Positions 1 to 48,922 of a stretch of DNA of 48,922 nucleotides are shown one piece after another (position 1 is the stretch's first letter; every line of letters begins with the position of its first letter). Under the pieces are notes generated by a model. That model saw only the letters and a program-made list of their open reading frames with translations. It had not been told where the DNA came from and searched no databases. Location: the IMG/VR virus record IMGVR_UViG_3300009124_000030, positions 1 to 48,922 of that record. One strand, written 5' to 3'. The position numbers were made by a program, and so were the translations under genes. Source of the DNA: a virus.

Positions 1-688
1 CATCAACAAGAACACAGCTAGCAAATTGTCGAAGTGGAGTTCGCACTCCCGCCATGATAGGTGTGGGAATGTTGATCCTGTGCTTGCTGATTGCGTCGTA
101 GTATCTTTTGACATACCCTAACCTATCTACATTGTAATCTTGGAAGAGGGTTGCAGCGATCATGATATACATCTGCTGAGGAGTCTCGTAGACTACTCCA
201 TTGCTGCGATCCTGTACGAGATATTTATCTACAACCTGACGCAAGCCAGCATATGTAAACAAATAATCGCGATCATGATCAATGAATGAATCCATTTCAG
301 ACCATTCTTCTTCACTGTACTTTTTAATGATGGAAGCATCGTAGACTTTCTTATCTACACACTGCTTGACATGATCAATCAGGAAAGGACGATAGTCTGG
401 ATGGTCACCATAGACAGACTTCCTCAATCCAAATAGAAGCAGACGTGCTGCAACAAACTGATAGTTAGGTGCTTCCAGACTGATCAGATCATTAGCAGAG
501 CGAATTAGAATCTCTTGGATATCCTTTGTCTCAATCCCATCAAAAAATTGCAGGTTAGCATTCATCTCCACCTGACTCTCAGAGACGCCAGAGAGACCTC
601 TGCAAGCGTGCTCAACCATCTTATGAATCTTATCTAGGGTAAGGTCCTCAACTACCCCATTTCTTTTTACAACGGTGATGTCACTCAT
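1..688 (-). CDS. nrdA: Class I ribonucleotide reductase alpha subunit (NrdA), N-terminal fragment
   Basis: This gene reduces ribonucleotides to deoxyribonucleotides for phage DNA synthesis. About 229 N-terminal residues are visible; the rest lies beyond the left edge. The N-terminus reads MSDITVVKRNGVVEDLTLDK, the start of an ATP-cone regulatory domain, followed by the helical region before the barrel. The last visible residues (FASCVLVD) match the segment with the first active-site cysteine of class I enzymes. The ATG at 688 overlaps the primase stop codon (ATGA), so the two are probably translationally coupled. Identification rests on this N-terminal homology, which I recognise from T4-like phages. 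The barrel and C-terminal cysteines cannot be checked here. Confidence 0.93.
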   Translation of the reverse strand, partial: MSDITVVKRNGVVEDLTLDKIHKMVEHACRGLSGVSESQVEMNANLQFFDGIETKDIQEILIRSANDLISLEAPNYQFVAARLLLFGLRKSVYGDHPDYRPFLIDHVKQCVDKKVYDASIIKKYSEEEWSEMDSFIDHDRDYLFTYAGLRQVVDKYLVQDRSNGVVYETPQQMYIMIAATLFQDYNVDRLGYVKRYYDAISKHRINIPTPIMAGVRTPLRQFASCVLVD

Positions 689-1677
689 ACTTTTTTCCAG
701 TCTGTAAACTTTACTTTTGCTTGTAATCCTTGGTAGGTATTGCTCTTGATTATATCAGCAGGATTGGATCCTGCCAACACCATATCATTGAGATCCTTTT
801 CCTTTAATTCCTTTGGCCAGATGACCACCTTCTCCTTGCTTCCGATGGCAGCGTCAATCCGTGACACGATTTGTCTATTGCGGGGCTCATTGTCGAAGAC
901 CCAGACCCTATCTTTATAAGGAAGAGTGCGGTGGTCAACATCGCTCCCACACATAGCAACAGCATTGGTAATGAAAGTACTGTCGAAGGGTCCTTCTGTG
1001 ACATAGACTGTTTCCTCAGGGTTAATTTGATCTTGTCCGAAGAGTTTTAGTTTCTCATCAAACATCACGGTGATGTATCGTAACGGTGACTTTGGAGCCA
1101 GAGAGCGACCCTGGATTCCAAACCAGTTACCGTCCGTATCAATGAGAGGGATAATAATTCTAGGTCTATCATTCTGGAGGTTTTCAAATGTCTGCACCTT
1201 AGTGTTGACCCACCTCTTGAATTTATCCACATAGAAAAATCTGCCTAGTTGATCATCGGGAATCAACCTTGAAGTCAGATAGTCTCGGGCAGGGTGTCCT
1301 ATATTTAGCTCTTTGATACTTGTAATGTCTGTAACTTTTTTAGCAAACTTAGGTTTGGCACCAACATACTTTGGGACTGGTGTGTGCCTACCTTTACCTG
1401 CCATGCCTGACTTGTATTTCTCCATGACAAATTGATCATGGAGATCAACGGCATTGTCTTTTAGAAAATTAGACAACGATCTACCAATGCCACAGTTGTG
1501 ACACTTGTAAATGTACTCTCCTTTCTTGAGGAAAAAGTATCCCCGTGCCTTAGTCTTATTGCGTTGAGAGTCACCACAATAAGGACAGCGAAAGTTATAA
1601 AGACCCGACTTGACGTGTTTGTACTTCTCTAGACGTGTGCTGAGAAGTCGGATGTATTTGTCGTCAACGTAGTCCAT
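685..1677 (-). CDS. 61: DNA primase subunit, T4 gp61-like
   Basis: This primase makes RNA primers for lagging-strand synthesis and works with helicase gp41 (encoded at 9261-10637). It has 330 residues, close to T4 gp61. An N-terminal zinc-binding domain has CxxC pairs at residues 31/34 (CPYCGD) and 59/62 (CHNCG). The C-terminal half shows a TOPRIM fold: the motif VTEGPFDS and later VFDNEP supply the acidic metal ligands. The ATG at 1677 lies 49 bases inside the end of the upstream coiled-coil gene. Because the zinc domain begins only about 30 residues in, a later start is unlikely. The stop overlaps the nrdA start. Confidence 0.95.
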   Translation of the reverse strand: MDYVDDKYIRLLSTRLEKYKHVKSGLYNFRCPYCGDSQRNKTKARGYFFLKKGEYIYKCHNCGIGRSLSNFLKDNAVDLHDQFVMEKYKSGMAGKGRHTPVPKYVGAKPKFAKKVTDITSIKELNIGHPARDYLTSRLIPDDQLGRFFYVDKFKRWVNTKVQTFENLQNDRPRIIIPLIDTDGNWFGIQGRSLAPKSPLRYITVMFDEKLKLFGQDQINPEETVYVTEGPFDSTFITNAVAMCGSDVDHRTLPYKDRVWVFDNEPRNRQIVSRIDAAIGSKEKVVIWPKELKEKDLNDMVLAGSNPADIIKSNTYQGLQAKVKFTDWKKV

Positions 1678-2096
1678 GCAGCACTATCCACTGCGCTTAC
1701 AATACCAGAACTTTTGATGGTGGTCAATGGTCTTGTTAGGGGATAGACCACTTGTAAAAGCACCACAAAGGTCGCGACCACAGCACCTGCACCCACTACA
1801 AACTTGGCGTTAGCATCTACCTTCTTCTGTAGAGAAGTCACTCTCTTGTGAATTGAATCAGTATCTTTTTCGTGACGAGATTTCATCTCCTCAAGCATAT
1901 TGAGGATCAACTTGTCAGCACGTTCGCTTTCATCCAGTCTGTTTTCATGACGCTCCAGGATGACAGCAATCTTATTGCTATTGTCTGAGATAGTGCCAAC
2001 TGCCTTCTCAAGTTTATCCAGCATCTCCTTGGAGAGATCCTCGTAGATATTTAATTTACTTTCGAGGACTGCTAATTTTCCTAAACCGAATGCCAT
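1629..2096 (-). CDS. Coiled-coil protein with one membrane segment
   Basis: A 155-residue protein of unknown function. Residues about 10-95 are charged and heptad-like, predicting a long coiled coil. A single hydrophobic segment at about 99-118 follows, and the C-terminal tail is rich in Thr and Ser. The layout (helical rod plus one membrane span) resembles XhlA-type membrane-associated phage proteins, but sequence similarity is not certain. The start codon shares its A with the stop of the upstream gene (TAATG). The last 49 bases overlap the primase gene in another frame, so part of the tail (residues about 139-155) is overprinted. Role unknown. Confidence 0.8.
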   Translation of the reverse strand: MAFGLGKLAVLESKLNIYEDLSKEMLDKLEKAVGTISDNSNKIAVILERHENRLDESERADKLILNMLEEMKSRHEKDTDSIHKRVTSLQKKVDANAKFVVGAGAVVATFVVLLQVVYPLTRPLTTIKSSGIVSAVDSAAWTTLTTNTSDFSAHV

Positions 2097-2479
2097 TATT
2101 GTCCTCGCAGTGCAGCTTGTCTTTTGTCCCAGTAAAACTTAATGACTTCATTAGGATATAGACGCTTCACGTCGAGCTTCTTGAAATTTTCAGGGCGATA
2201 GATTTTGCGAAGATCTATCTTTAGTGTCGCAAGTGATTTACTATACAGTACATATTGCTCTGCACCATCATATGAGATAAGGAATGGTAAATATCCATGA
2301 GATACTTCACGATCCTCAGTCTGCACCATGTCTGCCATCGCATAACGACGACGCTTCTTGGGTTTCTTCTTCTTGGTAGCACCAAGAATAGGATCGATAC
2401 CCGCATTAGGACCAGTGGCAGGGGCATCGCCCGTCATACCACCATTTCCTACACTCATTGTCGGCGCTTCTTCATTCAC
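2096..2479 (-). CDS. Conserved cyanophage protein of unknown function
   Basis: A 127-residue protein. The N-terminus is rich in Gly, Ala and Pro, followed by a very basic stretch (KKKKPKKRRR at about 36-45). The rest is a compact mixed alpha/beta domain containing HGYLPFLISYDGAEQYVLYS and ending in a basic helix. The start given is a GTG overlapping the stop of the upstream gene (GTGA). An ATG seven codons in (2458) is an alternative; neither has a strong ribosome binding site. The basic patch suggests nucleic-acid or capsid contact, which is inference only. It sits in a run of four tightly packed small genes upstream of primase. Confidence 0.75.
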   Translation of the reverse strand: MNEEAPTMSVGNGGMTGDAPATGPNAGIDPILGATKKKKPKKRRRYAMADMVQTEDREVSHGYLPFLISYDGAEQYVLYSKSLATLKIDLRKIYRPENFKKLDVKRLYPNEVIKFYWDKRQAALRGQ

Positions 2480-2844
2480 AGGTCGTCTAGTAATTCTTTT
2501 ACGTCGTTATCGATATTAACTTTAGCAAAAACTCCCTCTTCATAGGGGAGTTGATTCAAATATACAAGGAAGGTCTTAAGAATAGACCAATATTCATCTT
2601 CCAATTTGTACATTAGCAAAGGAATTGTGCCGTCACCAAATACATTAAACAAAATAATCAGATGATTCAGTATTAAATTAACACGGAGGACACCAGTTTT
2701 CAAATACCTCTTGAGTAATCTCTTGAGGTATTTGAATTTCTTCATATCCTCCATAAAATCATCTATGGTAACCGATTGAGGATTATCATAATGCCGAATG
2801 GCAAACATCAAATAGTTCTTTTCATTAAGTAAATCAAAGTGCAT
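2476..2844 (-). CDS. Conserved cyanophage protein, helical
   Basis: A 122-residue protein with no recognised catalytic motif. The sequence alternates hydrophobic and charged stretches (for example a hydrophobic core at about 52-72 and an acidic C-terminus, KVNIDNDVKELLDDL). This suggests a soluble helical bundle. The gene is separated from the Ig-domain gene by only about 20 bases, and its TGA overlaps the GTG of the next gene. I recognise the general type as a protein repeatedly found in T4-like cyanophages but know no function. Confidence 0.75.
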   Translation of the reverse strand: MHFDLLNEKNYLMFAIRHYDNPQSVTIDDFMEDMKKFKYLKRLLKRYLKTGVLRVNLILNHLIILFNVFGDGTIPLLMYKLEDEYWSILKTFLVYLNQLPYEEGVFAKVNIDNDVKELLDDL

Positions 2845-2863
2845 TATATAATCGTATCAATTA

Positions 2864-3448
2864 TCAGGATCCGAATGTCAGAGTTGCTGCATCAGAAGTA
2901 ACTTCTTCAGCACCTTTGCTGGTGTTGATCTTCACTCTATACTTATCACCATCTTCATCTGCTGTTTGACCAGCGAGGACCAGAGATGCACTGGTTGCGC
3001 CAGAAACGTTTGCATAACGGGTGCTACCAGCAGACTTCTTCTGCCACTGATAGGTGATGGTGCCAGACTGATCCACGGTTGCAGCAACAGTGAAGGTTGC
3101 AGCACCAGAAGAAGATGTCTGATCAGCAGGTTGAGTGCCGATGGTGATCACCTCAAGCACGTCTGCTGCAATGGTGTCGTCAGCAAGAGTCTCGTCTGCG
3201 TTTGCTTCAGGGTTGCTGATGAATGCCAGTTGCTCTGCCTTGTGACGGGTGTCACCTGCTGCAGTGGTGTAGGTCTTATATGCCCACCAACCAGGACTGT
3301 GGATACCACGAGACTTATTAGATGCAAGACCTGCTTCGGTCTCGTCAACGAATACGATTGTCTCGGTGACGGATCCAGCACCGTTACCACGGGCGAGTCC
3401 TACTTGTGTTTGATTTTCTGTTGAGTCTACTCTCCCGTAAAGAGACAT
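2864..3448 (-). CDS. Probable virion protein with C-terminal Ig-like domain
   Basis: A 194-residue protein. The N-terminal half (1-95) contains GIHSPGWWAYKTYTTAAG, a pattern seen in small cyanophage structural proteins. Residues about 98-192 form an Ig-like beta domain with the hallmark YQWQKKSAG (core Trp) and a DGDKYRVKIN strand near its C-terminal end. Phage Ig-like domains usually decorate virion surfaces and bind weakly to host surface polymers. A late-type promoter motif (CTAAATA) lies 31 bases upstream and an SD (GGAG) precedes the ATG. Together this supports late expression. Exact position in the particle unknown. Confidence 0.8.
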   Translation of the reverse strand: MSLYGRVDSTENQTQVGLARGNGAGSVTETIVFVDETEAGLASNKSRGIHSPGWWAYKTYTTAAGDTRHKAEQLAFISNPEANADETLADDTIAADVLEVITIGTQPADQTSSSGAATFTVAATVDQSGTITYQWQKKSAGSTRYANVSGATSASLVLAGQTADEDGDKYRVKINTSKGAEEVTSDAATLTFGS

Positions 3449-3479
3449 GATTTACTCCGAATGTACTATACCTATATTT

Positions 3480-3486
3480 TATTTAG
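3480..3486 (-). promoter_or_regulatory. Putative late promoter CTAAATA before the Ig-domain gene
   Basis: CTAAATA on the minus strand, 31 bases upstream of the ATG at 3448. It contains the TAA stop of the 60-residue gene. It is similar to the T4 late promoter core TATAAATA that is read with gp55-type sigma. Confidence 0.55.
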
Positions 3487-3665
3487 GCTTCCGCTTCTTT
3501 TTGAAAGAGGAGTGCTTCGATCACATCGACTGCGCCGTCATCCAATTTGTTATCGGTGCTTGCTGCCAGAGAACGAAGTACATCTACAAGATAGCGACGG
3601 ACTTCATCGCGATTCAAGAGATTGCCAATGGTTTTCTTTGCCAGTGGAAGAAAAAGTGTCCACAT
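3483..3665 (-). CDS. Small conserved protein (60 aa), unknown function
   Basis: A 60-residue, mostly helical protein with alternating basic (KKTIGNLLNRDEVRRYLVDV) and hydrophobic segments. No signal peptide or clear membrane span. An SD-like GAGG lies eight bases before the ATG, inside a possible hairpin (3668-3693). The stop codon is part of the late promoter motif of the next gene. The position in the row of structural-type genes suggests a minor virion or assembly factor, which is inference from context only. Confidence 0.65.
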   Translation of the reverse strand: MWTLFLPLAKKTIGNLLNRDEVRRYLVDVLRSLAASTDNKLDDGAVDVIEALLFQKEAEA

Positions 3666-3667
3666 AT

Positions 3668-3693
3668 GATTAGCCTCAATGAGAATGCTAATC
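3668..3693 (-). promoter_or_regulatory. Possible RNA hairpin covering the ribosome binding site of the 60-aa gene
   Basis: Perfect 7-base arms GATTAGC and GCTAATC separated by 12 bases, just upstream of the ATG at 3665. On the transcript the GAGG ribosome binding site lies at the base of the 3' arm, so folding could limit translation. No U-tract follows, so it is not a terminator. Confidence 0.4.
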
Positions 3694-3701
3694 TATATAT
3701 G

Positions 3702-4103
3702 TCAGTTTGCTTTCTTAGCAGCCCTTGCGTTGTCAAAATCCTGCGTCATCTGCATCATCTTCTGCTTCATACGCTCTTTGGACTTTGCCTTAGCATCAGA
3801 ATCATCTGGCTTGTCACCACAAGATGCTTCAGTTACTTCAGTCTCTTCCTTCTTGATATCCTGACCAGGCTCATACCACTTGCCATCACCGTCAGAGTCT
3901 TGCCAACGCTTACCTGCTTTAGCATCAGCGATATGCTTTTCTTTTGCTTTTTTCTTAGCAGCTTCCTTGAGTGCTTCTACACTACTTTGGATTCTACTTC
4001 TATAAGTTTCAGACATAAGGTCCTCTTTTCTTGGATTGATGGTAACATTACCCTTCTTTTTGGTCTTCAGGGAAGACCTCTCGGAATTGCCTACAGGTTT
4101 CAT
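3702..4103 (-). CDS. Small acidic/basic protein with Ca-binding-like DxDxDG loop
   Basis: A 133-residue protein if read from the ATG at 4103, which overlaps the upstream stop (ATGA). An internal ATG at 4016 (product starting MSETYRSRIQSS, 104 residues) has an excellent SD (AGAGGA) and may be the real or a second start. The central segment KRWQDSDGDGKWYEPG is an EF-hand/dockerin-like DxDxDG loop, a common motif in cyanophage structural proteins. Flanks are Lys/Glu-rich helices. No enzyme motif. It is probably a virion-associated protein, by context. Confidence 0.7.
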   Translation of the reverse strand: MKPVGNSERSSLKTKKKGNVTINPRKEDLMSETYRSRIQSSVEALKEAAKKKAKEKHIADAKAGKRWQDSDGDGKWYEPGQDIKKEETEVTEASCGDKPDDSDAKAKSKERMKQKMMQMTQDFDNARAAKKAN

Positions 4104-5206
4104 TCCATCTCTCCCATTGCCGACAACTCAGCATCTGAGAAGAGTCCCGAGTCATACAGTTTATTTATAAACTCCTCATTCTTTGCTTTGAGGTTTGCCT
4201 TACGATACTGGAGATCAGCACGAGTGCCTCTGTCCATCTTACCTTGGGACTTGGGTTTAGTCTTGCCACCTACATCAGGTTGCATACCAGGGTTTGCTGC
4301 CTTGACTCTACGACCATGGGTGTATTCTGCACCACTCATCTTGGAGTCGCCAGAAACCATCTTACCACCAGAGGAGCGGGAGTCAGCATACTCTTTGTCA
4401 GACTGACCGTGCTTACCCTTGTAACCTTCCTCTACTTCTACTTCTTCTTTGTAGTTGTTCTGATGCTTAGGATCTTTTCCAATACGCTCAAATCTTTCGT
4501 CTTCCTTCTGGCGAGAAATTGCAGATACAATCTTTGAAGATTTGTTCTGTGCGTCTTCTTTCGCTTTACCTTTGGAGGAGAGGGATGTACGTGCTAGGTT
4601 TCCTGCACGGCGATACATCTTAGTCTCTTTGCTCTTGTCGATAGGCTTGTAACCCTCTTCGACTTCCTCTTCCTTGACACAGTTGGGGACATCTTTGCCG
4701 CCCTTATTCTTAGTGCCACTTGCTTGGTATCCGTCCCAACACTTGCTAGCACCCACATTCTTGCGTGCTTGCTTGAGACCTTCAAGCATTTCTTGATGGA
4801 GGTCATCGATGTCAACACCAAGATAACCTTCCTTGGTAGTTACTCCCAAGTCTGCTGCATCCTTAGCAGTCTTCTCACCTTTCTTACCAACAACAATGTA
4901 ACGACCGTCTGCTTTCTTCCCAGTGATCAGCATCGACTGCCCACCAGACTGGACAACACGACCAACGTTACGATCATCACCGTGCTCTCTCTTCTTCTTA
5001 GCAACAGCATCACGATCCATTTGGAAACCCGCGTATCCTTCAATAACAGGCTCGTATGCATCGAGGACTTCCATCACCTTCATGACACCTTCATGGAGTC
5101 TTGCAGCAGTGGGAAGTTTATCTTCTTCGATTGCTTTGAGGATTTTGGTTTGCTCGGACTGACTGTAGTTCATCAGTGCAGCGGAAACCAGCATTTCTAA
5201 AGTCAT
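4100..5206 (-). CDS. Conserved cyanophage protein with repeated EGY segments, probable virion protein
   Basis: A 368-residue protein. The N-terminal ~60 residues are helical. The middle carries a Trp-Asp-Gly-Tyr/GTKNKGGKDVPNCV motif (residues about 155-177) that recurs in cyanophage virion proteins. The second half is highly charged, low complexity and probably disordered. Short Glu-Gly-Tyr repeats recur (VIEGY, TKEGY, EEGYKP, EEGYKG). A late promoter motif lies 27 bases upstream. Function is not known; the late promoter and company suggest packaging in the virion. It could be a scaffold-like or injected protein, but nothing in the sequence decides this. Confidence 0.75.
   Translation of the reverse strand: MTLEMLVSAALMNYSQSEQTKILKAIEEDKLPTAARLHEGVMKVMEVLDAYEPVIEGYAGFQMDRDAVAKKKREHGDDRNVGRVVQSGGQSMLITGKKADGRYIVVGKKGEKTAKDAADLGVTTKEGYLGVDIDDLHQEMLEGLKQARKNVGASKCWDGYQASGTKNKGGKDVPNCVKEEEVEEGYKPIDKSKETKMYRRAGNLARTSLSSKGKAKEDAQNKSSKIVSAISRQKEDERFERIGKDPKHQNNYKEEVEVEEGYKGKHGQSDKEYADSRSSGGKMVSGDSKMSGAEYTHGRRVKAANPGMQPDVGGKTKPKSQGKMDRGTRADLQYRKANLKAKNEEFINKLYDSGLFSDAELSAMGEME
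4162..4169 (-). promoter_or_regulatory. TATAAATA late-promoter match inside the upstream gene
   Basis: A perfect match to the T4 late promoter core TATAAATA on the minus strand, inside the C-terminal codons of the 368-residue gene. It lies 58 bases before the ATG at 4103 and 145 before the alternative ATG at 4016. It could serve the DxDxDG gene, but a chance match in coding DNA is possible. Confidence 0.35.
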
Positions 5207-5232
5207 TGTACTAATTGTTGGATTTCGTTTAA

Positions 5233-6348
5233 CTATTTAGTTTCGGCAGTTTTTCTAATAGAAGCATTGAATTCACTAAACTTCCAAGGCTTCTGTCCTG
5301 GTGTCATGTTTTGCAATGCCTGACGATACTCATCAGTGCCTGCTTTCCAGGTGTTACCACTACCATCATCGGCACTGTAGTTGCTCTGATCCTTTGTGGT
5401 ATCAGCAGCAACTGCTTGCACTTCAGCATCAGACACCTCAGTGACATGCTGCAACCAGGCACGATGCTCACCACCCAGACCATCCTCCATGATGATGTAG
5501 TTAGGACCACGATGGACGATCTTACCAATCATACCACTGTCATCATGCTCTACGATTGCACCAATCTTATAGATCTGATTGAGCATATAGTAGTCACGGA
5601 AGGTATCGAAGTCTAGTTTAGGAGCATACTCCCACACTGAGTGCTCATGAATCTCACTCTTCTTCTTAGACTTCTTAGGTGGAGGTGTCATCCCTTGGAT
5701 AACATCTTGCATCAACGCTTGTGAGTGCTTTGCTGAGTAACCTTTTGGCATTCCTGCATGAAAGGAGTCGTGGTCACCACCCTGTGCGTGGGAGCGCATC
5801 TTGCTGGCACTAAGATTCTCAACAGGATCATCGCTATCATCAGCACGAGCACCTGCAGACTTGATGTTAATAGACTTGAAGTCATAATGTACTCCATTAT
5901 ATTTGTTAGCAAGAGTTTCAAACTCCTTTACTCTATCATCACCAACCACCATAGTGACATGCTCATGCCCTTCATCATGGAGATCTCTGAGGACATCAAA
6001 TACATTTCTATGCGCTTCGTTGTTTTGAATAGCATCCTTATGATGCTTAAACATCTTACGCATATGCTCTACTTTTTTATCAGCCGATAGAGGATTTTTC
6101 TTATGGTCCTGACTTCTGCTGGGGTAGATACGATAGTTACCTGAGTCTCCTCCGTGCGCTTTGACCGCATCCAGTAACTTACCATGACCAGCGTGAGGAG
6201 GGTTAAACCTCCCAAAAGTAATGGCAACATGCTTGTCTTCTAACTTCTTGTTTTGGGCAGAAGAGGACTTGCCCTTGGATGAAGTCGCTGGCTTCTTGGT
6301 CTTTGCGGCTGCTTCTGCTGCCTCTCTAATGAATTGAATAAATCTCAT
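5233..6348 (-). CDS. HxGH-type nucleotidyltransferase (cytidylyltransferase-like) with C-terminal SH3/KOW-like domain
   Basis: A 371-residue protein. Residues 46-55 read GRFNPPHAGH, the HxGH signature of nucleotidylyltransferases that move a nucleotide monophosphate onto a phosphate acceptor (NMNAT, PPAT, CTP transferases). LSASKMR at 179-185 matches the second signature (ISxTxxR). The N-terminal 40 residues are Ala/Lys/Ser-rich. The C-terminal part has a small beta domain (KIGAIVEHDDSGMIGKIVHR) resembling KOW/SH3 modules. The ATG at 6348 overlaps the stop of the ligase-like gene (ATGA), preferred over a TTG three codons upstream. Substrate unknown. NAD metabolism or nucleic-acid end processing are both possible; the neighbours favour the latter. 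Confidence 0.82.
   Translation of the reverse strand: MRFIQFIREAAEAAAKTKKPATSSKGKSSSAQNKKLEDKHVAITFGRFNPPHAGHGKLLDAVKAHGGDSGNYRIYPSRSQDHKKNPLSADKKVEHMRKMFKHHKDAIQNNEAHRNVFDVLRDLHDEGHEHVTMVVGDDRVKEFETLANKYNGVHYDFKSINIKSAGARADDSDDPVENLSASKMRSHAQGGDHDSFHAGMPKGYSAKHSQALMQDVIQGMTPPPKKSKKKSEIHEHSVWEYAPKLDFDTFRDYYMLNQIYKIGAIVEHDDSGMIGKIVHRGPNYIIMEDGLGGEHRAWLQHVTEVSDAEVQAVAADTTKDQSNYSADDGSGNTWKAGTDEYRQALQNMTPGQKPWKFSEFNASIRKTAETK
5234..5240 (-). promoter_or_regulatory. Putative late promoter CTAAATA
   Basis: CTAAATA on the minus strand, 27 bases before the ATG at 5206. It overlaps the TAG stop of the nucleotidyltransferase gene. Spacing matches the other late motifs in this window. Confidence 0.55.
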
Positions 6349-7541
6349 TTGCCCCAATCTTTAGCGACGGTAAAGTTTGCTCTGGAAAACTCAAGTCTAT
6401 CAACAAGTTTGATGGCAGCGCCATCTTTAATAGCCACAAATCCTTCTGGACTTGTCACTCGGTAACCATTCTCGTCCTCCAAGAATGTACCTACTCCTTC
6501 AATTTTCTTGAGTTTATTTATCACTTGCTCCTTAGCAGTAATCAAATTCTTGAAACCACTAAGTGCGGAAATCATGATAGATTTGTTACTATTTAGGTAT
6601 TGAATTGCCTTGGTCTTACGATCCTGCCATTCCTTCTGTGATTTAGGGGTCTTCTTCTTGACAATCTCTTGGTCATACTTGTCAGTTACAAATTTAACAT
6701 AGTCTCTTGCCATACCCTCAGCGGTGCCAACCTTACCACTTCGGATAACTTGGTTGAAATAGATCTTGAATAGTGCAGGAGGAGAGAATGACTGAGGACC
6801 CTCTGCTTTTTGAATCTCATTCAACCACTTACGTCCGCCATCAAGGTTACGCTTTGCTGTGGCGATGCTGTTGTTGAGACGATTCACTTCACCAGGGGTG
6901 AAGTTTGCCATGCCGTTGACATTCTCAAAGGTAGATGAGAAGACAGCAACATCTTTGACTCCCTGCATACCACTGACATCGACACCGAATCCAGCACTCA
7001 TTTCACCAATAGTAGGACCTGAATATGTGGTGTGAAATACGATACCCAGCTTACTAGAAGCAACCTTCTTACCCAACTCAGAGTACTTAGGAATCACATA
7101 AGTGATGGTGTTGGGTTTGAATCTGTAGCATGGTTGTCCCTTCATCGCAATGACATCAGGACGTTTAGTATAGAGCAGATCTCCCTGCACAACTCCTTTA
7201 ATGGGCACCTTCTTCAACTGGTCTAGACACTGCTTCATGATCTGATTAAGACTACCACTATACCAGTGGTCAATGTCAGCATGAGAATAACAAATCTTAG
7301 GGGTTGTCTTGTTGAAGACAGACTTGTTACCCACAAAGAAGAGACCAGTCTCAGGGTCAGTGCCACAGATAATAGCAGGAGCACCGTCCCACTTGACAGT
7401 CACCTTGGTGTTGTTACCACCCTTTCCAGAAGACAGCATGTCCCTGAGGGACTGCAGAAAGTTGAGAGCGTTGGTAGCACCAGCGTATCCTTGGTTAAAG
7501 ATGTCGTCTTCTAGGTGCTCTAGGTGTGTGTTTTTTGCCAT
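6345..7541 (-). CDS. Ligase-like covalent nucleotidyltransferase, cyanophage family
   Basis: A 398-residue protein with the motif order of the covalent nucleotidyltransferase (RNA/DNA ligase and capping enzyme) superfamily. Motif I is KWDG at 50-53, with Lys50 as the candidate AMP-accepting lysine. Motif III-like QGDLLY is at 119-124, motif IV EGFV at 366-369 and motif V-like IKLVD around Lys378. This suggests ATP-dependent adenylylation and nucleic-acid end joining. The spacing between motifs III and IV is unusually long, with an inserted helical region (about 205-340). It is coupled to the downstream HxGH enzyme and lies seven bases from the upstream nuclease-like gene. The family is usually left as hypothetical in cyanophages; the ligase call is my inference from motifs. 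Confidence 0.75.
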   Translation of the reverse strand: MAKNTHLEHLEDDIFNQGYAGATNALNFLQSLRDMLSSGKGGNNTKVTVKWDGAPAIICGTDPETGLFFVGNKSVFNKTTPKICYSHADIDHWYSGSLNQIMKQCLDQLKKVPIKGVVQGDLLYTKRPDVIAMKGQPCYRFKPNTITYVIPKYSELGKKVASSKLGIVFHTTYSGPTIGEMSAGFGVDVSGMQGVKDVAVFSSTFENVNGMANFTPGEVNRLNNSIATAKRNLDGGRKWLNEIQKAEGPQSFSPPALFKIYFNQVIRSGKVGTAEGMARDYVKFVTDKYDQEIVKKKTPKSQKEWQDRKTKAIQYLNSNKSIMISALSGFKNLITAKEQVINKLKKIEGVGTFLEDENGYRVTSPEGFVAIKDGAAIKLVDRLEFSRANFTVAKDWGK

Positions 7542-7548
7542 GACCTTA

Positions 7549-8559
7549 TTATATCTCCTCTGCGCCGCTGCGGTTTCTTACGAGTGCCACTGGGTAGATT
7601 GCCACACGGGCTCCGTTGTAACGTCTGCCATCGATATCAAATCCTCTGCCTGCCCTATATGTAGCAGCGAATGCTGCACGGTATCCACCAGTAGAAAAGT
7701 ACTGTGTGTCACCATTCCAAGAGACATGATCAGAGAAGTCTAAGTTGAAACATGCTTCCTCTCCCCTCTTGGGTTTGAGTATGGGGTTACCTTGAGCAAT
7801 CATATTCACATTATCAATACCATACTTGCCACCATATGAAGGTCCGTAAACAGACTTATTGATTAGGTCTTTATTTGACACATAGGAATACACTGGATTG
7901 CTTAGTTTGTCTCCAACGATATACCCAGCAACTTTTCTCAGGAAGTTTTTAACTTCAGGATCATCATAGATAAGAGTTGGATTACTAGCACTACCAGACT
8001 TAGGAGAGACACCACCATATTGCTGATATGCTGCAGGACCACCTGCCTTCTTATGTGAGATGAAGATTACATCCTTCCCTTTGGAATCAACAATGGCAAA
8101 GTCTGCCTTCGCTTCTCTACCCAAGACCTTCTCAGTAATGTTTCTGACACCTACACAGTTTGGGAAATCCCCACTAGGTGTACATATTTTAATAGGACCC
8201 AGTTGTTTAACTAGGTCCTTAATGAGTTTATCTAAGTCCTTAATAGCAGCTTCTTCTGCTGCCATGACATTTGTTTTTGTAGGTTTCCTGATTTTATTGA
8301 GGGCAACATACCCTGTCTTGGATCCTACTTTTACTTTGGCAACTTTCAACCTACCAACAGTGTCTTCGGAATTATCTGCCAACTTAAACTCAGTGCCTGC
8401 TTCCAGCACACCATGAGTATCTTTCTTGTTTGCTTTGAAGAAAGTAGCATTCATTTTGTCTTCGACTTTCAGCGTGAGGTCTTTCCACATGCTGTTGTTT
8501 TTGACATACTTATCGAATGCACTTTCTCCAGATGTTGACTTGCCTGATAGGGTTGCCAT
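7549..8559 (-). CDS. Conserved cyanophage protein, possible nuclease-like fold
   Basis: A 336-residue protein. Residues about 45-95 form a small beta domain of SH3-like character (GVLEAGTEFKLADN then TGYVALNKI). The central part contains ADFAIVDSKGKDVIFISHKK: Asp153 and the Ser-His-Lys at 168-170 resemble the D-(x)n-(E/S)xK core of PD-(D/E)xK nucleases, with Ser in the acidic position as in some restriction enzymes. The C-terminal region is Gly/Tyr-rich. It is first in a tight three-gene run with a ligase-like and a nucleotidyltransferase gene, under a late promoter motif. The nuclease reading is tentative; it may instead be structural. Confidence 0.7.
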   Translation of the reverse strand: MATLSGKSTSGESAFDKYVKNNSMWKDLTLKVEDKMNATFFKANKKDTHGVLEAGTEFKLADNSEDTVGRLKVAKVKVGSKTGYVALNKIRKPTKTNVMAAEEAAIKDLDKLIKDLVKQLGPIKICTPSGDFPNCVGVRNITEKVLGREAKADFAIVDSKGKDVIFISHKKAGGPAAYQQYGGVSPKSGSASNPTLIYDDPEVKNFLRKVAGYIVGDKLSNPVYSYVSNKDLINKSVYGPSYGGKYGIDNVNMIAQGNPILKPKRGEEACFNLDFSDHVSWNGDTQYFSTGGYRAAFAATYRAGRGFDIDGRRYNGARVAIYPVALVRNRSGAEEI

Positions 8560-8583
8560 CTATTAGAGGGATTCTACATCTAC

Positions 8584-8590
8584 TATTTAG
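8584..8590 (-). promoter_or_regulatory. Putative late promoter CTAAATA
   Basis: CTAAATA on the minus strand, 24 bases before the ATG at 8559. It contains the TAA stop of mazG. It would start a late transcript for the nuclease-like, ligase-like and nucleotidyltransferase genes. Confidence 0.55.
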
Positions 8591-9258
8591 ATGTCTCCAG
8601 GGGCACGATTCTCACTGTAGTTAGCATCAAAGAAACCATCAGGGTAACGTGCTGCCAGTTTCAGAGTGTTGATATACAGTACTTCATCCAGTCGCATATC
8701 CAATGCAAGACATGCCTGAGCAACATACCACATGATATCACCCAACTCCTTGGTCAGGTGCTCCTTGTTAGCAGCATCATAAGGTTTGCCTTGAAACTTG
8801 AGTTTCTTAACGATCTCCATAAACTCACCTGCTTCGGCAGACATACCAGAGGCAGCAGTATCAAGACGTGCAATGTCACAACCAGCATCGTGCAGCTCGT
8901 TGTAACGAATCAGCAGGTCCCTGAAATTCTTACTGGGTTTAGAAGTCACACCATCAACAAACTTGGTGTAACGATCAAGGTCAACCTCAAACTTCCGAGG
9001 ACCCTTGTTACCATCACGAGAAACTTGCTGACGACGCTCAGCGTCTGCCTTCTTTGCAGCAACCTTTTCTTTAGTCTTAGGTGCTGCAGTAGATCGAGGA
9101 TCATTAAGTACATCCTCAGGACCTTTAGGAGTATTCTCTACAGTTTCATTTGCCCGATCCTTCTCATCATCAATACGATCTTGTGCTTGATTGGAGACTT
9201 GCTCCATACTCTCTTCGAGCTTGTAGTTAGGTTGTCCGTCTGGAGTAAATTTATCCAT
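8587..9258 (-). CDS. mazG: MazG-type nucleotide pyrophosphohydrolase with long N-terminal extension
   Basis: MazG enzymes cleave nucleoside triphosphates to monophosphates and pyrophosphate. The catalytic domain occupies residues about 95-215, with the paired acidic motifs AEAGE (Glu142, Glu145) and KELGD (Glu171, Asp174) that bind magnesium. Cyanophage MazG has been proposed to tune host ppGpp or dNTP pools. As I recall, biochemical work on one cyanophage enzyme found a preference for dNTPs. Here an extra ~90-residue, charged, probably disordered N-terminus precedes the domain, which I do not recognise from typical cyanophage MazG (about 140 residues). It lies two bases after gp41, so it is in the replication operon. 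Confidence 0.9.
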   Translation of the reverse strand: MDKFTPDGQPNYKLEESMEQVSNQAQDRIDDEKDRANETVENTPKGPEDVLNDPRSTAAPKTKEKVAAKKADAERRQQVSRDGNKGPRKFEVDLDRYTKFVDGVTSKPSKNFRDLLIRYNELHDAGCDIARLDTAASGMSAEAGEFMEIVKKLKFQGKPYDAANKEHLTKELGDIMWYVAQACLALDMRLDEVLYINTLKLAARYPDGFFDANYSENRAPGDI

Positions 9259-9260
9259 AA

Positions 9261-10637
9261 TTAGATCTTGAATCCGTCAAAGTTTTTCTTGGTGTCTGTA
9301 AACGCATCACTACTGATGCCACCAGCATCAATAATGTCATCTTGTGCAGACTGATCACAATCATACAGTCTCATCTTTGCCCTGTCAATACCGACTACAA
9401 ATCGTTTGAAGACGTTGATATCATTATATCTATTCTTCAACTGCTTGACCATAATCTGACCTAGTTGCTCCATATCTTCAGTGGAGATAAGTGCGAACAT
9501 AAGATCAGCAGTTGCAGGAAGACCGAAAGACTCGCTAGTGTCAGTAAGGTCCACGTCACTGTTGCCGTAACCGCTGCGAGTGGTTTGCGTAGCGGACATG
9601 ATCGGGACGTTGTGCTCTGCTGCGAGTCCTCGTAACTCTTCTGCAATTGCTTTGACATAGGTATAGGAATTAACGATGGTGCCTTTGTATCGTGATGATG
9701 CACAGATATTAAGGTAGTCGATGAAGATGATATCAGGGTGGAAACCCTTCTTCAGTGACAACTCATTGAGCAATGCTTTGAAGTGACCGACGTGTGCTGA
9801 TGCAGTAGGGTATTCCTTGATCACAAGTTTACCCTGAGTCTTCTGCTTGAGAGTGTCCACCTTACGGGTATACTTCTCTCTAGTCAACATCGGATCTGTC
9901 AGTTGTTGGATCGGGATGTCCAGGAGGTTGGCGTCAATTCGCTCAGCAATTTTCTCCTCTGCCATTTCAAGTGTAATGTAGAGTACGTTCCTCCCCTGCA
10001 AGAGCGAGGCACTAGCCATATGGCACATGAATAGAGACTTCCCGACACCTGTGCCAGCAAGTGCGATGTTGAGAGTCTTATTAGGCAAACCACCTTTTGT
10101 GATTTTGTTGAAATAGTCGAGATCAAAGGGAATCTTCTCCTCTTTCCTGTGGTAAAAGTCGTAACGGTCATTCGCATCGTTGATATAATCGTGACCAACA
10201 TGGTCGTCAAAACATACACCCAGCGCCTCAGACATGATGGATGGGATAGCATCCTGGGTCCTTGTCTTGTCCTGCCCGTCTGCAATTTTTACAGACTCCA
10301 TGAGGGCAAGATATATGGCTCTCTCTTTACACCAGTTTTCAGTGGTGGTGAGTAACCATTCAGCATTATACAAATCACGATCTAGGTTATCGAGAAAGGT
10401 CTCGATATCCTTGTAGATATCATCCGTAATATCACGTCGCTTTTCGATCTCAATCTTCAGAGCAGTGGTCTCTGGAGATACATCATACTCATTGATGTAC
10501 TCACTAATCGTTTGAAACAACACACGATTAGTAAACATATCAAAGTATTCATCTCGGATGTAAGGCAAGACCTTTCTACAGTAATCTTCATCTAGGATAA
10601 GTTTACTGAGAGCGATCTCTTCTACTTTGAGTGTCAT
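9261..10637 (-). CDS. 41: Replicative DNA helicase, T4 gp41-like (DnaB family)
   Basis: This is the hexameric 5'-3' helicase that drives the fork and partners primase gp61. It has 458 residues (T4: 475). An N-terminal helical domain (1-150) is followed by the RecA-like motor: Walker A AGTGVGKS at 194-201 and Walker B IIFIDYLN near 300. The motif ATQTTRSG follows at about 350, and SFGLPATADLMF contributes the later helicase motif. The ATG overlaps the stop of the 2OG-oxygenase-like gene (ATGA). No intron or homing endonuclease interrupts it. Confidence 0.96.
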   Translation of the reverse strand: MTLKVEEIALSKLILDEDYCRKVLPYIRDEYFDMFTNRVLFQTISEYINEYDVSPETTALKIEIEKRRDITDDIYKDIETFLDNLDRDLYNAEWLLTTTENWCKERAIYLALMESVKIADGQDKTRTQDAIPSIMSEALGVCFDDHVGHDYINDANDRYDFYHRKEEKIPFDLDYFNKITKGGLPNKTLNIALAGTGVGKSLFMCHMASASLLQGRNVLYITLEMAEEKIAERIDANLLDIPIQQLTDPMLTREKYTRKVDTLKQKTQGKLVIKEYPTASAHVGHFKALLNELSLKKGFHPDIIFIDYLNICASSRYKGTIVNSYTYVKAIAEELRGLAAEHNVPIMSATQTTRSGYGNSDVDLTDTSESFGLPATADLMFALISTEDMEQLGQIMVKQLKNRYNDINVFKRFVVGIDRAKMRLYDCDQSAQDDIIDAGGISSDAFTDTKKNFDGFKI

Positions 10638-11200
10638 TGATAATGTAAATATGTTGTGAGGATGTACTTGTTGGATGTAACTGGAGCGTAGTCCTGTGAG
10701 GGATACATCCAGTTAGGTGGGTATATTAGCACAGATCCAGCCTTTGGAGTAACAGTGTGGTCAAGTGTGGGGAAGAAAACTTCTCCACCCTCTTCTACAG
10801 CATTCAAGAAAAACTGGATTGCTAAAAATCTTTTGGCAGATTCTGCATCACCCATGTCAATATGCAAGTCAAACCTATCACCTTCCGAAGAAAGATATTT
10901 GACAACTTTAACCTGCTCCAAACTATTTTTGTTTGGCCAGTAACTTTCACAACCGAGGTCTTTCATGTACTGCTGTGCAGCAAATTGCACACCAGCAATA
11001 ACCAGATTCTGGATCACATCCCATTGTTGATCACCATTGTCTGCCTCATACGAGATATTTAGGACATTATATTGTGGTTTATATTGATTGTCCCATCGAT
11101 ACTGTTGATCGGGATTCGCATTACACTGCTCGATGATATTCTTGCAAGTGTTTTCATCAAGGATACCCTCATATACACGGATGTAATCTTTAAGATCCAT
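10634..11200 (-). CDS. 2OG-Fe(II) oxygenase-like protein, distal histidine missing
   Basis: A 188-residue prolyl-4-hydroxylase-like protein. The jelly-roll core is recognisable: the HxD iron ligands appear as His113-Ile-Asp115 (FDLHIDMGD) and the strand GGEVFFP follows. The conserved [12 protein letters not shown] leads to where the distal iron-binding His normally sits, but the sequence reads PSQDYAPV instead. The NKYIL segment that would hold the 2OG-binding Lys is kept. The start at 11200 has a strong SD (AAGGAG) inside the end of uvsX and replaces a longer reading from 11230. The fold call is firm; activity is doubtful. It lies between recombinase and helicase genes. Confidence 0.85.
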
Positions 11201-12203
11201 ACGAAAACTCCTTTGCCGCTGCTTCATCAAGTGCCTGCATTACTTCGGGGGTGAAGTACTTGTCGGGATCAGCGAGAATAGACTTAGGATAAACAGAAGT
11301 GTCACCAACCTTGACGCGATTACCGACCCGTTGGAAGACTCCGTGTTTCTCACCCAATTCCAGTAGTCCGTAATAGCGGTCAAGTCCACGGTCGTCGTAA
11401 TAAAGACGTGTTTCAACAATAGCATTCTCTTTACTCAGACGCGACTTAGCAGTCTTTGCTTTGATAATGTTTCCAATGACTTCCTTGCCATCCTTCTCTT
11501 TAGATTTGCTGAGATAGATGATTGTAGATGCAGCATACTTGAGTCCACTACCTCCACCCATTTCCTTAGTTGGTACATAAGCTCCTACAACATCATATGT
11601 ATGGTTAGTGACAATCATCGGGACGTTTGCTTTACCTAACTTAAGGGTGAGCACACGGAAGATAGACTTAACTACCTGAGCACGAGTCATGTCACGGGTC
11701 TCTTTGCCTGCCTCAGAGTCTTCAATCTCCTTGGTAGTAGAGAGCATCCCCAGAGAATCTAACACAAACATCATAGGTTTGCGTTTCTCTGGTGACTGGG
11801 TTAGATACTTGTCCAGGATCTTGATTGCCTGCAGTCTAAACTCCTGCACTGTAGTGACAGGGACAATGACCATACGGTTAGAGTCAATCTTGCGTGACTC
11901 AATCATGCTCTTACTGATAGCAGACTCAGACTCAAAATAGATTACCCCAGCATCGGGGTTTGACTCAAGAAAATGCTTGACAATCCCAAGACAGTAAAAA
12001 GTCTTGCCAGTAGAAGACTCACCAGCGATAGCAGTGATCTTGTTTCCTGGGATTCCACCGTAGATTGAGCCACTAACCAGAGCATTGAAAATGTAACTAC
12101 CAGTATCAATGAAACCGCTAGTGTCTCCTGCTGAGACACCATCGCTGACAAGTCCTGCATACTCATTATCAATCTCCTTTACGATATCTTGTAAAAAACT
12201 CAC
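11190..12203 (-). CDS. uvsX: RecA-like recombinase UvsX
   Basis: UvsX catalyses strand exchange in recombination-dependent replication and repair, loaded by UvsY (encoded at 35972-36415). It has 337 residues from the GTG at 12203, whose TGA overlap with the polymerase stop (GTGA) fixes the start. An upstream GTG two codons earlier is an alternative near the GGAGG. Walker A is GESSTGKT at 61-68, the Walker B strand is MMFVLDSLG, and the loop [20 protein letters not shown] matches the DNA-binding L2 region. Confidence 0.96.
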
Positions 12204-14707
12204 GACCACAGTGCCTCCAATGTGTTTACTTTTTCTGCCTTCCAACCAATGGTATCAAGAATGACTTTCACAGGGTCAAGAAAACTCTTGGAAAACTGTA
12301 GGTCATAGTCGATACTCTTGTCAAGACCAAACTCGGTTGGAAGAGTTTGGAAGAATGAAATAACGTTTTCATTGATACGGTTAGGAGTGTTGAGCATGAT
12401 GTACTTGATCTTCTCACCCTCCTGAATCAAGGGATACTTGTGGGTAAGTTTCTTTCTCTTGACCCAGAAGTTATATAGAAGTGCTCCACGCACATGCATC
12501 GGACATCCCTTGCCATAGATTGTAGCAGGGGAAGAATTCTTTGCGATGTTGTTACATCCACGAGGGAATGCAATGTCTTCCACAGGCATAGATTCAAACC
12601 TAGTCCTGAAGTCTTTGATATACTTCTGCAACTCATCTTCTGTGCTATTCATGATGATCTGAAGTGCTTCTTTAATAGCAGTGCGACAAGATGCAGGGGT
12701 TGAAGACTTAACTGCTTCGATACCCATCATCTTGAGTTTGGGTTGAGCATATTGCACACCCTCACTATTCCAGACGTTGAGAATATAACGTTTCTTAGCA
12801 GTCCAGATGCCCTTGTTGGCGATATTCTCTCGCTTCATCTGCATCTTCTGCTCGTAAGCATTCACATAGGTCGCCAACGTTTCATAAGAATTACCAATAT
12901 ACTTCTCAAATTCCACTTCACACACCTTGTCAAGGAACCTAACAATACTCTCATCGCTCGTCTCTCTGCCCTTGAATACCTTGTGTACAAAAGGACCCAG
13001 ATTGAGATAAATGGAATCAGTATCAGAAGCAATAACATAATCAGTATCCTCAGTTTTCAATACCTTATTCAGGTATGCATTCATTTTGTTTTCGATCCAA
13101 CGAATCGAGACTTGACCCGAGAGGGTAATCGCCTCAGCATTTGCCAGATTGTAGTATCGGAAGTATTGATTTCCGATGGCACCATAGGCAGAGTTGAGTT
13201 GGATCTTTCTTGCCATTTGGATGTTGTTGAATTTGGACACATCCTTTTGTAATGCCAAGGTCTCTGCAGGTGTGGTGGCATTCTCAAGATTTTGCTTAGC
13301 GGCAAGCATTCGTTTCTTGTAAATGGTCCTTTCATCATAGATCCTCTTCATCATTTCTGGAAGGAAACCATGGATGTCCTTACGATACTGAGCACCGTTA
13401 GCACATACACAATACTCCCCATCAATATCTAGCGATTGATTAAGTATCTTATCAACTGTTACCGTTGGGTGTCTGGCATCGACAAGTGTCTCTGGCGAGA
13501 TATTGTACTGCATAATAAGATGAGGATAGAGAGAGTTGAGGTCAAAAGACACAACCCAATCATAGCTTCCAGGGATCGGCTCTTTAACATATGCGCCTGC
13601 ATATTTCTCGTCCTTCTTAGTACTTAGTTTAGGAGGGACAACAATGTTACGTTTCTCAAGATCATTATAGATGAGGGTGTCCCACATCCTGACCTGAGAA
13701 TAGACATCTTCTAGGTTGACCTTGGCATCGTATGCCATAGTGACTGCCAACTCGATGAGTTTCATCTTGTCTTCAAGTCGGTCAACCAGATTAACGTCTT
13801 GGATGTTGTATTCGACGAATCTCTGCCAGTCAGAAGTATAGAAGTCCTTAAAGTTTTCAAACTCACTGTGATCCAGTTTGTTTTGTCCCAACTCAATCAT
13901 AGCGATATGATCCAGTCGGTAGGACTCCTGGTTGGTGTAAGTAAACTTCCTATAAAGATCTAGGTAGTCAAGGATATTGACACCTGTGATCTGATAGGCA
14001 ATGTTTTTACGACCTTTGATCTCGATCTCACGATCGATCACACGATTCCAGGGCGATAGAGACTTCTTCCACTTCTCACCAAGGACTCGCTCGATCCGCC
14101 GACAAATGTATGGGATGTCATACAGATTATTATTCCATCCCGTGATGATGTCAGGGGTGTTGTCCACCCACCAAGCATGGAAGTCTGTCAACATCTCCTG
14201 CTCGCTCCAGAAGACTCGATACTCCACGTCGGAGGGAGGTACAAACTCCCTGGTCCCCCAAGTAATAATCTTTTTAGTGTTGAAGTCCTTGATTGTAATA
14301 CAGAGCATCTCCTCAGAGGAAGACTGCACATCTGGGAATCCATTCTCACAAGCGACCTCGATGTCAATCGTATAGATCTTCATCTGAGTCATGTCATAAT
14401 CAATTTCACCAGGGAATTTCTGACCGATATGCTGGTATACAAACCGCTCATAACCATGGACTTCCAACCCAACAGCATTATCATACTGCTTCATGAATTC
14501 CCGTGCCTCTCTAGCACCGTCGAATTGCTTAGGGAAAGCATATCGACCGTCTAGGGTGCGATACCTAGACTTCTTCTGTTGCGCTTGTGGGACTAGATAC
14601 ATGGTCGGAGAAGACTTCTCGCGATACTGGACGGGTTGACCGTTTTCGTATCCACGATAAAGGATGTCATCTCCAAGCAAACAAAGGTTGGTGTAGAAAT
14701 TACTCAT
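12200..14707 (-). CDS. 43: Family B DNA polymerase, T4 gp43-like
   Basis: Replicative polymerase with 3'-5' proofreading, 835 residues. Exonuclease motif Exo I is [10 protein letters not shown], with further exonuclease segments around TGWNNNLYD and YNIQDV. Polymerase motifs are A ([11 protein letters not shown]), B ([13 protein letters not shown]) and C (ASDTDSIY). The gene is intact, in one piece, with no split or intron as found in some relatives. The ATG at 14707 overlaps the stop of the preceding small gene by eight bases and has no clear SD, so it is probably translationally coupled. An in-frame GTG at 14734 is less likely. It works with the clamp and loader at 20.5-25.2 kb. Confidence 0.97.
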
Positions 14708-14951
14708 CAAGGGGGACTTTACTTCGATAGGCACTTAGCACAGCGGGTGCTGGGTCAAGTATAGTCATAATGTCCGTAGATGTCAAGAAGATAAACCGCT
14801 GAGCACAGTGGAGAGGATACTCATCTAGGACTCCACCCTCACCCACTGTAAAAACATCTTCCAGGAGGATACTAGGCTCCTCATCCATCTCAACAAGTTT
14901 ACCAATCAGGTATGTATTAGGACTGTTTTTCAGTATCAGTAGTTTGATCAT
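14700..14951 (-). CDS. Sm-like small protein (paralogue A)
   Basis: An 83-residue protein starting MIKLLILKNSPNTYLIGKLV. The pattern of short beta strands (LIGKLVEM, SILLEDV, QRFIFLTSTDIMTILDP) ending in a Tyr-containing helix matches three other proteins in this window (15174-15575, 23193-23483, 34093-34518). It is the most diverged of the four. The frame is open further upstream to 15152, but that part is the shadow of the 86-residue gene. The start at 14951 gives a 35-base overlap with that gene. The stop overlaps the polymerase start. Function unknown; Sm-like folds typically form rings that bind RNA. Confidence 0.65.
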   Translation of the reverse strand: MIKLLILKNSPNTYLIGKLVEMDEEPSILLEDVFTVGEGGVLDEYPLHCAQRFIFLTSTDIMTILDPAPAVLSAYRSKVPLDE

Positions 14952-15177
14952 CTTTAGGTGTTTGTGAAGGGACGAATGGATCTCTGGATCTATTTTTGAT
15001 GACAATGAAGGCATCTTTATTGTACTTACGGGTGCCTTTATGGGGTGCCCACTTAGTGCCAGCACCCTCAATCTCATAGACTTGGGTGCCACCAATCTCA
15101 ACGTGGATGTCATCATGTTGCACATCCCATCCAAGGGCAGCGACTGCTTCACTTAGTGATTCTTCAGTATAAGTCAT
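14917..15177 (-). CDS. Small conserved protein (86 aa), unknown function
   Basis: An 86-residue protein with a compact N-terminal domain (EAVAALGWDVQHDDIHVEIG then KYNKDAFIVIKN) and a charged, probably disordered C-terminal tail. The ATG at 15177 overlaps the stop of the Sm-like gene upstream (ATGA), and the tail codons overlap the start of the next gene. No catalytic motif is seen. The tight overlaps on both sides support it as a real gene in the polymerase operon. Confidence 0.7.
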   Translation of the reverse strand: MTYTEESLSEAVAALGWDVQHDDIHVEIGGTQVYEIEGAGTKWAPHKGTRKYNKDAFIVIKNRSRDPFVPSQTPKDDQTTDTEKQS

Positions 15178-15575
15178 GGGTTTACCTGCCTCATTTCTTC
15201 GTCTTCCGTATCAATATAAACGGTCATTGGATCTTTCGGTTGGAATTTCTTCAATGCCGCTTCATAACTTTCCATAACACTATCGTGAGGAGTGCCAAGG
15301 GACACTACAGAGATCACAGATACAATGCTTGCACCAACAGTCAATGGAGACCAAGGATATAGTTTGATTTCTACATCACTGAGATCCATTTCATCATCGT
15401 CCAACTCTTCTCCTTCAAACTCATACAACTTCTCTTGTGGTTGTTGGATAACCAGAGAATATGGTTGTGCAAATTGATATGCAAGAGGTGCAACCGATTC
15501 TTCGGATGCTCGCACCTCTTTAATGTCAGCGATTACGTCCTCGCCGCTTTGCATTCTTGCGATTTTTACGGTCAT
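15174..15575 (-). CDS. Sm-like protein (paralogue B)
   Basis: A 133-residue protein beginning MTVKIARMQSGEDVIADIKE, almost the same opening as the 96-residue protein at 23193-23483. Both continue with a proline-flanked aromatic strand (LYPWSPLTVGA here) and end with a SVMESYEAAL-type helix. The family resembles Sm-like beta barrels; a structure of an Sm-like protein of putative cyanophage origin has been reported, as I recall. A charged acidic loop (ELDDDEMDLSD) is inserted here. RNA binding is inferred from fold only. Its first 50 bases overlap the upstream gene. Confidence 0.75.
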   Translation of the reverse strand: MTVKIARMQSGEDVIADIKEVRASEESVAPLAYQFAQPYSLVIQQPQEKLYEFEGEELDDDEMDLSDVEIKLYPWSPLTVGASIVSVISVVSLGTPHDSVMESYEAALKKFQPKDPMTVYIDTEDEEMRQVNP

Positions 15576-15768
15576 AGTCTTTCTGCATCAAGTTTTCATA
15601 AGTATACTTTACCATCTCGGTAAATGCACGTCGTGCTGCAATGTTTTTCTCCTCAGAAAGTACATGGACATACTGCATAAACAGATCCATATCTTCAGGG
15701 GGAATATCGAGAGTGAGTGTTTCACTCTTCTCTGTGTATGCTGGACACAGATTTACATACATGTTCAT
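15526..15768 (-). CDS. Small protein (80 aa), unknown function
   Basis: An 80-residue protein. The central part (LDIPPEDMDLFMQYVHVLSE then ARRAFTEMVKYTYENLM) looks like a helical pair, and the C-terminus is strongly basic. The ATG at 15768 is chosen because GGAG lies five bases upstream (GGAGTCAAACATG). A longer reading to 15798 would start inside the terminator hairpin. It is the first gene after a terminator, so it should have its own promoter, but I could not define one with confidence. It overlaps the next gene by 50 bases. Confidence 0.7.
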   Translation of the reverse strand: MNMYVNLCPAYTEKSETLTLDIPPEDMDLFMQYVHVLSEEKNIAARRAFTEMVKYTYENLMQKDYDRKNRKNAKRRGRNR

Positions 15769-15782
15769 GTTTGACTCCAAAC

Positions 15783-15811
15783 AAAAAGAGACCCCCATAG
15801 GGTGGTCTCTT
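15783..15811 (-). terminator. Rho-independent terminator after the hsp20 unit
   Basis: On the minus strand an AGAGACC...GGTCTCT stem (extended inward by C:G pairs, ATA region as loop) is followed by TTTTTG. It lies directly after the 63-residue membrane protein gene, separating the hsp20 transcript from the polymerase operon. Confidence 0.8.
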
Positions 15812-15828
15812 CAGTTGCATACTATATA

Positions 15829-16020
15829 TCAATAATCATTTAAGTAACTTTGGCAGGTGTCAGGATTCTTTTTACAGAATGCTCTGACATAGGAGTCAGC
15901 ATCCATTTCCATAGTGTAGTGAGCATGGTTATGTGCCAAACCCACGATGATTAAGAATCCGACAAGCAAACCATTAAGTAGAGTCACTGGGTGGCTGAGC
16001 ACCTTCAGTATCAATTTCAT
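15829..16020 (-). CDS. Small single-span membrane protein (63 aa)
   Basis: A 63-residue protein with one hydrophobic segment (LLNGLLVGFLIIVGLA, about 14-29) and a hydrophilic tail containing two Cys (CKKNPDTCQSY). The start overlaps the last 47 bases of hsp20 and has AGGT about three bases upstream. It is followed by a strong terminator, so it ends the hsp20 transcript. It could be an inner-membrane or exported peptide, or a holin-related small protein. No family is recognised. Confidence 0.65.
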   Translation of the reverse strand: MKLILKVLSHPVTLLNGLLVGFLIIVGLAHNHAHYTMEMDADSYVRAFCKKNPDTCQSYLNDY

Positions 16021-16450
16021 AGACCTTTAGTTTCTGGTGGTCAGGGATAATCTTCTGTAATTCTACCACCAACATACCATCTTTGAAACTGACTGTGCCA
16101 ATTTCCACATCATCCGACAGATTGAAACCTCTAGCGAAAGACCGAGTACTGACGCCCCGATGCATGTACTCTTCCTCATTTTTACCTTTCGCTGTCTTAG
16201 ACCTGATTAGGAGGACGTTGCTCTCCGTGCTTACCTCAATTTCGTCCTTACTCCAACCAGCAAGTGCTAATTCGATCCTCCACTTAATATTTGATTCCTT
16301 AACAATATTGTAGGGAGGATACTGACCGCCTGGTGATCCTACTCCATAGGAATGTAAGCGGTAAAATAGGTCGTCAAAACCTACTGAAAATCTTTGTGAC
16401 GCATCAAAAATTGCGTCGATGTCTTTCGACGTAAACTTAGTAATGTCCAT
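15974..16450 (-). CDS. hsp20: Small heat shock protein, Hsp20/alpha-crystallin family
   Basis: A 158-residue ATP-independent holdase chaperone, a hallmark of T4-like cyanophages. The alpha-crystallin domain spans about 45-140: YPPYNIVKESNIKWRIELAL leads the beta sandwich. The motif GTVSFKDGMLVVELQK near the end is the conserved A-x-x-x-(N/D)G-x-L strand. A short N-terminal helix and a hydrophilic tail flank it. It would protect host or virion proteins during infection. A late-type promoter motif is 51 bases upstream. It is divergent from the plus-strand exported protein genes. Confidence 0.95.
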   Translation of the reverse strand: MDITKFTSKDIDAIFDASQRFSVGFDDLFYRLHSYGVGSPGGQYPPYNIVKESNIKWRIELALAGWSKDEIEVSTESNVLLIRSKTAKGKNEEEYMHRGVSTRSFARGFNLSDDVEIGTVSFKDGMLVVELQKIIPDHQKLKVYEIDTEGAQPPSDST

Positions 16451-16501
16451 AGCTCCTTATAAAGCGAGTGGTGATGTGTGGTCCCCGAAGGCAACCATTT
16501 T

Positions 16502-16508
16502 TATTTAG
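16502..16508 (-). promoter_or_regulatory. Putative late promoter CTAAATA before hsp20
   Basis: CTAAATA on the minus strand in the 162-base divergent spacer, 51 bases before the hsp20 ATG. The spacer otherwise holds a small AACCG/CGGTT inverted repeat (about 16538-16560) and the plus-strand motif at 16582. Confidence 0.5.
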
Positions 16509-16581
16509 AGAAAATGCATGAAACTTTAATAGCGGAAAACCGTATTAAAAATTTCGGTTACCAATAAACATATTGATCTCC

Positions 16582-16588
16582 CTAAATA
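16582..16588 (+). promoter_or_regulatory. Putative late promoter CTAAATA for the plus-strand unit
   Basis: CTAAATA on the plus strand, 24 bases before the ATG at 16613. It is the only such motif on this strand in an intergenic position. It sits inside an imperfect inverted repeat (GATCTC at 16575-16580 and GAGATC at 16593-16598). Confidence 0.5.
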
Positions 16589-16612
16589 ATTAGAGATCCA
16601 TTCTGAGATGAC

Positions 16613-17107
16613 ATGAAGAAACTCATTCCTCTCGCTATGTTACTGATGACCGTAAGTGCAGCTAATGCTGGCGGACTTGTTACTAAACACGCATCTAGTG
16701 TCCAACTGACTGTTGACGCTGCCAGATCTACCGCATCTCGTATGGGGAATACCTATGCAATTTCAGGTAGTGGTGTGAGTACTACGGATGGAACTACTGC
16801 AGGCACCATTTCGACAGGGACTATTACCTCTGGCATTATGTCTCCTGGCACCATCGCAGCAACACAAACTATTGATGGTAATGCTTTCTCTTATAGTCAG
16901 TCGTTTACTCAGGCTGATGCAATCCCAACTGCAGCTCCCACTGTAGGTGATGTACCTAACTTCTCGTCACTTACTTCTTACACAGCTGGCACTGCAGGGA
17001 CCCTAGCAGGTACTGTAGGCACTACTGGTGCTCTTACGGTCACGGCTGGTGGAGCTGGCACTACGGCAACAGGACAATTTGTCTCCGAAATCACTGTAAT
17101 TGACTAG
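16613..17107 (+). CDS. Exported protein with Sec signal peptide, Gly/Thr-rich
   Basis: A 164-residue protein. A textbook signal peptide (MKKLIPLAMLLMTVSAANA, likely cleavage after residue 19) predicts export to the periplasm or beyond. The mature part is rich in Thr, Gly, Ser and Ala with beta-like repeats and contains TYAISGSGVST. The neighbouring product has a similar YSATGSGVTA, so the two look like distant paralogues. Export signals are unusual for virion proteins, and a host-envelope role is suggested by inference. It is first in the only plus-strand unit of the window. The family function is not known to me. Confidence 0.75.
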   Translation: MKKLIPLAMLLMTVSAANAGGLVTKHASSVQLTVDAARSTASRMGNTYAISGSGVSTTDGTTAGTISTGTITSGIMSPGTIAATQTIDGNAFSYSQSFTQADAIPTAAPTVGDVPNFSSLTSYTAGTAGTLAGTVGTTGALTVTAGGAGTTATGQFVSEITVID

Positions 17108-17118
17108 GAGTATTAGAG

Positions 17119-17565
17119 ATGACCCATTTTGGAAAGACTATACTCTGGTCTGTGATATCTGTGGTGGGTGCAAGTGTCACACTTGCTCCTGCCATGGCGG
17201 TCCCCGTGGTCCCAAACTTCACACAGGGATCAATGACGAGCCACACAGAGACAACACAAAAGATAACTGAGACCATCAATTCGATGGACTACAACACAGG
17301 ATACCAATACTCGGCAACTGGTAGTGGTGTTACTGCAAATGGAAACCTGTCTCCAGGGACAGGTGCTAGTAATGTAACAATCGACGGAGTGACTTCAACA
17401 TGGACAGGCGTCAACAACAAACCAACATTCACACAGACCACACCAGGGGCAGCGTTTCAGTTCACAGAAACCTACTCGGGACCAGGTTTGAGCAATCAGA
17501 CAATTATAAACAGAGTAACCGATATAACAAGCGTAACCGACACAACTTCCATATTCAGTCAGTAA
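17119..17565 (+). CDS. Exported protein with Sec signal peptide, paralogue of the preceding product
   Basis: A 148-residue protein starting 11 bases after the previous gene with a good SD (AGGAG, eight bases from the ATG). The signal peptide runs to about Ala27 (SVTLAPAMA, then VPVV). The mature domain is Thr/Ser-rich with the shared GSGVTANG segment and ends in repeated Val-Thr-Asp motifs (NRVTDITSVTDTTSIFSQ). It overlaps in another frame with the start of the third exported protein gene (17400-17565). The role is unknown; it is probably a partner of the adjacent exported proteins. Confidence 0.72.
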   Translation: MTHFGKTILWSVISVVGASVTLAPAMAVPVVPNFTQGSMTSHTETTQKITETINSMDYNTGYQYSATGSGVTANGNLSPGTGASNVTIDGVTSTWTGVNNKPTFTQTTPGAAFQFTETYSGPGLSNQTIINRVTDITSVTDTTSIFSQ

Positions 17566-18338
17566 TAGGAGCAATTCTTCTTGGAACTATATTCCCGTCT
17601 CAAGCACTCGCTAATGTCGGGGGTGTTAGTGCTACAGCTGCTCCCGTTGCTAATTCTTCAGGCTCTGTTACTAATCAAGCGATCCAGGTTTTACAAGGTC
17701 CCTATATCACAAATACATATGGCGGAGGTATACAATGCCAAGGTGCAACTAGAAACTTCACCCCATATGTAACTGGTACTGCATCAGCATCTAAACCATA
17801 CGAGCCCTATTTTATGGACCCTGTATATGATGTTAGTGATCTAAATGAGGACGGCTTGATTGATAATCCAGGTGACATTATCTTCCATAAGAAGACACGT
17901 ACTGGACAAAAAGATAATTACAGTCTCGGTGTAGGTTTCTCTGTCACCTGGTCCACTCCATTGGACAAGAAAGCACAAGAGTTGTGTAAGACTGCAGCGA
18001 TAACTCAAATTGAATTGCAGAAACAATTGACTGCCAATAAGAGACTTGACTTTGAGATTGCGAGACTCAAGAATTGTGGAGAATTGAAACTAAAAGGAAT
18101 TCAATTCCACCCTAAGAGTCCTTATTATAAGGTGTGTGCAGACGTGGTAGTCAATAACCCACCAGGGCATGGACATCCACATGTACATGCTATCCCTTCT
18201 TCCTCGGAAACACAGAGCGCAGTGCCTTTACAGCGTGATTCATCTGACGCTGCTCAGATCGGCGCTCCCCTGCGCTCTGGATTGGGAGAGTCTTACCCCG
18301 TAGGGCAGCAACCTTCTTCACTACTTTCTTCACGGTAG
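17400..18338 (+). CDS. Exported/anchored protein with EF-hand-like loop; start uncertain and overprinted
   Basis: 312 residues if read from the ATG at 17400, the only ordinary start before the conserved part; GGAG lies ten bases upstream. Residues 1-51 overprint the preceding gene and are Arg/Asn/Gln-rich. They lead into SVIGAILLGTIFPSQALA, a clear signal-peptide core, then the mature protein. The mature part has a calcium-loop-like DLNEDGLIDNPGD, two-Cys helices (ELCKTAA, RLKNCGEL) and a His-rich tail (PPGHGHPHVH). No ATG, GTG or TTG exists in frame between 17403 and the signal core. Either the long basic leader is real, or a rare start codon or frameshift is used. The last 149 bases overlap a gene on the other strand. 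Confidence 0.65.
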   Translation: MDRRQQQTNIHTDHTRGSVSVHRNLLGTRFEQSDNYKQSNRYNKRNRHNFHIQSVIGAILLGTIFPSQALANVGGVSATAAPVANSSGSVTNQAIQVLQGPYITNTYGGGIQCQGATRNFTPYVTGTASASKPYEPYFMDPVYDVSDLNEDGLIDNPGDIIFHKKTRTGQKDNYSLGVGFSVTWSTPLDKKAQELCKTAAITQIELQKQLTANKRLDFEIARLKNCGELKLKGIQFHPKSPYYKVCADVVVNNPPGHGHPHVHAIPSSSETQSAVPLQRDSSDAAQIGAPLRSGLGESYPVGQQPSSLLSSR

Positions 18339-18990
18339 GTTTCACCGATTTTAACAGAAGATCAGCAAGCGGTTTTGCGAGCAGTGCCGAGGTAGTAGCG
18401 ATAACAGCGATACCACCGACCTGCATTACTTGTCCACCACTTGGAAGTCCCGCTATTATCTGTTGAGGTAGTGGGACTTTTTCTGTTACTTGGATACACT
18501 CGTTGCCTATCAGTTTATATTCAACAACCTTCTTTCTAAATCCTTCTACAAATGTACCTACAGGCTCCTTTGCCTGCTGTCCTGGTGTAGGACATTCCAC
18601 CTTGGCAGTAGCAGGTGCTGCTGCTTTGGGAATGTCTACTTGTCCTGGGGGTTTTGGTTTTTCCTCACGTTTAGTATCTACACCAGCAGGATATGTTGGG
18701 ACTATCTGCTCAGGTTCAAACTGAATAGGATTGAAACTAGGGACACCAGCATCACAATATGTGACCATCCCCTTAGGATCATCAATACCAACTTTGTTGG
18801 ATTTATTGTTTGACTCGTGCGCCTCTACACATCCAGGGATGTTGACAATAGGAGATCCTATATTGACTACTACTGGTGCTGCACGAGGGATTGCTATCGC
18901 TTCCCCTGTGCGATTAGTTATGACTTCAATATCAGGAATTGCAATCCCTTGAATCGCAATATCCCGCGTAGTAATATTTCGGATTTCCAT
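18190..18990 (-). CDS. Conserved cyanophage protein with C-terminal hydrophobic segment and basic tail
   Basis: A 266-residue protein. The N-terminal ~55 residues are repetitive Ile/Pro-rich beta-like sequence (RDIAIQGIAIPDIEV). A Pro-rich middle follows. A hydrophobic segment near 190-215 (QVGGIAVIATTSALLAKPLA) and a strongly basic tail with KKVVKKVAALRGK come last. The ATG at 18990 shares its A with the stop of the upstream gene (TAATG); a TTG two codons earlier is rejected. It lies opposite the plus-strand exported genes and overlaps the third by 149 bases. The function is unknown, likely at the membrane. Confidence 0.72.
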   Translation of the reverse strand: MEIRNITTRDIAIQGIAIPDIEVITNRTGEAIAIPRAAPVVVNIGSPIVNIPGCVEAHESNNKSNKVGIDDPKGMVTYCDAGVPSFNPIQFEPEQIVPTYPAGVDTKREEKPKPPGQVDIPKAAAPATAKVECPTPGQQAKEPVGTFVEGFRKKVVEYKLIGNECIQVTEKVPLPQQIIAGLPSGGQVMQVGGIAVIATTSALLAKPLADLLLKSVKPTVKKVVKKVAALRGKTLPIQSAGERRSEQRQMNHAVKALRSVFPRKKG

Positions 18991-19631
18991 TAGCAATCAT
19001 TAAACACTGACCCAACTGTAGATCCTAGTGATGATCCTGCCTTCTGTCCTAGTAGCAGTGCCCATCCACCTACCAACCAACCCACATAGGGGATGCTCAT
19101 AGCAGCAGGGACGGCGACTCCAGCAGCAATAGCACTACCTGCCATCGCACCTTGTGACCGTGCTCCAGCGTCCGCCGCTATACACTCGGCGCTTTTTGCA
19201 TTCGACTTTCCCTCGGCATCAATTGCACCTCCCATGTTACGGGTGCCTTCTCGGGTGAATTGATCACGACGATACTCTGTGCGCTGATCATTGCCACCAC
19301 CAAACAGTCCTCTCTTCTCCTTTTCAAGATCAAGAGATCTTTCCGACTCTAGAATTCTAGGATCGTCTGCACGATATTCAATTGTGTAACCATCCTTACC
19401 TGCCTGTATTTTGTAAGACGAATAAGGACCACGAGGAAGATTGATAACAGGTACTTGAGGTGACTCAGGTTCCTGTCTAACAACATAACCAAGTAAACCT
19501 ATATGTGCTATAGCAAATACAGATCCTAGAGCAAGAGCAATCACTTTGACTGGTGACTTGCTCGGCACATGCTCGGTGACTTGCGCGGTAACTTGCTCGG
19601 TCTCTTCTTTCTCGTGGTTGAATATTCCCAT
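18990..19631 (-). CDS. Membrane protein, unknown function
   Basis: A 213-residue protein. A hydrophilic N-terminus (1-28) precedes one clear membrane span (VIALALGSVFAIAHIGLLGY, about 30-49). A soluble charged region with a Gly-rich stretch follows (about 55-155). A C-terminal Gly/Ala-rich hydrophobic region (AMAGSAIAAGVAVPAAMSIP through GWLVGGWALLLG) resembles glycine-zipper segments. Two membrane-active regions and a terminal Cys suggest an envelope protein. It is part of a four-gene minus-strand set after regA. I do not recognise a family. Confidence 0.72.
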   Translation of the reverse strand: MGIFNHEKEETEQVTAQVTEHVPSKSPVKVIALALGSVFAIAHIGLLGYVVRQEPESPQVPVINLPRGPYSSYKIQAGKDGYTIEYRADDPRILESERSLDLEKEKRGLFGGGNDQRTEYRRDQFTREGTRNMGGAIDAEGKSNAKSAECIAADAGARSQGAMAGSAIAAGVAVPAAMSIPYVGWLVGGWALLLGQKAGSSLGSTVGSVFNDC

Positions 19632-19633
19632 AG

Positions 19634-19858
19634 TTAGAATGGTAATGCGGGACCTGTCGTCTTGGGCAGCTCAGGCATAGCACCATCTAGCATACCAGGT
19701 AGTGCTTCTGTTACTGCTTCAGTAACTGCTTTAGTTACTTTCTCTCTAGCATCTTCTACTAGTACATCTTTATTTGCATAAAGATAGGCACCACCACCGA
19801 TCAGACCAAGACAGGTCAAACCAGACAGCAATGCCACGACGTTAATCAACTTTTGCAT
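19634..19858 (-). CDS. Small single-span membrane protein (74 aa)
   Basis: A 74-residue protein from the ATG at 19858, chosen because it is preceded by AAAGAAAG and gives a signal-anchor N-terminus (MQKLINVVALLSGLTCLGLI). The reading from 19912 would add an implausible basic stretch inside the previous gene. After the span comes an amphipathic helix (DAREKVTKAVTEAVTEALPG) and a Pro-rich end. The gene overlaps the upstream gene by 17 bases. Possible partner in a membrane complex with its neighbours; function unknown. Confidence 0.68.
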   Translation of the reverse strand: MQKLINVVALLSGLTCLGLIGGGAYLYANKDVLVEDAREKVTKAVTEAVTEALPGMLDGAMPELPKTTGPALPF

Positions 19859-20120
19859 CTTTCTTTTCAGCGGTGGGTTTTTCTTCGTCCCTCTTTTTAG
19901 AAGGCATGACACCGAACGTAGCTAGCGTTCCTGTAAAAACGCTGGCTATGAAAGTTGGATCGATATTTTTCTGAGGAATACCAGGGACTGTTACATAATT
20001 AAGGGTCAGAATAGCGGCTGACCAACCTAAAATAATAACTCGGACAAGAGTTGATACACCCTCGTCTGCCCACTCAAATTTATCCTTCTTAACTTCCTCC
20101 TTTGCAGGAGTTTGTGCCAT
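19842..20120 (-). CDS. Two-span small membrane protein, holin-like architecture
   Basis: A 92-residue protein with charged termini and two hydrophobic segments (STLVRVIILGWSAAILTLNY and FIASVFTGTLATFGVM), the layout of class II holins. The C-terminal tail is very charged (KKRDEEKPTAEKKDAKVD). Holin function is inference from topology only. Many T4-like phages use a different holin (gpT type), and a second-messenger or scaffold role is equally open. It starts two bases after the regA stop region, so it is on the replication transcript rather than a lysis operon. Confidence 0.7.
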   Translation of the reverse strand: MAQTPAKEEVKKDKFEWADEGVSTLVRVIILGWSAAILTLNYVTVPGIPQKNIDPTFIASVFTGTLATFGVMPSKKRDEEKPTAEKKDAKVD

Positions 20121-20122
20121 TT

Positions 20123-20545
20123 TTATACTTCAGCAGGTTGTTTTTTCTTTCCTATATTGTATTTGGACTCTAGAGTCCATTCACCTTTGTCCTTAAAGGA
20201 CAAGACTTTGATTTGATTCAACGGTGCCAGGTCGATGCATTCCTCTTCACGGGCGATATCAATAAGACCCCAGTCGGAGAGGAGTTTTGCGATACGATTG
20301 CGACGTTGTACATCATTCTCAGTGATGTTTGTGGGCTTTCCATCGAGTGCAAACAATTCTTTGAAGTGGACAACGTAATACTTGCCCCGCTTGTGCAGAA
20401 TATGACAGGATTGATATAGTTTTTTCTCTTTACGAGATGCAACACCAATACGGGTTAGCGTTTCACGTACTTTGAGAAAGTCATCAGGCTCTCTAAGGGT
20501 AACCTCCAGCATCATCTCTTGAGACCAGGAGATTTCTTCACTCAT
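20123..20545 (-). CDS. regA: Translational repressor RegA
   Basis: RegA binds ribosome binding sites of early phage mRNAs and lowers their translation. It has 140 residues (T4: 122). The conserved core is clear: LREPDDFLKVRETLTRIGVA, KKLYQSCHILHKRGKYYVVH and the C-terminal TLESKYNIG. About 12 extra residues precede the conserved Met-Leu-Glu-Val start found in T4. The ATG overlaps the gp62 stop (ATGA), keeping the T4 gene order 44-62-regA, although here five genes are inserted between 44 and 62. Confidence 0.96.
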   Translation of the reverse strand: MSEEISWSQEMMLEVTLREPDDFLKVRETLTRIGVASRKEKKLYQSCHILHKRGKYYVVHFKELFALDGKPTNITENDVQRRNRIAKLLSDWGLIDIAREEECIDLAPLNQIKVLSFKDKGEWTLESKYNIGKKKQPAEV

Positions 20546-20934
20546 CTTTTTCCTCCAGTATCCATCTTCGATTTAATTACGTCAAGTTGCTCCTTAGTCA
20601 AGATTTTCATTGCCTGTTGAGCTTTCTCAGTGTTATAACCATAGTATTTTTTCACTATGTCAAGGTCACTGTCCTTGGATTTTTTATCCCAAGGAGAAAA
20701 TCTCTTTGATTTCCTAACACTATATAGGTAAAACGAATATTGGAGGTCGTTGTCAAGATGACCAGCACCATTCATAGTGTTGGCATACATCAGGGTGTCT
20801 AGATGGTGCATGAGGCATTTGTTGATGATATATGCAGGATACTTTACCATCGCTCTCTCATTCTCTGTTAGATCTCCTTGCTTCAGGTTGATGCTGTTGA
20901 GATAATCTTTGAGAGGAATTTCATGCTCTTTCAT
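20542..20934 (-). CDS. 62: Clamp loader small subunit, gp62
   Basis: The single small subunit of the T4-type clamp loader, pairing with four gp44 copies to load gp45. It has 130 residues (T4: 187, so short, as usual in cyanophages). Diagnostic segments are YPAYIINKCLMHHLDTLMYA and LDNDLQYSFYLYSVRKSKRF. The start lies 14 bases inside the end of the methylase gene. Together with 23480-25152 it completes the loader-clamp set. Confidence 0.93.
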   Translation of the reverse strand: MKEHEIPLKDYLNSINLKQGDLTENERAMVKYPAYIINKCLMHHLDTLMYANTMNGAGHLDNDLQYSFYLYSVRKSKRFSPWDKKSKDSDLDIVKKYYGYNTEKAQQAMKILTKEQLDVIKSKMDTGGKR

Positions 20935-21760
20935 AAAGTGCCTGCAGTGGTGAAGATTCGGTAAAGTTAGTGACCAACAACTCGGTCTTTAGTTTATTGT
21001 CTGCTCGGTGCTTCATACCATAGGTGATACGAAACTCCTCTTGATTATAACCTGTATATGCTTCCTTCAATGCATCATCGTTGTTATATGTGACCAACCA
21101 TTTGTTTGGGGATTGCCTACAGGTATCGACAAACTTCTCATGGTTAAAATTCTTGTGCATTTCTGCGTTGGTGCCATACAGATAACTGTTAATCATGTAT
21201 GGAGGATCCAAGAAACAGAAGACACCATCACCATCTGCTAGAATTACATCAGCATAGTCATAGTTTGTAATCTCCCAGTGCTGAATGATCTCGGAAATCT
21301 TCTTCAGGTGTTTGGCACCACGAGTAGTGAAGTTTTGACGAGATGCTGAGGCAGAGAAGGAAGAGTTTTCTGTCAACCCACTGTAGCTACACTTATTAAG
21401 AATCCAAAAAAGCACAGCTTTGCGAAAAGTATCTGCTTCGGATATCTCTTCTTTAGCAGATAGGAATAACTCCTTTGCTTTTTCTTCTGTACTGTGGTCC
21501 TCCTTAATCCCAACGAGGATGTCAGAAAGCTCGTCGCCAAAATCTTGGAGGGTGACCCAGAAGTCATAAAGGTATTCATACTTATCATTCACCCACACGG
21601 GGATATCAGGATACTTTTGTGAGAATAGGAGAGCAACAGATCCTCCACCGATAAATGGCTCACGAAACTCTCTGATTCCCTTAGGAAACTTCTCAATTAA
21701 CATAGGTGCTACCCTTGATTTGCCACCTGGATAGCGTAGAGGGGTCTTCAAATACTTCAT
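20921..21760 (-). CDS. dam: DNA adenine N6-methyltransferase, Dam-like (D12 class)
   Basis: A 279-residue enzyme that methylates adenine in DNA using S-adenosylmethionine. Motif X (LRYPGGKSR, residues 8-16) and motif I (REPFIGGGSV at about 33-42) bind the cofactor. The catalytic DPPY is at 185-188. T4-type phages use Dam to protect DNA from restriction or to mark it; the likely target is GATC, but the sequence cannot prove it. The ATG at 21760 overlaps the stop of a 47-residue gene (ATGA). A reading from 21793 would run into that gene. Confidence 0.95.
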   Translation of the reverse strand: MKYLKTPLRYPGGKSRVAPMLIEKFPKGIREFREPFIGGGSVALLFSQKYPDIPVWVNDKYEYLYDFWVTLQDFGDELSDILVGIKEDHSTEEKAKELFLSAKEEISEADTFRKAVLFWILNKCSYSGLTENSSFSASASRQNFTTRGAKHLKKISEIIQHWEITNYDYADVILADGDGVFCFLDPPYMINSYLYGTNAEMHKNFNHEKFVDTCRQSPNKWLVTYNNDDALKEAYTGYNQEEFRITYGMKHRADNKLKTELLVTNFTESSPLQALYERA

Positions 21761-21900
21761 GTAAAAACAGCAGTGACGCCAATAATTTTGCAACCAGGGT
21801 TGCGTGCTTCAGCAATTAGTCTAGCATGAGAATAGTCTTTTGCATTGACGATCTCATCAAAAACTTTGCCTGCAACGTACATTTGCACCTTAACTCTCAT
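21757..21900 (-). CDS. Tiny conserved-type protein (47 aa), unknown function
   Basis: A 47-codon gene starting MRVKVQMYVAGKVFDEIVNA and ending GCKIIGVTAVFT, predicted beta-alpha-beta. Both ends are ATGA overlaps: its ATG with the stop of the 2OG oxygenase, its stop with the dam start. It fills exactly what would otherwise be a 137-base gap. The balanced fold-like sequence and perfect coupling support reality. I recognise this type of short beta-alpha-beta peptide from T4-like cyanophages, but no function is known. Confidence 0.75.
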   Translation of the reverse strand: MRVKVQMYVAGKVFDEIVNAKDYSHARLIAEARNPGCKIIGVTAVFT

Positions 21901-22538
21901 AGCACTTTCACATTTAGTTGGGGCATGTCCCAAGGACCCATGTTAATCTTACCAATCGGGAATGCGTTAAAGGATACTGTCCATCTATCGAAATTATCCA
22001 GCTGCCTACCAGAGTAATGCTTCAACCATGAAGGGAAGATAATCAATTTACCAGGCTCAGCATCAATCTTTTCATTGATACCCCAGTCAGATGTCATTTT
22101 ATCATGCATAAACACGTCTAAAGTGTCACTGGTCCTAGGTGTGCAGGGGTCTTCAAAGTATGTAGATGCTCCATCTGTCATGTAGTAGACAGCACTTAGA
22201 TATGACATGGGATGTCTGTGCAATGGATGCCCAAAACCACTACCAGCGGGGGCATGATTAGACCACATCAAAGAGATTTCAAATCCATCACAATATAACT
22301 TGTAGTTATACCGATACTCAGCAAGACAATCCCAGAAGAATTGTCTCAACTCCTCTGCTGGACCGTCTTCAATCTTATGAAGATCTGGTCTAGAAGTATA
22401 GACACCCTCTGGGATGTTAGATTGCTGCGATGGATATTCACTTAGAAACTCAATCAACCTAGGATGTAGATCCTTATGATCTGGATTGTGGTATTCCCTA
22501 AGTACAACTGGAAATAAATGTCTTTCAGTCCCTTGCAT
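21897..22538 (-). CDS. 2OG-Fe(II) oxygenase, first of a tandem pair (downstream copy)
   Basis: A 213-residue protein of the phage/bacterial 2OG-Fe(II) oxygenase family seen in many cyanophages. It contains HPLHRHPMSYLSAVYYMTDG, with the metal-binding His cluster. The later strand LIIFPSWLKHYSG holds the distal His, followed by RWTVSFNAFP with the Arg for 2OG. The substrate is unknown. The ATG at 22538 is used; a GTG two codons upstream is less likely. It overlaps the next paralogue upstream by 14 bases. The pair at 21897-23196 shares about the same motif spacing and arose by duplication. Confidence 0.88.
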   Translation of the reverse strand: MQGTERHLFPVVLREYHNPDHKDLHPRLIEFLSEYPSQQSNIPEGVYTSRPDLHKIEDGPAEELRQFFWDCLAEYRYNYKLYCDGFEISLMWSNHAPAGSGFGHPLHRHPMSYLSAVYYMTDGASTYFEDPCTPRTSDTLDVFMHDKMTSDWGINEKIDAEPGKLIIFPSWLKHYSGRQLDNFDRWTVSFNAFPIGKINMGPWDMPQLNVKVL

Positions 22539-23196
22539 AATCACTCAAATTTAATGGTCCTAATTTCTTCCACCCACTGACTTCAAGATTGACCATGGGT
22601 TTCTGCCATCCACCCCTATTGACATCACCATTAGGGAAGGTATTGAAGGCAATACTATATCTATCTACATCATCAGTATTCTCTGCACTAGCATGGACCA
22701 TCCAACTAGGGAAGAGAATCAATCCACCAGGACCACCATGATAGAAGAGCACCCCGTTGTTTGAGGTAGCATGTCCATCGATATAGAAGGACGACCAATC
22801 ACGCTGCCACAGGGGGTCTAAGAAGATCGTAGGAGCGCCTTGAGTGAGATAGAAGATGCCACTGTAATATGACATTGGATGCCTATGTGCATCGTGTCTG
22901 TGACCCGTCTGTGCCAAAGAGCGGTTAGACCATGCCTTATTGACCACCAAGCGATCACAGTTGAGTCCATTATCAAAATGGATAGTATCTACACATTCCT
23001 GAAACCAAGACATGAGAGGTGCAAACTCTTCCAGATCATGGATATTACCAGTTGTCATGACACCAGCAGGCTCATTAAACGACTTATACTCTAGATCTTT
23101 TACACGACTCAGAGTATCATCTAGAAGGGATTTATCAGCATGAAACTCATAGGATTCAACAGGGAAAAAATGTAGTTTCTGATATTCCTTTCTCAT
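22525..23196 (-). CDS. 2OG-Fe(II) oxygenase, first-transcribed copy of the tandem pair
   Basis: A 223-residue paralogue of the preceding entry. The matching segments are HDAHRHPMSYYSGIFYLTQG and LILFPSWMVHASA, then RYSIAFNTFPNG. Iron ligands and the 2OG-binding Arg are all present, so it should be active. The ATG at 23196 overlaps the stop of the Sm-like gene (ATGA). The N-terminal part (LHFFPVESYEF) resembles that of its neighbour (RHLFPVVLREY). The substrate could be protein, nucleic acid or a small molecule; nothing in the sequence decides. Confidence 0.88.
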   Translation of the reverse strand: MRKEYQKLHFFPVESYEFHADKSLLDDTLSRVKDLEYKSFNEPAGVMTTGNIHDLEEFAPLMSWFQECVDTIHFDNGLNCDRLVVNKAWSNRSLAQTGHRHDAHRHPMSYYSGIFYLTQGAPTIFLDPLWQRDWSSFYIDGHATSNNGVLFYHGGPGGLILFPSWMVHASAENTDDVDRYSIAFNTFPNGDVNRGGWQKPMVNLEVSGWKKLGPLNLSDYARD

Positions 23197-23483
23197 AGTA
23201 CAAGTTTCTTACTAGGTGGTGTTTCAATAATACTAAACATTTGAGTATACTGATCCACAATCTCTTCTTGAGTATCTGCCATGTAGACAATATAGTCTTT
23301 AGGGACAGTTACAGGTGCGTTACGACCAGCAAGCAGAGGTGCCCACGGAGCAAACCCCAGAGTGCCTTGCCCATTAGGGATAGCAACAATAGGATTGCAG
23401 AAGGTTAGAGAATCATCAGTCTCTTCAATCAGGTCTAGCACAACATCTTCGCCAGACCGCATACGTACAAGTTTTACATTCAT
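23193..23483 (-). CDS. Sm-like protein (paralogue C)
   Basis: A 96-residue protein starting MNVKLVRMRSGEDVVLDLIE. It is the closest relative of the 133-residue protein at 15174-15575: the shared pattern is the RM-x-SGEDV opening, a Trp-Pro strand (FAPWAPLLAG) and an EEIVDQYTQMF helix. It is coupled on both sides by ATGA to gp44 (downstream stop relation) and the 2OG oxygenase. Its place directly behind the clamp loader gene is where T4-type phages often carry small regulatory genes. RNA binding is inferred only from the Sm-like pattern. Confidence 0.78.
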   Translation of the reverse strand: MNVKLVRMRSGEDVVLDLIEETDDSLTFCNPIVAIPNGQGTLGFAPWAPLLAGRNAPVTVPKDYIVYMADTQEEIVDQYTQMFSIIETPPSKKLVL

Positions 23484-24427
23484 TTTAATTCACATCGCAT
23501 CATTAACTCAGTCAGAAATGCCACCATGTTGATCTCTTGATCAACAACGAAACCAGATTTGTATTGGTATTCGCTAATGATAAGCACTGCCTCAGGAATA
23601 CTAGGAGGTTGGAAGTAGTTATAAAGGTTATCGTATACCTTTCTCATGATATCGGTAGGCTCGTTATCAAGATTCTGTGTCACCCACTTCTTCATGTTGG
23701 TAAACTCTTTCTTCCGAAGATAACCAACAAGGGTAGAGAGTTGGATGTCATTAGAGGCACCCAGAATACCTACATCAATCTTACCAGTAGAAGCATATCG
23801 TTGCAACTCATTGAGAGTGCGACGGAAGTCGGGGAAATACTTCTGGACAACCTCCGCAATAACCTTCGGCTCGTAGTCTACACCTTCACCATCTAGGATG
23901 GTCTTGACTCTCCCGAAGAATGAAGCAGCAACCTGCTGCTTCTCTTTACCCGATTGAGAGAAGTCCACCACAGAGCAACGTGAGTGTAGTGGAGAGATGA
24001 TCTTATTCTTGTAATTGCAGGTGAAGATAAACCGACAATTCCTTTGAAACTCTTCCATGCAAGCACGGAGAAGAAGTTGTACATCGGGAGTAGTGTTGTC
24101 TGCTTCATCAATAATAATTACTTTGTGCTTGGCGGTAGAGGTCAGAGACACGGTGGAAGCATACACTTTCGCCTGGTTACGGACGGTATCGAGGAAACGA
24201 CCTTCGTCAGATCCGTTGATAATCAGACAGTCGGCACCCAACTCTGCACACAGTGCCTTGGCAATGGTAGTTTTACCAACACCAGCAGACCCTGAGAGCA
24301 GGAGGTTAGGAATCTCACCTTGATCTAGAAAACCTTGAAAGATTTTCTTAGTGCTCTCTGGGAGAATGCATTCATCAACAGTTTGTGGACGATACTTTTC
24401 AACCCAGAGAAACAATTTGTTTGACAT
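23480..24427 (-). CDS. 44: Clamp loader large subunit, gp44
   Basis: An AAA+ ATPase that opens the gp45 ring and places it on primer ends. It has 315 residues from the ATG at 24427 (a TTG two codons earlier is rejected). Walker A is GSAGVGKT, Walker B IIIDEAD and the sensor/arginine-finger SRC motif is in LHSRCSVVDF. The C-terminal collar helices follow. It lies three bases after the clamp gene. Confidence 0.96.
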   Translation of the reverse strand: MSNKLFLWVEKYRPQTVDECILPESTKKIFQGFLDQGEIPNLLLSGSAGVGKTTIAKALCAELGADCLIINGSDEGRFLDTVRNQAKVYASTVSLTSTAKHKVIIIDEADNTTPDVQLLLRACMEEFQRNCRFIFTCNYKNKIISPLHSRCSVVDFSQSGKEKQQVAASFFGRVKTILDGEGVDYEPKVIAEVVQKYFPDFRRTLNELQRYASTGKIDVGILGASNDIQLSTLVGYLRKKEFTNMKKWVTQNLDNEPTDIMRKVYDNLYNYFQPPSIPEAVLIISEYQYKSGFVVDQEINMVAFLTELMMRCELK

Positions 24428-24429
24428 AA

Positions 24430-25152
24430 TCAATTAGGCTCGAGTGCGATAAAGTAGTTGAGGGAGGAGTTGCTAAGGGAAGCAAAGTTAGCAATATTAC
24501 GGTTGCTGATCGTGACGTGGTAACTACCTTCAAGGAGTTTCAGATTCTCGATCTTGAAACAGAAGCAGAAGTTACGTCGCTCCATTGCATTCTCAGCAGG
24601 ACGATCAAAGACTACCTTCTTCAGGGGAAGAGAGAAGACGTTAGAGGTCTCATTCTTCTTGTCTTTGACACAGATGCTGTAAGTACCTTCATGACCATAG
24701 ACACAAAGGTCTTCGACACCATACACTTTAGATGCCTGCATCAGTTGCTGCAGATCTGCTTGGGGTAGGTCAAAGAAGATCTCAGTATCAGGGAGATCAG
24801 GGTTGAATTCAGGGACCTTACCGATGATCTCGGGGTCACTGTAGTAGAAGGTGGTCTTACCTTTAGTATCTTCATCATAGATAACAACTTTCTTCCTATC
24901 AGGGAAGAAGAGCATCGGAGTCTTGAAGAGTGACAGAGCACCGAGGAAGAGTGGCAGGTCATAGATTGCCATCTGCTCAGGGAAGTCTTCACGGACTTGA
25001 GTGCCAGCGATGATATTCTTGTTGATCGAAATCGTTTCAACCAACTTACCTGGATCGATAACAATAGACTTGTTGATCGTGCTGAAATTACGCAAGACTT
25101 CAATTGTCTGCTTACTCAGTTTGATATTAAGGCGTGCGTCTTGGTCTTGCAT
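24430..25152 (-). CDS. 45: DNA polymerase sliding clamp, gp45
   Basis: A trimeric processivity ring for gp43 that in T4 also activates late transcription with gp33 and gp55. It has 240 residues (T4: 228). The N-terminal LSKQTIEVLRNFSTINKSIV and the repeated two-domain beta/alpha pattern identify it. The ATG lies two bases after the stop of the DUF3310-type gene. Because the late motifs in this window resemble T4 late promoters, a role in late transcription is plausible here as well. Confidence 0.95.
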   Translation of the reverse strand: MQDQDARLNIKLSKQTIEVLRNFSTINKSIVIDPGKLVETISINKNIIAGTQVREDFPEQMAIYDLPLFLGALSLFKTPMLFFPDRKKVVIYDEDTKGKTTFYYSDPEIIGKVPEFNPDLPDTEIFFDLPQADLQQLMQASKVYGVEDLCVYGHEGTYSICVKDKKNETSNVFSLPLKKVVFDRPAENAMERRNFCFCFKIENLKLLEGSYHVTISNRNIANFASLSNSSLNYFIALEPN

Positions 25153-25154
25153 AA

Positions 25155-25442
25155 TTACTGTGGGTAAGTTTCTGGTGGGTCGGAGTTTTTGTCGTTGAAA
25201 TGCATCAACAACACTGCATAGTGTAGCACCTTCATGATGTCACGTCGAGCTGATCCTTTCTTGTCGTATCGAGAAGCATACTTAAGGATGTTACTCCTAC
25301 AGAATGCCTCTCCATCACCACATGCTTCGATCAAATCGAGAGTTTGAATGCCGTCATCACCAGCAGAATAGTGCTGACTATAGGTACTCACGATGTAAGA
25401 GCGCAACTCCTGAAGAATTTCATCTTCACTGTATTTCATCAT
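25155..25442 (-). CDS. DUF3310-like small protein
   Basis: A 95-residue protein. The C-terminal two thirds (GIQTLDLIEACGDGEAFCRS through NILKYASRYDKKG then DIMKVLHYAVLL) match the DUF3310 (SaV-like) family, common in phages near nucleotide and replication genes. The function is unknown; a link to nucleotide metabolism has been suggested for the family. Two ATG codons are adjacent (25442, 25439) and no clear SD precedes them. It lies immediately before the clamp gene. Confidence 0.8.
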   Translation of the reverse strand: MMKYSEDEILQELRSYIVSTYSQHYSAGDDGIQTLDLIEACGDGEAFCRSNILKYASRYDKKGSARRDIMKVLHYAVLLMHFNDKNSDPPETYPQ

Positions 25443-25448
25443 ATTTAG
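25442..25448 (-). promoter_or_regulatory. CTAAATA motif touching a start codon, doubtful promoter
   Basis: CTAAATA on the minus strand in the 27-base gap after the CobS-like gene, but it abuts the ATG at 25442. A transcript from here would lack a leader for that gene and could serve only gp45 and genes downstream. Low confidence. Confidence 0.25.
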
Positions 25449-25469
25449 ATAGGGTATGTATAAAGGATA

Positions 25470-26549
25470 TCAAAGTCCCAGAGGGTTGTCAAGGACATCA
25501 ACCTCAGAGTCAATCTTATCATACAACTCAAGGAAAGACTGCTTGGTTTCATCATCGAAACGATTCAGGCAGACCTTGATTGCTTTGACACGATCCGAGA
25601 AGATGCTATAAGCACGGATGATGTGGACCAGACGACGGGTAGAGATGACTTCATCAACGCCACCGTCAGCAAAGGTCTTACGGATGATCTCTGCCCATGT
25701 GCAGAGGTTGGTGATGTACTTGTCATCACAGCAATCCAACTCTTTGCAGTAGTTGTGGAGCATCTTCACCTCAACAGAAGGTTTGGGATACTCTTGCTCA
25801 AAGGTAAGGGGGAAACGCTCAAGGAATGCCTCATTGAGCACGTTGGTGCCGATGAAACGACCGTCTTCGCTACCTTTACCCTTGGTGTTAGCAGTGGCAA
25901 TCACAGTGAAACCAGCAGCAGGTTGCACATAACGACCGATCTTCTTCAGGAAGACACCTTTACCTTCAAGAATAGACTGGAGACAAAGGATTTTGTTGGA
26001 TGCCAGATCGATTTCATCCAGAAGGAGGACAGCGCCACGCTCAAGAGCTTCAATGACAGGACCATTGTGCCACACAGTATTACCATCAACCAGACGGAAA
26101 CCGCCAATAAGATCGTCTTCATCAGTTTCAATAGTAATGTTGACTCGGATCAACTCACGTCCTGCTGTAGCACATGCCTGCTCCACACTGAAGGTCTTTC
26201 CGTTACCAGAGAGACCAGTGATGAAGATAGGGTAGAAGATACCACTGTTGATAACTTTCTTAAGGTCAAGGAAGTTGCCAAAGGGCACATAATTCTTGTC
26301 TTTTGCTGGAATCAAAGTAGTCTCTTCGAGTTGTACAGTTTGCTCAAGTTGCTGACGTGCTTCGGTGATGGTCAGCATCCACTTGCCGCGTCCTGCCTTA
26401 TGAGATTCAAGACGCTTAGTGATTGTGGGATAAGATACATCAAAGTGATCAGCAGCAGCAAGCAATTGCTCAGTCTTGACTTGCTCGCCGTAAGTTTGAG
26501 TGAGGTAAGAGACGAGTGTCTCAGTGGTCAGGTCAGACTTGGCAGGCAT
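25470..26549 (-). CDS. cobS: MoxR/CobS-like AAA+ ATPase
   Basis: A 359-residue AAA+ protein, called CobS in cyanophages after the cobaltochelatase subunit. Walker A is GLSGNGKT (112-119), Walker B VLLLDEIDLA (about 174-183); ATANTKGKGSEDG gives sensor 1 and LERFPLTFEQEY the arginine-finger region. The N-terminal ~75 residues form a helix-turn-helix-like segment. Together with the VWA protein at 27392-29500 it forms a MoxR/VWA-type pair that usually remodels or loads metal into a target protein. No CobN is visible, so cobalt insertion is unproven. The start at 26549 has GAGA upstream; 26606 would run into the preceding gene. Confidence 0.88.
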   Translation of the reverse strand: MPAKSDLTTETLVSYLTQTYGEQVKTEQLLAAADHFDVSYPTITKRLESHKAGRGKWMLTITEARQQLEQTVQLEETTLIPAKDKNYVPFGNFLDLKKVINSGIFYPIFITGLSGNGKTFSVEQACATAGRELIRVNITIETDEDDLIGGFRLVDGNTVWHNGPVIEALERGAVLLLDEIDLASNKILCLQSILEGKGVFLKKIGRYVQPAAGFTVIATANTKGKGSEDGRFIGTNVLNEAFLERFPLTFEQEYPKPSVEVKMLHNYCKELDCCDDKYITNLCTWAEIIRKTFADGGVDEVISTRRLVHIIRAYSIFSDRVKAIKVCLNRFDDETKQSFLELYDKIDSEVDVLDNPLGL

Positions 26550-26574
26550 TGTGTGTCTCTTGATTACTTTGTAA

Positions 26575-27111
26575 TTATACTGCCTGCAGCGGAGCGTAGT
26601 GGTCAATCCAGGACGGTTTGCGATCTGGCACCCTCAGGTAGTTGGTTGGCACCCATGGTTTACTTGCGATGTATCGCTTGTATGCCTCATGTGTAGAGAT
26701 AGATTCATCATATTTCCATTGATCGGGCATAGCACGAGCAAAGGGAGTGTGCTTATCTGGACACCCATCTTGTGTCAAGAGACCTGCGAGCATTAGACTC
26801 TTGTAACAACTATGGACCTTATCGTATCTATATGTATACTCCTCACATAGAGAAATACCATGCTGCAACAACCATTGCACGTTGTTATTAGATTTAGCAA
26901 CCCATATAGTACATGGATGATTGCGGAATGCACCGTTCTCTGTGGCGTAAGGTGTGCCATCTGCCTTGAAGACTGGTCCAATTGAGTGATACCACTTACT
27001 GAATACAACTGCAATCATCTGACAACACTCTAGTGGCATCTTTACGATGTGTTTGTCAGGCAACTGATGTGCTGAGATAGTGGGATCGTCGTCAACGGCA
27101 AAGATATTCAT
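26575..27111 (-). CDS. Conserved phage protein, unknown function
   Basis: A 178-residue protein beginning MNIFAVDDDPTISAHQLPDK and continuing HIVKMPLECCQMIAVVF. Conserved-looking features include NHPCTIWVAKSNNNVQWLLQ, CEEYTYRY and a late MPDQWKYD. This matches a widespread family of phage proteins that I recognise but for which no function is established. His, Asp and Trp residues are clustered, so a hydrolase or nucleotide-related enzyme is possible. It is coupled upstream by ATGA to the thioredoxin-like gene. Confidence 0.75.
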   Translation of the reverse strand: MNIFAVDDDPTISAHQLPDKHIVKMPLECCQMIAVVFSKWYHSIGPVFKADGTPYATENGAFRNHPCTIWVAKSNNNVQWLLQHGISLCEEYTYRYDKVHSCYKSLMLAGLLTQDGCPDKHTPFARAMPDQWKYDESISTHEAYKRYIASKPWVPTNYLRVPDRKPSWIDHYAPLQAV

Positions 27112-27395
27112 TTGAATTTATCCAATAGATTAGAAAAGAAACCTTTTGTCATGTAGTTGCCACCTGCCATGCGAGCAATCAACTCACCATCACGAAGTGC
27201 AACTAAACAGGGTGTTGAATCTACACCATAACCTTTAGCCTCCTCACACCAATTACCATCCTCGTCTCGGATACCTACAATTGTAACGTGCTCATCCCAA
27301 CCGTCAATTTTCTTTAGATTGTTTTCAGCATATTTACATCCTCTGCAACCTTCCATGGTGTAGAGGATGATTTTATCAGGTAGTAATTCAGTCAT
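27108..27395 (-). CDS. Thioredoxin/glutaredoxin-like protein
   Basis: A 95-residue thioredoxin-fold protein. The active site CRGC (Cys17, Cys20) follows the first strand (IILYTMEG). The cis-Pro motif STPCLVAL comes later and supports redox activity. It may reduce the phage ribonucleotide reductase or act on the adjacent CobT-like protein. The ATG overlaps the stop of the CobT-like gene and its own stop overlaps the next start, so it lies in the same coupled set. Confidence 0.9.
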   Translation of the reverse strand: MTELLPDKIILYTMEGCRGCKYAENNLKKIDGWDEHVTIVGIRDEDGNWCEEAKGYGVDSTPCLVALRDGELIARMAGGNYMTKGFFSNLLDKFK

Positions 27396-29500
27396 GCAAT
27401 GTGTTGGATAAAGGACGAGAGGATGCGCTTGTTATTTGCTTTTCCTTTGAGGGATTTACGAAACGCTGTTTTGATTTGTGCTTTGGTAGCATCTTCTGCA
27501 ACATCAAACTCAATCTCATCATTGAGTCCTTTGTTAGAGATGAGATAACACTCCTTGAATCCATACATTCTAACACCAACTGACTTGTTTTTAGCAAGTA
27601 CTTTGCGAGTACTCTCTGCTTCAGATGAAGTGAGCCACTGATCAATGAATTTATTCAATTCACGATTGGGACCAATACGGAAACCAAGAATGTTTACATT
27701 TGGAAAATATCCCTCCATATAATTTAGCAATGCGACAGTGGGACAACTCACATAGTTACCTACTCGATAGGTTTGACCGTTATTACGATTACGAATCTGA
27801 CAATTTTCCTTCATCGATCCACGATAAATCTTGGTCTCTTCCTTCCAAGTAGTCTCAGACCATTCTCCAGACCATTGTGCCTCACCGTCAGTCAAGATAC
27901 ACACGTTAGTCTTCTCAACACCATACTTAGCAGAGAATCTAGGGATCAGAGTCTGCAGAGAAACGATTGCTTCATTGAGAGGAGTGCCACCAAGACCCAT
28001 GATGCTAGGCATACCGTCACCAGGCACATACTGACGGGCTTCCCAACTGCGGGATGGTCCATAACGGACATCATACATGTAAGTACAACGCCAGAGGTAG
28101 TTTGCATACTTGTCAAACGTTTTGTTGTTGTGCTCACTGCTCAACAATTGATGCAGATGGAAGTGCTGAGGCATATAGAAGGTGTTTACGCGACCTTTAT
28201 ACTCATCATCTAGCTGACATGAGAAGGTGGCATCAATAGTGAAAGCATATACATCAAAGGGGATACCAACTTTACGGCAGAAGAGACACAAGGACAGCAA
28301 TTGCTTGTATGTGTCATGAATAATCTCTGCCATAGATCCAGACCAGTCAAGGAAGAAGATCAGACCATGATTCTTTCCATCTGTGGTAGTGGTAACTTTT
28401 TTGAAGAGGTCTTCGTTGTACTTGTAGGTGTGAAGTTTGGTAGTGTCAAGGACACCAGTGCGAGAAACAGACTGTCGTGCATATGCAGAGGCAGATTTCT
28501 TCAACTCAAACTCTTTAGCAAGGTAATTTACCTCACGACTAGAGTCTCGTTTGAATTCACGATACTTATCGTCAGTGAATCCCCAGTCAAACTCACTGTT
28601 TCGCCAGAATTCTTCGCACTGCTGATAGATTTTGTCTGCAGAGACGACGATTTCATCCATATCAGGGTCGTCAATCTCCATATAGTGAGGAGTATTGTAA
28701 GAATTCCTTGACGTGGTATTGGCAAGATTCTTAGCAAACTCAGCATCCGTCATTGCCTCTTCATCTCTTTCATAAGAGGGCGTTTCAAGGTCTGCTTCGT
28801 CTCCATCTTCACCATCATCATGGTTAGGAGACTTCTGGTCATTCATCTCTTTGGTGTCAGTGAATTGTTGTGTCGGCATAGGCTCAGACACACCTTCACC
28901 ACCATCACCAGTATTGGTTTTGGAAGAGTTAGGTGGTGCCTCTGTAGTCTCTTCCTGCTTCTGATGCTGATAAACTGCTACTGCTGCAGCAATTGCTTCC
29001 TCAAACGTCTCAGCGGCGTCTACAGCGTCACGGAGAGGCATCTCATCAGCATCGAAAGGCATCATTGCATCAGCACCAAGTTTGAAGTACAGATTGATGC
29101 GATCGATTAGTTTGAATTGTGAATGATCTTCACCATCAATGTTGAAAAAGTCACGAGCATTGAGTTGACGATACCCACCATAGAAGTCCTTGGAGATACC
29201 AGGGAATTTACGCTTCATCAACTTCTCAATCCTTGCATCCTCAGTCACATTGACATAAGACTTGGGGCAAGGCAGGTTGTCTAGAGTATTATCGTTAGGA
29301 GTGAAGAGAGCATGACCCACTTCATGACCTACTAGAAGGTTATACACACGGTCACCAACGTCTTCTACCTCCCAAATTGGGAGAGTCAGGACTCGCTTTG
29401 ACACATCAAAGGAAGCAGTCTCACAAACACGGTGCTCAATGATTAGATTCTCACTGGCAAGGAGTCTAGCAAGTTGTCCTTTAATTTCAGTGTAAGTCAT
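27392..29500 (-). CDS. cobT: CobT-like protein: HExxH metallopeptidase-type N-terminus and VWA domain
   Basis: A 702-residue protein. The N-terminal domain has HEVGH (59-63) and TEDARIE (87-93), the two halves of a zinc-metallopeptidase site (gluzincin pattern). The middle (about 180-260) is acidic and low complexity. The C-terminal half is a von Willebrand A domain with the MIDAS DxSxS as Asp385-Trp-Ser-Gly-Ser389 and later TDGEAQWSGE. It resembles CobT of aerobic cobaltochelatase but also zincin-VWA proteins. It pairs with the AAA+ protein at 25470-26549, as MoxR and VWA proteins do. Substrate unknown. A possible sigma70-like promoter (29523-29550) lies just upstream. Confidence 0.85.
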   Translation of the reverse strand: MTYTEIKGQLARLLASENLIIEHRVCETASFDVSKRVLTLPIWEVEDVGDRVYNLLVGHEVGHALFTPNDNTLDNLPCPKSYVNVTEDARIEKLMKRKFPGISKDFYGGYRQLNARDFFNIDGEDHSQFKLIDRINLYFKLGADAMMPFDADEMPLRDAVDAAETFEEAIAAAVAVYQHQKQEETTEAPPNSSKTNTGDGGEGVSEPMPTQQFTDTKEMNDQKSPNHDDGEDGDEADLETPSYERDEEAMTDAEFAKNLANTTSRNSYNTPHYMEIDDPDMDEIVVSADKIYQQCEEFWRNSEFDWGFTDDKYREFKRDSSREVNYLAKEFELKKSASAYARQSVSRTGVLDTTKLHTYKYNEDLFKKVTTTTDGKNHGLIFFLDWSGSMAEIIHDTYKQLLSLCLFCRKVGIPFDVYAFTIDATFSCQLDDEYKGRVNTFYMPQHFHLHQLLSSEHNNKTFDKYANYLWRCTYMYDVRYGPSRSWEARQYVPGDGMPSIMGLGGTPLNEAIVSLQTLIPRFSAKYGVEKTNVCILTDGEAQWSGEWSETTWKEETKIYRGSMKENCQIRNRNNGQTYRVGNYVSCPTVALLNYMEGYFPNVNILGFRIGPNRELNKFIDQWLTSSEAESTRKVLAKNKSVGVRMYGFKECYLISNKGLNDEIEFDVAEDATKAQIKTAFRKSLKGKANNKRILSSFIQHIA

Positions 29501-29522
29501 GCGGTCTCGTCGTTACCCATAT

Positions 29523-29550
29523 ATTGTAGGGCAGAGTGGAGCAGAGTCAG
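29523..29550 (-). promoter_or_regulatory. Weak sigma70-like promoter upstream of the CobT-like gene
   Basis: On the minus strand CTGACT, a 16-base spacer and TACAAT precede the ATG at 29500. The -10 is good (5 of 6), the -35 is partial (4 of 6). The element falls within a triple GCAGAGT repeat. Confidence 0.35.
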
Positions 29551-29559
29551 GGGCAGAGT
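29531..29559. repeat. Three copies of GCAGAGT in a 70-base spacer
   Basis: GCAGAGT occurs at 29531-29537, 29541-29547 and 29553-29559 (plus strand), between the CobT-like gene and the next 2OG oxygenase. The copies are spaced 10 and 12 bases apart, about one helical turn. A TGCCAC/GTGGCA inverted repeat (29561-29580) follows at the oxygenase stop codon. No U-tract. Confidence 0.5.
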
Positions 29560-29570
29560 GTGCCACCTTC

Positions 29571-30032
29571 TCAAGTGGCATCACAGTACATAAACATGGC
29601 AAGAATGTATTCTTGTCCAAGAAATGGTGGTCTAAAGTGTCGATACTTATTACCTGCAAACAAAAGACCTTGCCCTAACGGTATACTATGGCAGTCCTGG
29701 TCCTGAAAACATATCGCCCATGGATTATCATACCTAATAGGGACAGACAATGAATAATGTATTTCATCTCTGTCAGTATGTGGTTTGAGTGTCGATCCAT
29801 AACCATGTACTCTGACATATGAATACAATGGTGTCACTTTCTTTCCAAGAATCTTCTCCACACAGGGGAGAAATGCATCCATATATGAATCTAGATAGTC
29901 TGGATCATAGATTGATGTAACTTTTCCATCTACAATCAGGTCATCAACTTGATTTGGGTCTGTTAATATCTCTTCCAGTATTTCTTCTCTCTCTACTTTG
30001 TCTAGTAGGTCAACAATTACTGTTGGATTCAT
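29571..30032 (-). CDS. 2OG-Fe(II) oxygenase, small form
   Basis: A 153-residue jelly-roll oxygenase. Iron ligands are His85 and Asp87 (KPHTDRDEIHYS) and His132 (YRHFRPP); the segment after it (GQEYILAMFMY) forms the last strand. It lies at the end of the gp55-gp47-gp46 transcript and starts 23 bases inside the gp46 gene. Its position next to SbcCD-like nuclease genes hints at a role in nucleic acid or protein modification, but the substrate is not known. It is not closely related to the pair at 21.9-23.2 kb. Confidence 0.83.
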   Translation of the reverse strand: MNPTVIVDLLDKVEREEILEEILTDPNQVDDLIVDGKVTSIYDPDYLDSYMDAFLPCVEKILGKKVTPLYSYVRVHGYGSTLKPHTDRDEIHYSLSVPIRYDNPWAICFQDQDCHSIPLGQGLLFAGNKYRHFRPPFLGQEYILAMFMYCDAT

Positions 30033-31737
30033 CTGCTTTTACCTTTGAAAAATCACCAACTTTTTCAAATTCAATGTTGGTGTCGAAACGATCTACAAGG
30101 ATTTCTCCTTTGTGGGATATTACAAAAAGATTAGTTCTCTTGTCAAGACCTTTCAAAATTTTCATCAATTCGTCTGTGGCAGTGGAGTCTAGGGAAGAAT
30201 CAAACACCTCATCGAGGATCAAGAGATTAGTAGAGGCAGAATTCTTCATCTTAGCGATGTCTCTCCAGCAAAACAGAAGACCCAAGTCGATCTTCTGCTT
30301 CTCTCCTTCAGAGAATGAAGCATAAGAAAACACATCACGGAAACGGGACTTGATAACCTCATTAAATTCTTCGTCTAGTGTGAAATTGACGAAGAAATCC
30401 ATGGATTGCAAGTACTTATTTATTTGTTTGTTGATAACAGGGACAAATTTACTGATCACTTTGCTCTTGATACCACTATCCTTGAGCAAACCACCAACAA
30501 CCTGCATATTACTGAAGTCTTTATTGATTTCTGAGCATCTTTGTGCTACAGAGTTATAGTTATCTTCAGATTCAACCAGCAGTTTTTGTTGCTGATCGAT
30601 ATTTGGAGTAGGTTTGTTGACCTCTTCCATCAAAACAACGTTTTCCCGCTGCAACTTATCATTCTCTTTCGTGAGACTGAGGATTTCGTGCTGGTAAGAG
30701 GTGATGCTCTGACCATAACCACGCATTTCTTCCAATGTTGCAGCAATATCTGTGACTGCTGCATCAATATCAGCAAACCCTTTGTTGAATTTCTCCTTCC
30801 TCTCGGTAGCATTCTCCATATGCTTTGTCTTATGCTCATCATCTAGCGACTGATGGCACGTTGGGCATGAATCATTGTCATTATAAAAAGCAAAGTCCTT
30901 ATTTGCCTTAGAAAGATTCTGCTCAATCTTTGCTCTCATGTCACGGAGCTTGTCATTCTTTGCCTGCAGAGTACTTTGGTTAGCAAGTTTCAATGCCAGA
31001 TCACTAATGCATTGCTCATTCGATTTGACTCGCTTGAGAATGTCCATCTGACGCAATTCATTAGCATCAAACTTAGACTGGAGTGATTTGATATGCTCAG
31101 CATTGATCTTCGAGAGACTCTGCATAGAAGATCTCTGATGATTAACTGCTTGCTCAGCAATCTTAACTTCATACTGACAGTTTCTTACTGTCTCTTTCAA
31201 GTCCTTTACCCTATCCTTGAGGATAGAATTCATTTGGGAGAAGATTTGGATGTCCAAAAGGTCTTCGATAACTTCTCTTCGATGTGCAGCAGGCAACTGC
31301 ATGAAAGGCACAAAAGTGCTACTACCGAGAATAACAACTTGAGTGAAAGACTTGTAGTTAAATTTAAGTATTGATTGCTCAAGGTACTTTTGATAGTCTT
31401 TATTCGCAGCGTCTTGATCCAGGAGTGATCCATTGCGATAGATCCGAAAAATGTTTGGTTTAATACCACGCTCAACCTTATAGGTAACGCTACCAATACT
31501 AAACTCAATCTCAACAAGTGCATCTCTTTCGTTAACACTGTTAACAAGTTGAGGTTTATTGATCTTACGAAATGGTTTGTTAAACAAACCGAAGCACAAT
31601 GCGTCCAACAATGTGGATTTACCTGCACCGTTGTTGCCTACGATAAGACTCGATGGAGAAGTATTCAGAGATAACTCAGTGAATGAGTTGCCAGTAGATA
31701 GAAAGTTTTTCCAACGGATCTTTTCAAAGATAATCAT
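30010..31737 (-). CDS. 46: Recombination endonuclease subunit gp46 (Rad50/SbcC-like ATPase)
   Basis: The ATPase half of the gp46-gp47 end-processing complex that resects DNA for recombination and helps break down host DNA. It has 575 residues. Walker A is VGNNGAGKST (about 33-42). Coiled-coil arms flank a zinc hook CPTC (in DSCPTCHQSL). The signature SEGEKQKIDLG and Walker B NLLILDEVFDSSLD complete the ABC-type head. Its ATG (31737) overlaps the DUF3110-like stop. Confidence 0.95.
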   Translation of the reverse strand: MIIFEKIRWKNFLSTGNSFTELSLNTSPSSLIVGNNGAGKSTLLDALCFGLFNKPFRKINKPQLVNSVNERDALVEIEFSIGSVTYKVERGIKPNIFRIYRNGSLLDQDAANKDYQKYLEQSILKFNYKSFTQVVILGSSTFVPFMQLPAAHRREVIEDLLDIQIFSQMNSILKDRVKDLKETVRNCQYEVKIAEQAVNHQRSSMQSLSKINAEHIKSLQSKFDANELRQMDILKRVKSNEQCISDLALKLANQSTLQAKNDKLRDMRAKIEQNLSKANKDFAFYNDNDSCPTCHQSLDDEHKTKHMENATERKEKFNKGFADIDAAVTDIAATLEEMRGYGQSITSYQHEILSLTKENDKLQRENVVLMEEVNKPTPNIDQQQKLLVESEDNYNSVAQRCSEINKDFSNMQVVGGLLKDSGIKSKVISKFVPVINKQINKYLQSMDFFVNFTLDEEFNEVIKSRFRDVFSYASFSEGEKQKIDLGLLFCWRDIAKMKNSASTNLLILDEVFDSSLDSTATDELMKILKGLDKRTNLFVISHKGEILVDRFDTNIEFEKVGDFSKVKADESNSNC

Positions 31738-31997
31738 TCTGCATTAGGTGGGATAACGAATTCATCGGGAGTGATGATGGAAAATCTATAACCATACTGG
31801 CGACAGTTTTCCTTCACAGTTTCTTCTTCAACTTCAGAGACTGTAAGTACTCTCTGATAGTTATTTGCTAGGAGCATCTCATAATACCGTGTCGCATCAT
31901 CTTTGTCAACAAACATCTGCACAACTCTATCTACAGACTCGTCATCACGTACTGCGTAGACTCCTCCAGTTGCTTCATCAAGTAATACAAACATCAT
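31734..31997 (-). CDS. DUF3110-like protein, cyanobacterial type
   Basis: An 87-residue protein starting MMFVLLDEATGGVYAVRD, with DKDDATRYYEMLLANNYQRV and ending EFVIPPNAE. The pattern (aspartate-rich DDATRYA helix, Cys-containing third segment, IPP ending) is that of DUF3110, a family of small cyanobacterial proteins. It thus looks host-derived. The ATG overlaps the gp47 stop (ATGA), replacing a longer reading to 32072 that overlaps gp47. The function is unknown in hosts and phages. It sits exactly between gp47 and gp46, whose products form one complex. Confidence 0.8.
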   Translation of the reverse strand: MMFVLLDEATGGVYAVRDDESVDRVVQMFVDKDDATRYYEMLLANNYQRVLTVSEVEEETVKENCRQYGYRFSIITPDEFVIPPNAE

Positions 31998-33019
31998 ACT
32001 TCCAATGCTTCCGTGTACAGTGATTTGAGGATACCAAAGATGTCTTCTTTGTTTTGAAAATCTGAAACACAAGACTCAAGAATTGAAAGAGTATCTTCCA
32101 CTTCAATGTTATCATCCATCTCACCAATTTCCTGAGAGATGTCTTCAATAATTTTAAGATCGGCAAGGTTTGTATCTTGTAAGCACCTAACTACCTTGTC
32201 AAACTTAACCTGGTCCTCTTTTTGATCTACTACCAGTTTGACATAAGTCCCTTCCAAAGAAGAGAAATCAGTAACTGGCATGTCATCCCTGTAGTATACC
32301 TTGTTAAAGGTATTGTAGGGATTCTCTACAAATGTTAATGAAAGGTCATCAGTATTTAGGATGTGAGCACCACGTCTAGATGAATAATCATTCCAGTAGA
32401 GTTGATATGGGTTACCCAAGTATTGTACATTACCCTTGCGACTCTTCATGTGATAGTGTCCAGAGCAGACCAGATCGAATTTGTTGTATTGATTTGGATC
32501 GTCACCATGATCCATTGTGAGACCAGGGATAACTTCAAATCCATTCAACTCAAGGTGACCCATTACTACAGATGCTTTTGAGTTACTGACCTTCTTTGTG
32601 GTCATCTCTTTATTCTCTTCACAGATCCACGGAAGCAACAGAAATCTCCTACCACCAAAGGTTTTAGCAGTAGGAGTATCGATGATATCGATGTTATTAT
32701 ACTCACCCAACAGCAAAGAAGGTGCGTTGATTCTCAACGTATTCTTATAGTAGATGTCGTGGTTACCACAGAGCATGGTCATCTGGACACCACGATCTGC
32801 TAATGGTTGAAACCACATCTCCTTTGCTGCATCTAGTGATGCAAAGTTGATGCTCTTACGTTTATCAAAGGTATCACCTAGAGCGATTACTTGAGTGATA
32901 CCTTCCTTGTCGATCGTAGGGATAACTACATTGATGTAAAACTGCTCATACAGTTTGACAAAATACTGGTTGTCATTTCTTACACCAAAATGCTGGTCAG
33001 TTATCAAAAGGATCTTCAT
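31994..33019 (-). CDS. 47: Recombination endonuclease subunit gp47 (Mre11/SbcD-like)
   Basis: A metallophosphoesterase nuclease, 341 residues, partner of gp46. The metal-binding motifs are in order: DQHFG (residues 8-12), GDTFD (about 48-52), GNHD (about 85-88), GHLE and SGHYH (about 188-192). A C-terminal region contacts gp46. Its first 23 bases overlap a 52-residue gene upstream. Confidence 0.96.
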   Translation of the reverse strand: MKILLITDQHFGVRNDNQYFVKLYEQFYINVVIPTIDKEGITQVIALGDTFDKRKSINFASLDAAKEMWFQPLADRGVQMTMLCGNHDIYYKNTLRINAPSLLLGEYNNIDIIDTPTAKTFGGRRFLLLPWICEENKEMTTKKVSNSKASVVMGHLELNGFEVIPGLTMDHGDDPNQYNKFDLVCSGHYHMKSRKGNVQYLGNPYQLYWNDYSSRRGAHILNTDDLSLTFVENPYNTFNKVYYRDDMPVTDFSSLEGTYVKLVVDQKEDQVKFDKVVRCLQDTNLADLKIIEDISQEIGEMDDNIEVEDTLSILESCVSDFQNKEDIFGILKSLYTEALEV

Positions 33020-33155
33020 AGGTAATAGTGATACGACGAGTGCGCTTGCCTGTGTGATCTAGCACGCTTGACGTATGATACTCGCCTTTGACCAAATCCG
33101 CAAGCTCTTGTGCCAAGTCTTCGGGACGTTGCTTTGGTCCCCAGAATTTGCTCAT
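32997..33155 (-). CDS. Small protein (52 aa), unknown function
   Basis: A 52-codon gene: it starts MSKFWGPKQRPEDLAQELAD and ends ITITYEDPFDN. The helix-then-beta pattern and charged surface look like a folded domain. It fills the gap between the gp47 start and the 113-residue gene and overlaps gp47 by 23 bases. A GGAGG element lies 17 bases before the ATG, which is rather far; coupling with the upstream gene (stop 33164) is more likely. No family recognised. Confidence 0.65.
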   Translation of the reverse strand: MSKFWGPKQRPEDLAQELADLVKGEYHTSSVLDHTGKRTRRITITYEDPFDN

Positions 33156-33163
33156 GTAGTTTT

Positions 33164-33505
33164 TCACAGTTTACCTCCCACAATCCCGTTGTTTACTACG
33201 CGAGTATGATCACTCAATGTACCTTCTTGAATACACTTAAGATGCCAGCGTGACATTTCCATCACACCTTCTTCGGTGGCACCTGTAAGGAAGTGAGCAC
33301 CATAAGGTTTCTTTAGAATAGAAGTATACAAACCGAATCGCGTCTTCTTTATATAGAATGCATCATCAATCCACTTTACATCTTCTGGAATATTCTTTTC
33401 AATAATATTATTTGGTCCAAGAGTCTGTTTCAATGACGGGTAAATAAACTCTTCGTTTGTTGCCTCTCGCCTTGCTGCTTCTTCTAGCATCTCCTCGTGT
33501 GTCAT
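33164..33505 (-). CDS. Conserved cyanophage protein, unknown function
   Basis: A 113-residue protein. An acidic helix (THEEMLEEAARREATNEEF) leads into a beta-rich domain (WIDDAFYIKKTRFGLYTSIL, then GATEEGVMEMSRWHLKCIQE). The ATG at 33505 shares a base with the gp55 stop (TGATG); a TTG just upstream is rejected. No catalytic motif. It is cotranscribed with gp55, gp47 and gp46. Confidence 0.75.
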   Translation of the reverse strand: MTHEEMLEEAARREATNEEFIYPSLKQTLGPNNIIEKNIPEDVKWIDDAFYIKKTRFGLYTSILKKPYGAHFLTGATEEGVMEMSRWHLKCIQEGTLSDHTRVVNNGIVGGKL

Positions 33506-33981
33506 CAATACCTCATGTTGGTTTCAATACGACTCTTGATGGAATTCATATCAGAGTGATTGTCATTATCGTCAGAGTGGAATACTTGATCGTATCCATT
33601 CTTCTCGATTAGTTTATCACGAATATCCATCTGACGCTTCTCTTTAGCGATGCGCCGAAGGAATGCATAGTAAACGATTTGAGTGAAGTATGCAAATGGG
33701 TTTTTACTCTTAGCGGGATCAAAGTTATCGATGTACTGGACGCAATTCTCTACCCCGTCAGAGATCATATCTTCCTTATACATGTAATTGATAAAGTTAG
33801 GACGATATGAAAGGTGAGTTGCAATCTTTAGAAAGCAATCACCAAGATAATGTGTAATTCTAGGTTTAGGTTTGTCCTGTATCTTGGCAATCTCAACCGC
33901 CGAGCGATACTTAATGATCTCCTCTAAAAATAATTTATTGTCAACGTAGTGTTGTTTTTTCTTAGGAGCCATTAACTGCAT
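33505..33981 (-). CDS. 55: Late transcription sigma factor gp55
   Basis: A small sigma-like protein that redirects host RNA polymerase to late promoters. It has 158 residues (T4: 185). The recognisable core is the sigma region 2-like part: MISDGVENCVQYIDNFDPAK followed by KNPFAYFTQIVYYAFLRRIA. The ATG at 33981 is used; a second ATG three codons later is also possible. There is no SD. A strong host-type promoter lies directly upstream, as expected for a protein made before late transcription begins. Confidence 0.95.
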   Translation of the reverse strand: MQLMAPKKKQHYVDNKLFLEEIIKYRSAVEIAKIQDKPKPRITHYLGDCFLKIATHLSYRPNFINYMYKEDMISDGVENCVQYIDNFDPAKSKNPFAYFTQIVYYAFLRRIAKEKRQMDIRDKLIEKNGYDQVFHSDDNDNHSDMNSIKSRIETNMRY

Positions 33982-34004
33982 TATTTTATTTTACAACCAA
34001 GCAC

Positions 34005-34033
34005 ATATTAGTGTGTCATGACAAAACTGTCAA
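34005..34033 (-). promoter_or_regulatory. Sigma70-type promoter for gp55 (TTGACA-17-TAATAT)
   Basis: On the minus strand a perfect -35 TTGACA, a 17-base spacer and TAATAT (5 of 6) end 24 bases before the gp55 ATG. It is the best host-type promoter in the window and opens the gp55-gp47-gp46 transcript. Confidence 0.75.
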
Positions 34034-34041
34034 GCTTGACA
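34028..34041. promoter_or_regulatory. 14-base perfect palindrome over the gp55 -35 box
   Basis: TGTCAAGCTTGACA is fully self-complementary and contains the -35 hexamer. It could be an operator for a dimeric repressor. The 111-base spacer otherwise holds only the promoter and AT-rich sequence. Confidence 0.45.
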
Positions 34042-34092
34042 CCCTCATGATATTTAATTATACTCAACCATGTCAGGGTTGGAAAGAGAGCT

Positions 34093-34518
34093 CTAAGAAC
34101 CTTTATTCCATTGGTCTTCAAGTTTCTTTCTCATTTCTGAGACCTTTCCGACCAGACCCATATTTTTATTGATGGAGACTTGAGACTCAGTGTCCTCTTC
34201 ATCTCCTTTCTCTTTGCGCCACCACATCTTATACAACATGATTGCCTCCATTGACATGGGTGCAATCGTCACGATGTCTGGCTCTTGTACTATATAGAAG
34301 TCTTCATCTGACCACATCATCCATTTAGTAAATCCTGCTGCCATACCCACTTCACCATCCTTCTGGATAGGATGGATATGAGGGGTTACAGGATCAGAGA
34401 TATAAACAATAGTCACATCATCTTCTGAGGTAGCGATCATGCTACCCATGATTTCTTCTCCAGAGACCAACTTGGCGGTCCCATAGAATTCGTTTTCGTG
34501 GCGAATGTAATTGATCAT
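34093..34518 (-). CDS. Sm-like protein (paralogue D)
   Basis: A 141-residue protein. The N-terminal two thirds show the pattern of the Sm-like family of this window: TAKLVSGEEIMGSMIA, an aromatic strand FTKWMMWSDEDFYIV and VTIAPMSMEAIMLYKM. This ending closely parallels the DIMTILDPAPAVLSAY of paralogue A. A charged C-terminal extension (about 100-141) is extra. It overlaps the UvsW stop (ATGA). An RNA-related role is inferred from fold only. Confidence 0.72.
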   Translation of the reverse strand: MINYIRHENEFYGTAKLVSGEEIMGSMIATSEDDVTIVYISDPVTPHIHPIQKDGEVGMAAGFTKWMMWSDEDFYIVQEPDIVTIAPMSMEAIMLYKMWWRKEKGDEEDTESQVSINKNMGLVGKVSEMRKKLEDQWNKGS

Positions 34519-35975
34519 TTTCGTAGGTTTACCTTCGTTACTTCATAATCAAATTTCTCTTCATCATAGATCTTCATTCGTTCTATGAGGTGACGGAGAG
34601 TGTAGTTGTGTCGGTTGCCTCTGGAGCAATCATCAGCAAGGTCGTATAGTACAGCCTGTGCTTTGTTGTCTCCTTTACGCAAGACACGACCAATAGATTG
34701 GAGGTTTCTTACTCTAGATTTGCTCGGGGATGCAAATATCACATTATGTAGATTACGAATGTTGATACCAGTTGAGAAAGTACCGTATGAAGCGAGGATG
34801 ATTGCATTCTTTTCAGACTCACAAATCTTTCTTGCTTCCTCCCTCTCTACAGCATCAACACCACCATGGATGAAAAAGATCTTTCGACCTTTCTCTACTT
34901 TGTTATTTAGCATTTCCCAAAGAGGGTCTCCGTGCTTCTCGATATAGTTAAATAGTATCAAAGTATTACCGTCTAGGTCATTAGCAAGGTTACAAATGAA
35001 TTTGTTACGACCTGGATGTGATACGATATAGTCCATCTCTTGCTGATATGAATCGAATGGAACATGACCATGCTTCAACAAAAGGATCTTCACCTTCAGG
35101 GGAGTCAGTTGCCCCTTCTTCATCAGGTCTGCCGTACTCGTCACCCTGTCGCACCGCCCAAACAAACCTTCAAGCACTAACTGATGCGTGTGCATCCCAT
35201 CAAGGGTGCCTGTCAGTCCAACTCGGTACTTTGCGTCATGACATTTCTGAAGAATCCCAGTAAGACTCTTCGCCTTGTATAGGTGTGCCTCGTCACCAAT
35301 AATGACATCAAACCTTTCAAAGAATTTACGAGGTTCTTTATAGATACTTTGCCATGTAGAAATGACTACAGGACTCTCAGAATATTTTTCTGTGCCACCC
35401 ATAATCTTGTGGACATAATGATCTGCTGCCCACCCATAGTCCTTAAAGTCTTGTGTCAACTGAGAGACCAGTGACGTGGTAGGCACAATAATAAGTACAT
35501 TTCTATTGTGTTGGAGATGCCAACGCACTAGGGTATAGATGATTAGAGACTTTCCTGATCCCGTAGGCGATAGTAGTAACTTGCGATGCTGCTTAATTGC
35601 CGTGAAAAGTGCTCGTAACTGGTAGTCTCGAATCTTAAATGGGAGTCCCAAAGATCTAACAAAAGACGCAACGCTTTCAGGTGAGACATATTCTTCCTCG
35701 TCGTTTGGGATTCCGTAAAATTTACTATCTTTAATCGAATACTCGTATCCTTTCTCCTCTAGGTATTCACATAGGTAATCAAAAAGACCCACATATATCT
35801 CCCCAGTGCCAGGAGAATACAAGCGGATCTTTCCATCCCAAACGCGATTTTTATACTGTGGCATAAACTTTGCCCCAGGCACTTCAAACGAGAAGTGCTC
35901 ACTCAATTCCTTGTGTAGGTGCTGCTCGCCATCAACCTTCAGAAAAACTTCGTTTTTCTTTTCGATAGTAATCAT
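34515..35975 (-). CDS. uvsW: DNA/RNA helicase UvsW
   Basis: A superfamily 2 helicase (486 residues; T4: 503) that unwinds branched DNA and R-loops, ending origin-dependent replication. An N-terminal domain (1-110) precedes motif I SPTGSGKS, motif II DEAH, motif III GLTGTLDG and motif VI QSIGRVLRKG. It overlaps UvsY at its start (ATGA) and the Sm-like gene at its end. Confidence 0.96.
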   Translation of the reverse strand: MITIEKKNEVFLKVDGEQHLHKELSEHFSFEVPGAKFMPQYKNRVWDGKIRLYSPGTGEIYVGLFDYLCEYLEEKGYEYSIKDSKFYGIPNDEEEYVSPESVASFVRSLGLPFKIRDYQLRALFTAIKQHRKLLLSPTGSGKSLIIYTLVRWHLQHNRNVLIIVPTTSLVSQLTQDFKDYGWAADHYVHKIMGGTEKYSESPVVISTWQSIYKEPRKFFERFDVIIGDEAHLYKAKSLTGILQKCHDAKYRVGLTGTLDGMHTHQLVLEGLFGRCDRVTSTADLMKKGQLTPLKVKILLLKHGHVPFDSYQQEMDYIVSHPGRNKFICNLANDLDGNTLILFNYIEKHGDPLWEMLNNKVEKGRKIFFIHGGVDAVEREEARKICESEKNAIILASYGTFSTGINIRNLHNVIFASPSKSRVRNLQSIGRVLRKGDNKAQAVLYDLADDCSRGNRHNYTLRHLIERMKIYDEEKFDYEVTKVNLRK

Positions 35976-36415
35976 CTTATTCCATAGTATTTCACAATAT
36001 CAATAGTATTCTTAATCATGAATCCACGACTGTCGATCTGTTTAAGTATCCTATCAATAGAATTTATACAAGTTTCAAGGTAGTCAATCTTCTGCTTCGA
36101 TCTGCACAACTCTTTATCACTATCAATGTACATGGGGAGATCTCCCTTGAGCACCTTAAGGTCAAAGGGATTTTCTTTATATACATGTGCAGGTGCCTTG
36201 CCTGAATAGTATTCAAACTTATCTCTGTACATCTGCTTATGCTTAGTCTCTGCCTCTGACAGCATAAGTTTGAATTGATTATAAAACTGCAAATACTTTG
36301 CGTGAAGACGGGGGATTTCCATACTGTCGTTTGCCAATAGCTCTGGCAATTCCCTGTGGTCGAAGAATGATTCAGAGTCCTTCTTCCACATCTCCTCAAT
36401 TTTGTCAAGATTCAT
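35972..36415 (-). CDS. uvsY: Recombination mediator UvsY
   Basis: It helps UvsX displace single-strand binding protein. It has 147 residues (T4: 137). The diagnostic N-terminus MNLDKIEEMWKKDSE is followed by MEIPRLHAKYLQFYNQFKLM and KFEYYSGKAP, matching the conserved UvsY helices. Coupled by ATGA to the tube-like structural gene upstream. Confidence 0.95.
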   Translation of the reverse strand: MNLDKIEEMWKKDSESFFDHRELPELLANDSMEIPRLHAKYLQFYNQFKLMLSEAETKHKQMYRDKFEYYSGKAPAHVYKENPFDLKVLKGDLPMYIDSDKELCRSKQKIDYLETCINSIDRILKQIDSRGFMIKNTIDIVKYYGIR

Positions 36416-36990
36416 GTTAAACGAGTATCACGAGCGTAGGTTACTGTATCTTGTATCTCATAGCTCTGGTAGGTAAACGACACAGATGCCATGGCATACT
36501 CAGTACCATCAACTGTAGCACTAAATTCCAATGCGCTCAACCCTTGGGGAATCAACCCCTTGAATACTACGTTGAAATTCATATTGAAATTGCTATTCAG
36601 CACAGTCAATGTACCATCAGCATAGCGATGACTTACATCATCATTTAGAGCAGATGCATTACCATACTCACTATCCATTTTCTTCAAGAAAGTAATGCGC
36701 TCACCTGTAAAGTCAGGAGTGCCTAGCGCACGAATCCAGTTGTGCATGATCATATAATTTTCTAGATCTTCATCAATCAAAAAATTGATTGTGAGGGGAT
36801 CATACTCCATGAATCCTTCAAGCGGCAGGGATCTCAATGGAGAGGGTTGTTGCTGCATCTTCAGCGTCATCGCTGGAATGTTTGCAGACTGACAGAAGTA
36901 TGCCACCTTAGGAAACTTCGCAAGTAGAAACTTAAACCCAATGGGAGACAGGTAGTTTCTATTTTCAATTTGTTTATTCCATGTCGTCAT
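36412..36990 (-). CDS. Tail-tube-fold structural protein
   Basis: A 192-residue protein. The features NIPAMTLKMQQQ, the Gly-aromatic element EGFMEYDPLTINFLIDEDLE, NYMIMHNWIRALG and a C-terminal beta strand resemble the beta-barrel tail tube/baseplate family (gp19-like fold). It is clearly different from the gp19 at 42690. In cyanophages a gene of this kind sits next to uvsY. It could be a tube-initiator or baseplate-hub component; the exact role is not settled. A GATAAATA late motif lies 39 bases upstream. Confidence 0.78.
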   Translation of the reverse strand: MTTWNKQIENRNYLSPIGFKFLLAKFPKVAYFCQSANIPAMTLKMQQQPSPLRSLPLEGFMEYDPLTINFLIDEDLENYMIMHNWIRALGTPDFTGERITFLKKMDSEYGNASALNDDVSHRYADGTLTVLNSNFNMNFNVVFKGLIPQGLSALEFSATVDGTEYAMASVSFTYQSYEIQDTVTYARDTRLT

Positions 36991-37029
36991 GAATTTGATC
37001 CTTAAGGAGCTCTTCTAATCTTCTCCTTG

Positions 37030-37037
37030 TATTTATC
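37030..37037 (-). promoter_or_regulatory. Putative late promoter GATAAATA
   Basis: GATAAATA on the minus strand, 39 bases before the ATG at 36990, in the 84-base spacer after the 71-residue gene. It would drive the tube-like protein, UvsY and UvsW late. Confidence 0.55.
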
Positions 37038-37074
37038 GAATCATGTTGATCTCTTTCAGCATGACGATTCCACT

Positions 37075-37290
37075 CTATAAGGTTATCTTTAACCATGACA
37101 CAAGAGGTGGGATTACTCCAATGAGTCGAAGAAGACCTTCAGCAAAAAGTGCAAGAACAACCCAACCAACACACATACTAATAATCGAAGCATTACGATT
37201 GTGTTTTCGTATGGCATCATCAATCATCTCCTGCACTTCTTCTTTGGTTGTCCACTCAGGTGGATCAACATTCTTCCATTTCCATTTCAT
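37075..37290 (-). CDS. Small single-span membrane protein (71 aa)
   Basis: A 71-residue protein. A charged N-terminal helix (DPPEWTTKEEVQEMIDDAI) precedes one membrane span (SIISMCVGWVVLALFAEGLL, about 35-54) and a hydrophobic C-terminus. The ATG overlaps the stop of the 51-residue gene (ATGA). It belongs to a three-gene group of short proteins after the capsid terminator. Function unknown. Confidence 0.65.
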   Translation of the reverse strand: MKWKWKNVDPPEWTTKEEVQEMIDDAIRKHNRNASIISMCVGWVVLALFAEGLLRLIGVIPPLVSWLKITL

Positions 37291-37442
37291 GCTTCTTCAC
37301 CATACCAGAAGTCTGCCCAGTCTTCTGCATCCCCCTCATATACAGGGCATGGCTCTTCCATTAAGATATCTGTCTTCATACGGAGAGTTGCCTCTCGCAA
37401 TTCAGGCAGCAATTTGTCGATGAAGTCTAGATCTTTTTTCAT
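37287..37442 (-). CDS. Small acidic protein (51 aa)
   Basis: A 51-codon gene: it starts MKKDLDFIDKLLPELREATL and ends DWADFWYGEEA. It is strongly acidic toward the C-terminus with several Trp/Tyr. It starts with ATGA coupling to the 49-residue gene and ends in an ATGA overlap with the membrane protein gene. Both couplings support a real gene. No family recognised. Confidence 0.68.
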   Translation of the reverse strand: MKKDLDFIDKLLPELREATLRMKTDILMEEPCPVYEGDAEDWADFWYGEEA

Positions 37443-37588
37443 TGTCGATATTCGTTGAGTATGTCTAGGATTCTATTGTACGCTTCATGGGCACCGTTGT
37501 GCCAATCTCCATTTTTATTTTTATGTTTGCCGTCGTATAATTCAGTCTTCAATTTATAAACTCTTGCGAGTATATCAGTCTTTAGCAT
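37439..37588 (-). CDS. Small basic protein (49 aa)
   Basis: A 49-codon gene starting MLKTDILARVYKLKTELYDG, with a Lys/His/Asn-rich middle and the ending AYNRILDILNEYRQ. An in-frame ATG five codons upstream (37603) is possible. The stop overlaps the next ATG. It is the first gene after the capsid terminator region on the same strand. Function unknown. Confidence 0.6.
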   Translation of the reverse strand: MLKTDILARVYKLKTELYDGKHKNKNGDWHNGAHEAYNRILDILNEYRQ

Positions 37589-37630
37589 GATCCCGCGTGG
37601 CATGATGTACTTTTCATTATGACACTATTT

Positions 37631-37660
37631 AATAAAAAAGGCATCCCCGAAAGGATGCCC
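37631..37660 (-). terminator. Rho-independent terminator after the capsid gene
   Basis: On the minus strand GGCATCC and GGATGCC pair around a short loop and are followed by a run of six T (37634-37639). It lies 27 bases after the gp23 stop and closes the late head gene transcript. Confidence 0.88.
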
Positions 37661-37687
37661 GTGTGTTGATATCTTGATATCAATGGA

Positions 37688-39049
37688 TCACATAAGGTTG
37701 GTGACCTTGACGCGACGGTAGTAACGGTTAGCGTTAGCGGTGAGTGCGCCTTGACCTTGTGCCAGACCTTCAGCGAAGGGATTAGCGACCATGCCGTAGC
37801 GGGTCTTGAATCCAATCTTGGGCTGGAAGGTGTCCTGACCAACGGCACGGACCATCTGCAGGGGCACATAAGGGCAGTAGAAGAGACCTGCGTCATATGC
37901 ACTGCTGCCTTTGTAACCTGCCACATAGAAGTGAGCGTCGGAAACGTTAGCAGAGTAAGGATCGACGTAGACCTTAATACGACCGTTAAGAGTACCTGCG
38001 AGGGTGCTGCTGTTGTCGTCGGGAAGCAGGTTGCTGTTACCAGACAGAGCAGGGGTGTAATCGAGCACACCAGCCATGGACAGAGCAGATGCCACATCAG
38101 CAGAGCAGATGAGGATGTTGCCCTTCCCGCGACGAGTCTCGTGTCCGATAGCATTCATGTCTCTCTCGATTTGGAAGAGAAGACCTTTGAATTTCTCAAC
38201 AGACCAGCGACCGTTGGAGTCAACGTCGAGGTCAAACACACCAGCAGTTGCTGTGTTGTTCTGAGCACCAGGACGAGCGATCTTGTAAACAGTACGGACA
38301 ACCTCACGGTTGATCTCTGCCAGCACTTCAGTGCTGAGGATGTTTGCAAGCTCGGACTCAGCGTCCAGACCATGGACTGCCTTCAGGTCTTGAGCAAGCT
38401 CAAGGCTGTATTCTGCTTTCAGAGCGCGTGACTTCGCAGTAACGGTGACCTTCTCAATCGAGAAGCCCATTTCGTTGAAGTGGTTAGTAGATCCATCACC
38501 CAGTGCTTCAGACTGAGCGGTTGTCATGCCCTGACCACCAATGGTGTAGTTACCAGCAGCGTCAGCAAGCAGACCAGGATTAGATCCAGTCTGGGTGTTG
38601 GATGCAAGACCGTTTGCACTATTCTCGGAAGAATGCTCGGAGTCAACTTCGTTGAAGAAGGTCTCAACGCCGCTGTTGTTGATGTCTCTGTTGGTGCCCT
38701 TAGTGGAGCGCATTGCAAAGATCAGTCCAGTAGGACCAGTCATTGGTTGCACACCGCAGATGTCATAAGCAATAAGCTTAGGCATGGAGCGACGGATGAG
38801 GCTGATCAGCACAGGGTCGAAACCTGCAACAGGACCAGTAGCGGTGCTACCACCCGAGTAGCCAGTGCCACCGAGGCTGTTGGTAGGAGCAGCTTCGGTC
38901 ATCAGACCGCGCTCTTCCTTGAGGAATCTTTCTTGGTTTTCCAGGAGGACAGAGGTCACTGCCTTTCTGTAGTTATCCTTGATACCATCGATCTCGGAAT
39001 GTTCCAGAATGGGTGCCCACTTTTCCTGGAGATGTTCTGCGTTAAACAT
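37688..39049 (-). CDS. 23: Major capsid protein gp23
   Basis: The main shell protein of the head, cleaved by gp21 during maturation. It has 453 residues (T4: 521). The start MFNAEHLQEKWAPILEHSEI and the segment LIYDICGVQPMTGPTGLIFA (here with LIAYDICG) identify it. The N-terminal ~50 residues, up to MTEAAPTNSLGG, are the likely propeptide. A strong SD (AAAGGAG) precedes the ATG. No separate gp24 vertex gene is seen in this window. Confidence 0.97.
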   Translation of the reverse strand: MFNAEHLQEKWAPILEHSEIDGIKDNYRKAVTSVLLENQERFLKEERGLMTEAAPTNSLGGTGYSGGSTATGPVAGFDPVLISLIRRSMPKLIAYDICGVQPMTGPTGLIFAMRSTKGTNRDINNSGVETFFNEVDSEHSSENSANGLASNTQTGSNPGLLADAAGNYTIGGQGMTTAQSEALGDGSTNHFNEMGFSIEKVTVTAKSRALKAEYSLELAQDLKAVHGLDAESELANILSTEVLAEINREVVRTVYKIARPGAQNNTATAGVFDLDVDSNGRWSVEKFKGLLFQIERDMNAIGHETRRGKGNILICSADVASALSMAGVLDYTPALSGNSNLLPDDNSSTLAGTLNGRIKVYVDPYSANVSDAHFYVAGYKGSSAYDAGLFYCPYVPLQMVRAVGQDTFQPKIGFKTRYGMVANPFAEGLAQGQGALTANANRYYRRVKVTNLM

Positions 39050-39081
39050 GTTTCTCCTTTAATTGGTAGTGAGGTTAAAGA

Positions 39082-40122
39082 TTAGTTGTTGCTCCAACGG
39101 GAAATCGCTGCTGCATATGCAGACATTGCGTCCCCAATAGGTGCGTTCTCTACTTGTACATCTTCGGTGACCGTAGTCACTTCAGGTTTGGTAGAGAAAT
39201 ATGATTCACGGAGGGTTGAGACTTTCACACGGAATGCCTCTTCATTGTCAAACTCAACAGCTTCCGCCAAGGACACAAGCTTCTCGCGTTGCGAGAGACT
39301 CAGACCTTCAGCGATTTCTGTCACAATCCCATTCTTGATATAGCTGCCAACCTCATGGGTGAGACCAACATTTTCTTCAATCGACTCGTTGAGTTTTGTT
39401 TCCATGGTTTCCAGTTGCTCTTGCAGCTCGCTGACAAGATCAACCTTTTCTTCGGGGAGATCAATATAGTTCTCCACGAAAACTTTCTTGAGACCGTCCA
39501 TAACAGACTCTGCCATCTCATTCTTGAGTCCGTGCTCGATAGCGAGCTCGTTATTCTTGACCCAGTTTGAGACTGCATAAGTCAGGTACTCGTCAACAGA
39601 CTCAGCGAGACTGGACTTGACGGTTTCAATTTCTTCTTCAAGGACTTTAGCGTAGTCCTCGTGCATACGCTCCAGCTCTTCATTGAGTCTGGACACCACT
39701 GCGGCTTCAAAGATAGTCTTTGCTTTCTCTTTGAATTCTTCCGACAGATCCTCACCTTCTGTGAGTGCGGCAACATCAGCAGAAAGATCCACTTCAAGGA
39801 TCGTCTCTTCTGCTTCTTCCTCAGCGATCACTTCGCCCTCGGGCTCGTGACCTGCCTTCACATCACCCTTAGCAGCAAATTCTGCTTTAGCGCCAGAAGC
39901 GTCAGAGGGTTTTGTTGTAGGTGCAGTAGCATTCCCACCAGCAATAGTTTTAAACTTATTGCTGTCATCATCGGGCTTGCTATTTTGTGGCGTAGGACCA
40001 CCGAGATCTTGCACGCTAGCGAGACTACTACCGTCAGCGCCCAGCTTAGGCTGAGGATCGGCAGGTTTTGCGCCAGCGGTTACACTCGATTCATCCAGAT
40101 TGTTTTCAATCTTTTGTGACAT
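39082..40122 (-). CDS. 22: Prohead core scaffold protein gp22
   Basis: An assembly core protein degraded by gp21 when the head matures. It has 346 residues, larger than T4 gp22 (269). The N-terminal ~110 residues are Pro/Gly/Lys-rich and probably disordered. The rest is a long acidic, Glu-rich helical coiled region (LSEEFKEKAKTIFEAAVVSR and similar), typical of scaffolds. It lies between protease and capsid genes, as in T4. A GATAAATA late motif is 39 bases upstream. Confidence 0.93.
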   Translation of the reverse strand: MSQKIENNLDESSVTAGAKPADPQPKLGADGSSLASVQDLGGPTPQNSKPDDDSNKFKTIAGGNATAPTTKPSDASGAKAEFAAKGDVKAGHEPEGEVIAEEEAEETILEVDLSADVAALTEGEDLSEEFKEKAKTIFEAAVVSRLNEELERMHEDYAKVLEEEIETVKSSLAESVDEYLTYAVSNWVKNNELAIEHGLKNEMAESVMDGLKKVFVENYIDLPEEKVDLVSELQEQLETMETKLNESIEENVGLTHEVGSYIKNGIVTEIAEGLSLSQREKLVSLAEAVEFDNEEAFRVKVSTLRESYFSTKPEVTTVTEDVQVENAPIGDAMSAYAAAISRWSNN

Positions 40123-40161
40123 TGTAGTCTCCTTGGTACAAACGTGCGTTATGCTATGAAT

Positions 40162-40169
40162 TATTTATC
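40162..40169 (-). promoter_or_regulatory. Putative late promoter GATAAATA before gp22
   Basis: GATAAATA on the minus strand, 39 bases before the gp22 ATG, partly overlapping the end of the gp21 gene. It would give extra transcript for gp22 and gp23, both needed in large amounts. Confidence 0.6.
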
Positions 40170-40818
40170 AATATAGATTTTTCAGGAATGAATGAAACGC
40201 GGAAAGTTTCATCTCTTCCAGTTGATTGCGGTGTGCATTATCGATTCGATTCTTAATCTGCTCGATACTTTGCTCTTGGATTGCGCCTCCAGCATACACC
40301 CACTCTTTTCCTTCCATAATTCCATTGACAAAAGCGTCAGGAGCAGAAGGATCTGCCACGATATCTGCGGCGGTTGCTAGCATGAAATCATCAGCGACAA
40401 TTTTCATACCATTTTCTTCCCTGATAGATCCAAGACCTCTAGAGGAAACGCCAAGTTTCACACCTTCATCAAGGAGTGACTTAGCAATGTTGCCCATAGG
40501 GGTATCAAGAATTCTTGCCTTACCAACAAAGTTGTTACCCTCTCTTTGCAGAGAAGTGATAAGATGAGACACGCGGTCGAGATTGATAGTAGGACCATCG
40601 GGATGACCCAACTCTCCAAGTGCGCGTCCTGCCTTAACGTAAGACTCGTTATATTTAGTAACTTCTCTCTCAAGAGTTTCTACAGGATACATCCGACCGT
40701 TGCGGTTTTTGATGGCACCTTGAAGAAACACACCCTCAATGAAGTGATTCTTCTTACCATTCTTACCTTCGGTAATAACTACCTTAGCGGATTCAATCTC
40801 CTCTCTGATCAGTTTCAT
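40168..40818 (-). CDS. 21: Prohead core protease gp21
   Basis: The serine protease that cleaves scaffold and capsid proteins. It has 216 residues from the ATG at 40818, chosen for the SD (GAGG eight bases upstream); the reading from 40920 would overlap the previous gene and lacks support. Catalytic His72 lies in ELGHPDGP and the Ser in GVSSRGLGS (Ser125 or Ser126), the herpesvirus-assemblin-like arrangement. It overlaps the upstream acidic gene by 26 bases. Confidence 0.93.
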   Translation of the reverse strand: MKLIREEIESAKVVITEGKNGKKNHFIEGVFLQGAIKNRNGRMYPVETLEREVTKYNESYVKAGRALGELGHPDGPTINLDRVSHLITSLQREGNNFVGKARILDTPMGNIAKSLLDEGVKLGVSSRGLGSIREENGMKIVADDFMLATAADIVADPSAPDAFVNGIMEGKEWVYAGGAIQEQSIEQIKNRIDNAHRNQLEEMKLSAFHSFLKNLY

Positions 40819-41011
40819 CTGGTGTTTCCTCGGTTTCGGGTGTAGCTTCAGGTTCTTCAGGTTGGGTAAACATTGTTTTACCCACGTCTTGCTTCTTTGC
40901 GTCAATTGCGTCAACCGCAAGATTCTTCATAGCAGTATCCACATAGTCAGACAGGTCTTTCTGACCTGCAAACAATGCGTTTACAATGTCGCTCGCAGAT
41001 TGTGTAGGCAT
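40793..41011 (-). CDS. Acidic prohead core protein (gp67/68 position)
   Basis: A 72-residue protein. The N-terminal half is helical (SASDIVNALFAGQKDLSDYV); the C-terminal half is Glu/Pro/Thr-rich and disordered (EEPEATPETEETPDETDQ). In T4 the gp67 and gp68 core proteins lie between gp20 and gp21, and this gene occupies that place. Sequence similarity to them is not certain. A late motif lies 22 bases upstream. Confidence 0.72.
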   Translation of the reverse strand: MPTQSASDIVNALFAGQKDLSDYVDTAMKNLAVDAIDAKKQDVGKTMFTQPEEPEATPETEETPDETDQRGD

Positions 41012-41033
41012 AATTAAATATATTCGATAATAC

Positions 41034-41040
41034 TATTTAG
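41034..41040 (-). promoter_or_regulatory. Putative late promoter CTAAATA
   Basis: CTAAATA on the minus strand, 22 bases before the ATG at 41011. It contains the TAA stop of the portal gene. Confidence 0.55.
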
Positions 41041-42644
41041 ATATCTCCCTTTTTATAGTCCGCAGGATCAATACCTTGCTCCGCAGGATCGGGTTCGGGA
41101 GGTTGCAGACTGAGAGCCATTTGCTCATGCTCCATCTGTGGCATTGCCATGGGATCCATGATCTTCCCATCAGCAATCTCTTTCTCCATCTGCTCGTCAA
41201 TTTCCTTATACATTGCGTCAGGTTGACGAAGTACTTGACGGCGCAGATATTCAATAGAGAAATATCTACCAGCGAAAGGATCCATTTGAGCGAGCAGTGC
41301 CAAACGAGCATTGAGAATTTCTTGCTCTTTCAGCTCACTGAAGTAGTTATCTGCTACAAAGTCATACTGGATATGCTCTTTGACATCAGACCACTCCTCA
41401 AGAGTAAACACACCTTTGAGCACCAGTTGAGTCTTAAGCAGATCATTAAACAGATCGCTAAACTTCTTGCGGAGACGGACAACAAACTTCTGGAATTTAA
41501 CTTCATCGCGGGTGATCTCTGCAGATCTACCAACGTTAAAAGAAGAGTCAGACTCTAGACGTGACTCAGGCACATTGAGTGAGCGATACAATTTCTTCTG
41601 GAAGTACTTAACGTCTTCCAACTCACCAAGATTCTGTCCGCCAGGTAGTGTGGTAATTTCAGTGCCACGTCCACCCTCACGTCTAGGAAGCCAGAAGTCT
41701 TCTAGCATGGACATGAATTTTTTGTCGTCGCGGATCTCTCCAGTGTCAGCGTTATAAACGAGTTTGTTTCTATAACGGGACATCACCTCACGAAGATACT
41801 GCTCTGCCTTTTGCTTAGGCAGGTTACCAACGTCGATATAAAAAATACGACGCTCTGGTGCGCGGGAGAGACGATAAATGACCAAGGAATCCTCAATCAT
41901 TCTCAGTTGATTGAGTGCCTTAATTGCTTTGTGAAGGTGTGACAGCACATAGTTGCGCTGCATATCAAGTTGTCCTGAGTGGCAGAAGCAAATTGCATCA
42001 GGTGAAATCTTGATACCATTATTTTCATAACCGCGCAGACCCTTAGGGGAGTAAATATAATACTCAACTGCCTTAGGGATTAGTACATTAACCTGTGGGT
42101 CAGCAGGTGAAACGCGATCTTTGGGTTTGTCATACTCGATGACCTTTTTGATCTTACGAGGATCAATATATCTCAACTCCGTAATACCTTCCTTAGGATT
42201 ATCGGGGTTGATCATCTTATGATAGAAAAGACGACCGTCGATATACCATCTACGGAAAATATCATATGCCTTTCTATCAAAATCAAGGAGTGAAAGTACA
42301 TTATCAAACTCCTCGCGGACACGAGTCTTGACAGAATCAGAAACTTTTAGATTCGACAACTCAATATCGACAGGATGATCATCCAGATCTCCAGCGATTG
42401 CTTCGTTGACAATATCGTTTACAGCAGCATCACATTCTGGATGGAGTGACATTTCTCGGTATCTACCGATCAAATCTATATCACTAGATTTGTTTGCGGA
42501 ATCCCCCAGATCTACATACTGACCGAAATATCCACCTGCTGCTATGGGTTGGGCGGCATCATCGTTGTCTTTATGCACGAAAGAAGGACCCTTCTCAGAG
42601 CCCTTCTTCTTGCGATCAAGTGAATAACCAAAAAGTTGTGACAT
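41037..42644 (-). CDS. 20: Portal vertex protein gp20
   Basis: Forms the dodecameric ring through which DNA enters and leaves the head, and docks terminase gp17. It has 535 residues (T4: 524). Diagnostic segments include SLHPECDAAVNDIVNEAIAG, RRWYIDGRLFYHKMI, IYRLSRAPERRIFYIDVGNL and EDFWLPRREGGRGTEI. A perfect TATAAATA late promoter lies 26 bases upstream. Confidence 0.97.
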   Translation of the reverse strand: MSQLFGYSLDRKKKGSEKGPSFVHKDNDDAAQPIAAGGYFGQYVDLGDSANKSSDIDLIGRYREMSLHPECDAAVNDIVNEAIAGDLDDHPVDIELSNLKVSDSVKTRVREEFDNVLSLLDFDRKAYDIFRRWYIDGRLFYHKMINPDNPKEGITELRYIDPRKIKKVIEYDKPKDRVSPADPQVNVLIPKAVEYYIYSPKGLRGYENNGIKISPDAICFCHSGQLDMQRNYVLSHLHKAIKALNQLRMIEDSLVIYRLSRAPERRIFYIDVGNLPKQKAEQYLREVMSRYRNKLVYNADTGEIRDDKKFMSMLEDFWLPRREGGRGTEITTLPGGQNLGELEDVKYFQKKLYRSLNVPESRLESDSSFNVGRSAEITRDEVKFQKFVVRLRKKFSDLFNDLLKTQLVLKGVFTLEEWSDVKEHIQYDFVADNYFSELKEQEILNARLALLAQMDPFAGRYFSIEYLRRQVLRQPDAMYKEIDEQMEKEIADGKIMDPMAMPQMEHEQMALSLQPPEPDPAEQGIDPADYKKGDI

Positions 42645-42670
42645 TCCAGTCTCAGTGTTACATTATCAAT

Positions 42671-42678
42671 TATTTATA
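42671..42678 (-). promoter_or_regulatory. Late promoter TATAAATA before the portal gene
   Basis: A perfect T4 late promoter core on the minus strand in the 45-base spacer, 26 bases before the portal ATG. It is the best late promoter in the window. Confidence 0.7.
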
Positions 42679-42689
42679 CGGTTATGAAA

Positions 42690-43355
42690 TCACTCACCGT
42701 TGCCAGCGTTGGTGTCGTCAGTGTATGTCCAGTACTGGACCTGGAATTCAACGGTGTACTCCTCAGGAGTATCGTTGCTATCCCATGCCAGATCGATGGA
42801 AGAAACACTGCTAGGCCAGATACCTTCAAATCTGTAAGATCTGACGATACCACCTTGGCGGTCATATTGACGCACCGTTGCAAATGCCTGATACTCAGCA
42901 ATCGAATCAACGCTCTGAATATTCTGAGCGAGAGACTGGATCTTGGAAGACCACTGCTCAAACTTGGTGCGATATTTGAAGTCCTGGCTGTTGAGGACGG
43001 TAACAGTCCATGGCTCATAAGTGCGGTCACCCGCGATCTTCATGGTGCGACCTCTGTAGGGCACCTCAATAACACCGATGGTGGAAGCAGGAATGTTTGC
43101 TGCCTTCACCAGGAAAGTGGAAGCCTGCAGGGCTTCGACGCCACTCTGTTGAGAAGCGCCAGAAGCTGCTGATTCGGTGTCTCCCTGACCGCCGCCGCCT
43201 CCCGTTTCAGGGGCGTCGTCACCGAAGTCAGGGAAGTTGATTTCAACTTGGAATAGGTTAGGGCGTGCCAGATCACCGATTTTATTACGGAAATCTAGGA
43301 TACTAAAGTTGTGCTTTGTACCCTCTTTTTGCCCTGGGTATTGGGAATCTGCCAT
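42690..43355 (-). CDS. 19: Tail tube protein gp19
   Basis: The inner tube of the contractile tail. It has 221 residues (T4: 163). The conserved parts are ARPNLFQVEINFPDFG, GDRTYEPWTVTVLNSQDFKY, RTKFEQWSSKIQSL and the ending VRQYDRQGGIVRSYRFEGIW followed by SIDLAWDSND. A Gly/Ser/Gln-rich insertion (about 48-75, GGGGGQGDTESAASGASQQS) is absent from T4. It lies 35 bases after the sheath gene. Confidence 0.96.
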   Translation of the reverse strand: MADSQYPGQKEGTKHNFSILDFRNKIGDLARPNLFQVEINFPDFGDDAPETGGGGGQGDTESAASGASQQSGVEALQASTFLVKAANIPASTIGVIEVPYRGRTMKIAGDRTYEPWTVTVLNSQDFKYRTKFEQWSSKIQSLAQNIQSVDSIAEYQAFATVRQYDRQGGIVRSYRFEGIWPSSVSSIDLAWDSNDTPEEYTVEFQVQYWTYTDDTNAGNGE

Positions 43356-43390
43356 TGGTTTTTCTCCGTTTGGGTAAATTAGGGATTAAA

Positions 43391-46162
43391 TTAGTTAACA
43401 ACTTCAGCGAATGAAGCGCCTGTACGGGTTGCAGTGAATGTCAGCGTGATGAAGTTAATCGAGCGCGTAGGCTTGACGAAGATCTCAGCGTAGAATTCAC
43501 CACGGTCAATGGCATCTGCAGGGTTGTTGGATGCATCGCAAACAACAAGGAAGTCAACAATACCACGACGTGACTGGACACCGCGCAGGAAAGGATCAAC
43601 GATATTCTTAAACTGTTGGCGAGTAAACTCGTCATTCAGTTCGAAGAGTTGACTCTTAGCAGCGTCAGCAATTGCTTCCTCAATGACCAGGAAGAGACGA
43701 CGCACGTTGATGCGATCGAATGCAGACTGGTAACCAAGTGCAGTTTTGTCACCGAATAGGATGATACCCTGTCCAGGGAAAGCAACAATAGGATTGATTC
43801 TTGCTGCGTAGAGCAGATCTCTGTGATCCTTCAGAGGAGAGTATGCAAGTTTGATTGCATTTCTCAGGCGACCACGGTTGAAACCTGCGGGAGAGAACCA
43901 AGGCTCTTGATTCAGAGTTGTGCTCAGGATAAGACCTGCCATGTCACCGTTACATGGGATGTAGCGGTAAACATCATTGTACTTATCGTAGATGTACTTG
44001 TAGTTGTTATCGAAGACCGCGTAGGAAGAAGATCCAAGTTGATCGAAGTAATCAACGGTGCGGGAGACGACAGTCGAAGTGTTGGGTTGACCAACCACGT
44101 CGCTACGGTGAGGCGAAACGAATGCCATACAATCCTTACGGCTTGCAGCAATCGAGATGATGTGCTGTGCCTTAGCGATTGTATCGCCTTGGCTGCTCAT
44201 GCCAGGACCCATCAGGATGTAATCAACGTCGATGGTTTCAGCATCGTCGAAGAGGTTGTATGCACCCAAGATGTTAGGACGGGAGACGGTATAACCATCA
44301 ACGCCACCTTGCATGATGTACTTAGCGTTTGCGCGTCCCTTTGTGCCACGGATATTCTGACTCAGAGGGTTGGTGCCCAGAGGATCGTCAAGAGTCTTCA
44401 GAGCATTAGTTGACTGCAGAAGATCGAAATCGCGGTTAGATGCGGGCATACCCCAGGATCCATTAGCATTAGGATCGCGATCATAGATATCAGTCTGCTC
44501 ATGACTACCCCAGTGCAGGAACTGCGAGAAGTTCTTAATGACATCCTTGTAGTAGATGTTATCACCCTGAGGAGACTTAGCGTCAGATGCCTTGGACACG
44601 TTGAGGTGCTTCTCAAGGAGAGCGCCAGGAGTGCCAGTCAGAGCACCATCACCATCGATGATGAGGACGTGCAACAGGTCATTGTGACCACCGCGATCTT
44701 CTGCATATGCAGAAGTGGTAGGACGAGGAGCAATAGATGCCCACTTCTGACCAGGACCGTAGAGACGGGAGTCATAGTCAGACTCAACAGCAGCGATAGA
44801 GATCGATGCAGCGTTGTCATCTGCCAGGACTTGGTTTGCTTGGAAACGAGGGGATCCAGAGTTAAGGGAAACTCTCAACTCACGACGGATTGCCTCAATC
44901 GTAGCAGAGTCGCCAGTTGCGCTGCCAGCAGATCCACTGTTGTTTGCCAACTCGGTGAGGGTATCACCAACTTCCAGCACGTCAGAAGAGGTGCCATCGA
45001 TTGTGATTTCCAACTCACGGGTTGACTTGTCCCATGCAACGATACGACCTGTAACACCACCAGACACAGCAGTGTAGAAGTTGTCGTCTTCAAAGGATCC
45101 AATCAGAGTAGCATCAGCAGCAACGGTAGCAACCACAGTGTAGGAGTAGACCTTACCGTAGATGTTTGCTGCAGAGTATGCAACTTCGTTAGGTGCGGTG
45201 AATTCCCACTCAGCAGTTGTAGGTTGTGCCAGTGCAATAACCTGATCAGGACCTGCGTCGGTAATCACGACACGGAGGGAGTTACCAAACTTACCAGCAG
45301 TCTTTGCTGCCCACTTCCAGTTGTTTGCTGCTGTCTCAACGTTTGCCTCATAGAGGTCATCGTTTTTGATCAGGGGAGCAACAATACCAGTTGCGGTAGT
45401 TTCGTTGATCTCGGTCTTGTCAGCAGTGACAGTCAGCAGAGAGACGGTAGATCCATCGGTGTGTGAAGAAGCGGTAGATCCCAGCACGCCACGAGTGACG
45501 GTCAGGTTTTGACCAGAGACGCCAGTGACTTGCAGAAACTCATCGTCAATTCTGAGATAAGAGTTTGTGCCGCCACCCAGAGTTGCCACGGAGGTAATTG
45601 TAAGAGTGGTGTCAGAGTCGGTGAAGGTAGCACCTTCATTAACTGTGGTTGCAGTACCTGCGAGCTCGATGAGGGTGACGCTTGCAGCTGCAGCGTGTGC
45701 AGCAGCGGAAGTAGCGAGTTGTCCACGCTGGACAGTTGCGTCGTTACCAGAAACCGCCTGGACTGTCATCAATTCTGCGTCAACCAGCAGCACGTCGTTA
45801 ACGTCAAAATCTGTAGTAGATTGGACGGTAAGAGTGGTGTCAGTTGCGTCGAATGTTGTGACTGTGAATTGTGCTGTATCGATTGCGTTTTTCAGCGAAT
45901 CGTTCATTGCACGGACGACACGCAAGGTGCCTCCATACAGCAAGAATTGTGCTGCTGTAAACCAGTATTCGTAGTTGTACTCGGTTGGACGACCGAACAG
46001 ATTGAGAAGCTCTTTCTCGCTCGTTACAGTTGTAATTGCTTCAACGGGTCCTTTCTCAAAGGAACCGACAATAGCAGCAACGTTATCAACTGTAGCTGAG
46101 ACGACGTTAGTGAGATCTCTCTCTAGTACAGCAACCCCTGGTGAAAGTTGTGTAGATGCCAT
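43391..46162 (-). CDS. 18: Tail sheath protein gp18
   Basis: The contractile sheath, 923 residues compared with 659 in T4. The N-terminus (STQLSPGVAVLERDLTNVVS) and the C-terminal half (AAFDRINVRRLFLVIEEAI as read, within YQSAFDRINVRR; LEPWFSPAG-type segments) match the family. Extra length comes from beta-domain insertions after residue ~100. Two tandem ~65-residue repeats (about 105-165 and 180-244) share the TLTV, V-D-x-E and VxRG pattern with a conserved His (for example VQRGQLATSAAAHA and VTRGVLGSTASSHT). These probably face the outside of the tail. A CTAAATA motif lies 40 bases upstream and a good SD (AGGAG) precedes the ATG. Confidence 0.94.
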   Translation of the reverse strand: MASTQLSPGVAVLERDLTNVVSATVDNVAAIVGSFEKGPVEAITTVTSEKELLNLFGRPTEYNYEYWFTAAQFLLYGGTLRVVRAMNDSLKNAIDTAQFTVTTFDATDTTLTVQSTTDFDVNDVLLVDAELMTVQAVSGNDATVQRGQLATSAAAHAAAASVTLIELAGTATTVNEGATFTDSDTTLTITSVATLGGGTNSYLRIDDEFLQVTGVSGQNLTVTRGVLGSTASSHTDGSTVSLLTVTADKTEINETTATGIVAPLIKNDDLYEANVETAANNWKWAAKTAGKFGNSLRVVITDAGPDQVIALAQPTTAEWEFTAPNEVAYSAANIYGKVYSYTVVATVAADATLIGSFEDDNFYTAVSGGVTGRIVAWDKSTRELEITIDGTSSDVLEVGDTLTELANNSGSAGSATGDSATIEAIRRELRVSLNSGSPRFQANQVLADDNAASISIAAVESDYDSRLYGPGQKWASIAPRPTTSAYAEDRGGHNDLLHVLIIDGDGALTGTPGALLEKHLNVSKASDAKSPQGDNIYYKDVIKNFSQFLHWGSHEQTDIYDRDPNANGSWGMPASNRDFDLLQSTNALKTLDDPLGTNPLSQNIRGTKGRANAKYIMQGGVDGYTVSRPNILGAYNLFDDAETIDVDYILMGPGMSSQGDTIAKAQHIISIAASRKDCMAFVSPHRSDVVGQPNTSTVVSRTVDYFDQLGSSSYAVFDNNYKYIYDKYNDVYRYIPCNGDMAGLILSTTLNQEPWFSPAGFNRGRLRNAIKLAYSPLKDHRDLLYAARINPIVAFPGQGIILFGDKTALGYQSAFDRINVRRLFLVIEEAIADAAKSQLFELNDEFTRQQFKNIVDPFLRGVQSRRGIVDFLVVCDASNNPADAIDRGEFYAEIFVKPTRSINFITLTFTATRTGASFAEVVN

Positions 46163-46202
46163 CTGTAATCTCCTGAATGAATTCCATTTCGGATGCTGAA
46201 AC

Positions 46203-46209
46203 TATTTAG
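46203..46209 (-). promoter_or_regulatory. Putative late promoter CTAAATA before gp18
   Basis: CTAAATA on the minus strand, 40 bases before the sheath ATG. A CTGAAA/TTTCAG inverted repeat brackets it. The 83-base spacer holds nothing else recognisable. Confidence 0.55.
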
Positions 46210-46245
46210 AATAACCACTATTTTCAGAGGGTAAACACGACGAAA

Positions 46246-46473
46246 TCACCAGTCAGGATACTCTGTAATCCATTGCCGCTTCTTCTTTCTATTGGCAGCA
46301 TTACGTTTTACCTGACATTGTTTACAGGTATATGAATATGCTGAAGCATTTTTACCTCTATCAGGTCTACTCCTATAGAAGTTGTCTCTAAGTGATAGTA
46401 CTCTTAAGCATTTTCTGCATTGCCTATCCACAAATATAAACTCTTCTAGGTCTAGATCATCCTCAAAATCCAT
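46246..46473 (-). CDS. Small zinc-finger protein (four-cysteine), 75 aa
   Basis: A 75-residue protein. Two CxxC pairs (CRKC and CKQC) separated by about 30 residues form a treble-clef-like zinc site, as in HNH nucleases, but no HNH histidines follow. The C-terminus is basic (KRNAANRKKKRQW). It probably binds nucleic acid. The ATG shares a base with the gp17 stop (TAATG), so it is produced with terminase. In T4 no such gene lies between 17 and 18. Confidence 0.78.
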   Translation of the reverse strand: MDFEDDLDLEEFIFVDRQCRKCLRVLSLRDNFYRSRPDRGKNASAYSYTCKQCQVKRNAANRKKKRQWITEYPDW

Positions 46474-48137
46474 TATCGATAGTCCCACATATATGACATG
46501 TCACCATATTCACCAACAGAAGATTCTGCGTTGCTCCATACCTGTCCCTCAGGATCAACAATGACTTCATCATTCAGACCATCATCCATAAATCCGAAAG
46601 GTGCCATGTCTGCCTCAATCGCTTCTTTCTGCTCCATGTACATCCTCAGACGGACATCAGAGTCATGCAACTCTCTAAAGTAATCAGATGTTGCCAACCA
46701 TGAGAAGATTACCAGACACATTGAAAGGTCATCGTTGCAACCTTCCTCTGCTTCCCATGCTTGTCCTCTTTGGATAAACGTAGTGAGCTCTGCAATAATA
46801 TCATAGTCACTAAAGACGAGTTTGTCATCCTCAATCAACTGTTTCATATTTGCACACCCAGTCTTCTTGACTGTAGTGGACATCTTGACACCTAGTTGCA
46901 CCTTAGACCCAGAAAATCCTTGTCCTACAACCTGCCCAGCACGTCCACGCATGGAGCACATCAGGAGATTGTCATACTCCAAATCAAACTGCATGATGTC
47001 TGCTACCTGACCACCAATATCATTAACTTCAATCAATGTATATGCATGGTTATATGTCTTCGCAACCTGATGAATGATGTTAGGGAAGAGTAATGGTTTA
47101 ATTTTATTGTTTCTATACTTTGCTACTAACTTATACGGGATCTCTGTGGTATCAACAACCACAAACGCCGAGTAGTCTTTAGTTATACCTCTCGCAACGT
47201 CAACAGTACATACATAAGTATGATCTGGTTTAGGTTCTTCATACACATCTAGTCCTTGATTGGACTTCACAGGATCATCGTAGACCAGTGTCTTAAGTTT
47301 CGATGATGTAATTAGTGTGTTGACAGATCCAAGGAATTCGCATTCAAACTCCTGGTTAAACTGCTCTTCCGAAGTGTTGCGGATTGTCTGCTCTTTCCAC
47401 TCTGCATCTCTACCTGGCACCTCAGACCAGTGGACTTCAGTAGTTGTATATTCATTCTTGCCCTTCTCTGCATCATGCCAGAGTTTATAAAACATATTCA
47501 TCCCTTTGGGCGTGGAGATGATGATCACCTTGGTAGACTTACCAGAAGATATAGTAGGATACACAGATGAAAAGAACTCATCAGCAATGTGTGTCGGAAT
47601 AAACGCGAATTCGTCCAGAAAAATGATATTAAAAGACATGCCCCTAACGGCACTAGCGGAAGTAGAGGCAGCCATGATTTTACTGCCGTTTTCCAATTCG
47701 AGACTACCTCGGTTCCAGTTGACGACACCTTGCTGGAGCCACTTGGGGAGGTTTTCATAAGACAGTTGGAGACGTTGGAGCATTTCTCTTGCCGTCGCTG
47801 CCTTGTTAGCAAGGATGGCAATGTTTACATTGTCGTGGAATAGGGCATACCACAATAGATATGCTGTAACAACGGTAGACTTACCAGACTGACGTGGAAG
47901 TTTAGCGATATTAAATCGATTATCATTAAACCGATTGACCATAGACTCCTGAAAGTCATATAACTCAAACGGAATGATACCTCTATCCAATGAGATGATC
48001 TTAATGTACTTCTTGATGAAGTAAACGGGATTCTCATTACACTTGATAAACTCTTCGACTTCCTCAGGCGTGAAATTCTGTGCGACATTTGCACGCTTGA
48101 GGTTAGGATTACCTAGATATATGTCAGTCTGTGCCAT
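46473..48137 (-). CDS. 17: Terminase large subunit gp17
   Basis: The motor that packages DNA into the prohead and cuts it. It has 554 residues (T4: 610). The ATPase domain carries Walker A PRQSGKST (about 80-87) and Walker B IIFLDEFAF (about 172-180). The coupling motif follows in IIISTPKG. The C-terminal RNase H-like nuclease begins with CTVDVARG and contains DYSAFVVVDTTE. It overlaps the upstream 2OG oxygenase gene by 14 bases. No gp16 small subunit lies immediately upstream. Confidence 0.97.
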   Translation of the reverse strand: MAQTDIYLGNPNLKRANVAQNFTPEEVEEFIKCNENPVYFIKKYIKIISLDRGIIPFELYDFQESMVNRFNDNRFNIAKLPRQSGKSTVVTAYLLWYALFHDNVNIAILANKAATAREMLQRLQLSYENLPKWLQQGVVNWNRGSLELENGSKIMAASTSASAVRGMSFNIIFLDEFAFIPTHIADEFFSSVYPTISSGKSTKVIIISTPKGMNMFYKLWHDAEKGKNEYTTTEVHWSEVPGRDAEWKEQTIRNTSEEQFNQEFECEFLGSVNTLITSSKLKTLVYDDPVKSNQGLDVYEEPKPDHTYVCTVDVARGITKDYSAFVVVDTTEIPYKLVAKYRNNKIKPLLFPNIIHQVAKTYNHAYTLIEVNDIGGQVADIMQFDLEYDNLLMCSMRGRAGQVVGQGFSGSKVQLGVKMSTTVKKTGCANMKQLIEDDKLVFSDYDIIAELTTFIQRGQAWEAEEGCNDDLSMCLVIFSWLATSDYFRELHDSDVRLRMYMEQKEAIEADMAPFGFMDDGLNDEVIVDPEGQVWSNAESSVGEYGDMSYMWDYR

Positions 48138-48720
48138 CTGGGAAGGATCTCATATTAGGTGGTTGATCTTTTGCATGTGCTAGCATCGCATCTTCCTGTC
48201 CAGGACAGAATTGGAATACTGCACTATATCTAATGGGTGCATTTGGATTAGGTGGTTTAGCACCATGAGGTACAATACCAGGAAAGATGACTACTCTGCC
48301 AGGTGCAGGAATAACCATGTCTGTAATTCGATCACCTTCCATAAAAACAGTTTCACCGCCCCACTCAGGTTTCCATTCTTTATTTGTATAGATTAAGAAA
48401 CTTAGTGCATCTAGTCCCTCACCATCCAAATGGATAGAAGGATTATCGCCATGACGGAAAGCATTGTATACCACCCGATGAAATCTTGGAATTGGTAAAG
48501 GAGCTCTTTTGAAAGCATGGTTTATACAGAAGTACTCGAATTCCCCATAGTTGGGTTGATCTATTGCACGTCCTAATGAATAGTTTGGATCATCGGGACT
48601 GTCATCAAATATAAACTGCCACCCGTCAAAACGGGTGAAGTAATGATGCATAAATTCACATTCTTCATGGGTGAAAAGGTCATCGATAACCATGACCTGA
48701 TCATATTTAACTACATTCAT
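48124..48720 (-). CDS. 2OG-Fe(II) oxygenase next to terminase
   Basis: A 198-residue protein with a complete active site: His97 and Asp99 (SIHLDGEG), His152 (IVPHGAKPP) and Arg164 (PIRYSAVF). The jelly-roll strand GGETVFMEGD is present. This subtype (prolyl hydroxylase-like, SM-20 type) is frequent near gp17 in cyanophages. It may hydroxylate a protein; no substrate can be named. The ATG overlaps the stop of the SNase-like gene (ATGA). Confidence 0.87.
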   Translation of the reverse strand: MNVVKYDQVMVIDDLFTHEECEFMHHYFTRFDGWQFIFDDSPDDPNYSLGRAIDQPNYGEFEYFCINHAFKRAPLPIPRFHRVVYNAFRHGDNPSIHLDGEGLDALSFLIYTNKEWKPEWGGETVFMEGDRITDMVIPAPGRVVIFPGIVPHGAKPPNPNAPIRYSAVFQFCPGQEDAMLAHAKDQPPNMRSFPDGTD

Positions 48721-48922
48721 TCTACAAGGGTGCCATATGCGCGACGGATCTCTTTCAACTCTTCAAAGTCTTTCTGCTTTGTGCCACCATCATACGCCCA
48801 GGCATACCCTTCGGTAATCATCTGCTCGTTTAGTGATACTTCTGCATCTCCAATATATAACCAACCAAGAAGGCGACCGTACTTACCCATACCGCCAACA
48901 AGCTCAGTTCTAATAGAGAGTT
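48717..48922 (-). CDS. Staphylococcal nuclease-like (SNase) protein, C-terminal fragment
   Basis: The last 68 residues of a gene that starts beyond the right edge. The visible segment KYGRLLGWLYIGDAEVSLNE then GYAWAYDGGTK matches the C-terminal part of SNase domains. The conserved pattern there is Asp/Lys-Tyr-Gly-Arg-x-Leu followed by x-Leu-Asn-x-x-Met-(x)n-Gly-Tyr-Ala. The catalytic Arg/Asp/Glu of the barrel would lie partly upstream. It probably degrades nucleic acid; a role in host DNA breakdown is inference. Confidence 0.8.
   Translation of the reverse strand, partial: LSIRTELVGGMGKYGRLLGWLYIGDAEVSLNEQMITEGYAWAYDGGTKQKDFEELKEIRRAYGTLVE

Follow-up and report, generated by a model that had tools for sequence, protein, structure and literature searches.

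A late gene cassette of T4-like cyanophages with ligase-like and NMN adenylyltransferase-like proteins and a candidate head-targeting tag

Related systems and layout of the locus

In phage T4, a capsid targeting sequence brings the internal proteins ipII and ipIII into the head (PMC3012670, PMC10229621, PMC9391042). Published overviews of RNA repair and of NAD systems in phages cover Rnl1, Rnl2, RtcB, HAD phosphatases, and NadM/NadR, and they suggest that phages package certain ADP-ribosyltransferase and Nudix enzymes; the gene pair B-C considered here does not appear in the sections consulted.

The window, the whole 48,922-nt stretch of viral DNA analyzed here (IMG/VR record IMGVR_UViG_3300009124_000030), comes from a marine T4-like cyanophage and encodes gp43, UvsX, gp41, MazG, and a T4-type head set that includes a gp21-type protease. 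The genes for gp41 and MazG are followed downstream by A, B, and C, then by D, E, and a head protein, with A to the head protein on the minus strand. Genes A (336 aa, 8559-7549; phrog_13937), B (398 aa, 7541-6345), and C (371 aa, 6348-5233) are adjacent open reading frames of one late cluster, and gene D (368 aa, 4100-5206, minus strand) is a homolog of S-SZBM1_139. A and B are separated by 7 nt, and the stop of B overlaps the start of C in ATGA, which bears out the three adjacent, coupled genes of the original prediction. The start of C is most likely the ATG at 6348 and not the TTG at 6357.

A CTAAATA late-promoter-like box was located at 8584-8590 on the minus strand, 25 nt upstream of A. 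The window contains 14 copies of this motif compared with 5.7 expected, and 13 of them are on the coding strand. No copy lies directly before B or C, although one is inside B at 6590, so the late promoter motif predicted for these genes stands as a single box common to all three, and not as one box for each.

Compared with T4 IPI-IPIII and Alt, the cassette is alike in its ipII/ipIII-type N-terminal tag (M, aromatic, [FY][ILV]xE), in being composed of late genes, in virion presence (for C orthologs), and in having variable cargo beside a conserved tag; it differs in that the cargo resembles nucleic-acid and NAD enzymes in an operon and that removal of the tag is, here, a prediction. With T4 Pnkp-Rnl1 and other phage RNA-repair sets (PMC7824862), it shares the ligase-type motifs of B and, in cassette relatives, a HAD phosphatase that belongs to the polynucleotide kinase family or to the Swiss-army-knife RNA-repair family. 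It differs from Pnkp-Rnl1 in that B falls outside Rnl1 and Rnl2 by profile and no kinase domain was seen in the cassette; T4 rnlA and pseT have no head tag, unlike the tagged cassette members, and an NMN adenylyltransferase (NMNAT)-like partner is, as far as we found, new to such sets. The C protein resembles NadM, NadR, and NatV of phage NAD salvage in its HxGH site, its SxSxxR-type end motif, and its best profile matches, whereas it has no visible Nudix, kinase, or NadV partner, scores below the family cut-offs, is head-tagged, and is linked to a ligase-like gene. The three-gene combination (nuclease-, ligase-, and NMNAT-like, with head-tagged relatives) was not found described anywhere in the literature searched, and neither was DUF6267, the family of B; most subscription journals and preprints lay outside this search, and an earlier description elsewhere is possible.

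Gene B and its partner gene C

Protein B matches DUF6267 (PF19782) at E 2e-130. The alignment of 90 sequences with 35-75% identity to the window protein located motif I, KWDGAP, with the candidate nucleotidylated Lys50 (7377-7394), motif III, QGD, at residues 119-121 (7179-7187), motif IV, EGFV, at residues 366-369 (6435-6446), and motif V, KLVDR, at residues 378-382 (6396-6410), all on the minus strand. KWDG including Lys50, QGD, EGxV, K378, and R382 were invariant in all 90, and the residues of KWDGAP, FFxxxK, QGD, FxPNTxxY, HTxYxG, EGxV, and KLVxR were invariant or nearly so. In the AlphaFold model (pLDDT 86, pTM 0.80), K50 follows a strand at 45-49, QGD lies in a strand, EGxV and K378 are at neighboring strands, and a helical insert of approximately residues 216-345 separates motifs III and IV. 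Ligase-type nucleotidyltransferases have their motifs in this order, and motifs I, III, IV, and V of the original prediction were confirmed. A short form of B, about 300 aa long, lacks the helical insert.

When the B model was compared with a library of viral structure models, the first functionally named match beyond DUF6267 and B-C proteins was the RNA ligase of Atu_ph07 (E 1.7e-4, prob 0.99). A fold search of the PDB placed adenylation domains of NAD-dependent DNA ligases and an RNA ligase within the first 40 matches, at nonsignificant E values above 1, and neither A nor B had a convincing relative in PDB sequence searches. Membership of B in the Rnl1 or Rnl2 family was ruled out, since its hhalign scores against the T4 Rnl1 and Rnl2 profiles were no higher than those of reversed-profile decoys, also when the helical insert was omitted; RNA_lig_T4_1 was touched by one of the 90 B members (E 0.017). 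The ligase-like character predicted for B is thus supported by its motifs, their order in the model, and an RNA ligase as first named structural neighbor, but not by a significant match to a solved ligase. From sequence and model, we predict with fair confidence that B acts like a ligase-type nucleotidyltransferase.

Gene C was found downstream of B in 117 of 142 nonredundant B loci; 21 loci end too soon and four have no C, leaving C present in 117 of the 121 assessable loci. The two are fused as one protein of 728 aa in metaG-MbCM1, and an S-PM2 entry of 591 aa in the viral structure library, named for its C domain, is also a B-C fusion; the claim of fusion rests on these two sources, an apparent split of B in an old S-PM2 record being left out. 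B and C are firmly linked as a conserved pair, and their fusion is direct evidence that they share a role.

Protein C carries an HAGH nucleotidyltransferase motif at residues 52-55 (6184-6195, minus strand) and, in the place of the superfamily ISSTxxR motif, SASKMR at residues 180-185 (5794-5811, minus strand), followed by a small C-terminal domain. Residues invariant in an alignment of 28 sequences include G46, R47, P50, G54, H55, P86, K92, G136, D138, R139, S180, and R185. The best NCBIfam matches were NMN/NaMN adenylyltransferase models, TIGR00482 in 16 and TIGR01526 in 15 of the 28 members, at scores far under the curated cut-offs (TIGR00482: 28.6 bits against a cut-off of 112). NMNAT 1f9a was among the few weak matches of C to PDB profiles (E 0.065), and among all its matches only the superfamily model CTP_transf_like passed its own cut-off. 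By sequence, C looks closest to NMN adenylyltransferases; we term it NMNAT-like, a predicted resemblance and not family membership because its scores fall below the cut-off. The HxGH site of the original prediction is conserved, but the customary cytidylyltransferase label was not upheld: a cytidylyltransferase function was rejected as the leading reading, the best specific matches being NMNAT models. Short genes after C that are labeled ribonucleotide reductase were likewise rejected under that name and are apparently a split C-terminal domain of C.

This resemblance keeps alive the alternative, already raised with the original prediction, of a role in NAD metabolism, which we regard as the main rival and yet as unlikely. 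Here, an injected NMN adenylyltransferase C would restore or shift host NAD+ early, B would serve the same cofactor chemistry, using or making adenylylated nucleotides, for instance, with no sealing of nucleic acid, and A would be unrelated cargo. The NMNAT profile matches of C and the weak match to 1f9a fit this reading, and an NAD role was proposed earlier for virion NMNAT-like proteins (PMC9602691, PMC10665884). Against it, C scores far under the NMNAT cut-offs, we noticed neither NadV nor any other salvage gene in the cassettes inspected, and end-healing phosphatases, unneeded for NAD salvage, co-occur in relatives. All seven HAD proteins tested from relatives' loci match the polynucleotide kinase family phrog_415, and one matches the RNA-repair family HAD_SAK_1 above its cut-off. 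Because these phosphatases sit in the same operons, we favor nucleic-acid sealing; the two processes may be one, provided that NAD+ is used by B and regenerated by C.

The variable position before gene B

In 29 aligned A sequences, K151 and D153 (K151-x-D153, 8101-8109), S168-H169-K170 (8050-8058), and Q179-Q180 (8020-8025), all on the minus strand, were invariant. The N-terminal domain is SH3-like (Foldseek SH3 matches), and in the model of the core, a helix and strands surround the KxD...SHK...QQ motif in an arrangement compatible with PD-(D/E)xK enzymes. The protein resembles these nucleases in D153 and K170, invariant and seventeen residues apart, and in the modeled helix before and strands around these two residues; it differs in having Ser where the xxK motif would start with D/E and in a fold unmatched to any solved nuclease, as the whole-model search of the PDB returned only SH3-type and unrelated matches. 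For this reason, A is termed nuclease-like, on the basis of motif and predicted secondary structure, and is not assigned to the PD-(D/E)xK family. Of the nuclease predicted earlier from D...SxK residues, the invariant D153, S168, and K170 stand, whereas a nuclease fold was not matched. With Lys50 of B and the HxGH site of C, Asp153 and Lys170 of A complete the set of residues whose conservation had been predicted. An A relative in S-CAM7 carries the annotation "type-2 restriction enzyme CviJI", for which no substantiation was found; the CviJI literature was of no help, and the name was set aside.

Across relatives, the position before B holds many unrelated, mutually dissimilar proteins. The D...SxK motif was present in 57 of 115 A-slot proteins compared with 33 of 534 other genes. 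The slot also holds members of homing-endonuclease and other families and, in a few cases, HAD phosphatases assigned to the polynucleotide kinase family; some occupants, among them phosphatases and structural proteins, are clearly something other than nucleases. In a redundant set of 87 A-family loci, B was adjacent in 45 and nearby in 8, 9 loci were incomplete, and 25 were without B, 11 of which had the C motif following within 400 nt. The slot is hypervariable, and gene A, one of its occupants, is a frequent but replaceable neighbor of the B-C pair. The three genes were originally taken as a set expected to co-occur. This holds for B and C, which are linked and sometimes fused and have polynucleotide kinase-type HAD phosphatases in the same operon in relatives, but not for A, which is replaceable, often absent, or found without B.

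The diversity of the slot could also reflect competition, with A-slot nucleases attacking nucleic acid of the host or of co-infecting phages while B and C protect or repair the phage's own. The mutual dissimilarity of the occupants, the enrichment of D...SxK, the homing-endonuclease and other families, and the head tag on a subset of the slot proteins (described below) are consistent with such a weapon. We nevertheless judge it quite improbable: the nuclease activity is deduced from a motif, the occupants include the phosphatases and structural proteins noted above, and no mark separating self from non-self was identified.

Candidate head tag, virion proteins, and proposed role

The window C protein has the N-terminus MRFIQFIREAAEA, opening with MRFIQFIREA, while T4 ipII and ipIII begin with MKTYQEFIAEA. 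By sequence pattern, the residues encoded at 6313-6348 on the minus strand, MRFIQFIREAAE, form a capsid-targeting-like tag of the T4 type that includes an IxE site. The pattern, M-x(0-4)-[FY]-x-x-[FY]-[ILVM]-x-E, matched ipII and ipIII only among 36 genes of a T4 stretch, leaving the other 34 unmatched, and C was its sole match among the 48 main genes of the window. By this pattern, A and B of the window are untagged, though relatives of both carry a tag, the B protein of DLP6 among them. Among nonredundant relatives, the tag was found on 61 of 96 C proteins (Fisher p 4e-43), 51 of 142 B proteins (p 6e-23), and 18 of 118 A-slot proteins (p 9e-5), compared with 40 of 827 other genes. These p values overstate the strength, since the pattern was drawn up with the sequences already in view and relatives do not count as independent. 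The match to T4 and the within-locus contrast are safer arguments for the tag than these p values. The gp21-type head maturation protease (40168-40920, minus strand) is the enzyme expected to remove it.

Orthologs of C were detected in the virion proteomes of S-SM1 (PMC3037559), S-SZBM1 (S-SZBM1_140; PMC9146016), and S-CREM2 (PMC10665884), and NMNAT-like proteins in virions of S-SCSM1 and S-CBWM1 (PMC9602691, PMC10665884); these reports came without a targeting explanation. S-SZBM1_140 is 69% identical to the window C and is tagged. In the virion of S-SZBM1, the phage with the closest C, B and the A-slot protein were undetected (PMC9146016), in agreement with a tag on C alone in this branch. 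Carry-over in CsCl-purified phage may lie behind a detection, as the authors themselves state (PMC10665884). Packaging of C in heads is well supported. Both the tag and the published virion detection of C are absent from the original prediction.

A, B, and C might simply be parts of the head or of its assembly, with enzyme motifs that have lost their importance, as C is present in virions at low abundance and the neighboring gene D also encodes a virion protein (S-SZBM1_139; PMC9146016). This is very improbable, because the candidate catalytic residues of all three are invariant over wide divergence, which is unexpected for dead enzymes.

The reading that we prefer, tentatively and with slightly more doubt than belief, is that A-B-C is a late T4-like cyanophage cassette of nucleic-acid end-processing enzymes, at least one of which is loaded into the head and injected; we infer their catalysis, substrate, and cooperation. 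C, a virion protein by the published proteomes of its orthologs, would enter the prohead by its N-terminal tag, to be removed by the gp21-type protease, and in many relatives B and the A-slot protein may take the same route. B would form an enzyme-nucleotidyl intermediate on Lys50 and seal breaks, with RNA as the most likely substrate, that host defense or the phage's own nuclease had introduced, after a HAD phosphatase, where present, had healed the 3' ends. C would make NAD+ or a related dinucleotide, which may replace NAD+ consumed by defense or serve as nucleotide donor for B. In the weakest step, A may be a PD-(D/E)xK-type nuclease whose slot changes quickly and whose target is the DNA or RNA of the host or of competitors.

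A bolder version, which we consider improbable, is that a widespread T4-like phage group packages in its head a full repair set, made up of a nuclease, a 3'-phosphatase, a ligase of a new family, and an enzyme that makes NAD, and injects this set along with the genome. If true, the NAD-making enzyme would regenerate the ligase's own cofactor, and breaks caused by host defense would be repaired ahead of all viral gene expression.

Hundreds of phage genomes carry B and C, B without an assigned function and C under a misleading name. The proposal gives DUF6267 a concrete enzyme hypothesis, and the tag turns scattered virion detections of NMNAT-like proteins in cyanophages into a testable delivery system. 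The tag also offers a sequence rule by which T4-like phages other than coliphages may be searched for further injected proteins. T4 Alt and IPI were unmatched by the strict pattern, indicating that it misses some true targets. With the pattern slightly relaxed, locus L235 carried tagged A, HAD, and B genes in a row, and loci L221 and L263 carried tagged B, C, and HAD genes.

Slot occupants and tagged genes

The position directly upstream of B, the ligase-like DUF6267 gene (6345-7541, minus strand), was a hypervariable slot in loci L112-L280. About 118 proteins, dissimilar to one another, occupied this slot; many contained D...SxK, while others were HAD phosphatases, structural proteins, or proteins of the GIY-YIG or ATP-grasp type. 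An N-terminus resembling the T4 ipII/ipIII-type head tag was found on 40 of the 827 'other' genes (L008-L280), which makes these 40, by sequence, candidates for additional injected proteins.

Gene D

Gene D (4100-5206, minus strand) contained repeated acidic EEVEVEEGYK-type segments, for which matches lay within portions of other phage families. The S-SZBM1 homolog of gene D was present in the virion.

Variant forms of B and C

In L005, L096, L097 and L099, B was shorter, at about 300 aa, and lacked the helical insert; in two of these phages (L097 and L099) this short B was located apart from C, the HxGH gene (5233-6348, minus strand), amid small genes. A short C homolog was observed in the enterobacterial jumbo phages phAPEC6 and GAP32 (L100, L101), adjoining an N6-adenine methyltransferase gene, with B absent nearby. 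In several cyanophages (L106, L107 and L108), a separate gene appeared to correspond to the C-terminal small domain of C; its ribonucleotide reductase label is probably a misannotation.
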